From positions 1 through 51,470 of the forward strand of contig JAAXHO010000105.1 in assembly GCA_012270795.1 (NCBI GenBank): a stretch of DNA of 51,470 nucleotides. The letters run 5' to 3'. Under the pieces are notes generated by a model. It saw only the letters and a program-made list of their open reading frames with translations, ran no database searches and was not told the origin of the DNA. Below, piece after piece: positions 1 to 51,470 of the stretch. Numbering within the stretch: the stretch's first letter is position 1; every line of letters begins with the position of its first letter. This stretch comes from Candidatus Poribacteria bacterium (GTDB lineage Bacteria > Poribacteria > WGA-4E > WGA-3G). Both the position numbers and the translations under genes were made by a program.

Positions 1-279
1 ATTGTCGGATTTCGGTACGGTTTTTTGTTTGTGTTTTTTTAGTGTTTTTTGTTTGGCATAACGTTCTTGTTGTGTGCTTATTTTTGTATATATTATAAGT
101 GATTTTTAGTGCATTTTGTAGTTTTTTGTGTGTCTGTTTATTGGGATTTCCAATATATATCCAATGGGTTTCAGCAGTCGGCTGATGGCGTGGGTTTGGG
201 TGGGGAATCGCGGAAGGCTCGGGGGACGCGGCGTGCGTTCCGCAAAAACTGACAATTGAAAACCTCTGCATAAAATTAT
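1..279. other. Intergenic, T/G-rich, no gene seen
   Basis: No convincing reading frame is present. Roughly the first 150 bases of the plus strand are very T-rich and C-poor; a GC-rich patch follows at about 175-245. I see no strong hairpin, tRNA or riboswitch signature. It could be the decayed end or untranslated region of a gene lying to the left of the window. Confidence 0.5.
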
Positions 280-308
280 TTGTCAATGCGTTCCATATAT
301 GATATACT
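280..308 (+). promoter_or_regulatory. Sigma-70-like promoter for tatA operon
   Basis: TTGTCA (280-285) and TATACT (303-308) are separated by exactly 17 bases, close to the sigma-70 consensus. Transcription would start near 315, leaving a leader of about 44 bases before the tatA start. A strong Shine-Dalgarno AAGGAGG lies at 342-348. Pattern-based call only. Confidence 0.6.
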
Positions 309-358
309 TTTAATTGTGCAAATCAGTCACATCTCATTATTAAGGAGGAATTAAGACC

Positions 359-577
359 ATGGGACCGAGTGGGATTGAGATATTTATAATCCTTGTTATA
401 GCTTTGGTAATATTTGGTCCAAAAAAGTTGCCTGAAATGGGAAAATCTTTGGGAAAAGCCATTCGGGAATTTAAAAGTGCAGGTGATGAAATAAAGGATG
501 AAATTACTAAAGCTGCAGATGAGATGAATAAAGATGACGATGACGATAAAACTATTAAACCGCCAAAATCTACATAA
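359..577 (+). CDS. tatA: Sec-independent translocase protein TatA/TatE
   Basis: Small pore-forming subunit of the twin-arginine translocase, which exports folded proteins across the inner membrane. The 72-residue protein has the classic layout: a short periplasmic N-terminus, one membrane helix (about residues 6-20), the FGPKKLPE hinge, an amphipathic helix (GKSLGKAIREFKS) and an acidic, lysine-rich tail with a run of aspartates near residues 59-63. AAGGAGG sits 10 bases before the ATG. tatC follows 20 bases downstream, as in many tat operons. TatA, TatB and TatE are hard to separate by sequence; TatA is the likeliest because no second copy is seen nearby. Confidence 0.93.
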   Translation: MGPSGIEIFIILVIALVIFGPKKLPEMGKSLGKAIREFKSAGDEIKDEITKAADEMNKDDDDDKTIKPPKST

Positions 578-597
578 TATCTTGAGCAAATTCACTT

Positions 598-1419
598 ATG
601 AAATTTAATGATGTGGCAATGACATTCTGGGAGCATCTTGAGGAGTTAAGACGGCGTATCATCATCTCGTTGATTGCCTTAGGCGTATTTTCAGTTTTAG
701 GTTTGATCTTTAGTAAACCGATTATATATGTGCTTGAACTCCCGTTGAAAAGTCCTATTACCAACATGGTAGCAAACGCGATTGAGTCCGGTGCTGGGAC
801 AGAAGGATCAACACTTGGGTTCTTAGCATTGGCACTGCGAATAGGTTCGTCTGGTGTTGAATCGGAACTTATTCTGACAGGCCCCTTTCAAGCAATTATG
901 GCTTATCTGACAATAGGTATCACCATTGGTGTAGTATGTGCACTGCCGATTATCCTATATCAAATTTGGATGTTTGTTTTTCCTGCATTGAATAGGAAGG
1001 AACAACGTATAGCTGTACCCCTGTTTTTTACCATCATCTTCTTCTTTATACTCGGTGCGGCTTTTTCTTATTTTATAGTTGTTCCTGTTGTCCTTCAATT
1101 CGCAGCTGGGTTATTTCCAGATTTAAGAAACCTTTGGGATTTAAAATTTTATATGATCTTTGTAGTACAATTAATATTAGGGTTTGGTATTGCTTTTGAG
1201 CTGCCGATTGTAATGGCGTTTCTTGCTCGGATTGGTGTAATAGACTCACGCGGATTTCAAGGGAAACAACGATTTGCATTGATGGGTATCTGTGTAATGT
1301 CAGCTTTACTAACTCCCGCTGACCCAGGATCCATGCTTCTAATGGCAATCCCACTCTATATTTTATATCAACTCGGAATTTTCTTTGCGTTCCTCGTTGA
1401 AAAGGAGACTGAAACATAA
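598..1419 (+). CDS. tatC: Sec-independent translocase protein TatC
   Basis: Multi-spanning receptor subunit of the Tat system that recognises twin-arginine signal peptides. The 273-residue protein starts with the diagnostic cytoplasmic motif (F-W-E-H-L-E-E-L-R-R-R-I, residues 10-21) followed by six predicted membrane segments and the conserved GPFQA region before segment 2. The first periplasmic loop (about residues 45-95) looks longer than in E. coli TatC, with a glycine/serine-rich stretch. Its stop overlaps the start of the next gene (TAATG), suggesting translational coupling. No good Shine-Dalgarno precedes the ATG, consistent with coupling to tatA. Confidence 0.95.
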   Translation: MKFNDVAMTFWEHLEELRRRIIISLIALGVFSVLGLIFSKPIIYVLELPLKSPITNMVANAIESGAGTEGSTLGFLALALRIGSSGVESELILTGPFQAIMAYLTIGITIGVVCALPIILYQIWMFVFPALNRKEQRIAVPLFFTIIFFFILGAAFSYFIVVPVVLQFAAGLFPDLRNLWDLKFYMIFVVQLILGFGIAFELPIVMAFLARIGVIDSRGFQGKQRFALMGICVMSALLTPADPGSMLLMAIPLYILYQLGIFFAFLVEKETET

Positions 1420-2162
1420 TGTCAAATGAAACCTTAAGACAACAGCTCGCTTTACTGTACAAACTTCAGGAACATGACAGAGAGTTGTTGTCAATCCATC
1501 GACGGTTTCAAGCGATTCCACGACACATTAAGCAGTTAGAAGCGAACGTAACACAACATAAGGATAGTTTAACCGCAAAATCCGGAGAACTTGCGGAAGT
1601 TGAAAAGTCTCTTCGATCTAAGAATGCTGATTTAGAAATGAATGAGGTACAGCGCGAGAAATTTAAATCAGAACAGCGGGAAGTCACCACGAATGAAGCA
1701 TATTCTGCGCTTGAAAAGCAGATAGAATTTCTTGACGATAAAGATGCTGATACAGAGATAGAAATATTAGAACTCTTGGAAAAAGCGGATCAGTTGAAAG
1801 AAGAATTGCAAAAACTTGATTCAGAGGTAGCGAGTGAGAACGAGAAAATTAAAGAACAAACAGACCAGTTTCGTGAGGAACAGAAAGAATTAAAAGCAAG
1901 TCTTGATGCGAAAATGGAGCAGCGTGCCAAATTCTTACCTAAAATTGATAAGCAGCTCAGTATATTATACCGCAGATGGATAGAACGTCAGAAAGGGGAT
2001 TTTATAGCGTTAGGTAAGAATGGCACATGTGGTAGTTGTCAGTTGACGATCCAACCCCAAAATCTTAAGGAAGCTCAAAAATATGAGAAATTAGTATATT
2101 GTGCAAGTTGTAAACGGGTTCTTTATGTTGAACCGCATTCACCAGAAATTCCATTTCCATAG
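1419..2162 (+). CDS. Coiled-coil protein with C-terminal C4 zinc ribbon
   Basis: A 247-residue protein of the widespread C4-type zinc-ribbon family (PF02591 / DUF164-like). Residues about 30-170 are heptad-rich and highly charged, predicting a long antiparallel coiled coil. The C-terminus carries two cysteine pairs, CGSC and CASC, about 24 residues apart, forming the zinc ribbon. It starts inside the tatC stop codon. Members are proposed nucleic-acid-binding or chaperone-like proteins and the exact role is unsettled. The conserved family is clear; the function is not. Confidence 0.85.
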   Translation: MSNETLRQQLALLYKLQEHDRELLSIHRRFQAIPRHIKQLEANVTQHKDSLTAKSGELAEVEKSLRSKNADLEMNEVQREKFKSEQREVTTNEAYSALEKQIEFLDDKDADTEIEILELLEKADQLKEELQKLDSEVASENEKIKEQTDQFREEQKELKASLDAKMEQRAKFLPKIDKQLSILYRRWIERQKGDFIALGKNGTCGSCQLTIQPQNLKEAQKYEKLVYCASCKRVLYVEPHSPEIPFP

Positions 2163-2202
2163 CGCGCAGCCTTTTTAGCCAACCAAGGGAAGATTATATA
2201 TC

Positions 2203-2981
2203 TTGAGTAATAATCTGTATTACGTTATCTCTGAGTTAACAGATACTGGATTGGTCAAAGCAGGGATCAGTCTGCGTTCAGGAGGAGTAAGTGTCCCACC
2301 CTATGATACACTAAACTTAGCAACCCATGTCGGAGATGATTCGAAAGCCGTTTGTCAAAATCAGATCATTTTTCAAAAAAGACTGATATCAAGTCAATAA
2401 AATTCTGTCAACAGATACACAGTGACACTGTATTAGATGCTGCTACAATTACACCCTCAGATTGGTGCCAAGAAAACCAGAATATTGAGCAATGGCTAAG
2501 AGATGCTTTAATTTCATCGATGCCTGATGAAACGTTAGGTATCTTTACTGCAGATTGCATTCCGATATTTGTTTTAGATACAAAGATACCTGCTATAGGC
2601 ATTGCACATGCAGGTTGGCGTGGTACATTAGACTTAATAGCGACAAAAACCTTGTTGCAAATGGAAAGAATATTTCACACACTAAAGAAGAATTGTCTTA
2701 TCCATTTAGGAGCGTCAATCAAAAAATGTTGTTATCAGGTAAGTTCTGACTTGAAACTAAAGTTTGAAGCGAAGTTCGGCCGCTCTGTTCAATATGGAGA
2801 TAGTTTATGCTTACAAACCGCAAACAAAATTCAATTAGTTGATTTCGGTGTGTCTCCAAAAGCCATTGCAATTTCTCCTTATTGTACTGCTTGTAGCACA
2901 GATAAATTTTTTTCCTATCGTGCTGCGTCCGGACAGACAGGAAGAATGCTATCATTCATTCAACTTACACGAAATCAATAG
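2203..2981 (+). pseudogene. pgeF: PgeF/YfiH multicopper-oxidase-like protein, frameshifted
   Basis: The YfiH/PgeF (laccase-domain) family edits peptidoglycan precursors or oxidises purine nucleosides. The N-terminal part (2203-2400, TTG start after AAGGGA) has SLRSGGVS and NLATHVGDD. The rest is in the -1 frame to 2981 and has the three metal/catalytic positions: His in QIHSDTV, Cys in TADCIPIF and His in AHAGWRG, then QTGRMLSF near the end. The switch lies in or just after a run of six A (2375-2380); one extra A would restore a normal-length protein of about 259 residues. Either a sequencing error, a real mutation, or -1 slippage; all active-site residues are intact. Confidence 0.85.
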
Positions 2982-2992
2982 TGCTTCCATCT

Positions 2993-3367
2993 TATGGTAG
3001 ATTATGGAATTAATTACACACTTTCACAGGTAGGAGCGACCTCCCGGTCGCGACTAGTGGATTATCTACTCTTACATTGTAGGTCGGGTAGAGCGAAGCA
3101 AAACCCGACAGGATGCCACCTATTTGAATTAATGTCGGGTTTCGCTTCGCTCTACCCGACCTACAAAATAAGTCTGGACAGGACACTAGGGAATCAACGG
3201 TATGAATCATGACGAAGCATGTAGAATACCACACGGGGAATGCTCTATAGCATTCATACCGTTGATTTCTTGATTTGGCATATTCTACCAAGCGCATTCG
3301 CCGGGTCGCGACCGGCGGTCGCTCCTACAGAAGAGGTGTATAATTATTTTCATATTTCACCATAGTT
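2993..3367. repeat. Palindromic MITE-like repeat (family 1) with a second repeat inserted
   Basis: The outer arms (2993-3054 and 3304-3367) match the intact element at 11645-11760 in reverse orientation: TATGGT termini, TAATTACACAC and GTAGGAGCGACC. The middle is split by about 249 bases (3055-3303) bounded by the 9-base direct repeat GGTCGCGAC. The insert holds a strong hairpin (about 3080-3166, GTAGGTCGGGTAGAGCG with its complement) and a second inverted pair around AATCAACGGTATGAAT (about 3193-3280). No coding sequence is credible here. This fills the gap between pgeF and the next gene. Confidence 0.8.
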
Positions 3368-3423
3368 ATACTATCGCTCTTGACGTAAATTTACCATACT
3401 CCTACCTTCTAAACAAATTTGCA

Positions 3424-3452
3424 TTGACGTGAAATAAATGGTATCATTTAAT
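3424..3452 (+). promoter_or_regulatory. Candidate promoter for the yggS-lspA group
   Basis: TTGACG (3424-3429) and TTTAAT (3447-3452) are separated by 17 bases, 31 bases upstream of the first possible start codon of the next gene. It lies just right of the repeat block, where a new transcription unit would be expected. The -10 match is only fair. Confidence 0.4.
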
Positions 3453-3495
3453 ATGTAAGGTAATCACCTTGCATTGAGACGAAGTGAGAATAAAA

Positions 3496-3831
3496 ATGCG
3501 TTCTCTATGTATAACATTATCAACTTTGGCAGCAATAATAGGTCTCATCTTTATAATTTGGGGATGTATACATCCAGCGAAATATCAAAAGGAATTATCA
3601 AAAGAAACTCCTACAGCAGTGCGGGTCACACAAATCTACACTGAGGCGACCTATTACGTTATTGTAGGTATAGGCATGGTGAGTTTAGGTCTACTCATTT
3701 CTCTTATCGGAATATTGATAACAACAAACAAGGAAACCAATCTGTTTTCACGATTTATCAATTATGTATTCATGAGTTCAGCAGAAAATGAAGAGGAACA
3801 TCTACCTGATCCTGAGGAGAATTGTGATTGA
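3496..3831 (+). CDS. Small two-helix membrane protein of unknown function
   Basis: Short protein (about 111 residues from the ATG at 3496; a GTG at 3484 would add four). Two hydrophobic segments are visible: residues about 5-24 (ending IIWGC) and about 54-77 (VGIGMVSLGLLISLIGILI), with an acidic C-terminus. The WGC is not preceded by a typical lipobox-bearing signal, so I do not call it a lipoprotein. Its TGA overlaps the TTG start of the yggS gene, so the two are probably translated together. I do not recognise a family. The coupling suggests a real gene. Confidence 0.65.
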   Translation: MRSLCITLSTLAAIIGLIFIIWGCIHPAKYQKELSKETPTAVRVTQIYTEATYYVIVGIGMVSLGLLISLIGILITTNKETNLFSRFINYVFMSSAENEEEHLPDPEENCD

Positions 3832-4523
3832 ATCAAATTGTTAAAAACTTTTTAAGAGTTAAGGAACAAATTGCTTCAGCTACTTATCGTTGTAATCGCA
3901 CTCCAGATTCTGTAGAACTTGTGGCAGTTACAAAAGGAGTTTCCACAGCTGACATACAGACGGCACTTGAATCCGGTGCAGACATAATAGGTGAAAATCG
4001 CGTGCAGGAGGCGCGACAAAAATACGATAAAATAAATTCTTCAGGCATTACACAATTTTTTGAATGGCATCTAATTGGTCACTTGCAACGGAATAAAGTG
4101 AAATCTGCCCTACCGTTGTTTTCTTTAATCCATTCAGTGGATAGTTTGCGGCTTTTAAAGGAAATCTCCAAACGTTCAGAAGAGATAGGAAAATGTACTG
4201 ATATATTGCTTCAAGTTAATACAACTGGTGAAACAAGTAAATTTGGCTTAGTACCAGAGGACACACTAAACTTCATAGAAACATCGTTGACATATCCAAA
4301 TGTAAGAATTTTGGGATTTATGACAATGGGCAAACTGAGTGATACCCCCGATGAAAATCGTCCTGCTTTTGAGTTACTAAGGAACCTTGCTGAAAGAGTA
4401 AAAACACAAAATTATTCTGGTGTATCCATAAAGTACCTTTCTATGGGAATGTCAAACGATTATGAAGTTGCAATTGAAGAAGGTGCTAATCTGGTTAGAA
4501 TTGGTAGGGCAATTTTCGGATAA
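3828..4523 (+). CDS. yggS: YggS-family pyridoxal-phosphate homeostasis protein
   Basis: PLP-binding alanine-racemase-fold protein (PLPBP) that buffers vitamin B6 and amino-acid pools. The 231-residue length is typical. Visible family motifs: VAVTKGVS with the PLP lysine, GENRVQEA, WHLIGHLQRNK, IHSVDS, LGFMTMG and the C-terminal phosphate-binding LSMGMSNDYEVAI...VRIGRAIFG. The TTG start at 3828 is chosen because GAGGAG (3814-3819) lies 8 bases upstream and it overlaps the previous stop. It heads the conserved yggS-proC-yggT neighbourhood seen in many bacteria. Confidence 0.94.
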   Translation: MNQIVKNFLRVKEQIASATYRCNRTPDSVELVAVTKGVSTADIQTALESGADIIGENRVQEARQKYDKINSSGITQFFEWHLIGHLQRNKVKSALPLFSLIHSVDSLRLLKEISKRSEEIGKCTDILLQVNTTGETSKFGLVPEDTLNFIETSLTYPNVRILGFMTMGKLSDTPDENRPAFELLRNLAERVKTQNYSGVSIKYLSMGMSNDYEVAIEEGANLVRIGRAIFG

Positions 4524-4573
4524 TAAATTTATAGTATCAATTTTTTGTTCAAGATTTTGATAGGAGATATAGA

Positions 4574-5389
4574 GTGGTAAAAGACATGAGATTGGGTGTA
4601 ATTGGTGTGGGAAAAATGGGAGGGATTATTGTTCGGAGTATTGCTGACCGACTATTTCCGGCAGAACAGATATGGATTAGTGATATTGACGAGGACCTTG
4701 TAACACAACTCTGCAGTGAGAAGGGTGTAAATTCTTCCAATGATATATCGGATTTAGTCAAACAGACAGATGTGATTTTTTGTGCAGTTCCCCCAGTTGC
4801 CATTCCGCATATACTTCCCCAAGTTGCTCGTGAGTTGACAACACCCCAATGGATAATCAGTATCGCAGCAGGTGTTAGAACTGAATCACTTGAAACCTTC
4901 TTTGAGATTCCACCGCCGGTGGTGCGCGTGATGCCCAATTTAGCTGCTTCGGTACAAGCAGCAATTTCTGTATTAACACCTGGCAGTGCTGCAAATGAGG
5001 AACATCTCAACATAGCACAGCAGATATTTAATACGTGCGGTACGACATTAATTATGGATGAACGGCACTTAAATGCTGTTACAGCGGTCAGTGGTAGCGG
5101 ACCTGCTTATGTAGCACTTTTCATAGAAGCATTAGCAGATGCAGGTGTGTATGCTGGTTTAGCACGAAAGGACGCACAGACATTAGCCACACATACAGTT
5201 TTGGGAGCAGCGACGTTGTTAGCACAATCTGAAGAACATCCTTCAGTGCTTAAAAACCGTGTTACAACTCCGGGTGGAACAACTGCTGCTGGTCTTCACG
5301 CATTAGAACAAGGTGGCATTCGTGCTACACTAACCGAGGCGATAATTGCTGTAACCGAACGTGCAAAGTTACTTGACACCGAAAAATAG
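4574..5389 (+). CDS. proC: Pyrroline-5-carboxylate reductase
   Basis: Catalyses the last step of proline synthesis, NAD(P)H-dependent reduction of pyrroline-5-carboxylate. The N-terminus has the Rossmann motif GVIGVGKMG; FCAVPP and the P5CR C-terminal dimerisation domain follow (AVSGSGPAYV, TTPGGTTAAGLHALE). Length 271 matches the family. The GTG at 4574 is preferred because AGGAGA (4562-4567) is ideally spaced; an internal ATG at 4586 is the alternative. It sits between yggS and yggT. Confidence 0.95.
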   Translation: MVKDMRLGVIGVGKMGGIIVRSIADRLFPAEQIWISDIDEDLVTQLCSEKGVNSSNDISDLVKQTDVIFCAVPPVAIPHILPQVARELTTPQWIISIAAGVRTESLETFFEIPPPVVRVMPNLAASVQAAISVLTPGSAANEEHLNIAQQIFNTCGTTLIMDERHLNAVTAVSGSGPAYVALFIEALADAGVYAGLARKDAQTLATHTVLGAATLLAQSEEHPSVLKNRVTTPGGTTAAGLHALEQGGIRATLTEAIIAVTERAKLLDTEK

Positions 5390-5407
5390 GAAAGGGAAAA
5401 GACCGTC

Positions 5408-5674
5408 ATGCCGACTATTGCACATATACTCAGTAGAGCAATTGATATTTACATGCTGATTGTTCTTGTAAATGTTCTACTTTCATGGGTGGTGTTTGGT
5501 ATTCAGAATACAACCGTTCGACAAATCTATTGGATTACAGGACAAGTAGTGGATCCCGTACTGCAACCAATACGTAACATCCTTAATCCTGTTAGTCGAA
5601 ATATCGGGATTGACTTTTCACCGATTGTGTTATTGTTTTTACTTCACGTCCTAAACAGGATGCTAATTTCATAG
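5408..5674 (+). CDS. yggT: YggT-family membrane protein
   Basis: An 88-residue protein with two hydrophobic segments and the YggT signature: LLSWV near the first helix, DPVLQPIRNILNP between the helices and DFSPIVLLFLL in the second. The family is linked to osmotic tolerance, cell division and membrane organisation, but its biochemical role is unresolved. An AGGAAAGGGAAAAG stretch precedes the ATG. Its place between proC and the ileS-like gene is the usual one. Confidence 0.9.
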   Translation: MPTIAHILSRAIDIYMLIVLVNVLLSWVVFGIQNTTVRQIYWITGQVVDPVLQPIRNILNPVSRNIGIDFSPIVLLFLLHVLNRMLIS

Positions 5675-5742
5675 AGTACCATAGTTTTTCTGTTACTCCC
5701 CCAACCAGATAGTTTATTGATGCAAAAAACAAATTAACAGAA

Positions 5743-8340
5743 ATGGCAGTTAGTATTATGAAACAGACAGAATCTTCAACCAATAAGGAAACTAATAAAC
5801 GTTCAGGAATAAAGCCAAATAGTAAAAAGGGTAAAACAAATCCTTCAGACAACATTATACTCCCAAAAATGGAAGCAGATATAATGAATTTGTGGGCATC
5901 CAGGAATGTTTTTAAAGTCGCTGAAAAAACTAAAGAGTTACCTACTTATGTTATTAGAGAGATGCCGACCCCAGTGGATTCACTAAATGGCAATACTCTT
6001 AAGAGTAAAATATCGCAAGACATTTTTTTAAAGTACGAACTTATTCATGGGAACACAGTCGCTTATGCTCCGTTATGGGAGACCTTTCCTTTTAGTATTG
6101 AGGTAGATATTCTAAAAAAAGATATCCATACATCTTCGCGTAACATCGTAAGTTTTAGGAAACAGTGTCGTCTGTCGTATAGTAAACAGTTGAAAGCACA
6201 AATGCATCGCTTACAGAAGCTTGGTATTTTTGCAGATTGGACAACCGGTGAAAAAACATTAGAAGCACGTCATGAAACCAAACTCTTTAGTTTTTTTGAT
6301 AGATTGCGAGACTCGAAATACTTACGGGATGAACTGAAGCTCAGTCATTGGTGTCCACAATGTATATCCCCTTTAGAAGCTGGCAAAACGGCAAAACCCG
6401 TAACTACGCACGCACAATATACTTATGTAAAATTCCCACTTAATAACGGTTTTGAAGAATTCGGTGTAGAAGTCTATTTTGCAATGGGGCTCCCATCTTC
6501 TCAATTATGGGAAATCGCTGGCACAATAGCAATTGGAATTTATGAAAATACCCAGTTCTATCTTACAGAATGTGAAGGTCAATATCTTATAATTGCGGAA
6601 CCACAATTAAAGAAGTTTTTTGGTCAAAATGTAAAAGAGGATAAAAAGGCACAGGCAAGCAGCAAGCACTTATTAAAATTTAAAGCCTTGCTTTTAAAAG
6701 ACTGCACGCTTTCACATCCTCTCTATTCATTAACCGATCTGCGATTTTTTATTATACCTGAGGATATAATTAACAACATTTCCAATTCCGCTGAACGCAA
6801 GGAATTAATGGATGGGATTGTTCCCCTAAACCCAGCACATCATTCCTTGAGTTATAATATCTGTAACACACTCCCTGAAATCAGTGAATCCATTCACACA
6901 AGGTTTGAGTCCTCGTCTTCTTCCACACCGATATTTGATGAAGCAGGTCGTTTCACTGAAGAAGCAGATACATTATGTGGATTAAAATTGAACAATGCAA
7001 TGCAGTATATTACCGACGAATTGGAGGCACGTGAATGTTTGATTAAGATGAAAAAACAAGAGATTGAGCAGCTTCAATGCCAACATTGCAATGGTTTTAC
7101 AGTCTCTCGTCCTTATCGGCATTGGGTTTTTACTGCAACCTCTACAGATATTGGAGAAGAGGTTACAACTTCACCCGAGTATTGGGAACACTACAGTGAG
7201 GACATACGCGATGAAATTAAAGACCAAGTATTGAATATTTCTGATATGCAGATTTCTTCTCAGCGACAGTGGGGTATTCCACTCCCTATTCTCCGCTGTG
7301 ATAATTGTAACCATCTCATCACGGATAAGAAGATCCTCCGAGCTGTGAGAGGTTCCATCCGTAGAGGATCCGAACATTGGTTTAGACTGAGTGTAGAAGA
7401 ACTACTACCAACAGATACGCAGTGTGATAACTGTCATTCAAAAGATTTCAGAAAAGAATCCACTTATATTGAGAGCCATTTCACAAACTTATTACAAACA
7501 CTTGATATCTCAGACTTTAAAAAGTCTTCACTTGACACGACTACGAATGTTGTTTTTGCGCCACGAACTGCTTTTTTGAAATGGTTAGGGGAATTAAGTG
7601 TGTTATCCGCGTCACTTCAGCTGAGTCGGCCATCCAGAGAAAGTCATCCTTTTAAGCATCTGAAACTTTATGCTTTTGATGATAACACCTGGGCACCAAA
7701 AATTGAAGACAGATACTTTCAAGAATATCCAGCAGACGTTATCAGACTATTCTCTATTTCAACAGAAATCAGTAGAGTACCTGCTGATGTTGACGAGGCA
7801 CAAAAACTTAAAGAGATAATAGATCAAACAAATAAGGAATACAATCAACTAAGAATCATTTTAGATCGGGTCGTTGCATACAAGAACAAACTAAATAAGA
7901 ATTCAGATTCCAATAACGATCTAATTTTATCAAATATATCAGATGAAAATGCTGCAGACACCTTACCTGAGCATGACATACATATAATCTCCATGACAAA
8001 TCAACTGCTTGGTGATATTCGGGAAGTTTACAAAAAAAGAGATTTCTTTGAGATGTGGCGAAAGATTTTTGACTTCTGTGAAAAAGATCTCCTATTGTAT
8101 ATTGACTTATACATAGAAAATGGTTCGAATTCTTCAAAGAGTGTTCTTACATCTGTATTCAAAGTAATTCTCCAGAACTTATCCCCCATACTTCCTTTTT
8201 TAGCAGAAGAGATGTACGCTAAAGGGTTCTCTGATTCAACTAGTATTTTTGAAGAAAAAATTGTTAGTTTACCACAAATCTTTGCTGATGAAGAATCAAT
8301 AGAAAAGTGGGAACTGCTTAAGAAGACAAAAAACTCGTAA
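5743..8340 (+). CDS. Degenerate isoleucyl-tRNA synthetase-like protein (HIGH and KMSKS lost)
   Basis: Uninterrupted 865-codon frame at the ileS position of the yggT-ileS-lspA order. IleRS-like landmarks: ILPKMEADIMNLWASRNVF near residues 39-57; a degraded editing-domain start (LPSSQLW, where WTTTPWTLP is expected); FTEEAD; SSQRQWGIPLP at residues 505-515 (SRQRxWGxPIP in true enzymes); and zinc-knuckle CxxC pairs before and after it. The HIGH motif should lie near residues 78-87, where MPTPVDSLNGNTL is read instead. KMSKS should lie near residues 644-660, where TWAPKIEDRYFQEYPADVIRLF is read. The DVWFDSG and GSDQHRGWF equivalents are also gone. Catalysis by the normal mechanism is unlikely. 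The long open frame implies selection, perhaps as a pseudo-enzyme, with a functional ileS elsewhere. Confidence 0.75.
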   Translation: MAVSIMKQTESSTNKETNKRSGIKPNSKKGKTNPSDNIILPKMEADIMNLWASRNVFKVAEKTKELPTYVIREMPTPVDSLNGNTLKSKISQDIFLKYELIHGNTVAYAPLWETFPFSIEVDILKKDIHTSSRNIVSFRKQCRLSYSKQLKAQMHRLQKLGIFADWTTGEKTLEARHETKLFSFFDRLRDSKYLRDELKLSHWCPQCISPLEAGKTAKPVTTHAQYTYVKFPLNNGFEEFGVEVYFAMGLPSSQLWEIAGTIAIGIYENTQFYLTECEGQYLIIAEPQLKKFFGQNVKEDKKAQASSKHLLKFKALLLKDCTLSHPLYSLTDLRFFIIPEDIINNISNSAERKELMDGIVPLNPAHHSLSYNICNTLPEISESIHTRFESSSSSTPIFDEAGRFTEEADTLCGLKLNNAMQYITDELEARECLIKMKKQEIEQLQCQHCNGFTVSRPYRHWVFTATSTDIGEEVTTSPEYWEHYSEDIRDEIKDQVLNISDMQISSQRQWGIPLPILRCDNCNHLITDKKILRAVRGSIRRGSEHWFRLSVEELLPTDTQCDNCHSKDFRKESTYIESHFTNLLQTLDISDFKKSSLDTTTNVVFAPRTAFLKWLGELSVLSASLQLSRPSRESHPFKHLKLYAFDDNTWAPKIEDRYFQEYPADVIRLFSISTEISRVPADVDEAQKLKEIIDQTNKEYNQLRIILDRVVAYKNKLNKNSDSNNDLILSNISDENAADTLPEHDIHIISMTNQLLGDIREVYKKRDFFEMWRKIFDFCEKDLLLYIDLYIENGSNSSKSVLTSVFKVILQNLSPILPFLAEEMYAKGFSDSTSIFEEKIVSLPQIFADEESIEKWELLKKTKNS

Positions 8341-8374
8341 AAATAACTTAAATGGATAAGGATAAATTAAGGAA

Positions 8375-8869
8375 TTGACTAATTTAACTCAATACTTTAA
8401 AAAGGCTTTACCACTGTTTGCTATAGCTGTACCAATGTTGTTGCTTGATATCCTAACTAAATGGATTGTACAAGTGAACATACAAGAGGGTGACAGCATA
8501 TCAGTCATTACAGGTTTTTTTTACCTGAGTCATCATAGAAACTCAGGTGCAGCATTCGGCATTCTGGCTAATCAACGGATATTGCTTGTATTAGTAACTA
8601 TCGCTGCTCTTATCTTTATTTTTGTGTATTCATACCGTTATAGAAACAGTAGATGGGTACAAACAGCTCTCGGTTTTGTTCTCGGAGGCGCAGTGGGTAA
8701 CTTTATTGATAGACTATTTTTGGGAGAGGTCGTTGACTTTCTTCAGTTTGGGATTGAAAGTAAGAATCTGTTTTGGCCTACTTTTAACGTAGCCGATGTC
8801 AGCGTTTGCATAGGTGCAGGAATGCTGATCGTTTACCTTTTCCAATTTCAGAAAAGGAATGCAAATTGA
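8375..8869 (+). CDS. lspA: Lipoprotein signal peptidase (signal peptidase II)
   Basis: Inner-membrane aspartic protease that cleaves lipoprotein signal peptides before the lipidated cysteine. The 164-residue protein has four hydrophobic segments, the conserved NSGAAFGIL loop, and the catalytic aspartates in GNFIDR (D112) and FNVADVSV (D141). The TTG start has AAGGA very close and GGATAAGGA further upstream, so the exact start is uncertain. It follows the ileS-like gene by 34 bases, the standard order. Lipoproteins encoded in this window (14605 and 46529 starts) are probable substrates. Confidence 0.94.
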   Translation: MTNLTQYFKKALPLFAIAVPMLLLDILTKWIVQVNIQEGDSISVITGFFYLSHHRNSGAAFGILANQRILLVLVTIAALIFIFVYSYRYRNSRWVQTALGFVLGGAVGNFIDRLFLGEVVDFLQFGIESKNLFWPTFNVADVSVCIGAGMLIVYLFQFQKRNAN

Positions 8870-8934
8870 ACCACACCACCCATAGTTATTGAAATTCATA
8901 TAAGTTTCAGGATTTACTTTATATCTGAAAAGAA

Positions 8935-9053
8935 ACTATGATAGATTATACAATTAATTCTACATTTTGAGTTGTAGGAGCGACCTTTGGTCGCGACCAA
9001 AGGTCGCTCCTACAGAAGATATGTATAATTATTTCAATAATTATACATAATAT
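8935..9053. repeat. Palindromic MITE-like repeat, family 1
   Basis: Intact copy of the family also at 2993 and 11645. The core is a perfect hairpin, GTAGGAGCGACCTTTGGTCG followed by its complement (about 8974-9013), with weaker outer arms (TATGATAGATTATACAATTA, and AATTATTTCAATAATTATAC). It lies between lspA and the next gene. Its transcript would fold into a stable stem that might attenuate or protect mRNA; that role is inference. Confidence 0.75.
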
Positions 9054-9065
9054 TAAGGGAAAAAG

Positions 9066-9623
9066 ATGTTATTACTTAGAAATTACTTGTTTATTCTGGC
9101 AATTCTTACTACTTTTATACTCACACCAACTATACAAGCACAAGAAACTCATAAGCATGAGGAAGAATACCATGAAAGTGCCTTGAGACGGTTTGAAATT
9201 GTTACGTTAAGTTCACTTCCATTTACAGCTATTCATAGTTATTTCGGGGTTCGGGGTGTAAGAATGATTCAGGACAGTAAAATTGCACCGGTTTTGTCAC
9301 CGCAAAATTATCGTGTAATGGGTATTTGTGCTGTATCGTTGTCCCTGTTTATCGGTATTTGGGACTGGTATCATACGCGTGATGTTGACAGGTCTGCCCC
9401 GAGTATTCCTGAGTACAAACCCCCTACACCTCCTTCTGAGGATGAACTACCACCAGATGGTACAATTACAGGAATCGGGGGAAATGGACCAAATGCGAAT
9501 GTCCACGCAAAATCGATATTCTATAGACGATCCTCACAACCACTGAGATTCACACAACTAAATGAGTGGACGACTGAAACTGTTGATAGTATTTATATTC
9601 CGTTCTTTCAAATACGTTTCTAA
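9066..9623 (+). CDS. Exported protein of unknown function
   Basis: A 185-residue protein with a probable signal peptide (residues 1-25; a hydrophobic stretch ending TIQAQ). A second hydrophobic stretch near residues 82-99 (YRVMGICAVSLSLFIGIWDW) may be a membrane helix. A proline-rich segment follows (PPTPPSEDELPPDG). I do not recognise a family. The start follows an AAGGGAAAAAG ribosome-binding region just downstream of the repeat. The position between lspA and fmt suggests it belongs to the same transcript, but gives no clear function. Confidence 0.7.
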   Translation: MLLLRNYLFILAILTTFILTPTIQAQETHKHEEEYHESALRRFEIVTLSSLPFTAIHSYFGVRGVRMIQDSKIAPVLSPQNYRVMGICAVSLSLFIGIWDWYHTRDVDRSAPSIPEYKPPTPPSEDELPPDGTITGIGGNGPNANVHAKSIFYRRSSQPLRFTQLNEWTTETVDSIYIPFFQIRF

Positions 9624-9674
9624 TTCACATATAGATGCGGACAATAATTGGAGAAACATAGGTAGTTTACAAAT

Positions 9675-10637
9675 ATGCGTGTAATCTATATGGGCACAAG
9701 TGAATTTGCTATTCCTGCGCTAAACAAACTCATTGCCTATGACATTGAAATTTTATGTGTCGTCACACAACCTGACCGTCCCAGTGGGAGAGGAAGAAAA
9801 TTAACACCTTCTCCTGTGAAAAAAGTTGCATTAGAAAATAACTTATCAATTTTCCAACCTGAGAAAGTCAGAAAACCGGAGTTTGTAAATGTTATTAAAC
9901 AGTTGGAACCTGATGTTATTATTGTTGCAGCCTTCGGGCAGCTCTTACCCCAATCAGTGTTAGACATCCCCCTATGTGGTGTTATAAATCTGCATCCTTC
10001 CCTGTTACCGAAATATAGAGGGGCAGCCCCAATTCAATGGGCAATTATCAATGGGGAAATAGAAACGGGTATTACGCTTATGTTATTAGACGCTGGAGAA
10101 GATACTGGTGATATAATATGTGCAGAACGAATCCAAATCGGACTTGAGGATACAGCAGAAAATTTACAATTTCAACTGGCAGAAGTTGGAGGAAAATTAC
10201 TAATTGATGTTTTGGAAAACATCCCAAATGGACAACCACCACCTGCAATACCTCAGAAGCACGATGAAGCAACACATGCACCACGATTGACAAAAGACAT
10301 TGGACAAATTGATTGGAACGAATCCGCTATGAATATTCATAATCTTGTTAGGGGTACTTCTGGCTGGCCTGGGGCATTTACGAATTTTCGTCAAGGAACT
10401 CTACTTAAGATTATACAAACTCTTCCTCTGCTAAACACACAAAAAAAGGTTGTTAGCACAAGACAGGAAGAACCTGGTACTATTCAATTCACAACAGATG
10501 GAAAACTAATTGTTGTAACCAAAAACGGAGAAATTGAGTTAATTCATGTCCAACCTGCAACAAAAAAAGTAATGTCAGCAAAAGACTTCGTTAATGGTTA
10601 TAGAATAAAATCAGGAGAACGTTTTGCAGAAATATGA
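9675..10637 (+). CDS. fmt: Methionyl-tRNA formyltransferase
   Basis: Transfers a formyl group from 10-formyl-tetrahydrofolate to initiator Met-tRNA. The 320-residue protein shows the N-terminal transferase fold (MGTSEFAIPAL; VTQPDRPSGRGRK), the catalytic region (NLHPSLLPKYRGAAPIQWAI) and the GEDTGDI motif. The C-terminal tRNA-binding domain starts near NLVRGTSGWPGAF. No def (peptide deformylase) gene is adjacent, unlike the common def-fmt pair. fmt-PASTA-rpe here resembles a shortened form of the fmt-rsmB-stp-prkC-rsgA-rpe cluster of Firmicutes. Confidence 0.95.
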   Translation: MRVIYMGTSEFAIPALNKLIAYDIEILCVVTQPDRPSGRGRKLTPSPVKKVALENNLSIFQPEKVRKPEFVNVIKQLEPDVIIVAAFGQLLPQSVLDIPLCGVINLHPSLLPKYRGAAPIQWAIINGEIETGITLMLLDAGEDTGDIICAERIQIGLEDTAENLQFQLAEVGGKLLIDVLENIPNGQPPPAIPQKHDEATHAPRLTKDIGQIDWNESAMNIHNLVRGTSGWPGAFTNFRQGTLLKIIQTLPLLNTQKKVVSTRQEEPGTIQFTTDGKLIVVTKNGEIELIHVQPATKKVMSAKDFVNGYRIKSGERFAEI

Positions 10638-10670
10638 TATTTTTTGAGAGTATTATTCGGGGTATAAGAG

Positions 10671-11642
10671 ATGGGACTGAATAAACTAAACAAAACATTG
10701 TGGGGTATGGTTAAAGTCGCTATCTATTGCTTAATAGTGATGGGTATTGTGGGTTCCTTGACTCTTTTTGTTGTTATTCCACAGTGGGTTAAGTCAACAG
10801 AAGTTCTGGTACCAAACATCGTCGGTAAAACTTTTTTCCAAGCAGTTCATGCGCTTAACACTGCTGGATTAAGCGTGGAGAAAATGATTCAAGAAGCAAG
10901 CAGCCCTAAACCGATAGGTAGTGTTGTGGATCAAGATCCACCTGCAAACTTTAGTATCAAACCAGATCACAAAGTCAGAATTACTGTGAGTGTTGGAGCA
11001 AAGTTAACTCATGTTCCATCCGTTATTGGAAAATCAGAGGATGCCGCACACGAAACCCTAAAAAACGCGGGGTACCTTCCAACTTCTGTAGCACATGTCC
11101 ATTCGGACAATTATTTACCCGATACAGTAATTGCACAGAATCCTGCAGAAGGTCAACTTGCCGAACGCGATGCAAAAGTGAATCTATTGGTAAGTCTTGG
11201 TAGAAAACCCAAATACATACAATTGCCCGATTTACAGAACGAACCTATCAATGAGGTTTTACCTGTATTAGAAGCACTCGGTTTGTATGTAGAAATTAAA
11301 ATTGGTCCTCATCCAATAGTACAATCAGGTAACATTATTACGCATGAAAAGCTCGTTAGAACAGGAGATGTGATTACGCTTGAAGTCAGTGGAAAAAACG
11401 ATCAATCTGACAAAGTAGGTCGATTGTTAACGCACAAACACACTGTAAGTGACGAAGGCACACGTTCCTTGGCTGTGAAGATCGTAGTCGTTGATGACTA
11501 TGGTAACCGTAAAGTCTTAGAGGGCTCTTACTCCCCTGGAACCGTAATTGATTTAGAAAATCGAAGAGTTAAAGTTTTCGGTCCAACTGTTGTGATTGTT
11601 TTTGAAGATAACAAGAAAATATATGAGCGGCATTATCAGTAG
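10671..11642 (+). CDS. Membrane-anchored PASTA-domain protein without kinase domain
   Basis: A 323-residue protein with one N-terminal membrane helix (about residues 16-38), then extracytoplasmic PASTA repeats: VPNIVGKTFFQAVHALNTAGL..., VPSVIGKSEDAAHETLKNAGY... and a third, weaker one (LPDLQNEPINEVLPVLEALGL). A unique C-terminal domain of about 75 residues follows (region starting LLTHKHTV). PASTA domains bind muropeptides or beta-lactams in Ser/Thr kinases and PBPs. Here no kinase or transpeptidase domain is present, so it may be a cell-wall sensor or scaffold. Its place between fmt and rpe matches that of PrkC-type kinases in other phyla. Confidence 0.88.
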   Translation: MGLNKLNKTLWGMVKVAIYCLIVMGIVGSLTLFVVIPQWVKSTEVLVPNIVGKTFFQAVHALNTAGLSVEKMIQEASSPKPIGSVVDQDPPANFSIKPDHKVRITVSVGAKLTHVPSVIGKSEDAAHETLKNAGYLPTSVAHVHSDNYLPDTVIAQNPAEGQLAERDAKVNLLVSLGRKPKYIQLPDLQNEPINEVLPVLEALGLYVEIKIGPHPIVQSGNIITHEKLVRTGDVITLEVSGKNDQSDKVGRLLTHKHTVSDEGTRSLAVKIVVVDDYGNRKVLEGSYSPGTVIDLENRRVKVFGPTVVIVFEDNKKIYERHYQ

Positions 11643-11644
11643 CT

Positions 11645-11760
11645 TATGGTGAAATATGGAAAGAATTATACACATCTTCTGTAGGAGCGACCTCTGGTCG
11701 CGACCGGGAGGTCGCTCCTACCTGCGAAAGTGTGTAATTAATTCCATAATCTACCATAGT
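11645..11760. repeat. Palindromic MITE-like repeat, family 1 (intact)
   Basis: Best preserved copy. The terminal arms TATGGTGAAATATGG and the complement of TATGGTAGATTATGG enclose a central hairpin GTAGGAGCGACC...GGTCGCTCCTAC (about 11682-11721). The copy at 2993 is the reverse-oriented form of this sequence with an insertion. It lies between the PASTA gene and rpe. Non-autonomous: no transposase in the window. Confidence 0.8.
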
Positions 11761-11801
11761 TGTTATTTGCACAGGGACAAGTAAACCACAAAAATTAATG
11801 G

Positions 11802-12473
11802 ATGAACAATCTATACAAGAATAGTCCAAAAATAGCACCTTCATTATTAGCAGCAGACTTTAGTCAAATGTCTAATGAGATAGAACGCGTTATTGACGCA
11901 GGTGCAGACTTACTTCATTTTGATGTTATGGATGGAGATTTTGTTCCAAACTTCGGAATAAGTCCACTCATGATCGCATCTGTTCGTAACAAAACAGATG
12001 TGCCATTTGATGTACATATTATGGTTAAACATCCGCTCCGCTATATCAATGCTTTAGTTGATGCTGGTTCAGACATGATTACCTTTCATGTTGAGAGTGA
12101 TGACGAAACGGAAGCAGTAATTGCATCAATCAAAACACACAATATTGGAGTGGGTTTAGCCTTTTCGCCTAATACACAGACTCACGAAGTCATCCCGTAT
12201 ATTTCAGAATTAGACCTTGTTTTACCTATGAGTGTTGAACCAGGATTCGGAGGACAAACTTTCATATCAGATACCTATACCAAAATAAGTGAGATAAAGC
12301 AGGTTATAGATGATATGGACAATACCCCAGAAATTTCTGTTGATGGAGGCGTAACAACGGAAACTGCTCCGCTTGCTATTCAATCTGGCGCGTCTATCCT
12401 TGTTGCTGGTACAGCTATATTCCGTAGCGAAAATCCAAAGAAAGCTATCAACCAACTCCGAACAATAGAGTAA
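11802..12473 (+). CDS. rpe: Ribulose-phosphate 3-epimerase
   Basis: Interconverts ribulose-5-phosphate and xylulose-5-phosphate in the pentose phosphate pathway. The 223-residue TIM-barrel protein has IAPSLLAADF at the N-terminus, HFDVMDGDFVPN with catalytic Asp, FDVHIMV, MSVEPGFGGQTF and the C-terminal Asp in SVDGGVTTETA, then GASILVAGTAIF. No strong Shine-Dalgarno is visible before the ATG at 11802. Confidence 0.95.
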   Translation: MNNLYKNSPKIAPSLLAADFSQMSNEIERVIDAGADLLHFDVMDGDFVPNFGISPLMIASVRNKTDVPFDVHIMVKHPLRYINALVDAGSDMITFHVESDDETEAVIASIKTHNIGVGLAFSPNTQTHEVIPYISELDLVLPMSVEPGFGGQTFISDTYTKISEIKQVIDDMDNTPEISVDGGVTTETAPLAIQSGASILVAGTAIFRSENPKKAINQLRTIE

Positions 12474-12499
12474 AGTGGTTTTCACAGACGCTTTTATAA

Positions 12500-13216
12500 A
12501 TGCACACATTCTATGTTCCGAAATCCCAAATCAATGACCAAGTTTCTATTTCAGGTTCAGAACATCACCATTTACGTAATGGACTACGATTAAGACCAAA
12601 TGAAAAAGTCAGAATTATTGACGGAGAAGGGAGTGTTTGTATTGCGAAAGTGATTCGTATAGGCTCTGAATCTTCGCATGCAAGAGTTCTCAGTCACAAA
12701 TTTCATGAGAGAAAAACACCCCTAATTACCCTTTTTCAAGGTGTGCCGAAGAATGATAAAATGACACAAATTTTGCAGAAAACAACCGAACTCGGTGTGA
12801 CAGAGATTGTGCCAATATCAACAGAACGGTCATTACAAGAACCGAGTAAGAATAGAATTGAACGATGGGAACGGATAGTGATTTCCGCAACAAAGCAATG
12901 TAAACGGGTCTGGTTGCCGAGATTATGTGATATAAAGCCCCTTGGAGAATGTCTAAACAATTTTCAAACCTATAATCTTAGTTTGCTTTTGTGGGAAAAC
13001 GAGACAGAACAACATATAAAATCGGTTTTACAACGGGCAACAAATTTAGAATCAATCGCAATTTTAGTTGGTCCAGAAGGTGGTTTAACTGATAAAGAAG
13101 CAAATGATGTAATAAAATGTGGATGTGTCCCTGTTTCACTTGGTACAAATATCTTGAGAACCGAAACCGCAGCGATTGCAAGCATTGTAATCGTTGCTTA
13201 TGAATGCCAAATATAA
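12500..13216 (+). CDS. rsmE: 16S rRNA m3U1498 methyltransferase RsmE
   Basis: SPOUT-class methyltransferase acting on U1498 of 16S rRNA. The 238-residue protein has the N-terminal PUA-like part (SGSEHHHLRNGLRLRPNEKV) and the trefoil-knot catalytic domain (KTTELGVTEIVPISTERS, LVGPEGGLTDKEA, SLGTNILRTETAA). It is followed after 12 bases by mtaB, a pairing seen in many bacteria. Confidence 0.94.
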   Translation: MHTFYVPKSQINDQVSISGSEHHHLRNGLRLRPNEKVRIIDGEGSVCIAKVIRIGSESSHARVLSHKFHERKTPLITLFQGVPKNDKMTQILQKTTELGVTEIVPISTERSLQEPSKNRIERWERIVISATKQCKRVWLPRLCDIKPLGECLNNFQTYNLSLLLWENETEQHIKSVLQRATNLESIAILVGPEGGLTDKEANDVIKCGCVPVSLGTNILRTETAAIASIVIVAYECQI

Positions 13217-13228
13217 TCTGAAGAAAAC

Positions 13229-14542
13229 ATGAAAACTGCAAAACTTATTACGATGGGTTGTAAAGTCAATCAATACGACACACAATCAATGCGTGAAACT
13301 CTTCTCAGCAATGGATATACGGTTGTTGATGAAGCTCAACCCGCTGACTTATATCTCATTAACACATGCACGGTTACAAATGCTGCTGACCAAAAGGCAA
13401 GACAGACTATCCGGAAGGCTATTCGTCAAAATCCGAACGCGGATATCTTTGTCACCGGTTGTTATGCTGAAAGTGATAGGAAAACAATAGAGCAAATCCC
13501 GGGTGTGACGTTTGTGTTTGGTAACCGTGAGAAAGCCGATATTCAAATCTATCTTGACAAGTTACGTGCTAAATCACTCCTTCAGATAGCACCTATCCAA
13601 CATGATGCCATTCGGGAACATGCCCGTTTTAGCAGTGGTGTAAGCAATGCTGGCAAACGCACCCGCGCCCTCATCAAAGTTCAAGACGGTTGCAGTGCTT
13701 TCTGTACCTATTGCATCATACCTTATGTGCGTGGAAGAATGACAAGTCGTCCACTTGCTGATATAGAAGAAGAAGCACAACGTATTGCAGAGAGTGGGAT
13801 AAAGGAAATTGTTATAACAGGTGTCCATCTTGGTGCTTACGGGCAAGACACAGGTAGAGATAAGAATATTGCCGACATAATAGAACACATACATGATATT
13901 GACGGTATTGAACGGATCCGCTTTAGTTCTATTGAACCGATGTATTTCCCAGATATTCTGGTAGAACGTATGTCTGCTCTCCCCAAGTGCATGCCACATT
14001 TTCATCTTCCAATTCAATCTGGCTCTGATAGAGTGCTACGCAGTATGCAAAGACGTTACACAACTCAGCAGTTTGCCCAACTTGTTGATAAACTGCGCAC
14101 TCAATTTACTGACGATGTTGGTATTACAACCGACATTATGGTTGGCTTCCCAGGGGAAACTAATTCCGATTTTCATGATTCACTTCAGTTCGTCAAGAAG
14201 ATAGGTTTTAGCCAGCTACATGTTTTTCGTTATTCCCCCAGAAAAGGCACACCTGCAGCGTCATATCCCGATCAAGTTCCTCCCCATATTTTATCATCAC
14301 GTAGTAGTGAAATGATCCAATTGGGTAAAGAACTTAGTACTACATTTCGTCAACGGATGCTGGGTAAATATAAACGCATATTAGTTGAGGATAATAAGGA
14401 CGGTGAGAATCAACTACTTGCTGGTTTCACTGAAAACTATCTACGGGTTCTTGTTGACGTTCCAGAATCAGCGATCAATCACATTCTAAAGATCAAGTTA
14501 ACTACCTTGGATAGTGAATATGTCTATGGTGAATGTGCATAA
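13229..14542 (+). CDS. mtaB: tRNA t6A37 methylthiotransferase MtaB
   Basis: Radical-SAM enzyme that adds a methylthio group to t6A at position 37 of tRNAs. The 437-residue protein has the N-terminal UPF0004 domain with three Fe-S cysteines (MGCKVNQY, NTCTV, TGCYAES), the radical-SAM triad C155-x3-C159-x2-C162 (DGCSAFCTYC), and a C-terminal TRAM-like region. The GCKVNQYDTQ start is more like MtaB than MiaB or RimO. It is encoded directly after rsmE. Confidence 0.93.
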   Translation: MKTAKLITMGCKVNQYDTQSMRETLLSNGYTVVDEAQPADLYLINTCTVTNAADQKARQTIRKAIRQNPNADIFVTGCYAESDRKTIEQIPGVTFVFGNREKADIQIYLDKLRAKSLLQIAPIQHDAIREHARFSSGVSNAGKRTRALIKVQDGCSAFCTYCIIPYVRGRMTSRPLADIEEEAQRIAESGIKEIVITGVHLGAYGQDTGRDKNIADIIEHIHDIDGIERIRFSSIEPMYFPDILVERMSALPKCMPHFHLPIQSGSDRVLRSMQRRYTTQQFAQLVDKLRTQFTDDVGITTDIMVGFPGETNSDFHDSLQFVKKIGFSQLHVFRYSPRKGTPAASYPDQVPPHILSSRSSEMIQLGKELSTTFRQRMLGKYKRILVEDNKDGENQLLAGFTENYLRVLVDVPESAINHILKIKLTTLDSEYVYGECA

Positions 14543-14604
14543 AGTCTATAACCCTTTTTCAGAAAGAAATTAATCACAATATATTTTGGAGGAACAATTT
14601 GTTA

Positions 14605-15672
14605 ATGATGAGAAAATCGTTTTTGTTGTTTGTTTTGATTATAGCAATTTCTGGGTGTGAGACAATTACAGATACAGTGGTACTACCCCCCGATATGTCC
14701 GAACCAGAACCACTGAAAGTGATGACCTATAATGTATATGTTGGCAGCAGTGCCGACCCTCTCTTGTCCGTTGAGGACTTTTTCCAAGTGCCGGGTGAAG
14801 TCGCGAATATATATAATAATGTCATCGCAGCAGATTTTCCGGGTCGTGCTGCTGGAATTGCCAAAATTATAGGAACGCATCAACCACATCTGATCGGCTT
14901 GCAAGAGATTTCACTGATCCGATTACAAAACCCTGGAGATTTTCTTCCTGACAATCCGACACTTGCAGAAGAAGTTTTCATGGATTATCTCCAAATTTTG
15001 ATGGATGCGCTTCGGAGTGAAGGATTAAGCTATCAGGTTGCTGCCCAAGTAGAAAACCTTGATATTGAAATGCCGATGATCTTGGACTCCGCTTTTGTTG
15101 ATGTTAGACTGACTGATTATGATGTCATTCTCGCGCGTAGCGATGTTGAAATTTCACGACCAACAAGTGCAAACTATACAAATGCACTGACTATTGATAT
15201 GTTCGGATTGGAGATACAAAGAGGATATGCTGCTGTAGATGCCACTGTTTCAGGTGTGACTTACCGTGTTGTTAACACACATTTAGAAGCAACTACTGAA
15301 GTGAATCGCGTTGCACAAACTCAGGAATTGATTGATATTCTTTCTAATGAAGACCTTCCTATCATTATGTTGGGTGACTTCAATACGAGGGCAACGGAAG
15401 GCACTGGTTATAACATGATTATTTCCGCAGGATATGTTGACCTTTGGCAAACAGATTCTGAAGGAACAGGAAATACCTGCTGTCAAGACAGCGACATTCT
15501 GAATCCTGTGAGTGATCTTACGGTTCGGATTGATCAAATATTCGTCCGTAATTTCCATCATCCATATACTGTCGTTACACAGACCGTAGGTGATAAGGCA
15601 GAAGATAAATTAGACTCTGGTTTGTGGCCCTCAAATCATGCCGGTGTTCTTGCTGCAATTACATTTGAGTAG
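14605..15672 (+). CDS. Lipoprotein of the endonuclease/exonuclease/phosphatase family
   Basis: The frame is open from 14533, but GGAGGA at 14588-14593 points to the ATG at 14605 (or TTG at 14599). This gives a signal sequence with lipobox AISGC and about 355 residues. The DNase-I-like fold is shown by MTYNVY, GLQEIS (metal-binding Glu), NTHLEA, LGDFNT and the C-terminal SNHAG catalytic His. Substrates in this superfamily include DNA, phospholipids and phosphoinositides, so the true substrate is open. Secretion and lipidation would place it on the cell surface or in the periplasm. Confidence 0.85.
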   Translation: MMRKSFLLFVLIIAISGCETITDTVVLPPDMSEPEPLKVMTYNVYVGSSADPLLSVEDFFQVPGEVANIYNNVIAADFPGRAAGIAKIIGTHQPHLIGLQEISLIRLQNPGDFLPDNPTLAEEVFMDYLQILMDALRSEGLSYQVAAQVENLDIEMPMILDSAFVDVRLTDYDVILARSDVEISRPTSANYTNALTIDMFGLEIQRGYAAVDATVSGVTYRVVNTHLEATTEVNRVAQTQELIDILSNEDLPIIMLGDFNTRATEGTGYNMIISAGYVDLWQTDSEGTGNTCCQDSDILNPVSDLTVRIDQIFVRNFHHPYTVVTQTVGDKAEDKLDSGLWPSNHAGVLAAITFE

Positions 15673-15690
15673 CAATATTCAATCAAAGAA

Positions 15691-15842
15691 ACCCGAGTTG
15701 CTCCCGATTATTTGTTGGAGGGGTTTCTAACCCCGATTTCTTGAGCAAAAATCTGTCCAATCGGGGTTAGAAACCCCTCCAACAAATAATCGGGGTTGGA
15801 AACCCCTCCAACAAATAATCGGGGTTAGAAACCCCTCCAACA
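15691..15842. repeat. Palindromic repeat family 2 with extra tandem right arms
   Basis: The hairpin TGTTGGAGGGGTTTCTAACC ... complement (15713-15785) is followed by two further tandem copies of the right arm (about 15784-15812 and 15813-15841), period 29 bases. The left flank ACCCGAGTTGCTCCCGATT resembles the outer arm of the copy at 45627. The same palindrome occurs at 39738-39810 and 45650-45748. No gene lies in this stretch between the EEP lipoprotein and the SDR. Confidence 0.8.
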
Positions 15843-15881
15843 ATGATGCTTTGAGACAATTGAATGCCTCTGTTAAATTAT

Positions 15882-15990
15882 GGTTGTGTAAAGTTTGGTT
15901 TCTTGTCTGAACCAGGATTAGCAGGATTTTCAAATCAAGAAATCCTGAAAATCCTGGTTCAGACACATGCCAAAAACTTTACACACCCCA
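15882..15990. repeat. Palindromic repeat with GTGTAAAGTTT termini
   Basis: The terminal inverted repeat TGTGTAAAGTTT (about 15885-15896) pairs with AAACTTTACACA near 15976-15987. An inner hairpin is formed by TCTGAACCAGGATT and AATCCTGGTTCAGA (about 15906-15963). Only one copy is in the window. It probably is a MITE-like element or a strong transcript hairpin upstream of the SDR gene. Confidence 0.65.
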
Positions 15991-16099
15991 TGTCATTTTA
16001 AACCTTGACAACAAAATACAAAACAGGTATACTTAACCACGTAAGACAGAATCTTCAATTTTGAAAGGGTTAGGCAAATTGTTGCCTATTTTAGATAAT

Positions 16100-16891
16100 A
16101 TGAATCTTGGACTTACGGGTAAAATTGCAGTTGTAGGAGCATCTAGTAAAGGGCTTGGGAAAGCAATTGCACTCGGTCTTGCACAAGAAGGGGCAAAAGT
16201 TGCCATCTGTGCAAGAAACAGTGGGACACTTGAAGAAACTGCAACACATATTCGTAACGCCACGGGTTCCGAAGTGTTAGCAGTACCAACCGATGTCAGT
16301 AAATTAGATCAGGTAGAAACTCTAATAGGAAAAGTATTATCTCACTTTGGTGGAATTGATATTCTGGTTAACAACGCTGGCGGACCAAGAGCAGGCAGGT
16401 TTGATGATCTTTTAGAAGAAGACTATCACACTGCAGTGCATCTAAATTTGATGAGTACCATCAATTTATGTCGGTCTGTTGTTCCAATTATGCGTCGACG
16501 AGGAAGCGGCAGGATAATCAATCTCACTTCAGTCTCAGTTAAACAGCCCGTTGATGGCCTCATGCTGTCAAATATGGCACGAACAGGTGTCATTGGATTC
16601 GCAAAAACGCTTGCAACAGAACTTGCACCAGATAATATTCTGGTCAACAACGTATGTCCTGGTATCATCTTCACCGACAGAATAAAGCAGTTGGCAACAG
16701 TTCGTGCAGAAGAAGCGGGGATTTCTTACGAAGCTACGCTTGAAAAAATGACAGCAGATATACCTCTTGGGAGAATTGGGGATCCAGAAGAATTCGCAAA
16801 CTTGGTCGTTTTTCTCGCTTCAGAAAAAGCGAGTTATATCACGGGAACTACTATTCAAGCAGACGGTGGTATGGTAAAATCGTTACTCTAA
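16100..16891 (+). CDS. SDR-family oxidoreductase lacking the canonical Tyr-x3-Lys
   Basis: Rossmann-fold protein starting at MNLGLTGKIAVVGASSKGLG. The frame is open from a TTG at 16061, with another TTG at 16082; the ATG at 16100 fits homology best, although its ribosome-binding site is weak. Cofactor motifs GASSKGLG and NNAGG are present. At the catalytic position LTSVSVKQPVDGLMLSNMARTGVIGFAKTL is read (positions about 16522-16614), with Ser-Asn...Arg instead of Tyr-x3-Lys. This resembles the BKR-like SDR subgroup known to deviate from the usual tetrad. The C-terminus (GTTIQADGGMVKS) is normal. Substrate unknown. Confidence 0.85.
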   Translation: MNLGLTGKIAVVGASSKGLGKAIALGLAQEGAKVAICARNSGTLEETATHIRNATGSEVLAVPTDVSKLDQVETLIGKVLSHFGGIDILVNNAGGPRAGRFDDLLEEDYHTAVHLNLMSTINLCRSVVPIMRRRGSGRIINLTSVSVKQPVDGLMLSNMARTGVIGFAKTLATELAPDNILVNNVCPGIIFTDRIKQLATVRAEEAGISYEATLEKMTADIPLGRIGDPEEFANLVVFLASEKASYITGTTIQADGGMVKSLL

Positions 16892-16982
16892 TCAGTTGGT
16901 AGTTAGCACGTAAAGGAAGTAGACAAAATATTAAACTTCAGTTGCTAAGACTTAGCTACTGACTGCTAATAATATATGTATA

Positions 16983-17732
16983 ATGTTAGTATCTGTTATA
17001 ATTCCTGCGTACAACGAAGAGCAAACAATTCAACAGGTACTTGAAACTGTACAAGCCCTACCCCTTGATACACAAATCATCGTTGTCAATGATGGGTCAA
17101 CGGATGGGACGCATGCGATCCTTGAAAACCTACATGAAAATGAAAACCTTACAATTGTTCATTGTGATGAAAATCGTGGTAAAGGATTCGCAATTCGTAC
17201 CGGAATTCCATACATCAAAGGGGATGCTGTCGTCATTCAAGATGCAGATATGGAACTTTCTCCAAATGACTTATTACATCTCATCAAACCTTTGGAGAAT
17301 GGGAAAGTAGATGTCGTTTACGGTTCTCGGTTTCTAAACGGTAGAGGAAATGCCAGCATTCATAATTATTTGGCAAACCGTATTCTTGCGATGTATACAA
17401 ATATACTCTACGGGTGCAGAATCACCGATGAATCCACAGGATATAAATTGTTTACTACAAATCTAATCAAACAGATTGATTTAACTTGTGAAGGGTTTGA
17501 ATTTTGTCCGGAGATAACAGCGAAAATATTGCGTTCTGGCTATCAGATACATGAAGTTCCGGTCTCTTATTTCCCACGTACGAAAAAGGAAGGTAAAAAA
17601 CTCCGTTTTTGGTCGGATGGGTTTTTTGCTGCATGGACACTCTTGAAATATAGGTTTACTTCAAAGCAGAAGTTTTTCAACTATGTCACAGATAAAACAG
17701 AAGAACAACATCTGGAGGATAATTGCAAATAA
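16983..17732 (+). CDS. Family 2 glycosyltransferase (polyprenyl-phosphate type)
   Basis: A 249-residue GT-A fold enzyme with VSVIIPAYNEEQTI, VVNDGSTDGT, ENRGKGFAIRTG, QDADMELSP (DxD metal site) and YGSRF. The layout is like dolichol/polyprenyl-phosphate mannose or glucose synthases, but without C-terminal membrane helices. It would load a sugar on a lipid carrier for glycan or glycoprotein synthesis. Its stop overlaps the start of the next, secreted protein, so the two may be co-expressed. Confidence 0.88.
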   Translation: MLVSVIIPAYNEEQTIQQVLETVQALPLDTQIIVVNDGSTDGTHAILENLHENENLTIVHCDENRGKGFAIRTGIPYIKGDAVVIQDADMELSPNDLLHLIKPLENGKVDVVYGSRFLNGRGNASIHNYLANRILAMYTNILYGCRITDESTGYKLFTTNLIKQIDLTCEGFEFCPEITAKILRSGYQIHEVPVSYFPRTKKEGKKLRFWSDGFFAAWTLLKYRFTSKQKFFNYVTDKTEEQHLEDNCK

Positions 17733-19345
17733 TGTATAGAAAGATCGTTTATTCCACGTTTATTTTACTATTTATAGTAGGTGTGTCGTTTATAGTATTC
17801 AGTCATGACAATGAATCAACCTTATTGGAAGATGTCAACAATGATGGCTCCGTAGATATACTTGACCTTGTGTTAGTCTCATCAGCATTCGGTGGTCCTG
17901 GGGATAGAACCTCAGATGAAAACCCGGATGTCAATCGTGATGGTATTGTGAATGTTCTTGATCTTGTTCGGGTATCAAACCGTTTCGGTGAAACTGAACA
18001 TGATGATCACTCTACCTATCATGATATTCAAGACAATATTTTTGATAAAAGTTGTGCAAACGGCGCATGCCACGCACCTCCTGCTAACGCAGCGAATCTG
18101 AATTTAACTTATGGTCAATCATATCAAGATTTGGTTGACCGCGTGCCACGCAATCAAGCCGCAGCGGACGCAGGTATGAAGCTTGTTGACCCTAATAATC
18201 CTGATAACAGTTTTTTGTTAACGAAGTTGAAAGGACCAGAAGATGCAGCCATGGGGGGACGCATGCCCTTTGGGATGGGACCCGTTCACAAAGGCAAAAT
18301 AGATGGTATCTGGACCTGGATAGCTGCAGGAGCACCACGCACTGGAAAAGTTGCTGGTGTCGGTGACCTCGGTATTTTACGTGATCCCGAAGAGGTATTT
18401 AATCCACCACCGCCACCCGCTCCCGGAGAAGGTTATCAGATACATTTACCGCCTTTCAAAATTGAACCCGGAACTGAAAGAGAGGTCTTCTATGCAACTC
18501 AGATTAAGGACGAAAACGGACAACCCGTTGAGGAAGATATATTCATCAACAGAGTTGAAATATTCTATCCGTCCGGCAGCCATCACTTTATTGTCTATCG
18601 TCTGACAAAGGAAGGACTTGCAAACGGTGTTCAAAATAGGGGAGTAGACCCTAGCATTGCTGTTAACCCAGAAGACCAATTCCGAGAACTTGATCCTGAT
18701 GACCCGCAAGTTCTCGGAAATTTTGGTATTGATAGACTCTTTGTCGTTGGTACACAAACCGATGATACCTTATTTGAGTTTCCTGAAGGCGTAGGTTTGC
18801 GTTTACCGGGCGATACTGTGTTCGACCTCAATTCGCACTATATCAATCTTCTTGGCGATGAAATGTTGATCGGTGAAACTTATGTCAATATCTATACAAT
18901 ACCAGAGGAAGAGGTAAAGTACGAAGCAATTGAGATCTTTGTTTCAAACAGAAGCATTAACGTGCCTCCAAATACTACACGTGTCGCAAAATTGACATGG
19001 TATGTTGAAGATGAATTAGAACGTAGAGGACACGACCCAGATACCGAATTACATGTCTTCCTCCTCACTTCTCACATGCATAGACATGGGGAGTTGTTTG
19101 AAATATTCCAAGATTCTTCAGGCGATCTATTGCATCGGAGTATTGCTTATGACGATGCACCGATTACACTATTTCCATCCCCGCTTATCTTAAGTGTTGA
19201 TGACGGATTGTCTTTTCAGTGTACACACAACAACTACGATAAGAATGTGCCACTCCAATTCGGACTTACCTCCGAAGACGAGATGTGCATTATCTTCGGC
19301 TATTACTTTATCCCAATAGAAAAAGCTGGAGAAACAATTGAATAA
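17732..19345 (+). CDS. Secreted dockerin / heme c / copper type II monooxygenase-like protein
   Basis: About 537 residues from the ATG overlapping the previous stop (TAATG); a TTG nine bases upstream is closer to the GGAGG. Order of parts: signal sequence or anchor (1-23); a two-repeat dockerin-like calcium module (about 34-87, D-x-N-x-D-G repeats); a heme-binding domain with CANGACH (C108-H114, CX4CH) and a typical MPFG...WIAAGAP end; then a PHM-like copper monooxygenase region with HHFIV, LTSHMHRHG and EMCIIFGYY holding His and Met copper-ligand candidates. Probably an extracytoplasmic redox enzyme. Dockerin next to heme and copper centres is unusual. Confidence 0.8.
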   Translation: MYRKIVYSTFILLFIVGVSFIVFSHDNESTLLEDVNNDGSVDILDLVLVSSAFGGPGDRTSDENPDVNRDGIVNVLDLVRVSNRFGETEHDDHSTYHDIQDNIFDKSCANGACHAPPANAANLNLTYGQSYQDLVDRVPRNQAAADAGMKLVDPNNPDNSFLLTKLKGPEDAAMGGRMPFGMGPVHKGKIDGIWTWIAAGAPRTGKVAGVGDLGILRDPEEVFNPPPPPAPGEGYQIHLPPFKIEPGTEREVFYATQIKDENGQPVEEDIFINRVEIFYPSGSHHFIVYRLTKEGLANGVQNRGVDPSIAVNPEDQFRELDPDDPQVLGNFGIDRLFVVGTQTDDTLFEFPEGVGLRLPGDTVFDLNSHYINLLGDEMLIGETYVNIYTIPEEEVKYEAIEIFVSNRSINVPPNTTRVAKLTWYVEDELERRGHDPDTELHVFLLTSHMHRHGELFEIFQDSSGDLLHRSIAYDDAPITLFPSPLILSVDDGLSFQCTHNNYDKNVPLQFGLTSEDEMCIIFGYYFIPIEKAGETIE

Positions 19346-19349
19346 CTTT

Positions 19350-19422
19350 CAATGAATTTGCTGAATTTCAATTCATTGCAATATACTTCAAGACATCCCC
19401 GTGCTTATATCGTAGGTACGGG
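19350..19422. other. Intergenic with two small inverted repeats
   Basis: CAATGAATT (19350-19358) pairs with AATTCATTG (19370-19378), and CCCCGT pairs with ACGGGG (about 19396-19422). No T-run follows either, so neither is a convincing intrinsic terminator. They might be leader structures of the methionine-related gene downstream, but no known SAM or B12 riboswitch core is recognised. Confidence 0.3.
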
Positions 19423-19459
19423 GTCTACTATATAGTGGTTTGCAACGAACACCTTTAGA

Positions 19460-21340
19460 ATGAATATGACCCTTTTAACTAAAGATACCTTCATAGAAGC
19501 CATCAAACACCGTATACTTGTTTGTGATGGTGCTATCGGAACAGAACTACGCAAACAGATACCAGCGAATCTTCCTTGTGTAGACGCATGTAACATTATT
19601 GAAGACTACGCTGACGAAGTTGTTAGAGTTCATCAAGGTTATGCAGATGCTGGTGCGGATGTTATCCAAACCAACACATATCAGGCAAATCGCGAAGCGT
19701 TAGCAATTCATGGGTTTGACAATCAAGTTGAAGAAATCAATCGTGCTGGAGTGAAATTAGCACGAAGGGCAGCTGGACAACGATGCTATGTTGCTGGGTC
19801 AGTTGGTCAAATTCCTTTCAACTCAGATGATATAAATGTTACGTCTGAAATACCCTCTACGAAAACAACACGTCAGCTTTTCAAAGAACAGATGGATGGG
19901 CTTGTTGATGAAGGTGTCGATCTACTGATTCTGGAGACATTCGTTTCTCAAAAACAGGCAGAAATCGCTACAAAACAGGCACTGACTTATGGAGTTCCAG
20001 TTGTTGTTGAGATTAGTGGGATTTCGGGGGGGACTGTTGGTACTGGTGTAGATGTCCGTGTGTTTGCACAGGAAATAGAGCAGCTTGGTGCACACGCTGT
20101 CGGCATCAATTGCAGAGGTCCGCACGATCTCGTTCAAGCAATGGAACTCCTCGCTCCTGTCATCAGGGTGCCACTCGTCGTGCAACCAAACGCTGGCAAT
20201 CCAAGGGTGGAACAAGGTGAGATCGCTGTTTCATATACCGTTGGTGCGGATGTCTTTACCGACTATGTTCACAAATTAGTCGACCTCGGAGCAAACATGA
20301 TCGGTGGGTGCTGCGGCACAACCCCACAGTACATTGCCAGAATACGTCAAGCAGTTGCTTCTATGAAACCGATTAGGCGGCAAACCCGCATCTTTGTCCT
20401 CCCGAAAAGTGTCCCAACACACAAGGAAAAAAGGGATAACCCTATCCAACAGGTTTTTGAAACACGAGAACGGATCGTAAGTGTAGAAGCACGTGCAAAT
20501 ACCTTTCCCCAATTACGGGCATTGCTGAAGGAAGCGAAAGTACTTGCTGCTATGGAGGTTGACCTATTTGATGTGACAGACAATTCTGGTGCTGCTGTGA
20601 ACATAGGTGCAGTTGGTACTGCGTTTCGGCTTCAGCAAGTGACCCACATTCCGACCCTCATTCATTGGACAACGCGCTCCCGCAATCTCATCAGTATGCA
20701 ATCCCATTTATTAGAAGCAGAGGCGTTAGGCATACGTGGAATCGTTGCTTTGTCAGGCGATCATCCGAAAGCTGGTCCGTATGAATCGGCAAGTCTTGTG
20801 CCTGATGTCAGGGGTGCTATCCAACTCATGAAACTCATCTCTCGTCTCAATCATGGTGAACTGGCGGATGGTTCGTCAATCGGTGACCCGTGTGGATTTT
20901 ATTATGGGGGCGGATACACGATTGCAGAAAACCTTGACCCTCACGTTAAACATCTTGCCAACAAGGTTGCAGAAGGGGCAAAATTTGCTTATACTCAACC
21001 AGTATGGACTTTTGAAGACATTGAACGCGCGCATAAAGCTGCTGAACATCTCAACATAAAAATCCTTTTCGGTATCCTTCCTTTGACGAGTGCGCGCAGT
21101 ACTTCTTATCTTCGTGACAATTTGGGGCTGTACATCCCACAGTTCATAGTGGACAAGTTCCGAGACCTTGGTGACACAGCAGGCAATGAACTCGGTATGC
21201 AGTTGACACTTGACTTTGTCCGGGAAATACGTAATCAAGAGACCATCCCAATTGATGGAATTTATCTCATACCTCCTGCCCGACTCAATTGGAAAAACAG
21301 ACGAATTGTCATATCAGAAATAGTTAAAACCTACCGATAG
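19460..21340 (+). CDS. Bifunctional homocysteine S-methyltransferase / methylenetetrahydrofolate reductase
   Basis: A 626-residue fusion like B. subtilis YitJ. Residues about 1-300 form the homocysteine methyltransferase barrel: VCDGAIGTEL, zinc-ligand Cys in GINCRGP and the CC pair in GGCCGTTP. Residues about 330-626 form the MTHFR barrel (VALSGDHPKAGPYES, FYYGGGYT, KFAYTQPVW, FGILPL, IYLIPPARLN). It would make 5-methyl-THF and use it, or another donor, to methylate homocysteine. It ends the plus-strand block; the next genes run the other way, so the two transcripts converge. Confidence 0.92.
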   Translation: MNMTLLTKDTFIEAIKHRILVCDGAIGTELRKQIPANLPCVDACNIIEDYADEVVRVHQGYADAGADVIQTNTYQANREALAIHGFDNQVEEINRAGVKLARRAAGQRCYVAGSVGQIPFNSDDINVTSEIPSTKTTRQLFKEQMDGLVDEGVDLLILETFVSQKQAEIATKQALTYGVPVVVEISGISGGTVGTGVDVRVFAQEIEQLGAHAVGINCRGPHDLVQAMELLAPVIRVPLVVQPNAGNPRVEQGEIAVSYTVGADVFTDYVHKLVDLGANMIGGCCGTTPQYIARIRQAVASMKPIRRQTRIFVLPKSVPTHKEKRDNPIQQVFETRERIVSVEARANTFPQLRALLKEAKVLAAMEVDLFDVTDNSGAAVNIGAVGTAFRLQQVTHIPTLIHWTTRSRNLISMQSHLLEAEALGIRGIVALSGDHPKAGPYESASLVPDVRGAIQLMKLISRLNHGELADGSSIGDPCGFYYGGGYTIAENLDPHVKHLANKVAEGAKFAYTQPVWTFEDIERAHKAAEHLNIKILFGILPLTSARSTSYLRDNLGLYIPQFIVDKFRDLGDTAGNELGMQLTLDFVREIRNQETIPIDGIYLIPPARLNWKNRRIVISEIVKTYR

Positions 21341-21417
21341 TATTTCTTCACAATCCTCTACGGATCTTATGGTGAAGTTGCACCGCTGCGTAGCACCACT
21401 TTTTTTGGGATTATGTA

Positions 21418-21532
21418 ATACCATTTCTATAAATTATTGTCTCATTAGAACGGTTGTTATGGTAGTCATTCTTTAGGCACAAACTGGAAGTTTATGCTAC
21501 AAAAAAGAGACATTATCAATTAGAAATGGTAT
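21418..21532. repeat. MITE-like repeat, family 3
   Basis: The terminal inverted repeat ATACCATTTCTA / TAGAAATGGTAT bounds 115 bases. The right part (AAGTTTATGCTACAAAAAAG and following) is almost identical to the copy at 42908-43022, while the left halves differ more. It lies in the convergent gap between the methyltransferase/MTHFR gene and the WD40 array. Confidence 0.75.
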
Positions 21533-21591
21533 AATCGGTAGTACCTTGGTAATCATCGGGTCGGTTTCTGGCCGACGCACCTACAAAATCT

Positions 21592-23904
21592 TTATCTGAA
21601 ATTATCCGTTGTTTTTATTTTTGTAATGAACATACCATTTTCCGCATCCCATACATGTAAGGTATCGCTCCAATCCATACTTAGAAGTGTAGATCCACCG
21701 TGAATAAACGCAAAAGCATCAAAATCCACATGTTTTTCTTTTATGGTATAACGGAGTGTTCCAGTTTTCAGATTCCATACGTGAAAAGTTTCTCTGTCTT
21801 CCTGAGTAACCAAGGATCTCCCATGGGGTGAAATCACAATCTGTGAATATGCTTCTCTGTTTTTATTAAGAATAGTATGAATTGTCCCTGTTTTCATGTT
21901 CCACAATCGAACAGTGTTATCTCTACTACCGCTAACCAGCATTTGCCCATTAGGTGAAAAATCAAGGAAGTCAATAGAAGACGTATGTCCTTGAAGTGTA
22001 GCTTTGTTTTGACCCGTTTTTGTGTCCCACAGTCGTATTGTGTTATCACTGCTTCCACTTACGAGTGTTCCACTATTCGGAGAAAACATTAGCTGGTTAA
22101 TCTGGTCAATATGACCTTTAAAGACTGCTTTAGGTTGACCTTTCTGTAATGTTGACTGCATGTCCCACAGAATAATCGTATTATCTTGACTTGTACTGGC
22201 AAACAATTTTCCATTTGGAGAAAAAACAATATACAGAATAATCGTATTATCTTGACTTGTACTGGCAAACAATTTTCCATTTGGAGAAAAAACAATATTA
22301 TGAACTCTCTTTGTATGTGCTTTCAGAGTTACCTTATGTTCTCCAGTTTTTGGATTCCATACGCGCATCTTGCCGTTCCTGCTGCCACTCACCAAGAACT
22401 TTCCATCAGGTGAGTAGGCAAGTATATCTATCCATGTGTTATGTCCTTTAAGAGTTGTCTTAAGTTCACCGGTATGAGTATCCCACAAACGGACCTGATT
22501 GTTATTCCATCCATCGCCGGTTGCAAGTGTTCTGCTGTCAGGTGAGAAAGCAAGTGAGTAGAACTGCGCGGATGGGTCTTTTAATGTGGTTATATGTTTG
22601 CCTTTTTCAGCGTTCCACAAAGCAATTTCGTTATTACTAATACTTACCACTGTTTTACCATCTGGCGAGAACATTGTTGATTTTACGAGTTCTTTATGCG
22701 CTTCAGAGACTCGGGTTTCTACTGTTTTTAATGGTAAAATGGTGTGAATTTGCAATTGCGTTGGTTCAGTCGGAATCTGCCAGAATCTAATAACGTCAGA
22801 CCTGTTATATTCACCTCTACCTGTTCGCATTATTCGCTTTGAGTCTGGAGAGACTTTGATTGAACGATTACCGTATATCTGAGTTCCACTAAAACTAAAC
22901 TTATACTTCATTGCTCTTAGATCCCACAACATTATTGAATCACCAATACCACCTGTACCCACTAAGAATTGACTATCAGGAGAAAATGCGATTGAAGATA
23001 TTCCTACTTTTATTTTTGTTCTGTTTGTTGAGGATTTTCCAAGGTCTGTCTTGGTTACGTCCCATAACTTTATTTCTTGATGTCCTGCACCAGCAAGTAT
23101 TTTACCATCAGGAGAATACACAATTGATTTAACACTCCCTATGTATCCCGAAAATGTATATTGGTGTTGTCCAGTGTGTGCATCCCACAACAAAATTTTC
23201 TGATAGCCTGAACTTGCGATTGTCTTGCCATTTGGGGAGAAGGTCACGGCATAGACTAAATCTGTATGTCCTTTGAGTGTTTTTCGCAACTCACCGGTTT
23301 GAACGTCCCAAAGCATAATAATTTTGTCAAAGCTTCCACTTGCGAGTGTCCTACCATCCGGGGAGAAGGCAATGGAAGTGACTTTCTCTTTATGCCCAGT
23401 AAGTATTTTTATGTGTTTACCTGTGTGTATGTCCCATAGTAAGATAGATTTATCGTAGCTTCCACTTGCAAGTGTCCTACCATCCGGGGAGAACGCGACA
23501 GAAGTAATTCTCTCTGTATGTCCTTCAAATGTTGTTATTTTTTCTCCAGTCATAGGATTCCACAACTGTACCTCTTCGGGATTTGTCCCACCGCTTGCTA
23601 ACATTTTCCCATCTGGCGAAAACACGACTATATTGGACTTTTTATCCCATTTGAGTGTAACTCTAAAATATAATCGCTTTTTATATGTATGTGTGTCATA
23701 CATCTGTATTCCGCCCCAAGAAGTTGCTGCTGCTATCCGATTTCCATCTGGAGAATATGCGACCTGTGTTATATCTGGTGTCACATAAGTGTCAGCTTTA
23801 GCAATTCTGGCTAAATTCAATTGCGTATAAATACACAGTGATGTACATATAATTACCACATACCAAAATTTGGATAAAAACATATTATTCTTGAGTTTCT
23901 TCAT
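21592..23904 (-). CDS. Exported WD40-repeat protein (array member 8)
   Basis: A 770-residue protein; start set by AAGGAGA 9 bases upstream. An N-terminal hydrophobic stretch (about residues 14-36, ending IAKA) looks like a signal peptide or anchor. The rest is about 16 WD-type units of roughly 40 residues (pattern FSPDGKTLASGS...D..I.LWD..TG). Units 3-5 are the cleanest. A 66-base in-frame tandem duplication (22168-22299) repeats half a blade. The middle unit before EAHKELVKS is divergent, suggesting two propellers joined by a linker. It closely resembles the member at 26171-28438, including the 3' flank, so the two probably arose by duplication. Binding partner unknown. Confidence 0.85.
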   Translation of the reverse strand: MKKLKNNMFLSKFWYVVIICTSLCIYTQLNLARIAKADTYVTPDITQVAYSPDGNRIAAATSWGGIQMYDTHTYKKRLYFRVTLKWDKKSNIVVFSPDGKMLASGGTNPEEVQLWNPMTGEKITTFEGHTERITSVAFSPDGRTLASGSYDKSILLWDIHTGKHIKILTGHKEKVTSIAFSPDGRTLASGSFDKIIMLWDVQTGELRKTLKGHTDLVYAVTFSPNGKTIASSGYQKILLWDAHTGQHQYTFSGYIGSVKSIVYSPDGKILAGAGHQEIKLWDVTKTDLGKSSTNRTKIKVGISSIAFSPDSQFLVGTGGIGDSIMLWDLRAMKYKFSFSGTQIYGNRSIKVSPDSKRIMRTGRGEYNRSDVIRFWQIPTEPTQLQIHTILPLKTVETRVSEAHKELVKSTMFSPDGKTVVSISNNEIALWNAEKGKHITTLKDPSAQFYSLAFSPDSRTLATGDGWNNNQVRLWDTHTGELKTTLKGHNTWIDILAYSPDGKFLVSGSRNGKMRVWNPKTGEHKVTLKAHTKRVHNIVFSPNGKLFASTSQDNTIILYIVFSPNGKLFASTSQDNTIILWDMQSTLQKGQPKAVFKGHIDQINQLMFSPNSGTLVSGSSDNTIRLWDTKTGQNKATLQGHTSSIDFLDFSPNGQMLVSGSRDNTVRLWNMKTGTIHTILNKNREAYSQIVISPHGRSLVTQEDRETFHVWNLKTGTLRYTIKEKHVDFDAFAFIHGGSTLLSMDWSDTLHVWDAENGMFITKIKTTDNFR

Positions 23905-23949
23905 CCGTGTTTATCTCCTTAAGTAGATTATTTTTTAAAAGGAAGAACA

Positions 23950-26050
23950 TTACTTAATTCTCCATAGGAGTATTTCATTTCCAACGCTTGTGAAAGTTTT
24001 CCCATTTGGGGAAAATGCGACTGAAGTAACAGGTTTTGTATGTCCAACGAGAGTCAATTTGTGCTTTCCTGTATCTGCGTTCCATAGGCGAATCGTCAAG
24101 TCTTCACTTGTACTCAATAGTGTATTTCCATCTGGTGAATAGGTAACAGAAAGAACTCTGTCTTTATGTCCGACCAATGTTGTTTTACGTTTTCCGGTTG
24201 TTGTATCCCACAACCGGATTGTCTCGTCAAAACTTGCGGTTGCTATAGTTTTTCCATCGGGCGAAAATGCAATTGAAGAGATGTGATCTGTATGTGCAAT
24301 CAATGTTGCGATCTGTTCCCGCGTTTTTGTGTTCCATAACCGAACGGTATCATCAGAATCACTTATTGCAAACATTCCTTCATCTGGAGAAAAAACGAAG
24401 TTAACTATATACATATTCCAATCAAATTTCACATGTGTCTGTTCTCCCGTTTTCGTATTCAAGAAATAGATATTACTATTTCCTTTATAGACTAATTGAT
24501 TATTATCAGCAGAAAATGTGATGGGATATACTCTATCTTTTTTAGATCCCTTTGTCAGTTTACATTCACCTGTTGTTGTATCCCACAAGTCATAAGTTTC
24601 AATACCTTTATCAGTTCTTCCACTACTTGCCAAGGTTTTACCGTCCGGTGAAAAAAAGAGATTGCTAATATCATGTCTGTAGTTTGTTGTAATAGTGTGT
24701 TTTAATTCGTGGGTTTTCACATTCCATATAAGAATTTGAGTGGTGTCATTCGTTCTTATGGTACTACTGGCAAGCGTCTCACCGTCTTCAGTAACTGCAA
24801 AACTACGGCCAGTAAAAGTTCCTTTATGTTTTCTTGTTTTTGTATCCCACAGTTGCAACGGGGGAACATCTCCCCAACCATCCCCTCCCAGTTCGCCAGC
24901 GTTTCTCCATTTTGGATGTACTTGACAACGGTGCCAACTGGCTGATGTTCATTATTGATTGCTTTGAATTTTCCACTATCTATATTCCAGATTCCAGATT
25001 CACTTGCGAGAAATTTACTGTTGGGAGAAAAAGTTAACCACTTCGGTTCCTCTTTATATCCTGTGAGTGTTTTTAACTGTTTTCCCGTTTTTGCATTCCA
25101 TAATTGGATATTACCATATTTCTAACAAATAAATTCCAATCCAGAGAAATCGTTAAATATCCCTTGTATTCATCAATTTGTTTTCCCGTTTTTACATCCC
25201 ACAAAACAGTCACACCGTAGTGTTGACTGATTAAAGTCTGTTGATCAGGAGAGAACTTTACAGAAGAAGCCTCATCCCCCGGTCCTGTAAATTTTTGTAT
25301 CTGTTTTCCCGTGTTTACATCCCATAGAATGAGTATTCCATCATAAGTTGAACCTACAATCATATTACTATCCGAAGAAAATTCGATATTATAGATAGTG
25401 TGGTCATTTTTTTCAAGTGTGCGTATCTGTTTTCCAGTTTTTGTGTCCCATAACAGAATTGGACTATCAAAGCTGCAACTTGCCAACATTTTGTTATCTG
25501 GAGATAGGTCAATAGAAGTAATTTTACTTTTATGTTCTTTGATAGTCACTTTTTGTTCACCAGTGTGGGGGTTCCACAAAATCACATTTGTATCTTCGCT
25601 TGCGCTGGCAAGCGTTTTCCCATCCGACGAGAATTCTATAAAGTAGATCTCTGCCTTATGAGCAGTCAATGTTGCTTTATGTTTTCCAATAGCCTTTCTG
25701 TTTGAGAGGTCCCACAAACGGATAGTTTTGTCAGCCCATTCTGCTTTGCTGGCAAGTATCTTTCCGTTTGGAGAAAAAGTTACTTCCTCCACTGGTGCTG
25801 TATGTCCAGTTAATAATGAAATTTCTTTATAAGTTCGTGCATCATAGAGCCATATTCCGATTGAAGTTGGAATTGCAATGATTTTGTTATTTGGTGAAAA
25901 CTCAATTTTACCTGTTACGCTGCCTTTGCCAAGGCGTGCAATTGCACCTTCGGGTAATCCCCATGTTGTATAGTCTGGATTTTGAGCGTCTGCTGGGTTT
26001 AATCCAACGGAGAAACAAAAAATAATTAGTATTTGAATCAATATTTTCAT
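23950..26050 (-). pseudogene. WD40-repeat protein, disrupted (array member 7)
   Basis: Two open pieces, 25073-26050 (start MKILIQILI, signal peptide to PADA, then TTWGLPEGAIARLGKG) and 23950-24858, plus an unframed link, together make one WD40 gene of about 700 codons. The link can be read through as GNIQLWNAKTGKQLKTL..., changing frame near 25118, and then as GDGWGDVPPLQLWDTKTRKH after a second shift near 24889, in a GGGG run where one more G restores the frame. Alternatively both are real mutations. Closest relative in the window is the gene at 30856-32983, which is also broken. Confidence 0.75.
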
Positions 26051-26170
26051 AGTTTTACCTTTGATCCCATAGGATTCATTTCGTTTTAGGATTGAAATTT
26101 GTAGATTTCGTCATTGGCAGCATCTGGGCAATCATTGGGCCTCTGTCCTGTTTGTGTACCTACAAAATTT

Positions 26171-28438
26171 TTATCTGATTTCGCGCTGCGTTTTGATTTT
26201 CATTTGGAATTCGCCTGTCTCCGCGTCCCATACGTGTAACGTGTTACTCCAATCCATACTGAGAAGTGTAGATCCACCGTGAATAAACGCAAAGGCATCA
26301 AAATTCTCAAATTTATCTTTGATGGTAGCGCGAAGTTTGCCAGTTTTTAAGTTCCATAAGTGAAACGTCTGACTGTCTTCTTGGGTAACTAAAGTTCTCC
26401 CATGAGGTGAAATTAGTATATGTGACCATCGTTCTCTATTCTTATCAAGGATAGCGCGGATTGTACCTGTTTTCATGTCCCACAAACGAACAGTGTTATC
26501 TCTACTGCCACTGATCAATGTCTGTCCATCAGGTGAAAAATCAAGGAAGTCAATATAAGATGTATGCCCTTGAAGTGTAGTCTTGTTTTGACCCGTTTTT
26601 GTGTCTCTCAGTCGTATTGTTTTATCATCCCCTCCACTCACGAGCGCGAGCGTTCTGCTATCCGGAGAAAATTTTAGGTGGTATGTACGGCGTGCTGTAT
26701 TGCTTTTAAAGATTACTTTGGGTTGACCTTTCTGTATAGTTGACAGTATGTCCCACAAAATAATTATATTATCATGACTTGTACTGGCAAACAATTTTCC
26801 ATTTGGAGAAAAAACAATTCTATGAATTATCTTTGTATGTCCTTCCAGAGTCACCTTATGTTCTCCTGTTTTTGGATTCCATACGCGCATCTTGCCGTCT
26901 CTGCTGCCACTCACCAAAAACTTTCTATCTGGAGAGTAGGCAAGCGAATCTATCCATGTGTTATGTCCTTTAAGTGTTGCCTTGAGTTTACCGGTATGAG
27001 TATCCCACAAACGGACCTGATTGTTATTCCATCCATCACCGGTTGCAAGCGTTTTGCTATCAGGTGAAAAAGCAAGGGAATAGAACTGTGTCGGTGGATC
27101 CTTCAGAATAGTCTTGGGTGTACCTTTTACAGTATCCCATAACACAATTACCCTATTACTTACACTTGCTACTGTTTTTCCATCCGGTGAGAAATGTATT
27201 GATTTTACGAGTTCTTTATGCATTTTAGAGAATCGAGTATTTACCATCTCTAATGTAAGTGTTGTGTGAATTGGCATCTGCAATTTATCGATCGGAATCT
27301 GCCAGAATCTAATCACGTCCACATTAAGCATATCACGGGTTGTACGTGCAATCCGTTTTCCATCCTGTGAAAATGAGGTTGAACGTTTAATATTTCTCTG
27401 AGGTTGGGAAATTATACCTTTGTATAGTCCCGTTTTTACATCAAAAAAATGAATGCTGGAATCTAACTCATCAAAGCTGGCCAATGTATTTCCATCAGGA
27501 GAAAATTCAATTTTTACATTACCTTTTACTAAATTTGTTGGAAATGGGGGAATTGCAATATTTGTGGAAGATGTTCGAAATTCATCATTTTCAATGTTCC
27601 AAAACTTAATTTCTTGATGAGTTCTTGCTGCAAACATTCCACCGTCAGCTGAAAACGTTATGGATTCAACACTATCTATAAGCTCAATAATGGTTTTAAG
27701 GTGTTGACCGGTATGTGTATCCCAAAACAGTATTTTTTCAAGTCCTGAACTTAAGAGTAGTTTTCCATCTGGGGAATACGCAACAGCATAGATAATCTCT
27801 TTATGTCCTTTTAGTGTTGTATGATGTGCTCCTGTAGGTAAATCCCACAATCGGATTGTTTTGTCATAACTTGCACTTGCAAGTGTTTTTCCATCAGGTG
27901 AGAATGCAATGGAAGATACTCTTTCGGTATGTCCTTTCAGTGTTTTCAATAGCTTTCCTGTGTCTATATCCCATAACATGATTGTTTTATCGTAGTTTCC
28001 GCTTGCAAGTGTTTTGGAATCGGGGGAGAAGGCTATGCATGATGCCTTGTCTTGAAGTCCTTTTAGTGTTGATATGAGTTCACCATTTTTGGGGTTAAAC
28101 AGCTGAATTTCTTTCTGCTTCTCAATGTCAACTGCTAACATTTTCCCATCCGGTGAAAACATAACATTGTTGGGTGTATAATCATATCCTGAGCCAGCTT
28201 TGAAAACGATACGATTTTGAAAAGTCTGTGCATCATATAGCCAAATATAGTATGTAGACGTAGCTGCAATTCGTTTGTTATCTGGAGAATAGGTAACATC
28301 ATTATAACGAGTAGTTGCATAAGAATCTGCTTTAGTCGTTTGGTATAAATAGAGATGGTGACAAATAAACAGTGAAGTACAGAAAACTATGAGGCACCAG
28401 GATTCGGACAATAGTGTTTTTATCGTGAATTTCCTCAT
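26171..28438 (-). CDS. Exported WD40-repeat protein (array member 6)
   Basis: The frame opens at 28489, but AAGGAGA at 28447-28453 fixes the start at ATG 28438 (MRKFTIKTLL), giving 755 residues. A signal-like segment ends near TTKAD. About 16 WD-type units follow; several are near-copies of units in the protein at 21592-23904, including the C-terminal stretch FAFIHGGSTLLSMDWS. The 3' flank also matches that gene's flank (ACCTACAAAATTTTTATCTG against ACCTACAAAATCTTTATCTG). No enzymatic domain is seen. Probably an extracytoplasmic protein-interaction scaffold. Confidence 0.85.
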   Translation of the reverse strand: MRKFTIKTLLSESWCLIVFCTSLFICHHLYLYQTTKADSYATTRYNDVTYSPDNKRIAATSTYYIWLYDAQTFQNRIVFKAGSGYDYTPNNVMFSPDGKMLAVDIEKQKEIQLFNPKNGELISTLKGLQDKASCIAFSPDSKTLASGNYDKTIMLWDIDTGKLLKTLKGHTERVSSIAFSPDGKTLASASYDKTIRLWDLPTGAHHTTLKGHKEIIYAVAYSPDGKLLLSSGLEKILFWDTHTGQHLKTIIELIDSVESITFSADGGMFAARTHQEIKFWNIENDEFRTSSTNIAIPPFPTNLVKGNVKIEFSPDGNTLASFDELDSSIHFFDVKTGLYKGIISQPQRNIKRSTSFSQDGKRIARTTRDMLNVDVIRFWQIPIDKLQMPIHTTLTLEMVNTRFSKMHKELVKSIHFSPDGKTVASVSNRVIVLWDTVKGTPKTILKDPPTQFYSLAFSPDSKTLATGDGWNNNQVRLWDTHTGKLKATLKGHNTWIDSLAYSPDRKFLVSGSRDGKMRVWNPKTGEHKVTLEGHTKIIHRIVFSPNGKLFASTSHDNIIILWDILSTIQKGQPKVIFKSNTARRTYHLKFSPDSRTLALVSGGDDKTIRLRDTKTGQNKTTLQGHTSYIDFLDFSPDGQTLISGSRDNTVRLWDMKTGTIRAILDKNRERWSHILISPHGRTLVTQEDSQTFHLWNLKTGKLRATIKDKFENFDAFAFIHGGSTLLSMDWSNTLHVWDAETGEFQMKIKTQREIR

Positions 28439-28562
28439 TTGGTTTATCTCCTTACAGGTTTCCAGCGCGCTTACAAAGTACCAAATCACCTGTGTGAATG
28501 CGCGTATGGTAAATTGACAGTTATGGGTTTTGCAGGTTTAACCTATCCAACAAAAGATTCAT

Positions 28563-30839
28563 TTAACGTTGTTGTGTTTCGATTTTCCTTTGGAGTTTGC
28601 CAGTATCCACATCCCACAGATGAAACGCTTTCCCTCTTCCTCTTGATCGAAAATCCTTGCCCATACAAATTAGACTTGTTCCATCTGGTAAAAACGCAAA
28701 CCCTTCAAATTTCAGCCCATCTGTTTTCAAGGTTGTTCGGTGTTTACCACTTTTCAAATCCCATAAATGAAGTGTAAAACTATCTTCCTGAGTAACTAAT
28801 GTTCTCCTATCAGGAGACAAGACAATCTGTGAGAATTCATCCCTAATTGTGTTTCGGAGTGTTCCTGTTTTCGTGTCCCATAAACGAATAGTTTTGTCCC
28901 AACTCCCACTGACCAATGTATGTCCATCAGCTGCAAACTCAAGGTAGTTAATCAAGGAAGTATGTCCTAACAATATAGTTTTGTGTTTACCGATTTCAGT
29001 ATCCCACAAACGGATTGTGTTATCCCAACTTGCACTCGCCAATGTTTTTTCATCTGGAGAAAACTTGATGAGATTAATCCGATCTGTATGTCCTTCATAT
29101 ATGGCTTTGGGTTGATTGTTCTGTAATGTTGATGACATGTCCCATAACATAATTGTGTTATCTTGACTTGCACTTGCAAGCAGGTCTCCGTCAGATGAGA
29201 ATTCAACAGTATGAACACCTGCGGTATGTCCTTTGAGTGTAGCCTTGTGGTTTCCAGTTTTCGCGTCCCACAAACAGATTGTGCTATCCCGGCTACCACT
29301 CACTAATGTCTGTCCATCAGGAGAAAATGCAAGTGCATCAATCCAAGATGTATGTCCCTTAAGTGTTGCTTTGAGTTTTCCGTTCCTTGTGTGCCACAAG
29401 CGAATATGACTGTTAGTCCAGCCGTTTCCGCTTGCGATCGTCTTGCCATCAGGTGATAGAGCTACAGAATAGACTTGTGCAGCTTCATCTTTAAGTGTTA
29501 CGCTGTGTTTTCCAGTTTCTGCGTTCCATACAACAATATCATTTTTACTAATGCTTATAAGTAATTTGCTATCTCGGGAAAAATAGGTTGATTTAACAGG
29601 TGATTTATAATAGACTGGTGTTTCATGCACTTTACTGAGACGTGTCCCTGTACGTTGTATTTTCTTGATGTTGATATTACCAGATATCAGTTTATCTTTA
29701 GGCAGTTGCATGAAGACTAACACATATTCCCATCCACTAAATGAATCTTGAGCGATACAGATTACTGTACTCACATCTGGAGAAAAAATAATCGGTGGGT
29801 TATTATGCCGCCAATCTTCCTTTAACGTTAACTTATGCTTGCCAGTTTTGACATCCCATATTTGTATCAATGGAAAATGGCCCTCACTCATACCTGCTAT
29901 TTTTTGTCCATCTGGTGAAAACGCGATAAAATTTACGCCTGCATGGTAGATATTTGGTTTTGAAAGCGTTTTAATGTGTTGTCCATTGCGCACGTCCCAC
30001 AGTAAGATTTCTTGGTAACTACCACCAGCAAGCGTTCTACCGTCTGGTGAGAAATCCAGTGATTCAACACTTCCTCTATGTCCATCAAGCGTTTTTAGAT
30101 GTTTACCTGTGTGAGGATTCCAAAGTAGTATTTCTTGGTATCCTGAACTTGCGAGTATCTCTCCATCAGGAGAAAACGTCACTGAAAACACAAAATCTGT
30201 GTGTCCTTTAAGTGTTTCGCGTAGTTGACCTGTGGGTACGTCCCATAATTGTATCTCTTGAAATCCTGAGGTCGCAATCGTTTTGCTATCAGGTGAAAAA
30301 GCAAAAGCTAACAGCATAGTTGAATCTATTTTGAGCATCTTTAGAAGTTGACCTGTGGTTACATCCCATAGTTTGATATTCTTGTCTGCGTCCTTACATG
30401 CGAGAATTTTCCCATCAGGAGAAAATGTAATAGAATTAATGCCTTCTGTTTGTCCTGGAAATGATAGTATGATTTCACCACTGATAGGATTCCAAATTTG
30501 GATCTCATCAATTCTCGAATTTACACTTGCTAACATTTTTCCATCAGGAGAAAATGCAAGTGTTTTATACCATCCACCAAGATCTGATGTGTCTTTTACA
30601 AGGGTAAGTCGTTTTTCATAGGTATGTGCATCATATAACCAGATTTCATCATTGGCTGCAATAGCAAGCCGGTTTCCATCAGGAGAATACGCGAAATCTT
30701 TTATTTCTGAAAAATCAATTATACTATGCGCATCAGCGGGTCCAGGCAAACAGAATAGGACGTGTAAAAATATGGACATCGTGAGGATGATCCCACTCCA
30801 TAAATAGCGTGCTTCAAAGTTGTTCTTATATTTTCGCAT
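28563..30839 (-). CDS. Exported WD40-repeat protein (array member 5)
   Basis: A 758-residue protein with a signal peptide (cleavage likely after GPADA) and about 16 WD-type units, e.g. GHTSWIDALAFSPDGQTLVS and DNTIRLWDT. Its AAGGAGA ribosome-binding site overlaps the stop codon of the preceding gene (30856-30858), implying coupled expression. The central unit with EYVLVFMQLP lacks good WD signatures and may be the linker between two propellers. The first unit ends IWLYDAHTYEKR, a signature shared by all members of the array. Confidence 0.86.
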   Translation of the reverse strand: MRKYKNNFEARYLWSGIILTMSIFLHVLFCLPGPADAHSIIDFSEIKDFAYSPDGNRLAIAANDEIWLYDAHTYEKRLTLVKDTSDLGGWYKTLAFSPDGKMLASVNSRIDEIQIWNPISGEIILSFPGQTEGINSITFSPDGKILACKDADKNIKLWDVTTGQLLKMLKIDSTMLLAFAFSPDSKTIATSGFQEIQLWDVPTGQLRETLKGHTDFVFSVTFSPDGEILASSGYQEILLWNPHTGKHLKTLDGHRGSVESLDFSPDGRTLAGGSYQEILLWDVRNGQHIKTLSKPNIYHAGVNFIAFSPDGQKIAGMSEGHFPLIQIWDVKTGKHKLTLKEDWRHNNPPIIFSPDVSTVICIAQDSFSGWEYVLVFMQLPKDKLISGNINIKKIQRTGTRLSKVHETPVYYKSPVKSTYFSRDSKLLISISKNDIVVWNAETGKHSVTLKDEAAQVYSVALSPDGKTIASGNGWTNSHIRLWHTRNGKLKATLKGHTSWIDALAFSPDGQTLVSGSRDSTICLWDAKTGNHKATLKGHTAGVHTVEFSSDGDLLASASQDNTIMLWDMSSTLQNNQPKAIYEGHTDRINLIKFSPDEKTLASASWDNTIRLWDTEIGKHKTILLGHTSLINYLEFAADGHTLVSGSWDKTIRLWDTKTGTLRNTIRDEFSQIVLSPDRRTLVTQEDSFTLHLWDLKSGKHRTTLKTDGLKFEGFAFLPDGTSLICMGKDFRSRGRGKAFHLWDVDTGKLQRKIETQQR

Positions 30840-30855
30840 TTGTGTTCAGTTCTCC

Positions 30856-32983
30856 TTAACTTATTACTTTCGATAGGTGTGTCATCAAATCAGTTAATTC
30901 CCATAGCAGAATAGTACTGCCAGTCCTCGCCATCGTTTTTCCATCTGGAGAGAACGCAACAGAATCGACTTTTCCAGAGTGTCCCTTAAGCGTCAACTTG
31001 GGCTCCCATGTTTTTGTATCCAAGAACTCAATTGTGTTCAACGTTATACCTACTAATGTTTTTCCATCTGGGAAAAATGCAATCGGTTGATGCTCTGGCA
31101 GTGTTTTCTTGAGTTTTCCAGTCTTTGTGTCCCACAACCGAGTTACTCCAACATAACTCACGGTTGCTACGGTTTTACCATCTGGAAAAAAGACAATTGA
31201 AGTGATAATTTCCGTATGTCCAATCAATGTTGCCTTGGGTTCATAAGTTTTAGTGTCCCATAACCGAACTGTCTCATCTGAACTGGCACTTGCCAGAATA
31301 CTCTCGTCTGGTGAGAATACAATGAAATCGGCATCAGAAGTATGTCCTTTGAGTGTTGCCATAAGTTCACTGGTATTTGCATTCCATAATGGAATGTCTT
31401 TTTCACCCAAACCAACTAATGTTTTACTATCAGGGGAAAATTTGACAGAACGAATATAGTAGGGCTCAGTATTGAGTGTCAATTTATGTTCACCCGTTGC
31501 CACATCCCAAAATTCAAAAATCTGCCCAGCAGCCTGATGACAACTTACCAGCGTTTTGCCATCAGGAGAAACGACGAGTAGTTCTCTTCCTTTCTTAGGG
31601 TTTATGGAAAAAGTTTGTTTCAGTTTACCAGTTTCTGTGTCCCACACATTTACGGAGGAAGGTTTTTGCCAATTTTTAAAGCCACCTGCTACCGTTTTGC
31701 CATCTGAAGATATAGCGAAAATATCTCCTGTGAGTGTTTTGATGTGTTTACCAGTTTTGGCACTCCACAACTGCATGGGGGTATGGTAATCCCAACTGGC
31801 AAGTGTTTTACCCTCTCCAAAGGAACTTTACAGAAGAACCGGTTGACACATGTTCTTCATTGATTGGCGTGTGTTTCCCTGTGTTTATGTTCCAGATACC
31901 CATATCATTTGCGAGTTTTTTACTGTCTGGAGAGAAGACAAGCGGTTGATATCTTGATTTATAGTATATGATAGTTTTAACCTGTTTTCTTGTTTTCATA
32001 TCCCATAAAATGATTTTGTCTTGTGTCGTAGTTGCGTATAGGCTCCAATCTGGAGAGATATGTATCCGTTCCTTTATCATCCATTGCAGTCTTCCTGTTT
32101 TGACGCTCCACGATGTCGTGTGTGATTCACCAATAATGACTATTGATTGCATATCTAATGATACAGAATTGTCTATAGGTTGCCACCTTTTCAATATCCC
32201 TTTGATCGTCCGTATATGTTTTCCGGTTTTTGTGTCCCATGTTTGAGTTGTACCGTCATTAGTTAAACTTACAAGCATACGACTATCTGGTGAAAATGCA
32301 ACAGAGATCAATTCATCTTTATTATCTGATGTCTTTGGTTGTCCATTGAGTATATGTTTCAAATTACCAGTTTTTGCGTTCCAGAGTTCAATTGTTCCAT
32401 CAATACTCCAATTTGCTAATAGGTTATTATCTGGAGCGAATGTTAGTGAGGAGGTTCCTTTTGTTTGTCCTTTAAGCGCGAACTTTACCTCATAAGTGGA
32501 TGTGTTCCATAGGATAGTCGTTCTATCTTTGCTGATACTTGCAAGTGTTTTACCATCAGAAGAAAAGGTTATACTGGTAATATCTGTCTTGTGGTCTTTC
32601 AGTGATAATATATGCTTTCCAAGAGAGGTCCGAGCTGACATGTCCCATAGATGAATAATGTTTTCGTGAGAATTTTCCACACTGGCAAGGATTGTGCTGT
32701 TTGGAGAAAAGGCTAATCGTTTATTATATGCACTATCTCTAGGCAGTAATGCAAGTTCCTTGTATGTGTCAGCATCATAGAGCCATATTCCGATTGAAGT
32801 TGGAATTGCGATCATTTTGCTATCTGGTGAAAACTCAATTTTACCTGTTACGCTGCCTTTGCCAAGGCGTGCAATTGCACCTTCGGGCAATCCCCAACGT
32901 GTGTAGTCTGTATTAGAATTTTGGGTTTGTGTAAAACCGCTTGAGACGCAGAATGCAGTAAGAATTAGAATTATAAATTTCAT
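30856..32983 (-). pseudogene. WD40-repeat protein, frameshifted (array member 4)
   Basis: The first piece runs from ATG 32983 (MKFIILILTAF) to a stop at 31808. The second piece (frame open to about 31804, first ATG 31776) continues with GKTLASWDYHTPMQLWSAKTGK. At the junction, near 31810-31822, KFSPDG is expected but the sequence reads KFLWRG-stop; a loss of about five bases explains it. Joined length is about 705 codons, like its neighbours. The N-terminus carries YTRWGLPEGAIARLGKG and resembles the member at 23950-26050. It starts 5 bases after the stop of the upstream gene. Confidence 0.78.
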
Positions 32984-32988
32984 TTGTA

Positions 32989-35007
32989 TCACTGTTTTTC
33001 TGGAACATTCCATAAAAGAATAGTTCCGTTGCCACTATTACTACTTGCCAGAGTTTTTCCATCAGGTGAAAATACGACAGCATTAACGCCGCGGAAATGT
33101 CCATCAAAAGTAGCGATGGTTTGTGCTGTGTGGATGTCCCACAATCGGACGGTCTTGTCCTTACATCCACTTGCGAGTGTTTTTCCATCGGGAGAAAACG
33201 TTATAGTTAATACTTCCTCAGAATGACCGGGAAACGTTGTTATTTCTTTTCCAGTCTTAGCCTCCCACAACTGAATTGTCTTGTCAGGGTATTTGTTATT
33301 CTCATTTTTTGGTCTACCGTTGCCGGCTGCGATTATTTTTCCATCGGGTGAAAACGCAATACAGGTAATAACACCTTTTTGGCTAATCAATCCAAGTTTT
33401 TGGTCGCCAGTATGAATGTCCCAAAAACGGATTGTCTGGTCCATACTTCCACTTACAAGTGTTTTTCCATCGGGTGAAAATGCAATACAGGTAACTTTAT
33501 CCGAATGCCTGGAAATAGTCCTTATGTGTTCTCCTGTTACTGCATTCCATATACGAATTGTTACCGGTTTCTTATTGCCGACAGAAGTTTGGTCGGTACT
33601 TCCACTTGCGATTGTTTTTCCATCGGGCGAAAACGCAATACACTCAATTCTATTATGATGTCCTGAAAATGAAGTAATAGGGATACTAGTGTGAGTAGAC
33701 GAAAGGAATATATCTGAACCATCCCTACTCGCCAATATCTTACCGTCAGGGGACAATGCAGCAGGATAGATATTTCCGAACTTTCCTGTCAGTAGTGCTT
33801 GCGAATTACCCGTACTTAAATCCCATAACTGGCCACAGCCTATTAAGGTTTTGCTATCAGGTGAAAATGCCAATAATTCATTTCTATAACCATAGGTGGA
33901 CCAATATACCCCTGTGTTATACCCTGATATAGTTGCTTTCGCCCCACCTGTTTTTGTATCATAAAACTGAATAGTACCATTAGACAGCACACATGCAAGC
34001 TGCAGACTATCAGGAGAAAAAGCCAATGATGTAGGACAAAAAGTATTGATTGGTTGAATGACTACTGATTTTCCTGTTCTCAAGTCCCATAACTGAGTGA
34101 TACCGTCTTCGGTTGCCCTTGCATACATTTTTGTCGTTGTAGATGATACCCTGTACTTGTCATAAATTGGTTTGTTAAGGTTTACTTCGGTGTGTTGAAG
34201 TGTATCTATATTCCAAAACCGAACCGTTTCAGGCAAGTGTCCAGTCATAAGAACTTTATCAGACAAAAATTCTAACAAATTCACTCTTTTTGTATGCCCA
34301 GTCTCAATTGTTTTTGTTTTTCGTTTTAATTCTATCTCTTTGGTAAAAATTTTTGTTTTTTGCATTGAACCTACATCCCAAAATAGGATTGAAGTGCCTT
34401 TTTTGTCAACAGTAGCAAAAGTGTTGCCATCGGGAGAGAAAGCGGATATTGTTGAAATCTGTTTGTCGGTGAAAGTTCCTAAGTTTTCGTTTTTTTGAAT
34501 ATCCCATAACCGAATACTTGAGCCTTTATCATATCCATGATAATAATGACAAACAAGCGTTTCTCCATCTGGTGAGAATGCCATAGAATTGATGCTGAGT
34601 GAACGGCAAGAACCTTCTTTCAGAATTGTTTTAATGCTTCCTGTGTTCATATCCCAAAACAGAATTCTGGGTGCTGATGAGGAATAACCTCTTTCTGAGC
34701 GTTCACTTACAAGTGAACTTCCATCAGGTGAGAATACTATATTGTCAAAAGCTATTGGCAATGGGTTATCCAAATCTCCTGTTAACAATCTTATCTCTTT
34801 ATAGGTTTGTGTATCATAGAGCCAGATACCAATTGAACTGCCTACTGCTAACTGCTTACCATTTGGAGAAAATGCGATATCAATTATATTGCCTTTTCCA
34901 AGACGCATTTTTGCGCCTTCAGGTAGTAACCATTGCCGATAATCATCTGCGAATCCAACCTGCATGAACGAAAGAAAAACAGAAAGATATAAAAATATGC
35001 GTATCAT
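32989..35007 (-). CDS. Exported WD40-repeat protein (array member 3)
   Basis: A 672-residue protein with signal peptide (to about FADDY), then WLLPEGAKMRLGKG and about 14 WD-type units, fewer than its neighbours. The C-terminal five units are regular (GHHNRIECIAFSPDGKTIAS..., SMDQTIRFWDIHTG...), while the middle ones are degenerate (one is shortened to about 27 residues). Its ATG overlaps the TGA of the upstream gene (ATGA, 35004-35007), a sign of translational coupling. Confidence 0.86.
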   Translation of the reverse strand: MIRIFLYLSVFLSFMQVGFADDYRQWLLPEGAKMRLGKGNIIDIAFSPNGKQLAVGSSIGIWLYDTQTYKEIRLLTGDLDNPLPIAFDNIVFSPDGSSLVSERSERGYSSSAPRILFWDMNTGSIKTILKEGSCRSLSINSMAFSPDGETLVCHYYHGYDKGSSIRLWDIQKNENLGTFTDKQISTISAFSPDGNTFATVDKKGTSILFWDVGSMQKTKIFTKEIELKRKTKTIETGHTKRVNLLEFLSDKVLMTGHLPETVRFWNIDTLQHTEVNLNKPIYDKYRVSSTTTKMYARATEDGITQLWDLRTGKSVVIQPINTFCPTSLAFSPDSLQLACVLSNGTIQFYDTKTGGAKATISGYNTGVYWSTYGYRNELLAFSPDSKTLIGCGQLWDLSTGNSQALLTGKFGNIYPAALSPDGKILASRDGSDIFLSSTHTSIPITSFSGHHNRIECIAFSPDGKTIASGSTDQTSVGNKKPVTIRIWNAVTGEHIRTISRHSDKVTCIAFSPDGKTLVSGSMDQTIRFWDIHTGDQKLGLISQKGVITCIAFSPDGKIIAAGNGRPKNENNKYPDKTIQLWEAKTGKEITTFPGHSEEVLTITFSPDGKTLASGCKDKTVRLWDIHTAQTIATFDGHFRGVNAVVFSPDGKTLASSNSGNGTILLWNVPEKQ

Positions 35008-37232
35008 TTATCTATCTCCTTTAAATTCCATAAGAGCTGAGTACCGTCTGATCCTGAAGTTGTAAGTGTTTTACCATCCTTTGAAAATTTGATAGTCCGA
35101 ACAGGATTATAGGGGAAGAAGGATGTCTTATGTTTACCCGTGTTTAGGTCCCATAACAGGATCTTTGCGTCCTCACCGCCACATGCAAACGTTTGCCCGT
35201 CTGGCGAGAATGCTATTGGGGCATCTGGGTCATATTCCTCAAGTGTCGTTAGGAGTTCTCCAGTTGCCACGTTCCAGAAACGCATTGTGTTATCAGTACT
35301 TCCACTGATAAGTGTTTTCCCATTCGGTGCAAATAGTGTGCGTGTTATGTTTCCACTATGCTTTTTTAGAATGAATTTTTGTTGTCCGGTTTGTGTATCC
35401 CAAATCCAAATTCTGTTATCACCTTTATTCTCATACGATGCACTTGCATAACCGACCAAGGCACCCCCATCTGGGGAAAATAGAAGTGAAAAACTTAATT
35501 TTTCAGGACCGATAAAGGCAGCTTTACGTCTACCTGTTTTCGCATCCCATAAAATAGCATACCTATTCGAAATGCCGGCAATGTAGTTTCCATCGGGAGA
35601 GAATTTCACCAAATAGACTCCACCTGACTGTTCCATAAGCAAGAACTTTGGATAGCCAGTATCTGTACTCCACAGTTGAACCATTTTTGGAACTTTCGCA
35701 GGAGTGGCAAGTAATTTGCTGTCAGGAGAGAATTTGACGAAACCGCCTTGTCTTACGACTCCCGTGTAGCATGCGATCTGTTTCGCAGTTTCTGTATCCC
35801 ATAAGTGGATTGTTTTATCTGCTATTGTTGCGAGCAACTGTCCATTCGGTGAAAATTTCATGGATGAGATAGTTTTGCTATGCCCAGAAAGTGTTCCCTT
35901 GTGGGTGTCTGTTTCAACATCCCACAACCTAACAGATGTATTGTTATGAATTGCCAGTATTTTCCCATCTGGGGAGCACTCATAATATTTAATGGGTAAA
36001 TGAGAAGAGTATACCACATATTGTTTTTTATCTTTGGTTTTCTCTTTTTCCCTTATGGAACGAAGGTCTTTCAGAAATGGTTTTTGATGTCCAGTTTCCA
36101 CATCTACCAACGTGTATGTTCCATTGTCATTCTCATAGATTTCTATTTTACTATTGGTGAAAACAATTTTTGGTTTACGTTGGACGCGTTGCTTTGCAAG
36201 TCCTCCTTTCAATTCACCTGTTTTTGTGTTCCAAATACGAATGGTACTACTCCTGTTAATACTTGCTAATGTTTCATTATCAGGTGAAAAAGCTAATCTG
36301 TGAATGAGGGCATGTGTTTCGATTGTCCGTAAGTGTTCCCCGGTTATAGCGTCCCACACTCGGATAGTAGAATCTGATGACCAATGGGTGTATGTTGCTC
36401 CACTTGCGATTGTTTTCCCATCTAGAGAAAATGCAATTGTAGTAACCCTGCCACTATGCCCTGTAAGCGTTACTTTGTGATGTGTAGTTTTTGTGTTCCA
36501 AAGCCGAATAGTTGTGTCTCTACTGCCACTTGCAAGCGTTTTTCCATTTGGCGAGAATGCTAAAGATAGAATAGAACCAGGTTCCGTTATATCACTTGGA
36601 GCCAATCCATGCCCAAAAAGAGTATCAGTGGACTTTTTTGCTTTTGTAGATAAGAGCGTTATCGTTCCGTCAGAATTTCCGACTGCAATCGTCTCGCCGT
36701 CTGGTGAAACATCCAATGAATAAGGATGTTTTGATTTACTTTCTATGGTTGAAATTAGTTTACCGGTTTCCGTATTCCATAAACGGATGTCAATGTCATT
36801 GTTACCAATACTCGCTAATGTCTTGCTGTCCCCTAAAAAGGAAATATCTAATACATTGGTCTGATGTCCAGTAAGAATAGCTATATTCTTTTTGGTGTGT
36901 GGATCCCAAAGACGAATTGTTTTATCACTGCTACCACTTGCAATAAGCTTTCCATTCGGAGAGAATTTGACCGAATTCACGCCATCGCTATGTCCAGTCA
37001 GGAGTGCAATAGGTTGATAGGAAACCGTATCATAAAGCCAAATTCCGATTGTCGAAGCAACTGCAAGTAGAGACCCATCTGGTGAATAGTCTAAGTCATT
37101 TGGATTTCCATCTCCTATACGAGAAATAGCATTTTCAGGCAAACCGATCTGTGCCTCGTTCTGGCTGAAGCTGCTCAGTATGAGTAGGAACATCAAGAAT
37201 GAGGTTATTACAAAAAAACAATAATTCTTCAT
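35004..37232 (-). CDS. Exported WD40-repeat protein (array member 2)
   Basis: A 742-residue protein with AAGGAGAG before the ATG, a signal-like N-terminus (to about SSFSQNE), IGLPENAISRIGDG, and about 16 WD-type units. Unit 8 (KPKIVFTNSKIEIYENDNG) is highly divergent and followed by a charged loop (REKEKTKDKK), probably the hinge between two propellers. Good units include SSDKTIRLWDPHTKKN and STDNTMRFWNVATGEL. It overlaps the next gene by four bases. Confidence 0.86.
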   Translation of the reverse strand: MKNYCFFVITSFLMFLLILSSFSQNEAQIGLPENAISRIGDGNPNDLDYSPDGSLLAVASTIGIWLYDTVSYQPIALLTGHSDGVNSVKFSPNGKLIASGSSDKTIRLWDPHTKKNIAILTGHQTNVLDISFLGDSKTLASIGNNDIDIRLWNTETGKLISTIESKSKHPYSLDVSPDGETIAVGNSDGTITLLSTKAKKSTDTLFGHGLAPSDITEPGSILSLAFSPNGKTLASGSRDTTIRLWNTKTTHHKVTLTGHSGRVTTIAFSLDGKTIASGATYTHWSSDSTIRVWDAITGEHLRTIETHALIHRLAFSPDNETLASINRSSTIRIWNTKTGELKGGLAKQRVQRKPKIVFTNSKIEIYENDNGTYTLVDVETGHQKPFLKDLRSIREKEKTKDKKQYVVYSSHLPIKYYECSPDGKILAIHNNTSVRLWDVETDTHKGTLSGHSKTISSMKFSPNGQLLATIADKTIHLWDTETAKQIACYTGVVRQGGFVKFSPDSKLLATPAKVPKMVQLWSTDTGYPKFLLMEQSGGVYLVKFSPDGNYIAGISNRYAILWDAKTGRRKAAFIGPEKLSFSLLFSPDGGALVGYASASYENKGDNRIWIWDTQTGQQKFILKKHSGNITRTLFAPNGKTLISGSTDNTMRFWNVATGELLTTLEEYDPDAPIAFSPDGQTFACGGEDAKILLWDLNTGKHKTSFFPYNPVRTIKFSKDGKTLTTSGSDGTQLLWNLKEIDK

Positions 37233-37267
37233 TTTTCTCTCCTTCAGCAGTTTGTATCAGCTATACA

Positions 37268-39442
37268 TCATTTCTTTTTCTGGGTAAGATCCCAGAACAG
37301 TATTGTACCGTCGCTGAGTCCGGTTGCCAATGTTTTACCATCTATTGAAATTGAAAATGAGTCTATACGATCTCCATTTGGTGTGAACGTGTTAAGTAGT
37401 GATCCTGTCTTCATATCCCATACGAGTATCGATTTGCGTTCTTCATCAAAAGATACGAGAACATTTCCATCTGGCGAAAATTGTGCTGACCACAAAAATC
37501 TGATATCTTCTGCCAACGTGGTGCGGATTGTTTCTGTAGTCACATCCCACAGTAGGATAGAATTTCCCTTCTGTCCGCCATTACTTACAAGCGTTTTCCC
37601 ATCTGGAGAAAATTTAATATTGGTGATGAAACCGTCATCAAATTTAAGTGTACTGTGGAGAGCTCCTGTTTCCGTGTTCCAGAGCCGAATTGATCCATCA
37701 TCCCCGACACCTGCTAAAATGTTTCCATCCGGCGATGGGGTGATATAATCAATATTTTCAGCTTCTTTTGTGATCGTATCCTTCAATTCTCCGGTATTTA
37801 GATCCCATAACTGAACCGTATTACTTTTGCTTAGTGTTGCAAGTGTTTTACTGTTAGGAAGGAAGGTTACGATTTCGGCACCTCCTGTTTGTAATGTGAT
37901 AGTATGCGTTATTGTTCCGGAGAGAAGATCACAGATAAAGACTTTACTCTCATCCCTAAAACTCGCGAGCAGTCGACTGTCAGGTGAGAATTTCAGATAC
38001 CAATATTCTTCTGTTGCGGTCTCTGGCAGCGTCATTTTTAGGGTTCCTGTTTCCGTAATCCAGACCTGAATCGGTTGCTTGTAAGATTTTGTTGCATACA
38101 TTTTTCCATCTGGAGAAAATTTATGATAGTGATCATCTCGGATTTTACCACGTGGTTTTCCAGTCTTCACATCATGTAAGAAAATCTCATTATAATTCTG
38201 GCTGACAAAAGTTTTCCCATCAGGAAAATATTGTACTGATTGTTCCATCTCCTTATGTCCAGTGATGGTTGTTTTGAGTTGTCCTGTTTGGACATCCCAC
38301 ACCCGTATTTCATTATGATTATGCGCAGCGAATGTTTTACCGTCATTAGAAAAAATAGGAGAATAAACATACGATGTCTGCCATCTGGATTTTGCTTTTG
38401 GCTCCGCTTTTTTTACGTCCCAAAACCTGATTTGCTGGGTTCTGCGTTCCGAACTGTACAAACTGCTCAAGCTAACAAGTGTGTCTCCTTTAGGTGAGAA
38501 CAAAATACTGCCAACATTCCGCATTTGATCATCTGTTAGCGTTTTCTGCGGTTTTCTTGTGTTCAAATCCCACAGTTGTATTTCGTTTTCCTCCCCTTCA
38601 CTTGCGAGTGTTTTGCCATCAGGCGACAACGCAACGGTATTAAACCCAGTTCTCTCCTTGAGTCTGAGATCTGTGATGCGTTTTCCCGTTATTGTATCCC
38701 ACAACCGAATTCCTTGTTTTATATCCCAACTGACGAGTAAACTTGCATCAGGTGATAACGCACCGGATATAACTCTACCAAAACGATTGAATCTTTCTAT
38801 TTTATTGGGAAGTTCCACTATAAATGTAGCGAGTCGTTCACCAGTTTTCGCGTCCCATAACATGTTTTTTTGCCAACCATTACTTGCTAACTTGCTTCCA
38901 TCTTGAGAAAATGTGATTGAATAAACACCGTTTGTATGACCACCAAGCGTTGCTTTGAGTTGTCGTGTCTTTAAATCCCACAACCGTATTGTATCGTCCT
39001 GACTTCCACTTGCTAGCGTTTCTCCATTGGGCAAGAACTGTAGTAAAGTGATCCCACCGACATGTTCGGTAAGTGTCACTTCGTGTTTTCCTGTTCCCGT
39101 GTTCCACAAACGTATAGTCGTGTCCGCGCTCCCACTTGCGAGTGTTTTGCCATCTGTAGAGAATGCTACGGAAGTAACCGAATCTGTGTGTCCTGTTAGG
39201 AGGGCAAGTTCTTTAGATGTGTGGGTATCATAGAGCCATACACCGATAGTAGTTGCAGCAGCGAGTCGGGTTCCGTCAGGTGAAAGTGCTATACCATTAC
39301 CCCATGCTATAGTACTTTTACCAAGACGTGCTTTAGCACCGTCAGGTAAACCCAAATATGTATAACCAGAATCTACTTCTTGTGCTTGCGTACTTACCGT
39401 AAAGACAAACAATAGCACTAAAATTAGTATTAGAATTCTCAT
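37268..39442 (-). CDS. Exported WD40-repeat protein (array member 1)
   Basis: First gene of the array. The frame is open from 39454 (MRYKMRIL), but GAGG spaced six bases before ATG 39442 (MRILILILVL) favours the shorter 724-residue form. Signal peptide ends near TQAQE; then YLGLPDGAKARLGKS and about 16 WD-type units. Several are atypical at the usual WD dipeptide (e.g. IFLHDVKTG, VFICDLLSG). The promoter for the array should lie in 39443-39560, within or next to the nested repeats; I see no clear consensus there. Confidence 0.86.
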   Translation of the reverse strand: MRILILILVLLFVFTVSTQAQEVDSGYTYLGLPDGAKARLGKSTIAWGNGIALSPDGTRLAAATTIGVWLYDTHTSKELALLTGHTDSVTSVAFSTDGKTLASGSADTTIRLWNTGTGKHEVTLTEHVGGITLLQFLPNGETLASGSQDDTIRLWDLKTRQLKATLGGHTNGVYSITFSQDGSKLASNGWQKNMLWDAKTGERLATFIVELPNKIERFNRFGRVISGALSPDASLLVSWDIKQGIRLWDTITGKRITDLRLKERTGFNTVALSPDGKTLASEGEENEIQLWDLNTRKPQKTLTDDQMRNVGSILFSPKGDTLVSLSSLYSSERRTQQIRFWDVKKAEPKAKSRWQTSYVYSPIFSNDGKTFAAHNHNEIRVWDVQTGQLKTTITGHKEMEQSVQYFPDGKTFVSQNYNEIFLHDVKTGKPRGKIRDDHYHKFSPDGKMYATKSYKQPIQVWITETGTLKMTLPETATEEYWYLKFSPDSRLLASFRDESKVFICDLLSGTITHTITLQTGGAEIVTFLPNSKTLATLSKSNTVQLWDLNTGELKDTITKEAENIDYITPSPDGNILAGVGDDGSIRLWNTETGALHSTLKFDDGFITNIKFSPDGKTLVSNGGQKGNSILLWDVTTETIRTTLAEDIRFLWSAQFSPDGNVLVSFDEERKSILVWDMKTGSLLNTFTPNGDRIDSFSISIDGKTLATGLSDGTILFWDLTQKKK

Positions 39443-39492
39443 TTTGTACCTCATTGCTTATAAAGCTCCCCTATTATTTGTGCAGATGTGTC

Positions 39493-39969
39493 ATAGTTAT
39501 CAGGGTTATTCAGTTTTAAGAATTATCAGTTGGTGTGTGTTACTTAAAGTTTATATCGTAGGTCCAAATCAAGAAATCAACGGTATGAATGCTATAGAGC
39601 ATTCCCCGGGTATGAATGCCTTATTGGCATTCCCCGGGTAGAGCGTATGCGACACCCGACATGATAACCGCAATCAATACATGTCGGGTTTCGCATACGT
39701 TCTACCTATAAGTGTAAACTTAAGGAATATATTCCATTGTTGGAGGGGTTTCTAACCCCGATTGGACTGGTTTTTTGCTCAAGAAATCGGGGTTAGAAAC
39801 CCCTCCAACAAGAGGTTCATTTCTTAAGTTTACACTTATAGGTTTCGCATACGTTCTACCCGAAATCAACGGTATGAATGCCATTTAGGCATTCCCCGCC
39901 TACGCATCTAATTCACGAATGTAATAAATATCTGCCAAAATACCTAAAACTGAATAACCCTGCATAGTT
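39493..39969. repeat. Nested MITE-like repeats, three levels
   Basis: Outer element: inverted termini AGGGTTATTCAGTTTTA (from 39502) and its complement ending near 39960, with ATAGTTAT flanks. It contains CGGTATGAATG...CATTCCCCG units and a GTAGGTC/TCTACC palindrome. Middle element: 39707-39840, termini TATAAGTGTAAACTTAAG and complement, flanked by an exact 20-base direct repeat GGTTTCGCATACGTTCTACC (39687-39706 and 39841-39860). Inner element: the TTGGAGGGGTTTCTAACCCC hairpin at 39738-39810. No gene is seen in the interval. Confidence 0.8.
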
Positions 39970-40006
39970 ATTGACTGGTATTGAATATTCAGTTATCATA
40001 AAGAGG

Positions 40007-40666
40007 ATGAACAACCTACTGCCAGATTACCCAATAAGTAACATAACAATTTCAGTTGAAAATAGAGAGATTCAACTCACGATTATAGAGGATCCCGATC
40101 AATTCTTGGACAAGCTAAGCAAAGAAGATTCTGATGATGTTCTATATCTCCCCTATTGGATATACCTATGGGGATCTGCGATCGGTTTAGCACAACACAT
40201 CGCAAAGTTGGACAATAGCTTATCAGGTAAAAAAGTCCTTGAGATAGGATGCGGATTTGGGCTTCTAGGGATTGCCGCATCTCAAACGGGAGCTAATGTT
40301 GTATTTACAGACTTTGAGCATGATGCGTTACTGTTTGCAAGATACAATGCCCAACAAAACGGTGTTGATCCAGCGACTATTGTGCAAATGGATTGGAACG
40401 CAGTCTGCTTTCAAAGCAAATTTGACGTAGTCCTCGCCTCCGATGTGATATATGAAGAACAGAATTGGAAACCGATTATAGAATTACTTCAGGAGTTACT
40501 TACCAAAAACGGAGTAGCAATCATTTCAGAACCGAATAGAGATAATGCAGGTGGGTTTTTCATAAGTCTGCATGAAAACGGGTTTATTTTTGAAAAAACC
40601 ACCTGCAATATTACGGTAAACAGGAAAACAATCCCAATAAATATCTATACGATTAAAAGGAAATAA
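40007..40666 (+). CDS. SAM-dependent methyltransferase, lysine-methyltransferase-like
   Basis: About 219 residues from ATG 40007 (a TTG at 39971 would add 12, but it sits at the edge of the repeat). Class I Rossmann motifs: LEIGCGFGLLGIAA (motif I), VFTDFEHDAL (acidic end of motif II), FDVVLASDVIYEE (motif IV region). The LPYWIYLWGSAIGLA segment before motif I and ASDVIYE fit the methyltransferase-16 / ETF-beta lysine methyltransferase group. Probably methylates a protein side chain; the target is unknown. It is the only plus-strand gene between minus-strand WD40 and vWA genes, so it is probably transcribed on its own. Confidence 0.8.
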   Translation: MNNLLPDYPISNITISVENREIQLTIIEDPDQFLDKLSKEDSDDVLYLPYWIYLWGSAIGLAQHIAKLDNSLSGKKVLEIGCGFGLLGIAASQTGANVVFTDFEHDALLFARYNAQQNGVDPATIVQMDWNAVCFQSKFDVVLASDVIYEEQNWKPIIELLQELLTKNGVAIISEPNRDNAGGFFISLHENGFIFEKTTCNITVNRKTIPINIYTIKRK

Positions 40667-40684
40667 AACGATAGTCTTTTGGAA

Positions 40685-42874
40685 TTAGTCCTGTTCTTGC
40701 TTTTCCTTTGGTGGATGAATTTCATAACACGTTCCTTTGTAACACACGATAACGTGTTTGCCGATAGCCAAGTATTTTGCTAAATCAGGTTCTTTTTTCA
40801 GCAATTCAAAGTATTTTTCACTTCCAAACTCTATCTTGGTTGTCTTAGTTTCAGCGTTGTGTGTGCTATCTACCCAGACTTTATTAATGAGATGGAAGGT
40901 TTTACTCTTGACCTGCTTAATAACAGTTGCTGAGTCTTGTAATTGTGCGTCAGTCTGCATTTTTTGCAAACTTGTGCTTGCAGTGACTGCTTGTTCAGCT
41001 TTTAGTTCTGACCATTTTTTTGTAGGTTTTGTTGCTGCTGATATCGGTGCATTTGGTGCTTTTGGAGAACTTGAAACGCTAGCTCTTTGTCCTACTCTTA
41101 CTGGTCTTCCACGTCCAGCAAGCATGTTCTGTCTATCTTGTTCTTCCGTGACAAGGAATGAGGTGTATGGAGTCATAATCCCATATTTTTCACTGAGCCG
41201 GACAATTTCGTCAATCAGTTCCTTATTCTCTCCGTTTAGCCTTACCTCATCAACAAGATACGCGACCTTACGTTGTGCCCATAGTCTCGGTAGGAATTGA
41301 TGATCTGATTCCTGCCTGGGAAATTGTGCAGCGTTGGAGAATTCTTGCTGTTTACCGTTGATGTCACCGCGTAGTATTAGCTTGGATTTTCCACTACTGA
41401 CATATCTTCCAAGAACTGTTACCTGGGAACCGCGGAACAGATGTGGTAATTTCTGTGGGTAGAGATTTTTTGTTTTGATGTTCTGAATATCTAATGCCAA
41501 ATTAACTAGAACAGGTTCACTGACCTTTGTAAAAAATGAAGATACAGCTACCTCTAAGTCTTCATTTGGTCTCACATATTGCCGGGTGCCACCGTTTTGT
41601 TCTGCCATTTTATCAAGAAGATTTACGTTGACTTTATAGCCGACTCCGAAGACAAATATACGAGATTGTTTCTTATTAGCATTTACGACATTCTTTAGGA
41701 TACGGGTTGGGTCAGTTGTTCCTACCGTGGCTTCTCCATCGGTTAGAAAGACAATGATACGGGGTCGTTTTGGATCAGGCTCTTCATCTAATGCTGTGAG
41801 TAATGCGCTATTGATGTTTGTACCGCCATTCCCTTCAATTTCATCAACAAAAGCAAGCGCGTTTTTGCGTTCTTGCTTTACGGCGACTAATTTATCTGAG
41901 AACGGTTCTACATCCGTATTAAAGAGAATGAGATTGAAACGGTCACCATCATTTAGATTGTTTACGCAAAATCGGAGTGCTTCTTTGGCTTGTTCGATTT
42001 TGTCGCCTTTCATACTACCTGACCGGTCAAGGACGAAGATAAAATCTTTCTCAATGATCTCCTTCTTATCTACTTCATACTTCGGAGAAATCAGCAGCAT
42101 AAAGTATCCATCTTCATCAACATCGTCACGGTGTGTTATCAAGTCAATACCGAAATCTTTATCGGAAAGGGAATAGTAGCAGAGGAAATCACGTTTTACA
42201 CTGACATTTTCACCTTCGTAACTGATGTTTGCACGATGATCGTCTTTTCTATTGACTGCGACCTCATGGGAAGGTGAATAGATAGTTTTTAGTTCATGCT
42301 TGCTTTTTAGGTCAATGTTAACTGAGAGACTTCGGACGGGTTGACGCGTAAACTTTTCTGTTCGTAAGGGATATGTATACTTTGCAAGATTAGCATCTAC
42401 TTGAATGACTTGTGAGTATTCAAGTTGGATTCGTCTCTCCCCATTGGGCGGTATTGGGAACACCCTTGCTTGAAAAGCACGTTTACCAACATACTCCAAC
42501 AGTGCGGGGTCTTGCATTGAGCGGACAATACCTTCGTAGATACTTTTTGCTCTGTCTTTTGGTAGTAGTTCCGCTTTGACAGGTTTTCCATCAATATATA
42601 ACACAAAATCAGAAATCGCGACATCATCTTGAAGTGGAAAAAGATATGTGCCTTCAAGTTGTCTGTTATTTGGGTTCGCGAAAATCTGGTCAATTTTCGT
42701 TGTGGCAAGTTGGTTGTCAATTGTCACATCAACATGGTGTTTTTCTATGATTAAGTTTTGTATTCTCGGTGTATTGGGGCGGTGTGTGACTATAATCCCT
42801 TGTGCTTGAACGAGTTGTGCAAAACCTGTTAGCAATAGGATTAACATGGCTGTGTGGAAATACAATCTTTTCAT
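40685..42874 (-). CDS. Secreted VIT and von Willebrand factor A domain protein
   Basis: A 729-residue protein with a signal peptide (to about VQAQG) and GGAGGT Shine-Dalgarno. The VIT domain covers about residues 35-165 (NQLATTKIDQIF, EGTYLFPLQDD, GKRAFQARVFPIPP). A vWA domain follows with a complete-looking MIDAS (D283-R-S-G-S, then GGTNI and FLTDGEATVG), so it can probably bind a divalent metal and a ligand. The low-complexity C-terminal part is alanine/lysine rich and ends in a small domain with YKGTCYEIHPP. The architecture resembles inter-alpha-trypsin inhibitor heavy chains and bacterial VIT-vWA adhesin-like proteins. Confidence 0.9.
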   Translation of the reverse strand: MKRLYFHTAMLILLLTGFAQLVQAQGIIVTHRPNTPRIQNLIIEKHHVDVTIDNQLATTKIDQIFANPNNRQLEGTYLFPLQDDVAISDFVLYIDGKPVKAELLPKDRAKSIYEGIVRSMQDPALLEYVGKRAFQARVFPIPPNGERRIQLEYSQVIQVDANLAKYTYPLRTEKFTRQPVRSLSVNIDLKSKHELKTIYSPSHEVAVNRKDDHRANISYEGENVSVKRDFLCYYSLSDKDFGIDLITHRDDVDEDGYFMLLISPKYEVDKKEIIEKDFIFVLDRSGSMKGDKIEQAKEALRFCVNNLNDGDRFNLILFNTDVEPFSDKLVAVKQERKNALAFVDEIEGNGGTNINSALLTALDEEPDPKRPRIIVFLTDGEATVGTTDPTRILKNVVNANKKQSRIFVFGVGYKVNVNLLDKMAEQNGGTRQYVRPNEDLEVAVSSFFTKVSEPVLVNLALDIQNIKTKNLYPQKLPHLFRGSQVTVLGRYVSSGKSKLILRGDINGKQQEFSNAAQFPRQESDHQFLPRLWAQRKVAYLVDEVRLNGENKELIDEIVRLSEKYGIMTPYTSFLVTEEQDRQNMLAGRGRPVRVGQRASVSSSPKAPNAPISAATKPTKKWSELKAEQAVTASTSLQKMQTDAQLQDSATVIKQVKSKTFHLINKVWVDSTHNAETKTTKIEFGSEKYFELLKKEPDLAKYLAIGKHVIVCYKGTCYEIHPPKEKQEQD

Positions 42875-42907
42875 GGTAACCTCCGTTTAAATGTGAAAGT
42901 AGATATT

Positions 42908-43022
42908 ATACCATTTCTATTCAATTTTCTCTCATTATCGGCTATTAGAAATGAAACAGAGAACGGCACAAACTAAAAGTTTATGCTACAAAAAAGAGAC
43001 ATTTTCAATTAGAAATGGTATT
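42908..43022. repeat. MITE-like repeat, family 3
   Basis: Second copy of the element at 21418-21532: termini ATACCATTTCTA and TAGAAATGGTAT, with the shared inner segment AAGTTTATGCTACAAAAAAG. It lies between the two VIT/vWA genes, upstream of the 40685-42874 gene, so it may influence that gene's transcript. Confidence 0.75.
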
Positions 43023-43082
43023 ACAATAGGAAGTATGTAAGGTGCAGTTTTTAAATGCACCTTACAAGCATCTGTATCATAA

Positions 43083-45428
43083 TTACTTTTTCTTAACTTC
43101 GTTAGCGTCCTTGAGTTTACGGGCTTTTCGTACAAGGTCAAATAGTTCCTTTGTTTGTTCCTCGGATTGAGGGGAATCAGAATCCAATTTCGGTAGGACT
43201 GCTTTTATTGTACGTTGAACATCCGCTAAACTACCATCTTTTGCCCAGTAGCTGTCACGTAAGATCTCAGCGAATTGAGCGACTGATGTAGCGAACTGAA
43301 AACTGGGAGAGGAATCTTCAAATTTAGGTTTCAGTTCCTCAACGCGTATTTTCTGCTTAACCTCTGTAACTTCCGTTGAATCAGGGTCTTCATGTCGGAT
43401 AAAGACGGTAGCGAGTTTCCCTTTGTTGACATCTTTATGAAGTTTGATCTCATAAAGTGCGGTGACACTGTGTCCTGAGCCGATTTCACCAGCATCTGCA
43501 TCGTCGTTTCGGAAATCCTCGTGATCCATCCTGCGATTTTCATAGCCTAATAGTCTGAAACGACTGACGGTATCCTCATTGAATTTAACCTGAATTTTGG
43601 CATCTTTAGCAATTACTTGTAGTGTCCCAGTGAGGTTCTCCACGAAGATACGTTTTGCCTCCTTTAGGGTATCAACATAAGCGTAATTCCCGTTGCCTTT
43701 CTTTGCGAGTTCCTCCATCAGGACATCGTTATAGTTCCCCATACCAAAACCAACTGTGGTAAGGTAAATACCTTCATCTACAACATAGTCGTTGATTTCT
43801 TTGAGGAGTTGTTCTGGTGATGTTACACCTTCATTCGCAACGCCATCAGAACAGAGTATTACACGATTGATACACTCATCTTGTGCATTTTTACTTGCAA
43901 GATCGTACCCTTTTCGGATGCCATCTTCAACATTTGTCACACCTTCAGGACATAATGCATCGATCTTTTCCAATATTTGCTGTCGATTCACGTTGCTGGT
44001 ATGTGGAAGTACAACACGTGCATTTGTGCCGTATACCACAATTCCTATCTTGTCAGTAGGTCTCAGTTGTTCAACTAATAAACGTAATGCTTTCTTTACA
44101 TGCCCCAAACGGTTTTCAATTCCCATTGAACCCGATACATCAATGACAAATGTAAGCACTGCATCTTTACGGTCAGTGTCTGGAATGACATGTCCTTGAA
44201 TACCGATACGAAGCAATTGCAATCGTTTGCCTGAACCATATTTTGAAGGTGCACCCTCAAGATGGACAGCAAAAGCAGAATCGGTTGGCGGAGTATAACC
44301 GTAATTAAAGGTATTGACAAACTCTTCAACGCGTACTGCTTCTGGTGGCGGCAGATGCCCGTCGTTGAGATAACGTCGCGTCACTGAGTAGGAGGCGGTA
44401 TCAGCATCCATACCAAAGGTAGACAGGTTATCATCTTCCGTATCAATGAATGGGTTAACACCATGTCCTTTGAAAAAAACATCGTGATATGCAGCATCGT
44501 TTATTGTATTTAGTCCAAATCCCCAAGATAAGTTTCTTCTCAGCAGTTGCACCTCTCCAAGCCTTTGCGCGCCCCTATGTAATCGGGTCGGTTGACTTAG
44601 CCCATCCTCCATATTAGGTGACATGCGTTTTCGTTTTGAAACCGGGACTGCATCGTATCTTACATTAGACGGGACTGAAGATTTAGCTCTTGAAAGTACC
44701 AACGATTCTTCACTATATAACAGATTTGCTTCCATCATTTCATGATCAATTAAACTGTATTTACAAACGAAATCCTCATCTAACAAAACATCCTTTTCCT
44801 GGTAAATAATCTGCACACGAGTTTCATCTTCAAGGTCAACTGAAACCTTGTGTGAAGGTGACTCAATTGTGTTTGTCCCCTCAACTGCTAATGACAACTC
44901 AAGTCTACTAACAGGTTGATTGGATCGCAAGTGATGCGTGTAAACAAGGTTTTCGTCTACCTCCTCAATAAACTCATTGAAGCGAATCTGTATCTTACAT
45001 TCTGCACCTGCATGGATACTTAGATTCTCCAAATGCAATGCTGATGTACCGATTTCATGTAAGTCTTGATATTCTTCTGAATCGAGAATGCTATTATAGA
45101 ATTTCTTTAACCGATTTTTTCCGAGTAAATCAGGTTCTACCTGATGACCATTAACTTGACAATTAACGTTCACGGTGTCTGCTGAGTCTGGCAAAGGAAA
45201 AATGAAGTCCCCTTCAATTGCATACGCCTTCGAATTGCTGAGTAAAATCTCAACGTCGGTAGTCGCAATTTGGTTGTCTATTAACACCTTTGCGAGATAG
45301 TGTTTGACAATTAGTTTTTCATATTGACGTGACGCGTCTATGCAAGGAACAAATAGGCTCCGTACCATTGTGTTTAAGTCTGATCGTTTCATTGATCTCT
45401 CCTTTGTGTTTAAGTCTGATCGTTTCAT
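43083..45428 (-). CDS. VIT domain fused to YfbK-type von Willebrand factor A protein
   Basis: The frame is open to 45491. A 36-base tandem duplication gives two identical ribosome-binding-site/start sets, ATG 45428 and ATG 45392; I use the upstream one (781 residues). Residues about 35-230 form a VIT domain (NQIATTDVEILLSN, EGDFIFPLPDS). From about residue 325 it matches the YfbK-type protein at 46778-48724 (FIDTEDDNLSTFGMD, EEFVNTF, vWA with D430-V-S-G-S MIDAS, GTLQVIAKDAKIQV, and the C-terminal WAKDGSLADV region). No signal peptide is visible, so a cytoplasmic location or loss of the export signal should be considered. Confidence 0.86.
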   Translation of the reverse strand: MKRSDLNTKERSMKRSDLNTMVRSLFVPCIDASRQYEKLIVKHYLAKVLIDNQIATTDVEILLSNSKAYAIEGDFIFPLPDSADTVNVNCQVNGHQVEPDLLGKNRLKKFYNSILDSEEYQDLHEIGTSALHLENLSIHAGAECKIQIRFNEFIEEVDENLVYTHHLRSNQPVSRLELSLAVEGTNTIESPSHKVSVDLEDETRVQIIYQEKDVLLDEDFVCKYSLIDHEMMEANLLYSEESLVLSRAKSSVPSNVRYDAVPVSKRKRMSPNMEDGLSQPTRLHRGAQRLGEVQLLRRNLSWGFGLNTINDAAYHDVFFKGHGVNPFIDTEDDNLSTFGMDADTASYSVTRRYLNDGHLPPPEAVRVEEFVNTFNYGYTPPTDSAFAVHLEGAPSKYGSGKRLQLLRIGIQGHVIPDTDRKDAVLTFVIDVSGSMGIENRLGHVKKALRLLVEQLRPTDKIGIVVYGTNARVVLPHTSNVNRQQILEKIDALCPEGVTNVEDGIRKGYDLASKNAQDECINRVILCSDGVANEGVTSPEQLLKEINDYVVDEGIYLTTVGFGMGNYNDVLMEELAKKGNGNYAYVDTLKEAKRIFVENLTGTLQVIAKDAKIQVKFNEDTVSRFRLLGYENRRMDHEDFRNDDADAGEIGSGHSVTALYEIKLHKDVNKGKLATVFIRHEDPDSTEVTEVKQKIRVEELKPKFEDSSPSFQFATSVAQFAEILRDSYWAKDGSLADVQRTIKAVLPKLDSDSPQSEEQTKELFDLVRKARKLKDANEVKKK

Positions 45429-45439
45429 TGATCTCTCCT
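45368..45439 (-). repeat. 36-base tandem duplication carrying Shine-Dalgarno and start codon
   Basis: Two adjacent exact copies (45368-45403, 45404-45439) each contain AAGGAGAGATCAATG and MKRSDLNT codons. Both ATGs are in the same frame, so either gives the same downstream protein, with or without 12 extra residues. Confidence 0.9.
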
Positions 45440-45626
45440 TATTTAGTTTTATTGTGAATTGGTTTACGGATAAAGTGATAGGTAGAGGCATTCAAGCATA
45501 GGTTTCGGGTTTATTATGCTTTTTGCATCATGGCATGAAGAAAATATAATCTAACTCTACACATTTGCATAGACGTTTAACTCGCGAAAAAGTTTAATTT
45601 TAAAAAAGGAACGCAATCCGGTATTG

Positions 45627-45781
45627 TAACCCAAGTTGCTACCTATTTTTGTTGGAGGGGTTTCTAACCCCGATTGATAACAAAAAACAGAAAAACAACG
45701 ATTTTTGATGCGAATTGTCATAAATCGGGGTTAGAAACCCCTCCAACAAGAGTATTCTAAAGTAGGTGGCAACTTAGGTTA
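45627..45781. repeat. Palindromic repeat family 2 with outer inverted termini
   Basis: Outer termini TAACCCAAGTTGCTACCTA (45627) and TAGGTGGCAACTTAGGTTA (to 45781) are near-perfect inverted repeats. Inside is the hairpin TGTTGGAGGGGTTTCTAACC with its complement (45650-45748), as at 15713 and 39738. The remaining bases between 45440 and 45857 are AT-rich with no gene seen. Confidence 0.8.
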
Positions 45782-45857
45782 TTGTACAAAACTTGAAAAT
45801 ATCTATATTGTTTATGTATATTCAGTTTAATAATTTGTAATGAAAAATTCTTGCTTT

Positions 45858-46529
45858 CTAATTCAAAATCTCAATTACCACCTGGAGAACATGGGTAATA
45901 GAGAACATGGGTAATATCGGATATCTGAAAGTATCAACTAAACCTGAGTTAGTAAGTACAAGTGGTGCATAACACCGACATGTACCATCGTATTTAGGAT
46001 GTAACATATCAGGAAAATAACTATAACCATAAATGTCAGGGAAATAACTATAAGTGTCTTCTGTTTTGTGTACCGATGGTACGTAGATTAGATGGCAGCC
46101 TACGAAAAAATAATCTGTATGAACCACATACCCCAGTTTACACTTTTTGTATTCAAGATTTGGTGGTAAAAGAGGCTGTAGGTCATACTCACGCAATGAT
46201 GTTTGTACAACATCTGGCACTTGATCCAATTCAAAAATATGCAAAGGGGTTTCTTGCCAAATAGGTGTTATATCATGTTTCTGACTAATACTTGATTTTA
46301 AAAATGGAAAAGAAGAATCGTCTTTAAAATAATCCGAATGTATCAATAAAGAACTGTTAACAATACGAGTGCGTGGAATAAGATTAGCATCGGCAGACCA
46401 AGAACTATCAGCGTTTATTTGTGGAACACTCGGAGGCATTATTTTTTGACCACACCCATTACACCCAACAACAAGTAGTATAGCAGCTACAAGAAATAAA
46501 TTTAACAGAGATTCTATTAGATGTTTCAT
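45858..46529 (-). CDS. Putative small lipoprotein of unknown function
   Basis: A 223-residue protein with a hydrophobic N-terminus and a lipobox-like LLVVGC (Cys 23), so probably lipidated and exported. The rest is cysteine-containing (KKCKLGY, VGCHLIY, TCRCYAPL) and tyrosine-rich, with an internal repeat YSYFPDIYG/YSYFPDM. A 16-base tandem duplication near the 3' end (45885-45916) changes the last residues: without it the protein would end at about PMFSRW. No family recognised. It lies between the two YfbK-type vWA genes on the same strand. Confidence 0.65.
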   Translation of the reverse strand: MKHLIESLLNLFLVAAILLVVGCNGCGQKIMPPSVPQINADSSWSADANLIPRTRIVNSSLLIHSDYFKDDSSFPFLKSSISQKHDITPIWQETPLHIFELDQVPDVVQTSLREYDLQPLLPPNLEYKKCKLGYVVHTDYFFVGCHLIYVPSVHKTEDTYSYFPDIYGYSYFPDMLHPKYDGTCRCYAPLVLTNSGLVDTFRYPILPMFSITHVLQVVIEILN

Positions 46530-46557
46530 CGGTTTACTACATTTTTGTTTAATATAT

Positions 46558-46669
46558 CCAGGACTTACGCATTTTTTTAAGTCCCACTGATAAGGGGAAT
46601 TTAGGGGTTAAATCACTGAAATAGCGGCTTTTTACCCCCCTTATCAAGGGAGAATGCGTAAGTTCTGAT
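46558..46669. repeat. MITE-like hairpin with ACTTACGCATT termini
   Basis: CAGGACTTACGCATT (46559-46573) pairs with AATGCGTAAGTTCTG (about 46653-46667). Inner arms TGATAAGGGG and CCCTTATCA also pair. A single copy in this window, in the gap between the small lipoprotein gene and the YfbK-like gene. Confidence 0.7.
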
Positions 46670-46777
46670 ATCGTTATAATCTTCATTTTTGGTTCATGTG
46701 TTATTCTCTTTCTAATGTATTGAACATGATGATTTAGTCTGACGGATACTCAATCTAAATCATCATGTCGAATTATG

Positions 46778-48724
46778 CTAACCTTCTTTTTTCACTTTCA
46801 AACGGTGTACCTGACGAACAAGGTTTAATAGTTCTTTCTTTCGTTCTTTTTCTTGCGGTGTTTCTGAGTTGATTTCTGGTAGTACACCCTCAATCGTCTC
46901 CAGAACTTCTGCTATCCTCCCATCTTTTGCCCAAAAACTCTCACGTAGGATTTCAGCAAATTCAGCCACAGTAGCCGTAAACATATACTCAGCAGATGCT
47001 TCAGCAAAAGACTTTTTCAGTTGATTTGTTGAAATAGTTTTATTAACTTCTGAAATCTTTTGTGTATCTGGATCCTCATGTCGTATAAACACAGTCGCGA
47101 GTTTGCCATCAGCATTTTCATGGAGTTTAATCTCATAGAGAGCGGTTACACTATGTCCTGAACCGACTTCTCCCGCGTCAACATCGTCTTTACGGAAATC
47201 TTCGTGTGCAAGCGACCGATTTTCATATCCAAGCAGACGAAAACGACTCACTGTTTCAGGGTTAAACTCAACCTGAATTTTCGCATCTTTTGCAATGACC
47301 TGCAAAGTACCAGTCAGATTCTCAACAAACACACGTTTTGCTTCCTTGAGTGTGTCAACATACGCATAACTACCGTTTCCCTTGTTCGCAAGTTGTTCCA
47401 TGAGCACATCGTTGTAGTTCCCCATACCGAAGCCGACGGTTGTTAAGGTGACACCTTCCTTAACATAATCGTCAATTTCTTTGAGGATAGCCTCAGGCCC
47501 AGTTTCTCCAACATTGGCGACACCGTCGGAGCAAAGAATTACGCGGTTTATGCAATCGGACTTTGAATTTTTTAGCGCAAGTTTATATCCGAGTTGAAGT
47601 CCAGCCTCAGCATTGGTTGATCCATCGGATCTAAGATTGCTAATTGCTTCAAAGATGTATTCACGATTCTCAATTCCAGTATGCGGAAGCACAACTCGTG
47701 CATTGGAACCGTAGACGACAATCCCTACCTCATCTCCGGGACGGAGTTGATTTAATAGGATGAACAACGCTTTTTTTACTAAACCCAACCGATTCTCACG
47801 TTTCATTGAACCGGATACATCCACTACAAAAGTAAGGATTGCATCTTTGCGATCAGTATCTGGAATGACGCGACCTTGAATACCGATACGCAATAATTGA
47901 AGTCGTTTACCTTCACCAAATTTTGAGGGAGCACCTTCAATATGGACAGCAAACGCATCTTCGGTTGGAGGTTTATAATTGTAATCAAATGTATTAACAA
48001 ATTCTTCTACGCGAATTGCATCCGCAGGGGGTAGAACACCATCGCGTAGGTATCGCCGCATCACTGAGTATGATGCAGTATCTACATCCATTGCAAATGT
48101 TGAGAAATTATCGTCTTCTGTATCAATGAACGGGTTAGTCCCATGGTTTTTGTAGAAAACATCATCAAAATCTGCCCCATTTGGAGGACTATTAGCAGGA
48201 ATCTCTCCAGTAAATGATATACCCTGACTAAGTTTTGACACTTCAACATTGCCGAGGGTAATAGATTCTGAAGTTGACTTAAGTGCGGCAAGAGCCACAC
48301 GGTCATTTTGAACCTTTACTTTTATACGTTGCCTTTTGGGCTGTGTTCTGACTATAGAAGAAGCAATTGGTAATCTATAAGAGTTGGTTTTTGCCAAATC
48401 AGCAGGTACATCGTTCTGCTGTGAGAGACCTGAGTATGCTATGATTGAAGGGTTATTGGATGCAGGAAGATTAGTATTGATAACCTTCTTTGGAAGTGGA
48501 GCAATGGGTACAGTAATATCTGACGAATTGCCCATTTGTTTTACTATCGGTTTACGCAACTTAAGTTTCTTCGGATCGGGTGGTTCAGAAAACTCTATGC
48601 CGCCAATATAATCTATATGTCTATGTGTTATTTTCATTGACATAAAGGAATTGATGAGAAATACAACAGCTGAGAGAAAAACAAGCGAAATTAATAACGA
48701 TACTGAAATTCTTATGATACGCAT
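46778..48724 (-). CDS. YfbK-type von Willebrand factor A protein, membrane-anchored or secreted
   Basis: A 648-residue protein with a GGAGGT Shine-Dalgarno and an N-terminal hydrophobic helix (residues about 5-28) without a lipobox. A low-complexity linker (to about residue 180) precedes the VWF-A N-terminal region (FIDTEDDNFSTFAMDVDTAS, EEFVNTFDY), a vWA domain with MIDAS D302-V-S-G-S, and the DUF3520-like C-terminus (TGTLQVIAKDAKIQ..., FRLLGYENR, WAKDGRIAEV). Homologues are often near sigma-factor or ECF genes; none is seen here. About 60 percent or more of the C-terminal two thirds looks shared with the fusion at 43083. Confidence 0.9.
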   Translation of the reverse strand: MRIIRISVSLLISLVFLSAVVFLINSFMSMKITHRHIDYIGGIEFSEPPDPKKLKLRKPIVKQMGNSSDITVPIAPLPKKVINTNLPASNNPSIIAYSGLSQQNDVPADLAKTNSYRLPIASSIVRTQPKRQRIKVKVQNDRVALAALKSTSESITLGNVEVSKLSQGISFTGEIPANSPPNGADFDDVFYKNHGTNPFIDTEDDNFSTFAMDVDTASYSVMRRYLRDGVLPPADAIRVEEFVNTFDYNYKPPTEDAFAVHIEGAPSKFGEGKRLQLLRIGIQGRVIPDTDRKDAILTFVVDVSGSMKRENRLGLVKKALFILLNQLRPGDEVGIVVYGSNARVVLPHTGIENREYIFEAISNLRSDGSTNAEAGLQLGYKLALKNSKSDCINRVILCSDGVANVGETGPEAILKEIDDYVKEGVTLTTVGFGMGNYNDVLMEQLANKGNGSYAYVDTLKEAKRVFVENLTGTLQVIAKDAKIQVEFNPETVSRFRLLGYENRSLAHEDFRKDDVDAGEVGSGHSVTALYEIKLHENADGKLATVFIRHEDPDTQKISEVNKTISTNQLKKSFAEASAEYMFTATVAEFAEILRESFWAKDGRIAEVLETIEGVLPEINSETPQEKERKKELLNLVRQVHRLKVKKEG

Positions 48725-49042
48725 TACGGTTTACCTCCGAAAAAAGAATGTATTATGTCTATTTGCAAAGCAATTCTCGTGCCAATTTCAGATACCTAAT
48801 ATATATGGAACAAAGCATAACTGCTGTGCTATGCACGAATTGGGGCATGAATTACTTCCTGCTGCACAAAAAGGAACAGTTGACATATAGCAAAACAGCG
48901 GGATTACCATATTCATATATCTATCATCGTGTGGTAGAAAAAGAAAAAATATCCGATAATTGAATTACTCAGAACTGTATATTGACACAAAAACCTAATT
49001 TGTATAGAATGAAGCAATACCATTTTTTTAGAAGTTTGAACA
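48725..49042. other. Divergent intergenic region, no gene seen
   Basis: AT-rich gap between the minus-strand YfbK-like gene and the plus-strand genes. Short open frames here lack ribosome-binding sites, domain patterns and sensible composition, so none is called. Promoters for both directions should lie here, but no strong -35/-10 pair was found. Confidence 0.5.
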
Positions 49043-49222
49043 GTAAAAAAATTAACATGTCTATTTACTACAATAATTATTATGTTATGTGCAACAATAG
49101 TTAAAACTGCAAATCCAGCTGAAGATTATGCGTTTTATTTTCCTTTTGATGAAGGCAATGACAATACAACCGAAGATGTATCAAAAACGGGTTTGAGAGA
49201 ACAATTACATGGAAGAAAATAA
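49043..49222 (+). pseudogene. Relic of a LamG-type secreted protein (N-terminus only)
   Basis: Reading from about 49043, the frame encodes KKLTCLFTTIIIMLCATIVK, a signal-peptide-like start, then NPAEDYAFYFPFDEGND with a DVSKTGLREQLHG tail, ending in TAA at 49220-49222. The F-DEG...D.S..G pattern resembles the first strand of concanavalin/LamG domains of secreted proteins. The domain is cut after about 30 residues and no good start codon precedes the signal (the first ATG, 49082, would cut it). Probably a truncated remnant; a real small peptide of 46 residues is the alternative. Confidence 0.35.
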
Positions 49223-49279
49223 AATCAGGGAAGTAGTTATTTCTATGTCTGTGTTCTGTCCCAAAGGGAAGCAAATTGA

Positions 49280-51321
49280 ATGAAAGAACGAAATTTAGTT
49301 GTTCCCGCGCCAGTCGGTGCAGAGGGTGATGATGTAACAACTTGGGGACTCCCCGAAGGCGCGATTGCACGATTGGAGCGCGGCGGTGTAGGTGACACAG
49401 CATTCTCACCGGATGGACGCTACCTCGCTGTCGCAACGAAGGTAGGGCTCTGGTGGTATGAAGTCGCGACGGTATCGCCTGTAGCACTCTGGGAAACAGA
49501 ACGGGGGATGGTTTCTGATATTGCCTTCTCGCCGAATGGAAAATGGATGGCCATTAGCAACTGGGATAAGGTATTGAAGGTTTGGGATGTCCAACGTGGG
49601 GTTAGTATCGCACAGATAGAACTCACAGATTCTTGGCCCCCTTTATCTTTTCACCTAATAACCGTTGGCTTGCAATTGGCAATAAAGACACGGGTAACGT
49701 TGAATTCCGAGAGCCAGAAACTGGCAAAATAGTCTCAACGTTAATGGGTGAAGCCAAAAAAGGTGGAGCGTTTATGCCGATTGCTTTCTCTCCAGATACC
49801 CAGCTGCTTGCATCTACGAGTCGTGATGACACAAATAACGATGCTGAATCTATAATCATACGGGATATAGAAAGCAGCGAACGAGTTGCCTGCATCACAG
49901 GACACACTGGTAATATTTACCGTCTCTGTTTTTCACCGTGCGGCAGATTTCTTGCATCTGGCGGCAAAGAGGATGGGACAGTCATCATCTGGGATGTTGG
50001 AAGTTGGGAACACATAAAAGCGTATACAGGTTACGGCAAATCTGACATGATTCCTTCTTATTCGCCGGACGGAACGCTCCGTGTAGCAGCAGTATCGGCA
50101 TCTGATGACATTGTCACCGTGTGGGACTTGGAAAAAAACGAAAAACTTTACACCGCTGATTCTCACGTATCTGTGACGTTTTCGAACGGTTCGCAGTTGG
50201 CGTACCACCCATACGGATATGAATTTCTGGAAGTGTGGACGCTGGATAATCCAACCCCACGCCGAACCGTCCAGACGCATATTTCATTCGTGGATACCTC
50301 AGAATCGCTGATATTTTCGCAGGACAGAAAAACAGTAGTAGCAGAGTACAGAATCGGTAGCGTCCTGTTATGGGATATTGCAAGTAGACAGTCACGCCCA
50401 GCGATCCTAACAGAATCAGCATCGAAAAATCAGCGCATCCATGTCTCTTCTGAAGGAGAACTCTACGTTACCAGTATTCACAAAAACACCGTCAAACTTT
50501 GGAAAGTTGGAAGTTGCGGGTCTCCAATTGCCGAATTCACCAATAACGAACCCGTCAGTGTGGCTGCGTTTACACCGATAAACAGTAAGTTAGCATCAGC
50601 ACACGAAGGGGGTAACCTAATAGTATGGGATGTGCAAAGTGGAAACAAGTTACGTGAATTTAGTCACCCGCTCCAGACACCCGATGATTCTAATCAGGTT
50701 TGGAAACTGGTGTTCAGTCCAGATGGAAAACATCTCATAAGCGAAGCTGCATACAGCCCGAATGCCCGACTCTGGGATGTGGAACGCGGCGAAGAAATAC
50801 AGGAGTTTCCAAGCAAAGAATTCGAGTACATCGGTACATTTTCTCCGTGCGGACAGTCCTTTGTTGGCAATACCGATAAAAACATTATTTTGTGGGATGT
50901 CAAACATCGCGAAATCGTGACGACGCTCCCTTTTCTGTGGTTGGGGGCATACGAGTTCGCCTATTCTCCGTGTAGTTCATATTTAGCGTGCGGAGGGACA
51001 GATCCAGAAGGTATTTTGTTGTGGGATCTTAAACGCTGTAAAATATATAAGCGGCTACAGCTGCCGAAAGGATGTCAGGGTGTACATTCGTTGAGATTTT
51101 CGTCCTGCGGGCAGTATCTCGCATTTGGTGCTGCTTGGGAAACAGGACTAGAAAAGGTTCCTGTCTGTTTGTGGGAGGTCGAAACTGGTAAGCGTATTGT
51201 TACATTTTGGGGACACCCGACAGATATACAAGCAGTTGCTTTTTCACCGAATAATGAACTTTTAGCAAGCGCGAGTTATGACGGATCCATTCTTCTCTGG
51301 GATTTGACACCTTATCTATAA
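49280..51321 (+). pseudogene. WD40-repeat protein, frameshifted, no signal peptide
   Basis: ATG 49280 follows AAAGGGAAG. The N-terminus (TTWGLPEGAIARLERGGVG) shares the signature of the exported array but has no signal peptide. The first frame ends at 49732; the second is open from before 49633 to 51321. The switch is at TTGGCCCCC (about 49634-49642), where one extra base restores WAPFIFSPNNRWLAIGN, giving about 680 codons and about 14 WD units with the variant SPCGxxLA. Codon use looks more GC-rich than in the minus-strand array. Error or true mutation cannot be told apart here. Confidence 0.78.
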
Positions 51322-51364
51322 AAATGCTTCACAAGAAATTTGGTCTAACTATACCACATTTACC

Positions 51365-51470
51365 CAGGGTTATTCAGTTTTAAGAGTTTTCGTTTATTTG
51401 TGTTACTATTAGTTTATATTGTAGGTCGGGTAGAGCGCAGTGAAACCTATAAGTGTAAACTTAAGGAATA
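51365..51470. repeat. Left part of the nested repeat seen at 39493
   Basis: AGGGTTATTCAGTTTTAAG (about 51365) and GTAGGTCGGGTAGAGCG (51421-51437) match the outer element at 39501. It is then interrupted at 51448 by TATAAGTGTAAACTTAAGG, the end of the middle element, which runs off the window. So a similar insertion into the same host repeat occurred twice. Confidence 0.7.

Follow-up and report, generated by a model that had tools for sequence, protein, structure and literature searches.

To our knowledge, the pseudoenzymes described as descendants of aminoacyl-tRNA synthetases are mostly eukaryotic, belong to class II, or have partial activity left. HisZ, which forms a complex with HisG, and GCN2 are synthetase-like proteins that do not aminoacylate and have been put to binding or regulatory use. 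Similarly, SLIMP is a SerRS-like protein without aminoacylation activity that complexes with mitochondrial SerRS, and the class I LeuRS-I of Sulfolobaceae does not aminoacylate but still makes leucyl-adenylate and binds tRNA-Leu (PMC9437257). Among homologues of isoleucyl-tRNA synthetase (IleRS), SbzA from a Streptomyces antibiotic cluster moves isoleucine from Ile-tRNA onto altemicidin, retaining slightly modified HIGH and KMSKS motifs and weak charging activity (PMC6331615). In type-2 IleRS (IleRS2), a swap of HIGH for GXHH leads to mupirocin hyper-resistance with activity retained, and an IleRS1 with a non-canonical motif was reported as not found in nature (Brkic et al. 2023, PMC10485003). 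A search of the open-access literature returned no description that treats Poribacteria together with isoleucyl-tRNA synthetase.

Here, we analysed a 51,470-nucleotide stretch of Candidatus Poribacteria DNA (hereafter, the window), which carries beside lspA a gene for an IleRS relative that we call pseudo-IleRS. Comparison of the sequences makes it very likely that this gene is the native ileS1, which would have lost its ATP-, amino-acid- and editing-site signatures and been kept under selection as a pseudoenzyme, with a type-2 IleRS as the housekeeping enzyme.

Results

An IleRS relative without catalytic or editing signatures

The pseudo-IleRS gene is a stop-free 865-aa open reading frame at positions 5743–8340 of the window, flanked by the conserved neighbours yggT (5408–5674, PF02325) and lspA (8375–8869, PF01252; placed downstream as in ordinary ileS-lspA loci), with proC (4574–5389), likewise conserved, further upstream; all four genes lie on the forward strand. 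Translation probably begins at Met6 (base 5758), giving a protein of 860 aa, because the aligned relatives share a conserved MKK/MKQ start at this point. The first 40 residues (5743–5862) make up a basic, variable tail (pI 10.1, pLDDT <40) that is probably disordered. No Rfam elements were found in the window, and the protein matched none of the PADLOC anti-phage defence models at E-values up to 1.

In Pfam searches, the protein matched PF00133 (tRNA-synt_1, E 9.5e-23) and PF08264 (Anticodon_1, E 1.4e-13), and against NCBIfam TIGR00392 (ileS) it scored 177.6 bits, far under the equivalog cut-off of 621.4 bits. By sequence, the closest solved structures are those of IleRS1 from Priestia megaterium and Staphylococcus aureus. 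In a 76-row alignment, on which the motif calls depend, NGNT stands at the HxGH position, ESHFTNL at that of DVWFDSG, APRTAFLKWL at that of GSDQHRGWF and SSQLWE at that of the editing-site TTTPWT, and the KMSKS of IleRS1 aligns with a deletion of about 10 residues. SSQRQWGIPLP is kept, together with four zinc CxxC pairs at residues 204, 446, 519 and 561. The first-pass annotation, made from the letters of the window, had described just such a protein, an IleRS relative with these landmarks and without HIGH, KMSKS, DVWFDSG or GSDQHRGWF; the alignment shows all four motifs replaced or deleted in the protein, and the profile search that the annotation had proposed gave the scores stated above.

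All homologues for which scoring was possible lack the same catalytic motifs. The H, G and H residues of HxGH are kept in 0 of 19, and the swapped G/AXHH motif was not found in these 19 homologues either, the motif being lost, not exchanged; the KMSKS loop is deleted or replaced in every scorable homologue. The C-terminal Zn/tRNA-binding domain of IleRS1 is absent in families f1, f3 and f4, the window protein included. Misalignment as the source of the missing motifs was rejected, as the whole family agrees and alignments with solved IleRS1 put the motifs in the replaced stretches. We take Pro46, Trp518 and Trp558 of T. thermophilus IleRS to line the isoleucine side chain; at the aligned positions the proline and the RGWF tryptophan are each kept in 19/19 homologues and the DVWF tryptophan in 0/19, and we rejected a retained isoleucine pocket on the loss of the latter, which leaves the pocket not intact; the literature search returned nothing on these three residues.

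Along the chain, residues 73–100 (5959–6042) replace the GPPYANG..HIGH region with a new consensus, EMPTPV..L..DTL..KI.QDIFLK. The CP1 and zinc region (residues 201–576; 6343–7470) contains the CxxC pairs and degraded forms of the editing motifs TTTPWT and GTGxVHxAPGHG. In the former GSDQHRGWF segment (residues 605–619; 7555–7599), W614 is the sole survivor (19/19), and the former KMSKS loop (residues 642–656; 7666–7710) is deleted and replaced. A helical, anticodon-binding-type domain (PF08264, residues 747–861; 7981–8325), acidic in charge, is followed by the end of the chain. Scored on positions conserved in at least 80% of 17 intact IleRS1 and compared with the family majority, retention was 34% in the first Rossmann half, 37–45% in CP1 and the zinc region, 18% in the second Rossmann half, 5% around KMSKS, 25–35% in the helical domain and 0% for the C-terminal domain.

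We modelled the window protein with AlphaFold2, using as input its own sequence, a homologue from another Candidatus Poribacteria MAG (L047) and 19 IleRS1 encoded on IMG/VR contigs. The resulting model (pLDDT 75, pTM 0.74) aligned with solved IleRS1 structures over 724–747 residues at Z 26–27 and Foldseek also ranked IleRS1 first, although, the input alignment being mostly true IleRS, the model tests fit to the fold and not that the fold holds in every detail. Pseudo-IleRS is thus predicted to retain the overall IleRS fold.

Descent from the native ileS1

In a maximum-likelihood tree, the 17 tested homologues all grouped together (support 100) and fell with IleRS1 (98), not with IleRS2 or ValRS; the tree search was quick and some branches are long, so that the inner order is unreliable. 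The gene order proC(-yggT)-[gene]-lspA is kept wherever the contig extends far enough. In another phylum, an ordinary IleRS1 (L068) likewise adjoins lspA on its upstream side, and a DivIVA-like frame, recognised by eye, precedes the pseudo-IleRS gene in genome G080; both tie the site to the standard ileS context. Descent from IleRS1 is judged on tree and synteny; the missing C-terminal domain reads as a later loss. The most distant member seen, a fragment at a contig end in family f9 (G082) that falls within the clade, already lacks DVWFDSG and KMSKS, and loss of catalysis would therefore be older than the f9 split; on these sequences, the signatures went before most of the diversification of the phylum. 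The same fragment keeps the C-terminal CxxC...CxxC domain with its two CxxC pairs, which the derived families do not, indicating that this domain was lost later.

Downstream of lspA, positions 8974–9013 hold a 40-bp perfect palindrome (GTAGGAGCGACCTTTGGTCGC and its complement), which lies before the next gene and is a REP/MITE-like element. Its 21-mer recurs in the window at 3308–3328 and 11681–11701, and the genome contains 94 exact copies (51 forward, 43 reverse), often as facing pairs, compared with 0 for a reversed-pattern control. In nearly every one of these loci, lspA and fmt are separated by a gene for a protein without a Pfam match (185 aa in the window, 9066–9623), which carries the conserved stretch ESALRRFEIVTLSSLPFTAIHS.

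Distribution across the phylum

We surveyed 85 poribacterial genomes, mostly metagenome bins, with a profile built on 18 homologues. With fragments at contig ends counted alongside full genes, the gene is present in about 78 of the 85: 58/59 in f1, 3/3 in f3, 8/9 in f4, 4/6 in f5, 2/2 in f6 and one each in f7, f8 and f9, with 0/2 in f2 and 0/1 in f10. A quirk of a single genome or assembly was rejected on this count and on the L047 protein, which is 92% identical to the window protein. Three genomes that are 92–96% complete (G058, G060 and G061) have proC-yggT-lspA intact with no gene between yggT and lspA, a clean loss that shows pseudo-IleRS to be dispensable in some lineages. G010, G072, G081 and G083 gave no match either; these are less complete genomes or ones in which no lspA was found.

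Outside the phylum, in about 300 genomes, no match rose above the score range of ordinary IleRS1, a screen judged by score, in which the best matches reached up to 471 bits and into whose range the divergent f5–f7 members also fall; these best matches fit proteins of ordinary IleRS1 size. A scan of viral contigs with the family profile returned no relatives. Large IMG/VR viral contigs, many of 100–580 kb, do encode near full-length IleRS1 (L146–L169), with HIGH present and KMSKS usual, some carrying a variant KMSKS.

Selection and conservation within the family

Pairwise dN/dS ranged from 0.10 to 0.39 over 12 informative homologue pairs (one further pair showed almost no change), well under 1 in each, where random decay would bring it near 1. 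Between the window protein and L047, dN/dS was 0.16, with a minimum of 0.06 over residues 501–580, and the housekeeping IleRS2 pair of the same two genomes gave 0.08. Constraint on pseudo-IleRS, as read from these substitution rates, is weaker than on the working enzyme and far from neutral. About 75 genomes, from several families, have an intact frame of 740–1011 aa, and on these two lines of evidence we rejected a pseudogene. One frameshift was seen, near residue 100 of L064 in the 64%-complete bin G080, and may be a sequencing error or the onset of decay. Substitutions have accumulated faster in pseudo-IleRS than in the neighbouring proC and lspA.

The best-conserved stretches within the family include residues 81–120, 161–180, 221–240, 501–580 and 801–820. 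Among the peaks are the former HIGH helix (81–100) and the QRQWG/zinc module (501–580); the helix has thus been fixed to its new consensus, not randomised. The best-conserved block (residues 501–580; 7243–7482) comprises S(S/A)QRQWG(I/M)PLPIL, the second zinc module, R536/R541 and F547; R536, R541 and F547, together with E238 and G241, are family-specific.

A separate housekeeping IleRS

The genome of the window contains one strong separate ileS (G000:C227, 960 bits), a type-2 enzyme with GVHH instead of HIGH and an intact KMSKS. The first-pass annotation had proposed that a native IleRS, at its original locus, was kept as a pseudo-enzyme after a second ileS took over, and each part of this agrees with what we found: the tree and gene order place the protein with IleRS1, catalytic signatures are gone from intact frames under constraint, and the second ileS is present in the same genome. 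Housekeeping IleRS2 of f1, f3, f5 and f6 mostly have GVHH and KMSKS; f2, f4 and f7 use a different type-2 IleRS.

In f2 and f4, the three copies read (L103, L104 and L108, from G063, G058 and G060) have NNPMGVHHAWG for HIGH, with (A/E)MHKS for KMSKS where read (AMHKS in f4), making this a second IleRS2 type within one phylum. In the f9 IleRS2 (L046, G082), KMSKS is intact and the HIGH position reads PTIAH (GMPTIAHTITR), which fits neither HxGH nor GxHH. G015 has two IleRS2 copies above the cut-off (C84 and C74). No true ileS was found in G068 (95% complete) or G070 (91% complete), where pseudo-IleRS is present; we take these absences to be MAG gaps.

Discussion

Taken as a whole, the observations are probably best explained by IleRS pseudoenzymes that form one family across the phylum Poribacteria and would work by binding and not by catalysis, and pseudo-IleRS very probably has a new, non-catalytic job. 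The clean loss in three near-complete genomes and the evolution faster than that of proC and lspA count against this explanation.

How such a protein would act can be sketched tentatively. The native bacterial-type ileS1 lost its ATP-, amino-acid- and editing-site signatures, and a separate type-2 IleRS took over charging. The remodelled adenylate cleft, with EMPTPV...KI.QDIFLK near S(S/A)QRQWG-PLP, the second zinc module and R536/R541, would then hold a ligand, most likely RNA such as the tRNA acceptor end, and the protein might act in translation as a regulator or chaperone associated with tRNA. RNA is favoured as the ligand because the kept architecture is built around RNA and basic residues have been newly fixed in the zinc module. 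The first-pass annotation had offered binding of tRNA-Ile or a regulatory role as possibilities. A protein that has lost its C-terminal tRNA-binding domain is a poor candidate for faithful recognition of the tRNA-Ile anticodon, and tRNA binding is hence a conceivable mechanism that falls short of probable; we also count against RNA binding the low retention and acidic charge of the helical domain. A broader version seems somewhat unlikely to us: that the native synthetase was turned, phylum-wide, into a non-catalytic sensor or regulator whose remodelled cleft reads the state of tRNA or of a metabolite, kept since before most of the diversification, after a mupirocin-hyper-resistant type-2 IleRS had taken over.

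The main rival to tRNA binding is a role as partner or scaffold, in which pseudo-IleRS would form a complex with a synthetase, either the housekeeping IleRS2 or a different one, and bind no tRNA or other ligand of its own. The fold predicted to persist without catalytic sites and the blocks of conservation within the CP core and the zinc modules would suit such a role, which we rate as unlikely; the gene persists beside one IleRS2 type in f1 and beside the other in f4 and f7, which makes an obligate IleRS2 partner less likely. By analogy with SbzA, an IleRS homologue with non-translational chemistry, pseudo-IleRS could instead be a new enzyme, an aminoacyl-transferase or another activity acting on charged tRNA (PMC6331615), and the former active-site region is indeed fixed to a new consensus. 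This alternative appears improbable, however: SbzA retains the slightly changed HIGH and KMSKS that are both gone here, the locus is a housekeeping one without biosynthetic neighbours, and no new invariant set of residues has a catalytic look.

Far less probable is a functionless remnant in slow decay, kept by chance. The rapid evolution, the clean losses in G058, G060 and G061 and the frameshift in G080 would fit it, but the low dN/dS in every informative pair, the intact frames in several families and the position-specific conservation speak against it. The surroundings of HIGH and KMSKS in IleRS form the adenylate and mupirocin site. As a decoy for mupirocin-like inhibitors, which the first-pass annotation had suggested and the GVHH-type takeover might recall as a trace of past exposure, the protein would be expected to preserve this pocket, and we consider the idea highly implausible because the pocket is eroded more than any other part (0/19 and 5%), the DVWFDSG tryptophan and GSDQ are lost too, and the hyper-resistant GVHH kind of IleRS already does the housekeeping (PMC10485003).

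As a binding pseudoenzyme, pseudo-IleRS would be a candidate new translation-linked regulator, and the family constitutes a natural replicated experiment, gene-loss lineages included, on what selection retains in a synthetase after catalysis. For annotation, pipelines may label the gene as ileS and so count an active enzyme.

Compared with bacterial IleRS1 (TIGR00392; P. megaterium 8c9e, S. aureus 1qu3), pseudo-IleRS shares the modelled fold over nearly the whole chain (Z 26–27), the zinc CxxC pairs (as in L068), the QRxWG motif and the ileS-lspA gene order; it differs in having no HIGH, KMSKS, DVWFDSG or GSDQ, degraded editing motifs and no C-terminal zinc domain. A changed HIGH motif is common to it and the G/AXHH IleRS2, enzymes of the kind that do the housekeeping here, but those are active, whereas pseudo-IleRS is an IleRS1 descendant with no such motif at all (PMC10485003). 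Like LeuRS-I, it is a second class I synthetase copy beside a working enzyme, but it lacks the activation signatures, and LeuRS-I belongs to another family and another domain of life (PMC9437257). SbzA is likewise an IleRS homologue with a role outside translation, beside a housekeeping IleRS, but sits in an antibiotic cluster, whereas pseudo-IleRS has neither HIGH nor KMSKS and occupies the ileS-lspA locus (PMC6331615). SLIMP (PMC9437257), HisZ and GCN2 are also synthetase-like proteins that bind or regulate without aminoacylation, but these are class II and come from other lineages. None of LeuRS-I, SLIMP and SbzA matches the pseudo-IleRS family, in which a class I synthetase, still close to full length but with the signatures of both synthesis and editing gone, has been kept at its original locus, beside its replacement, through most of a phylum.
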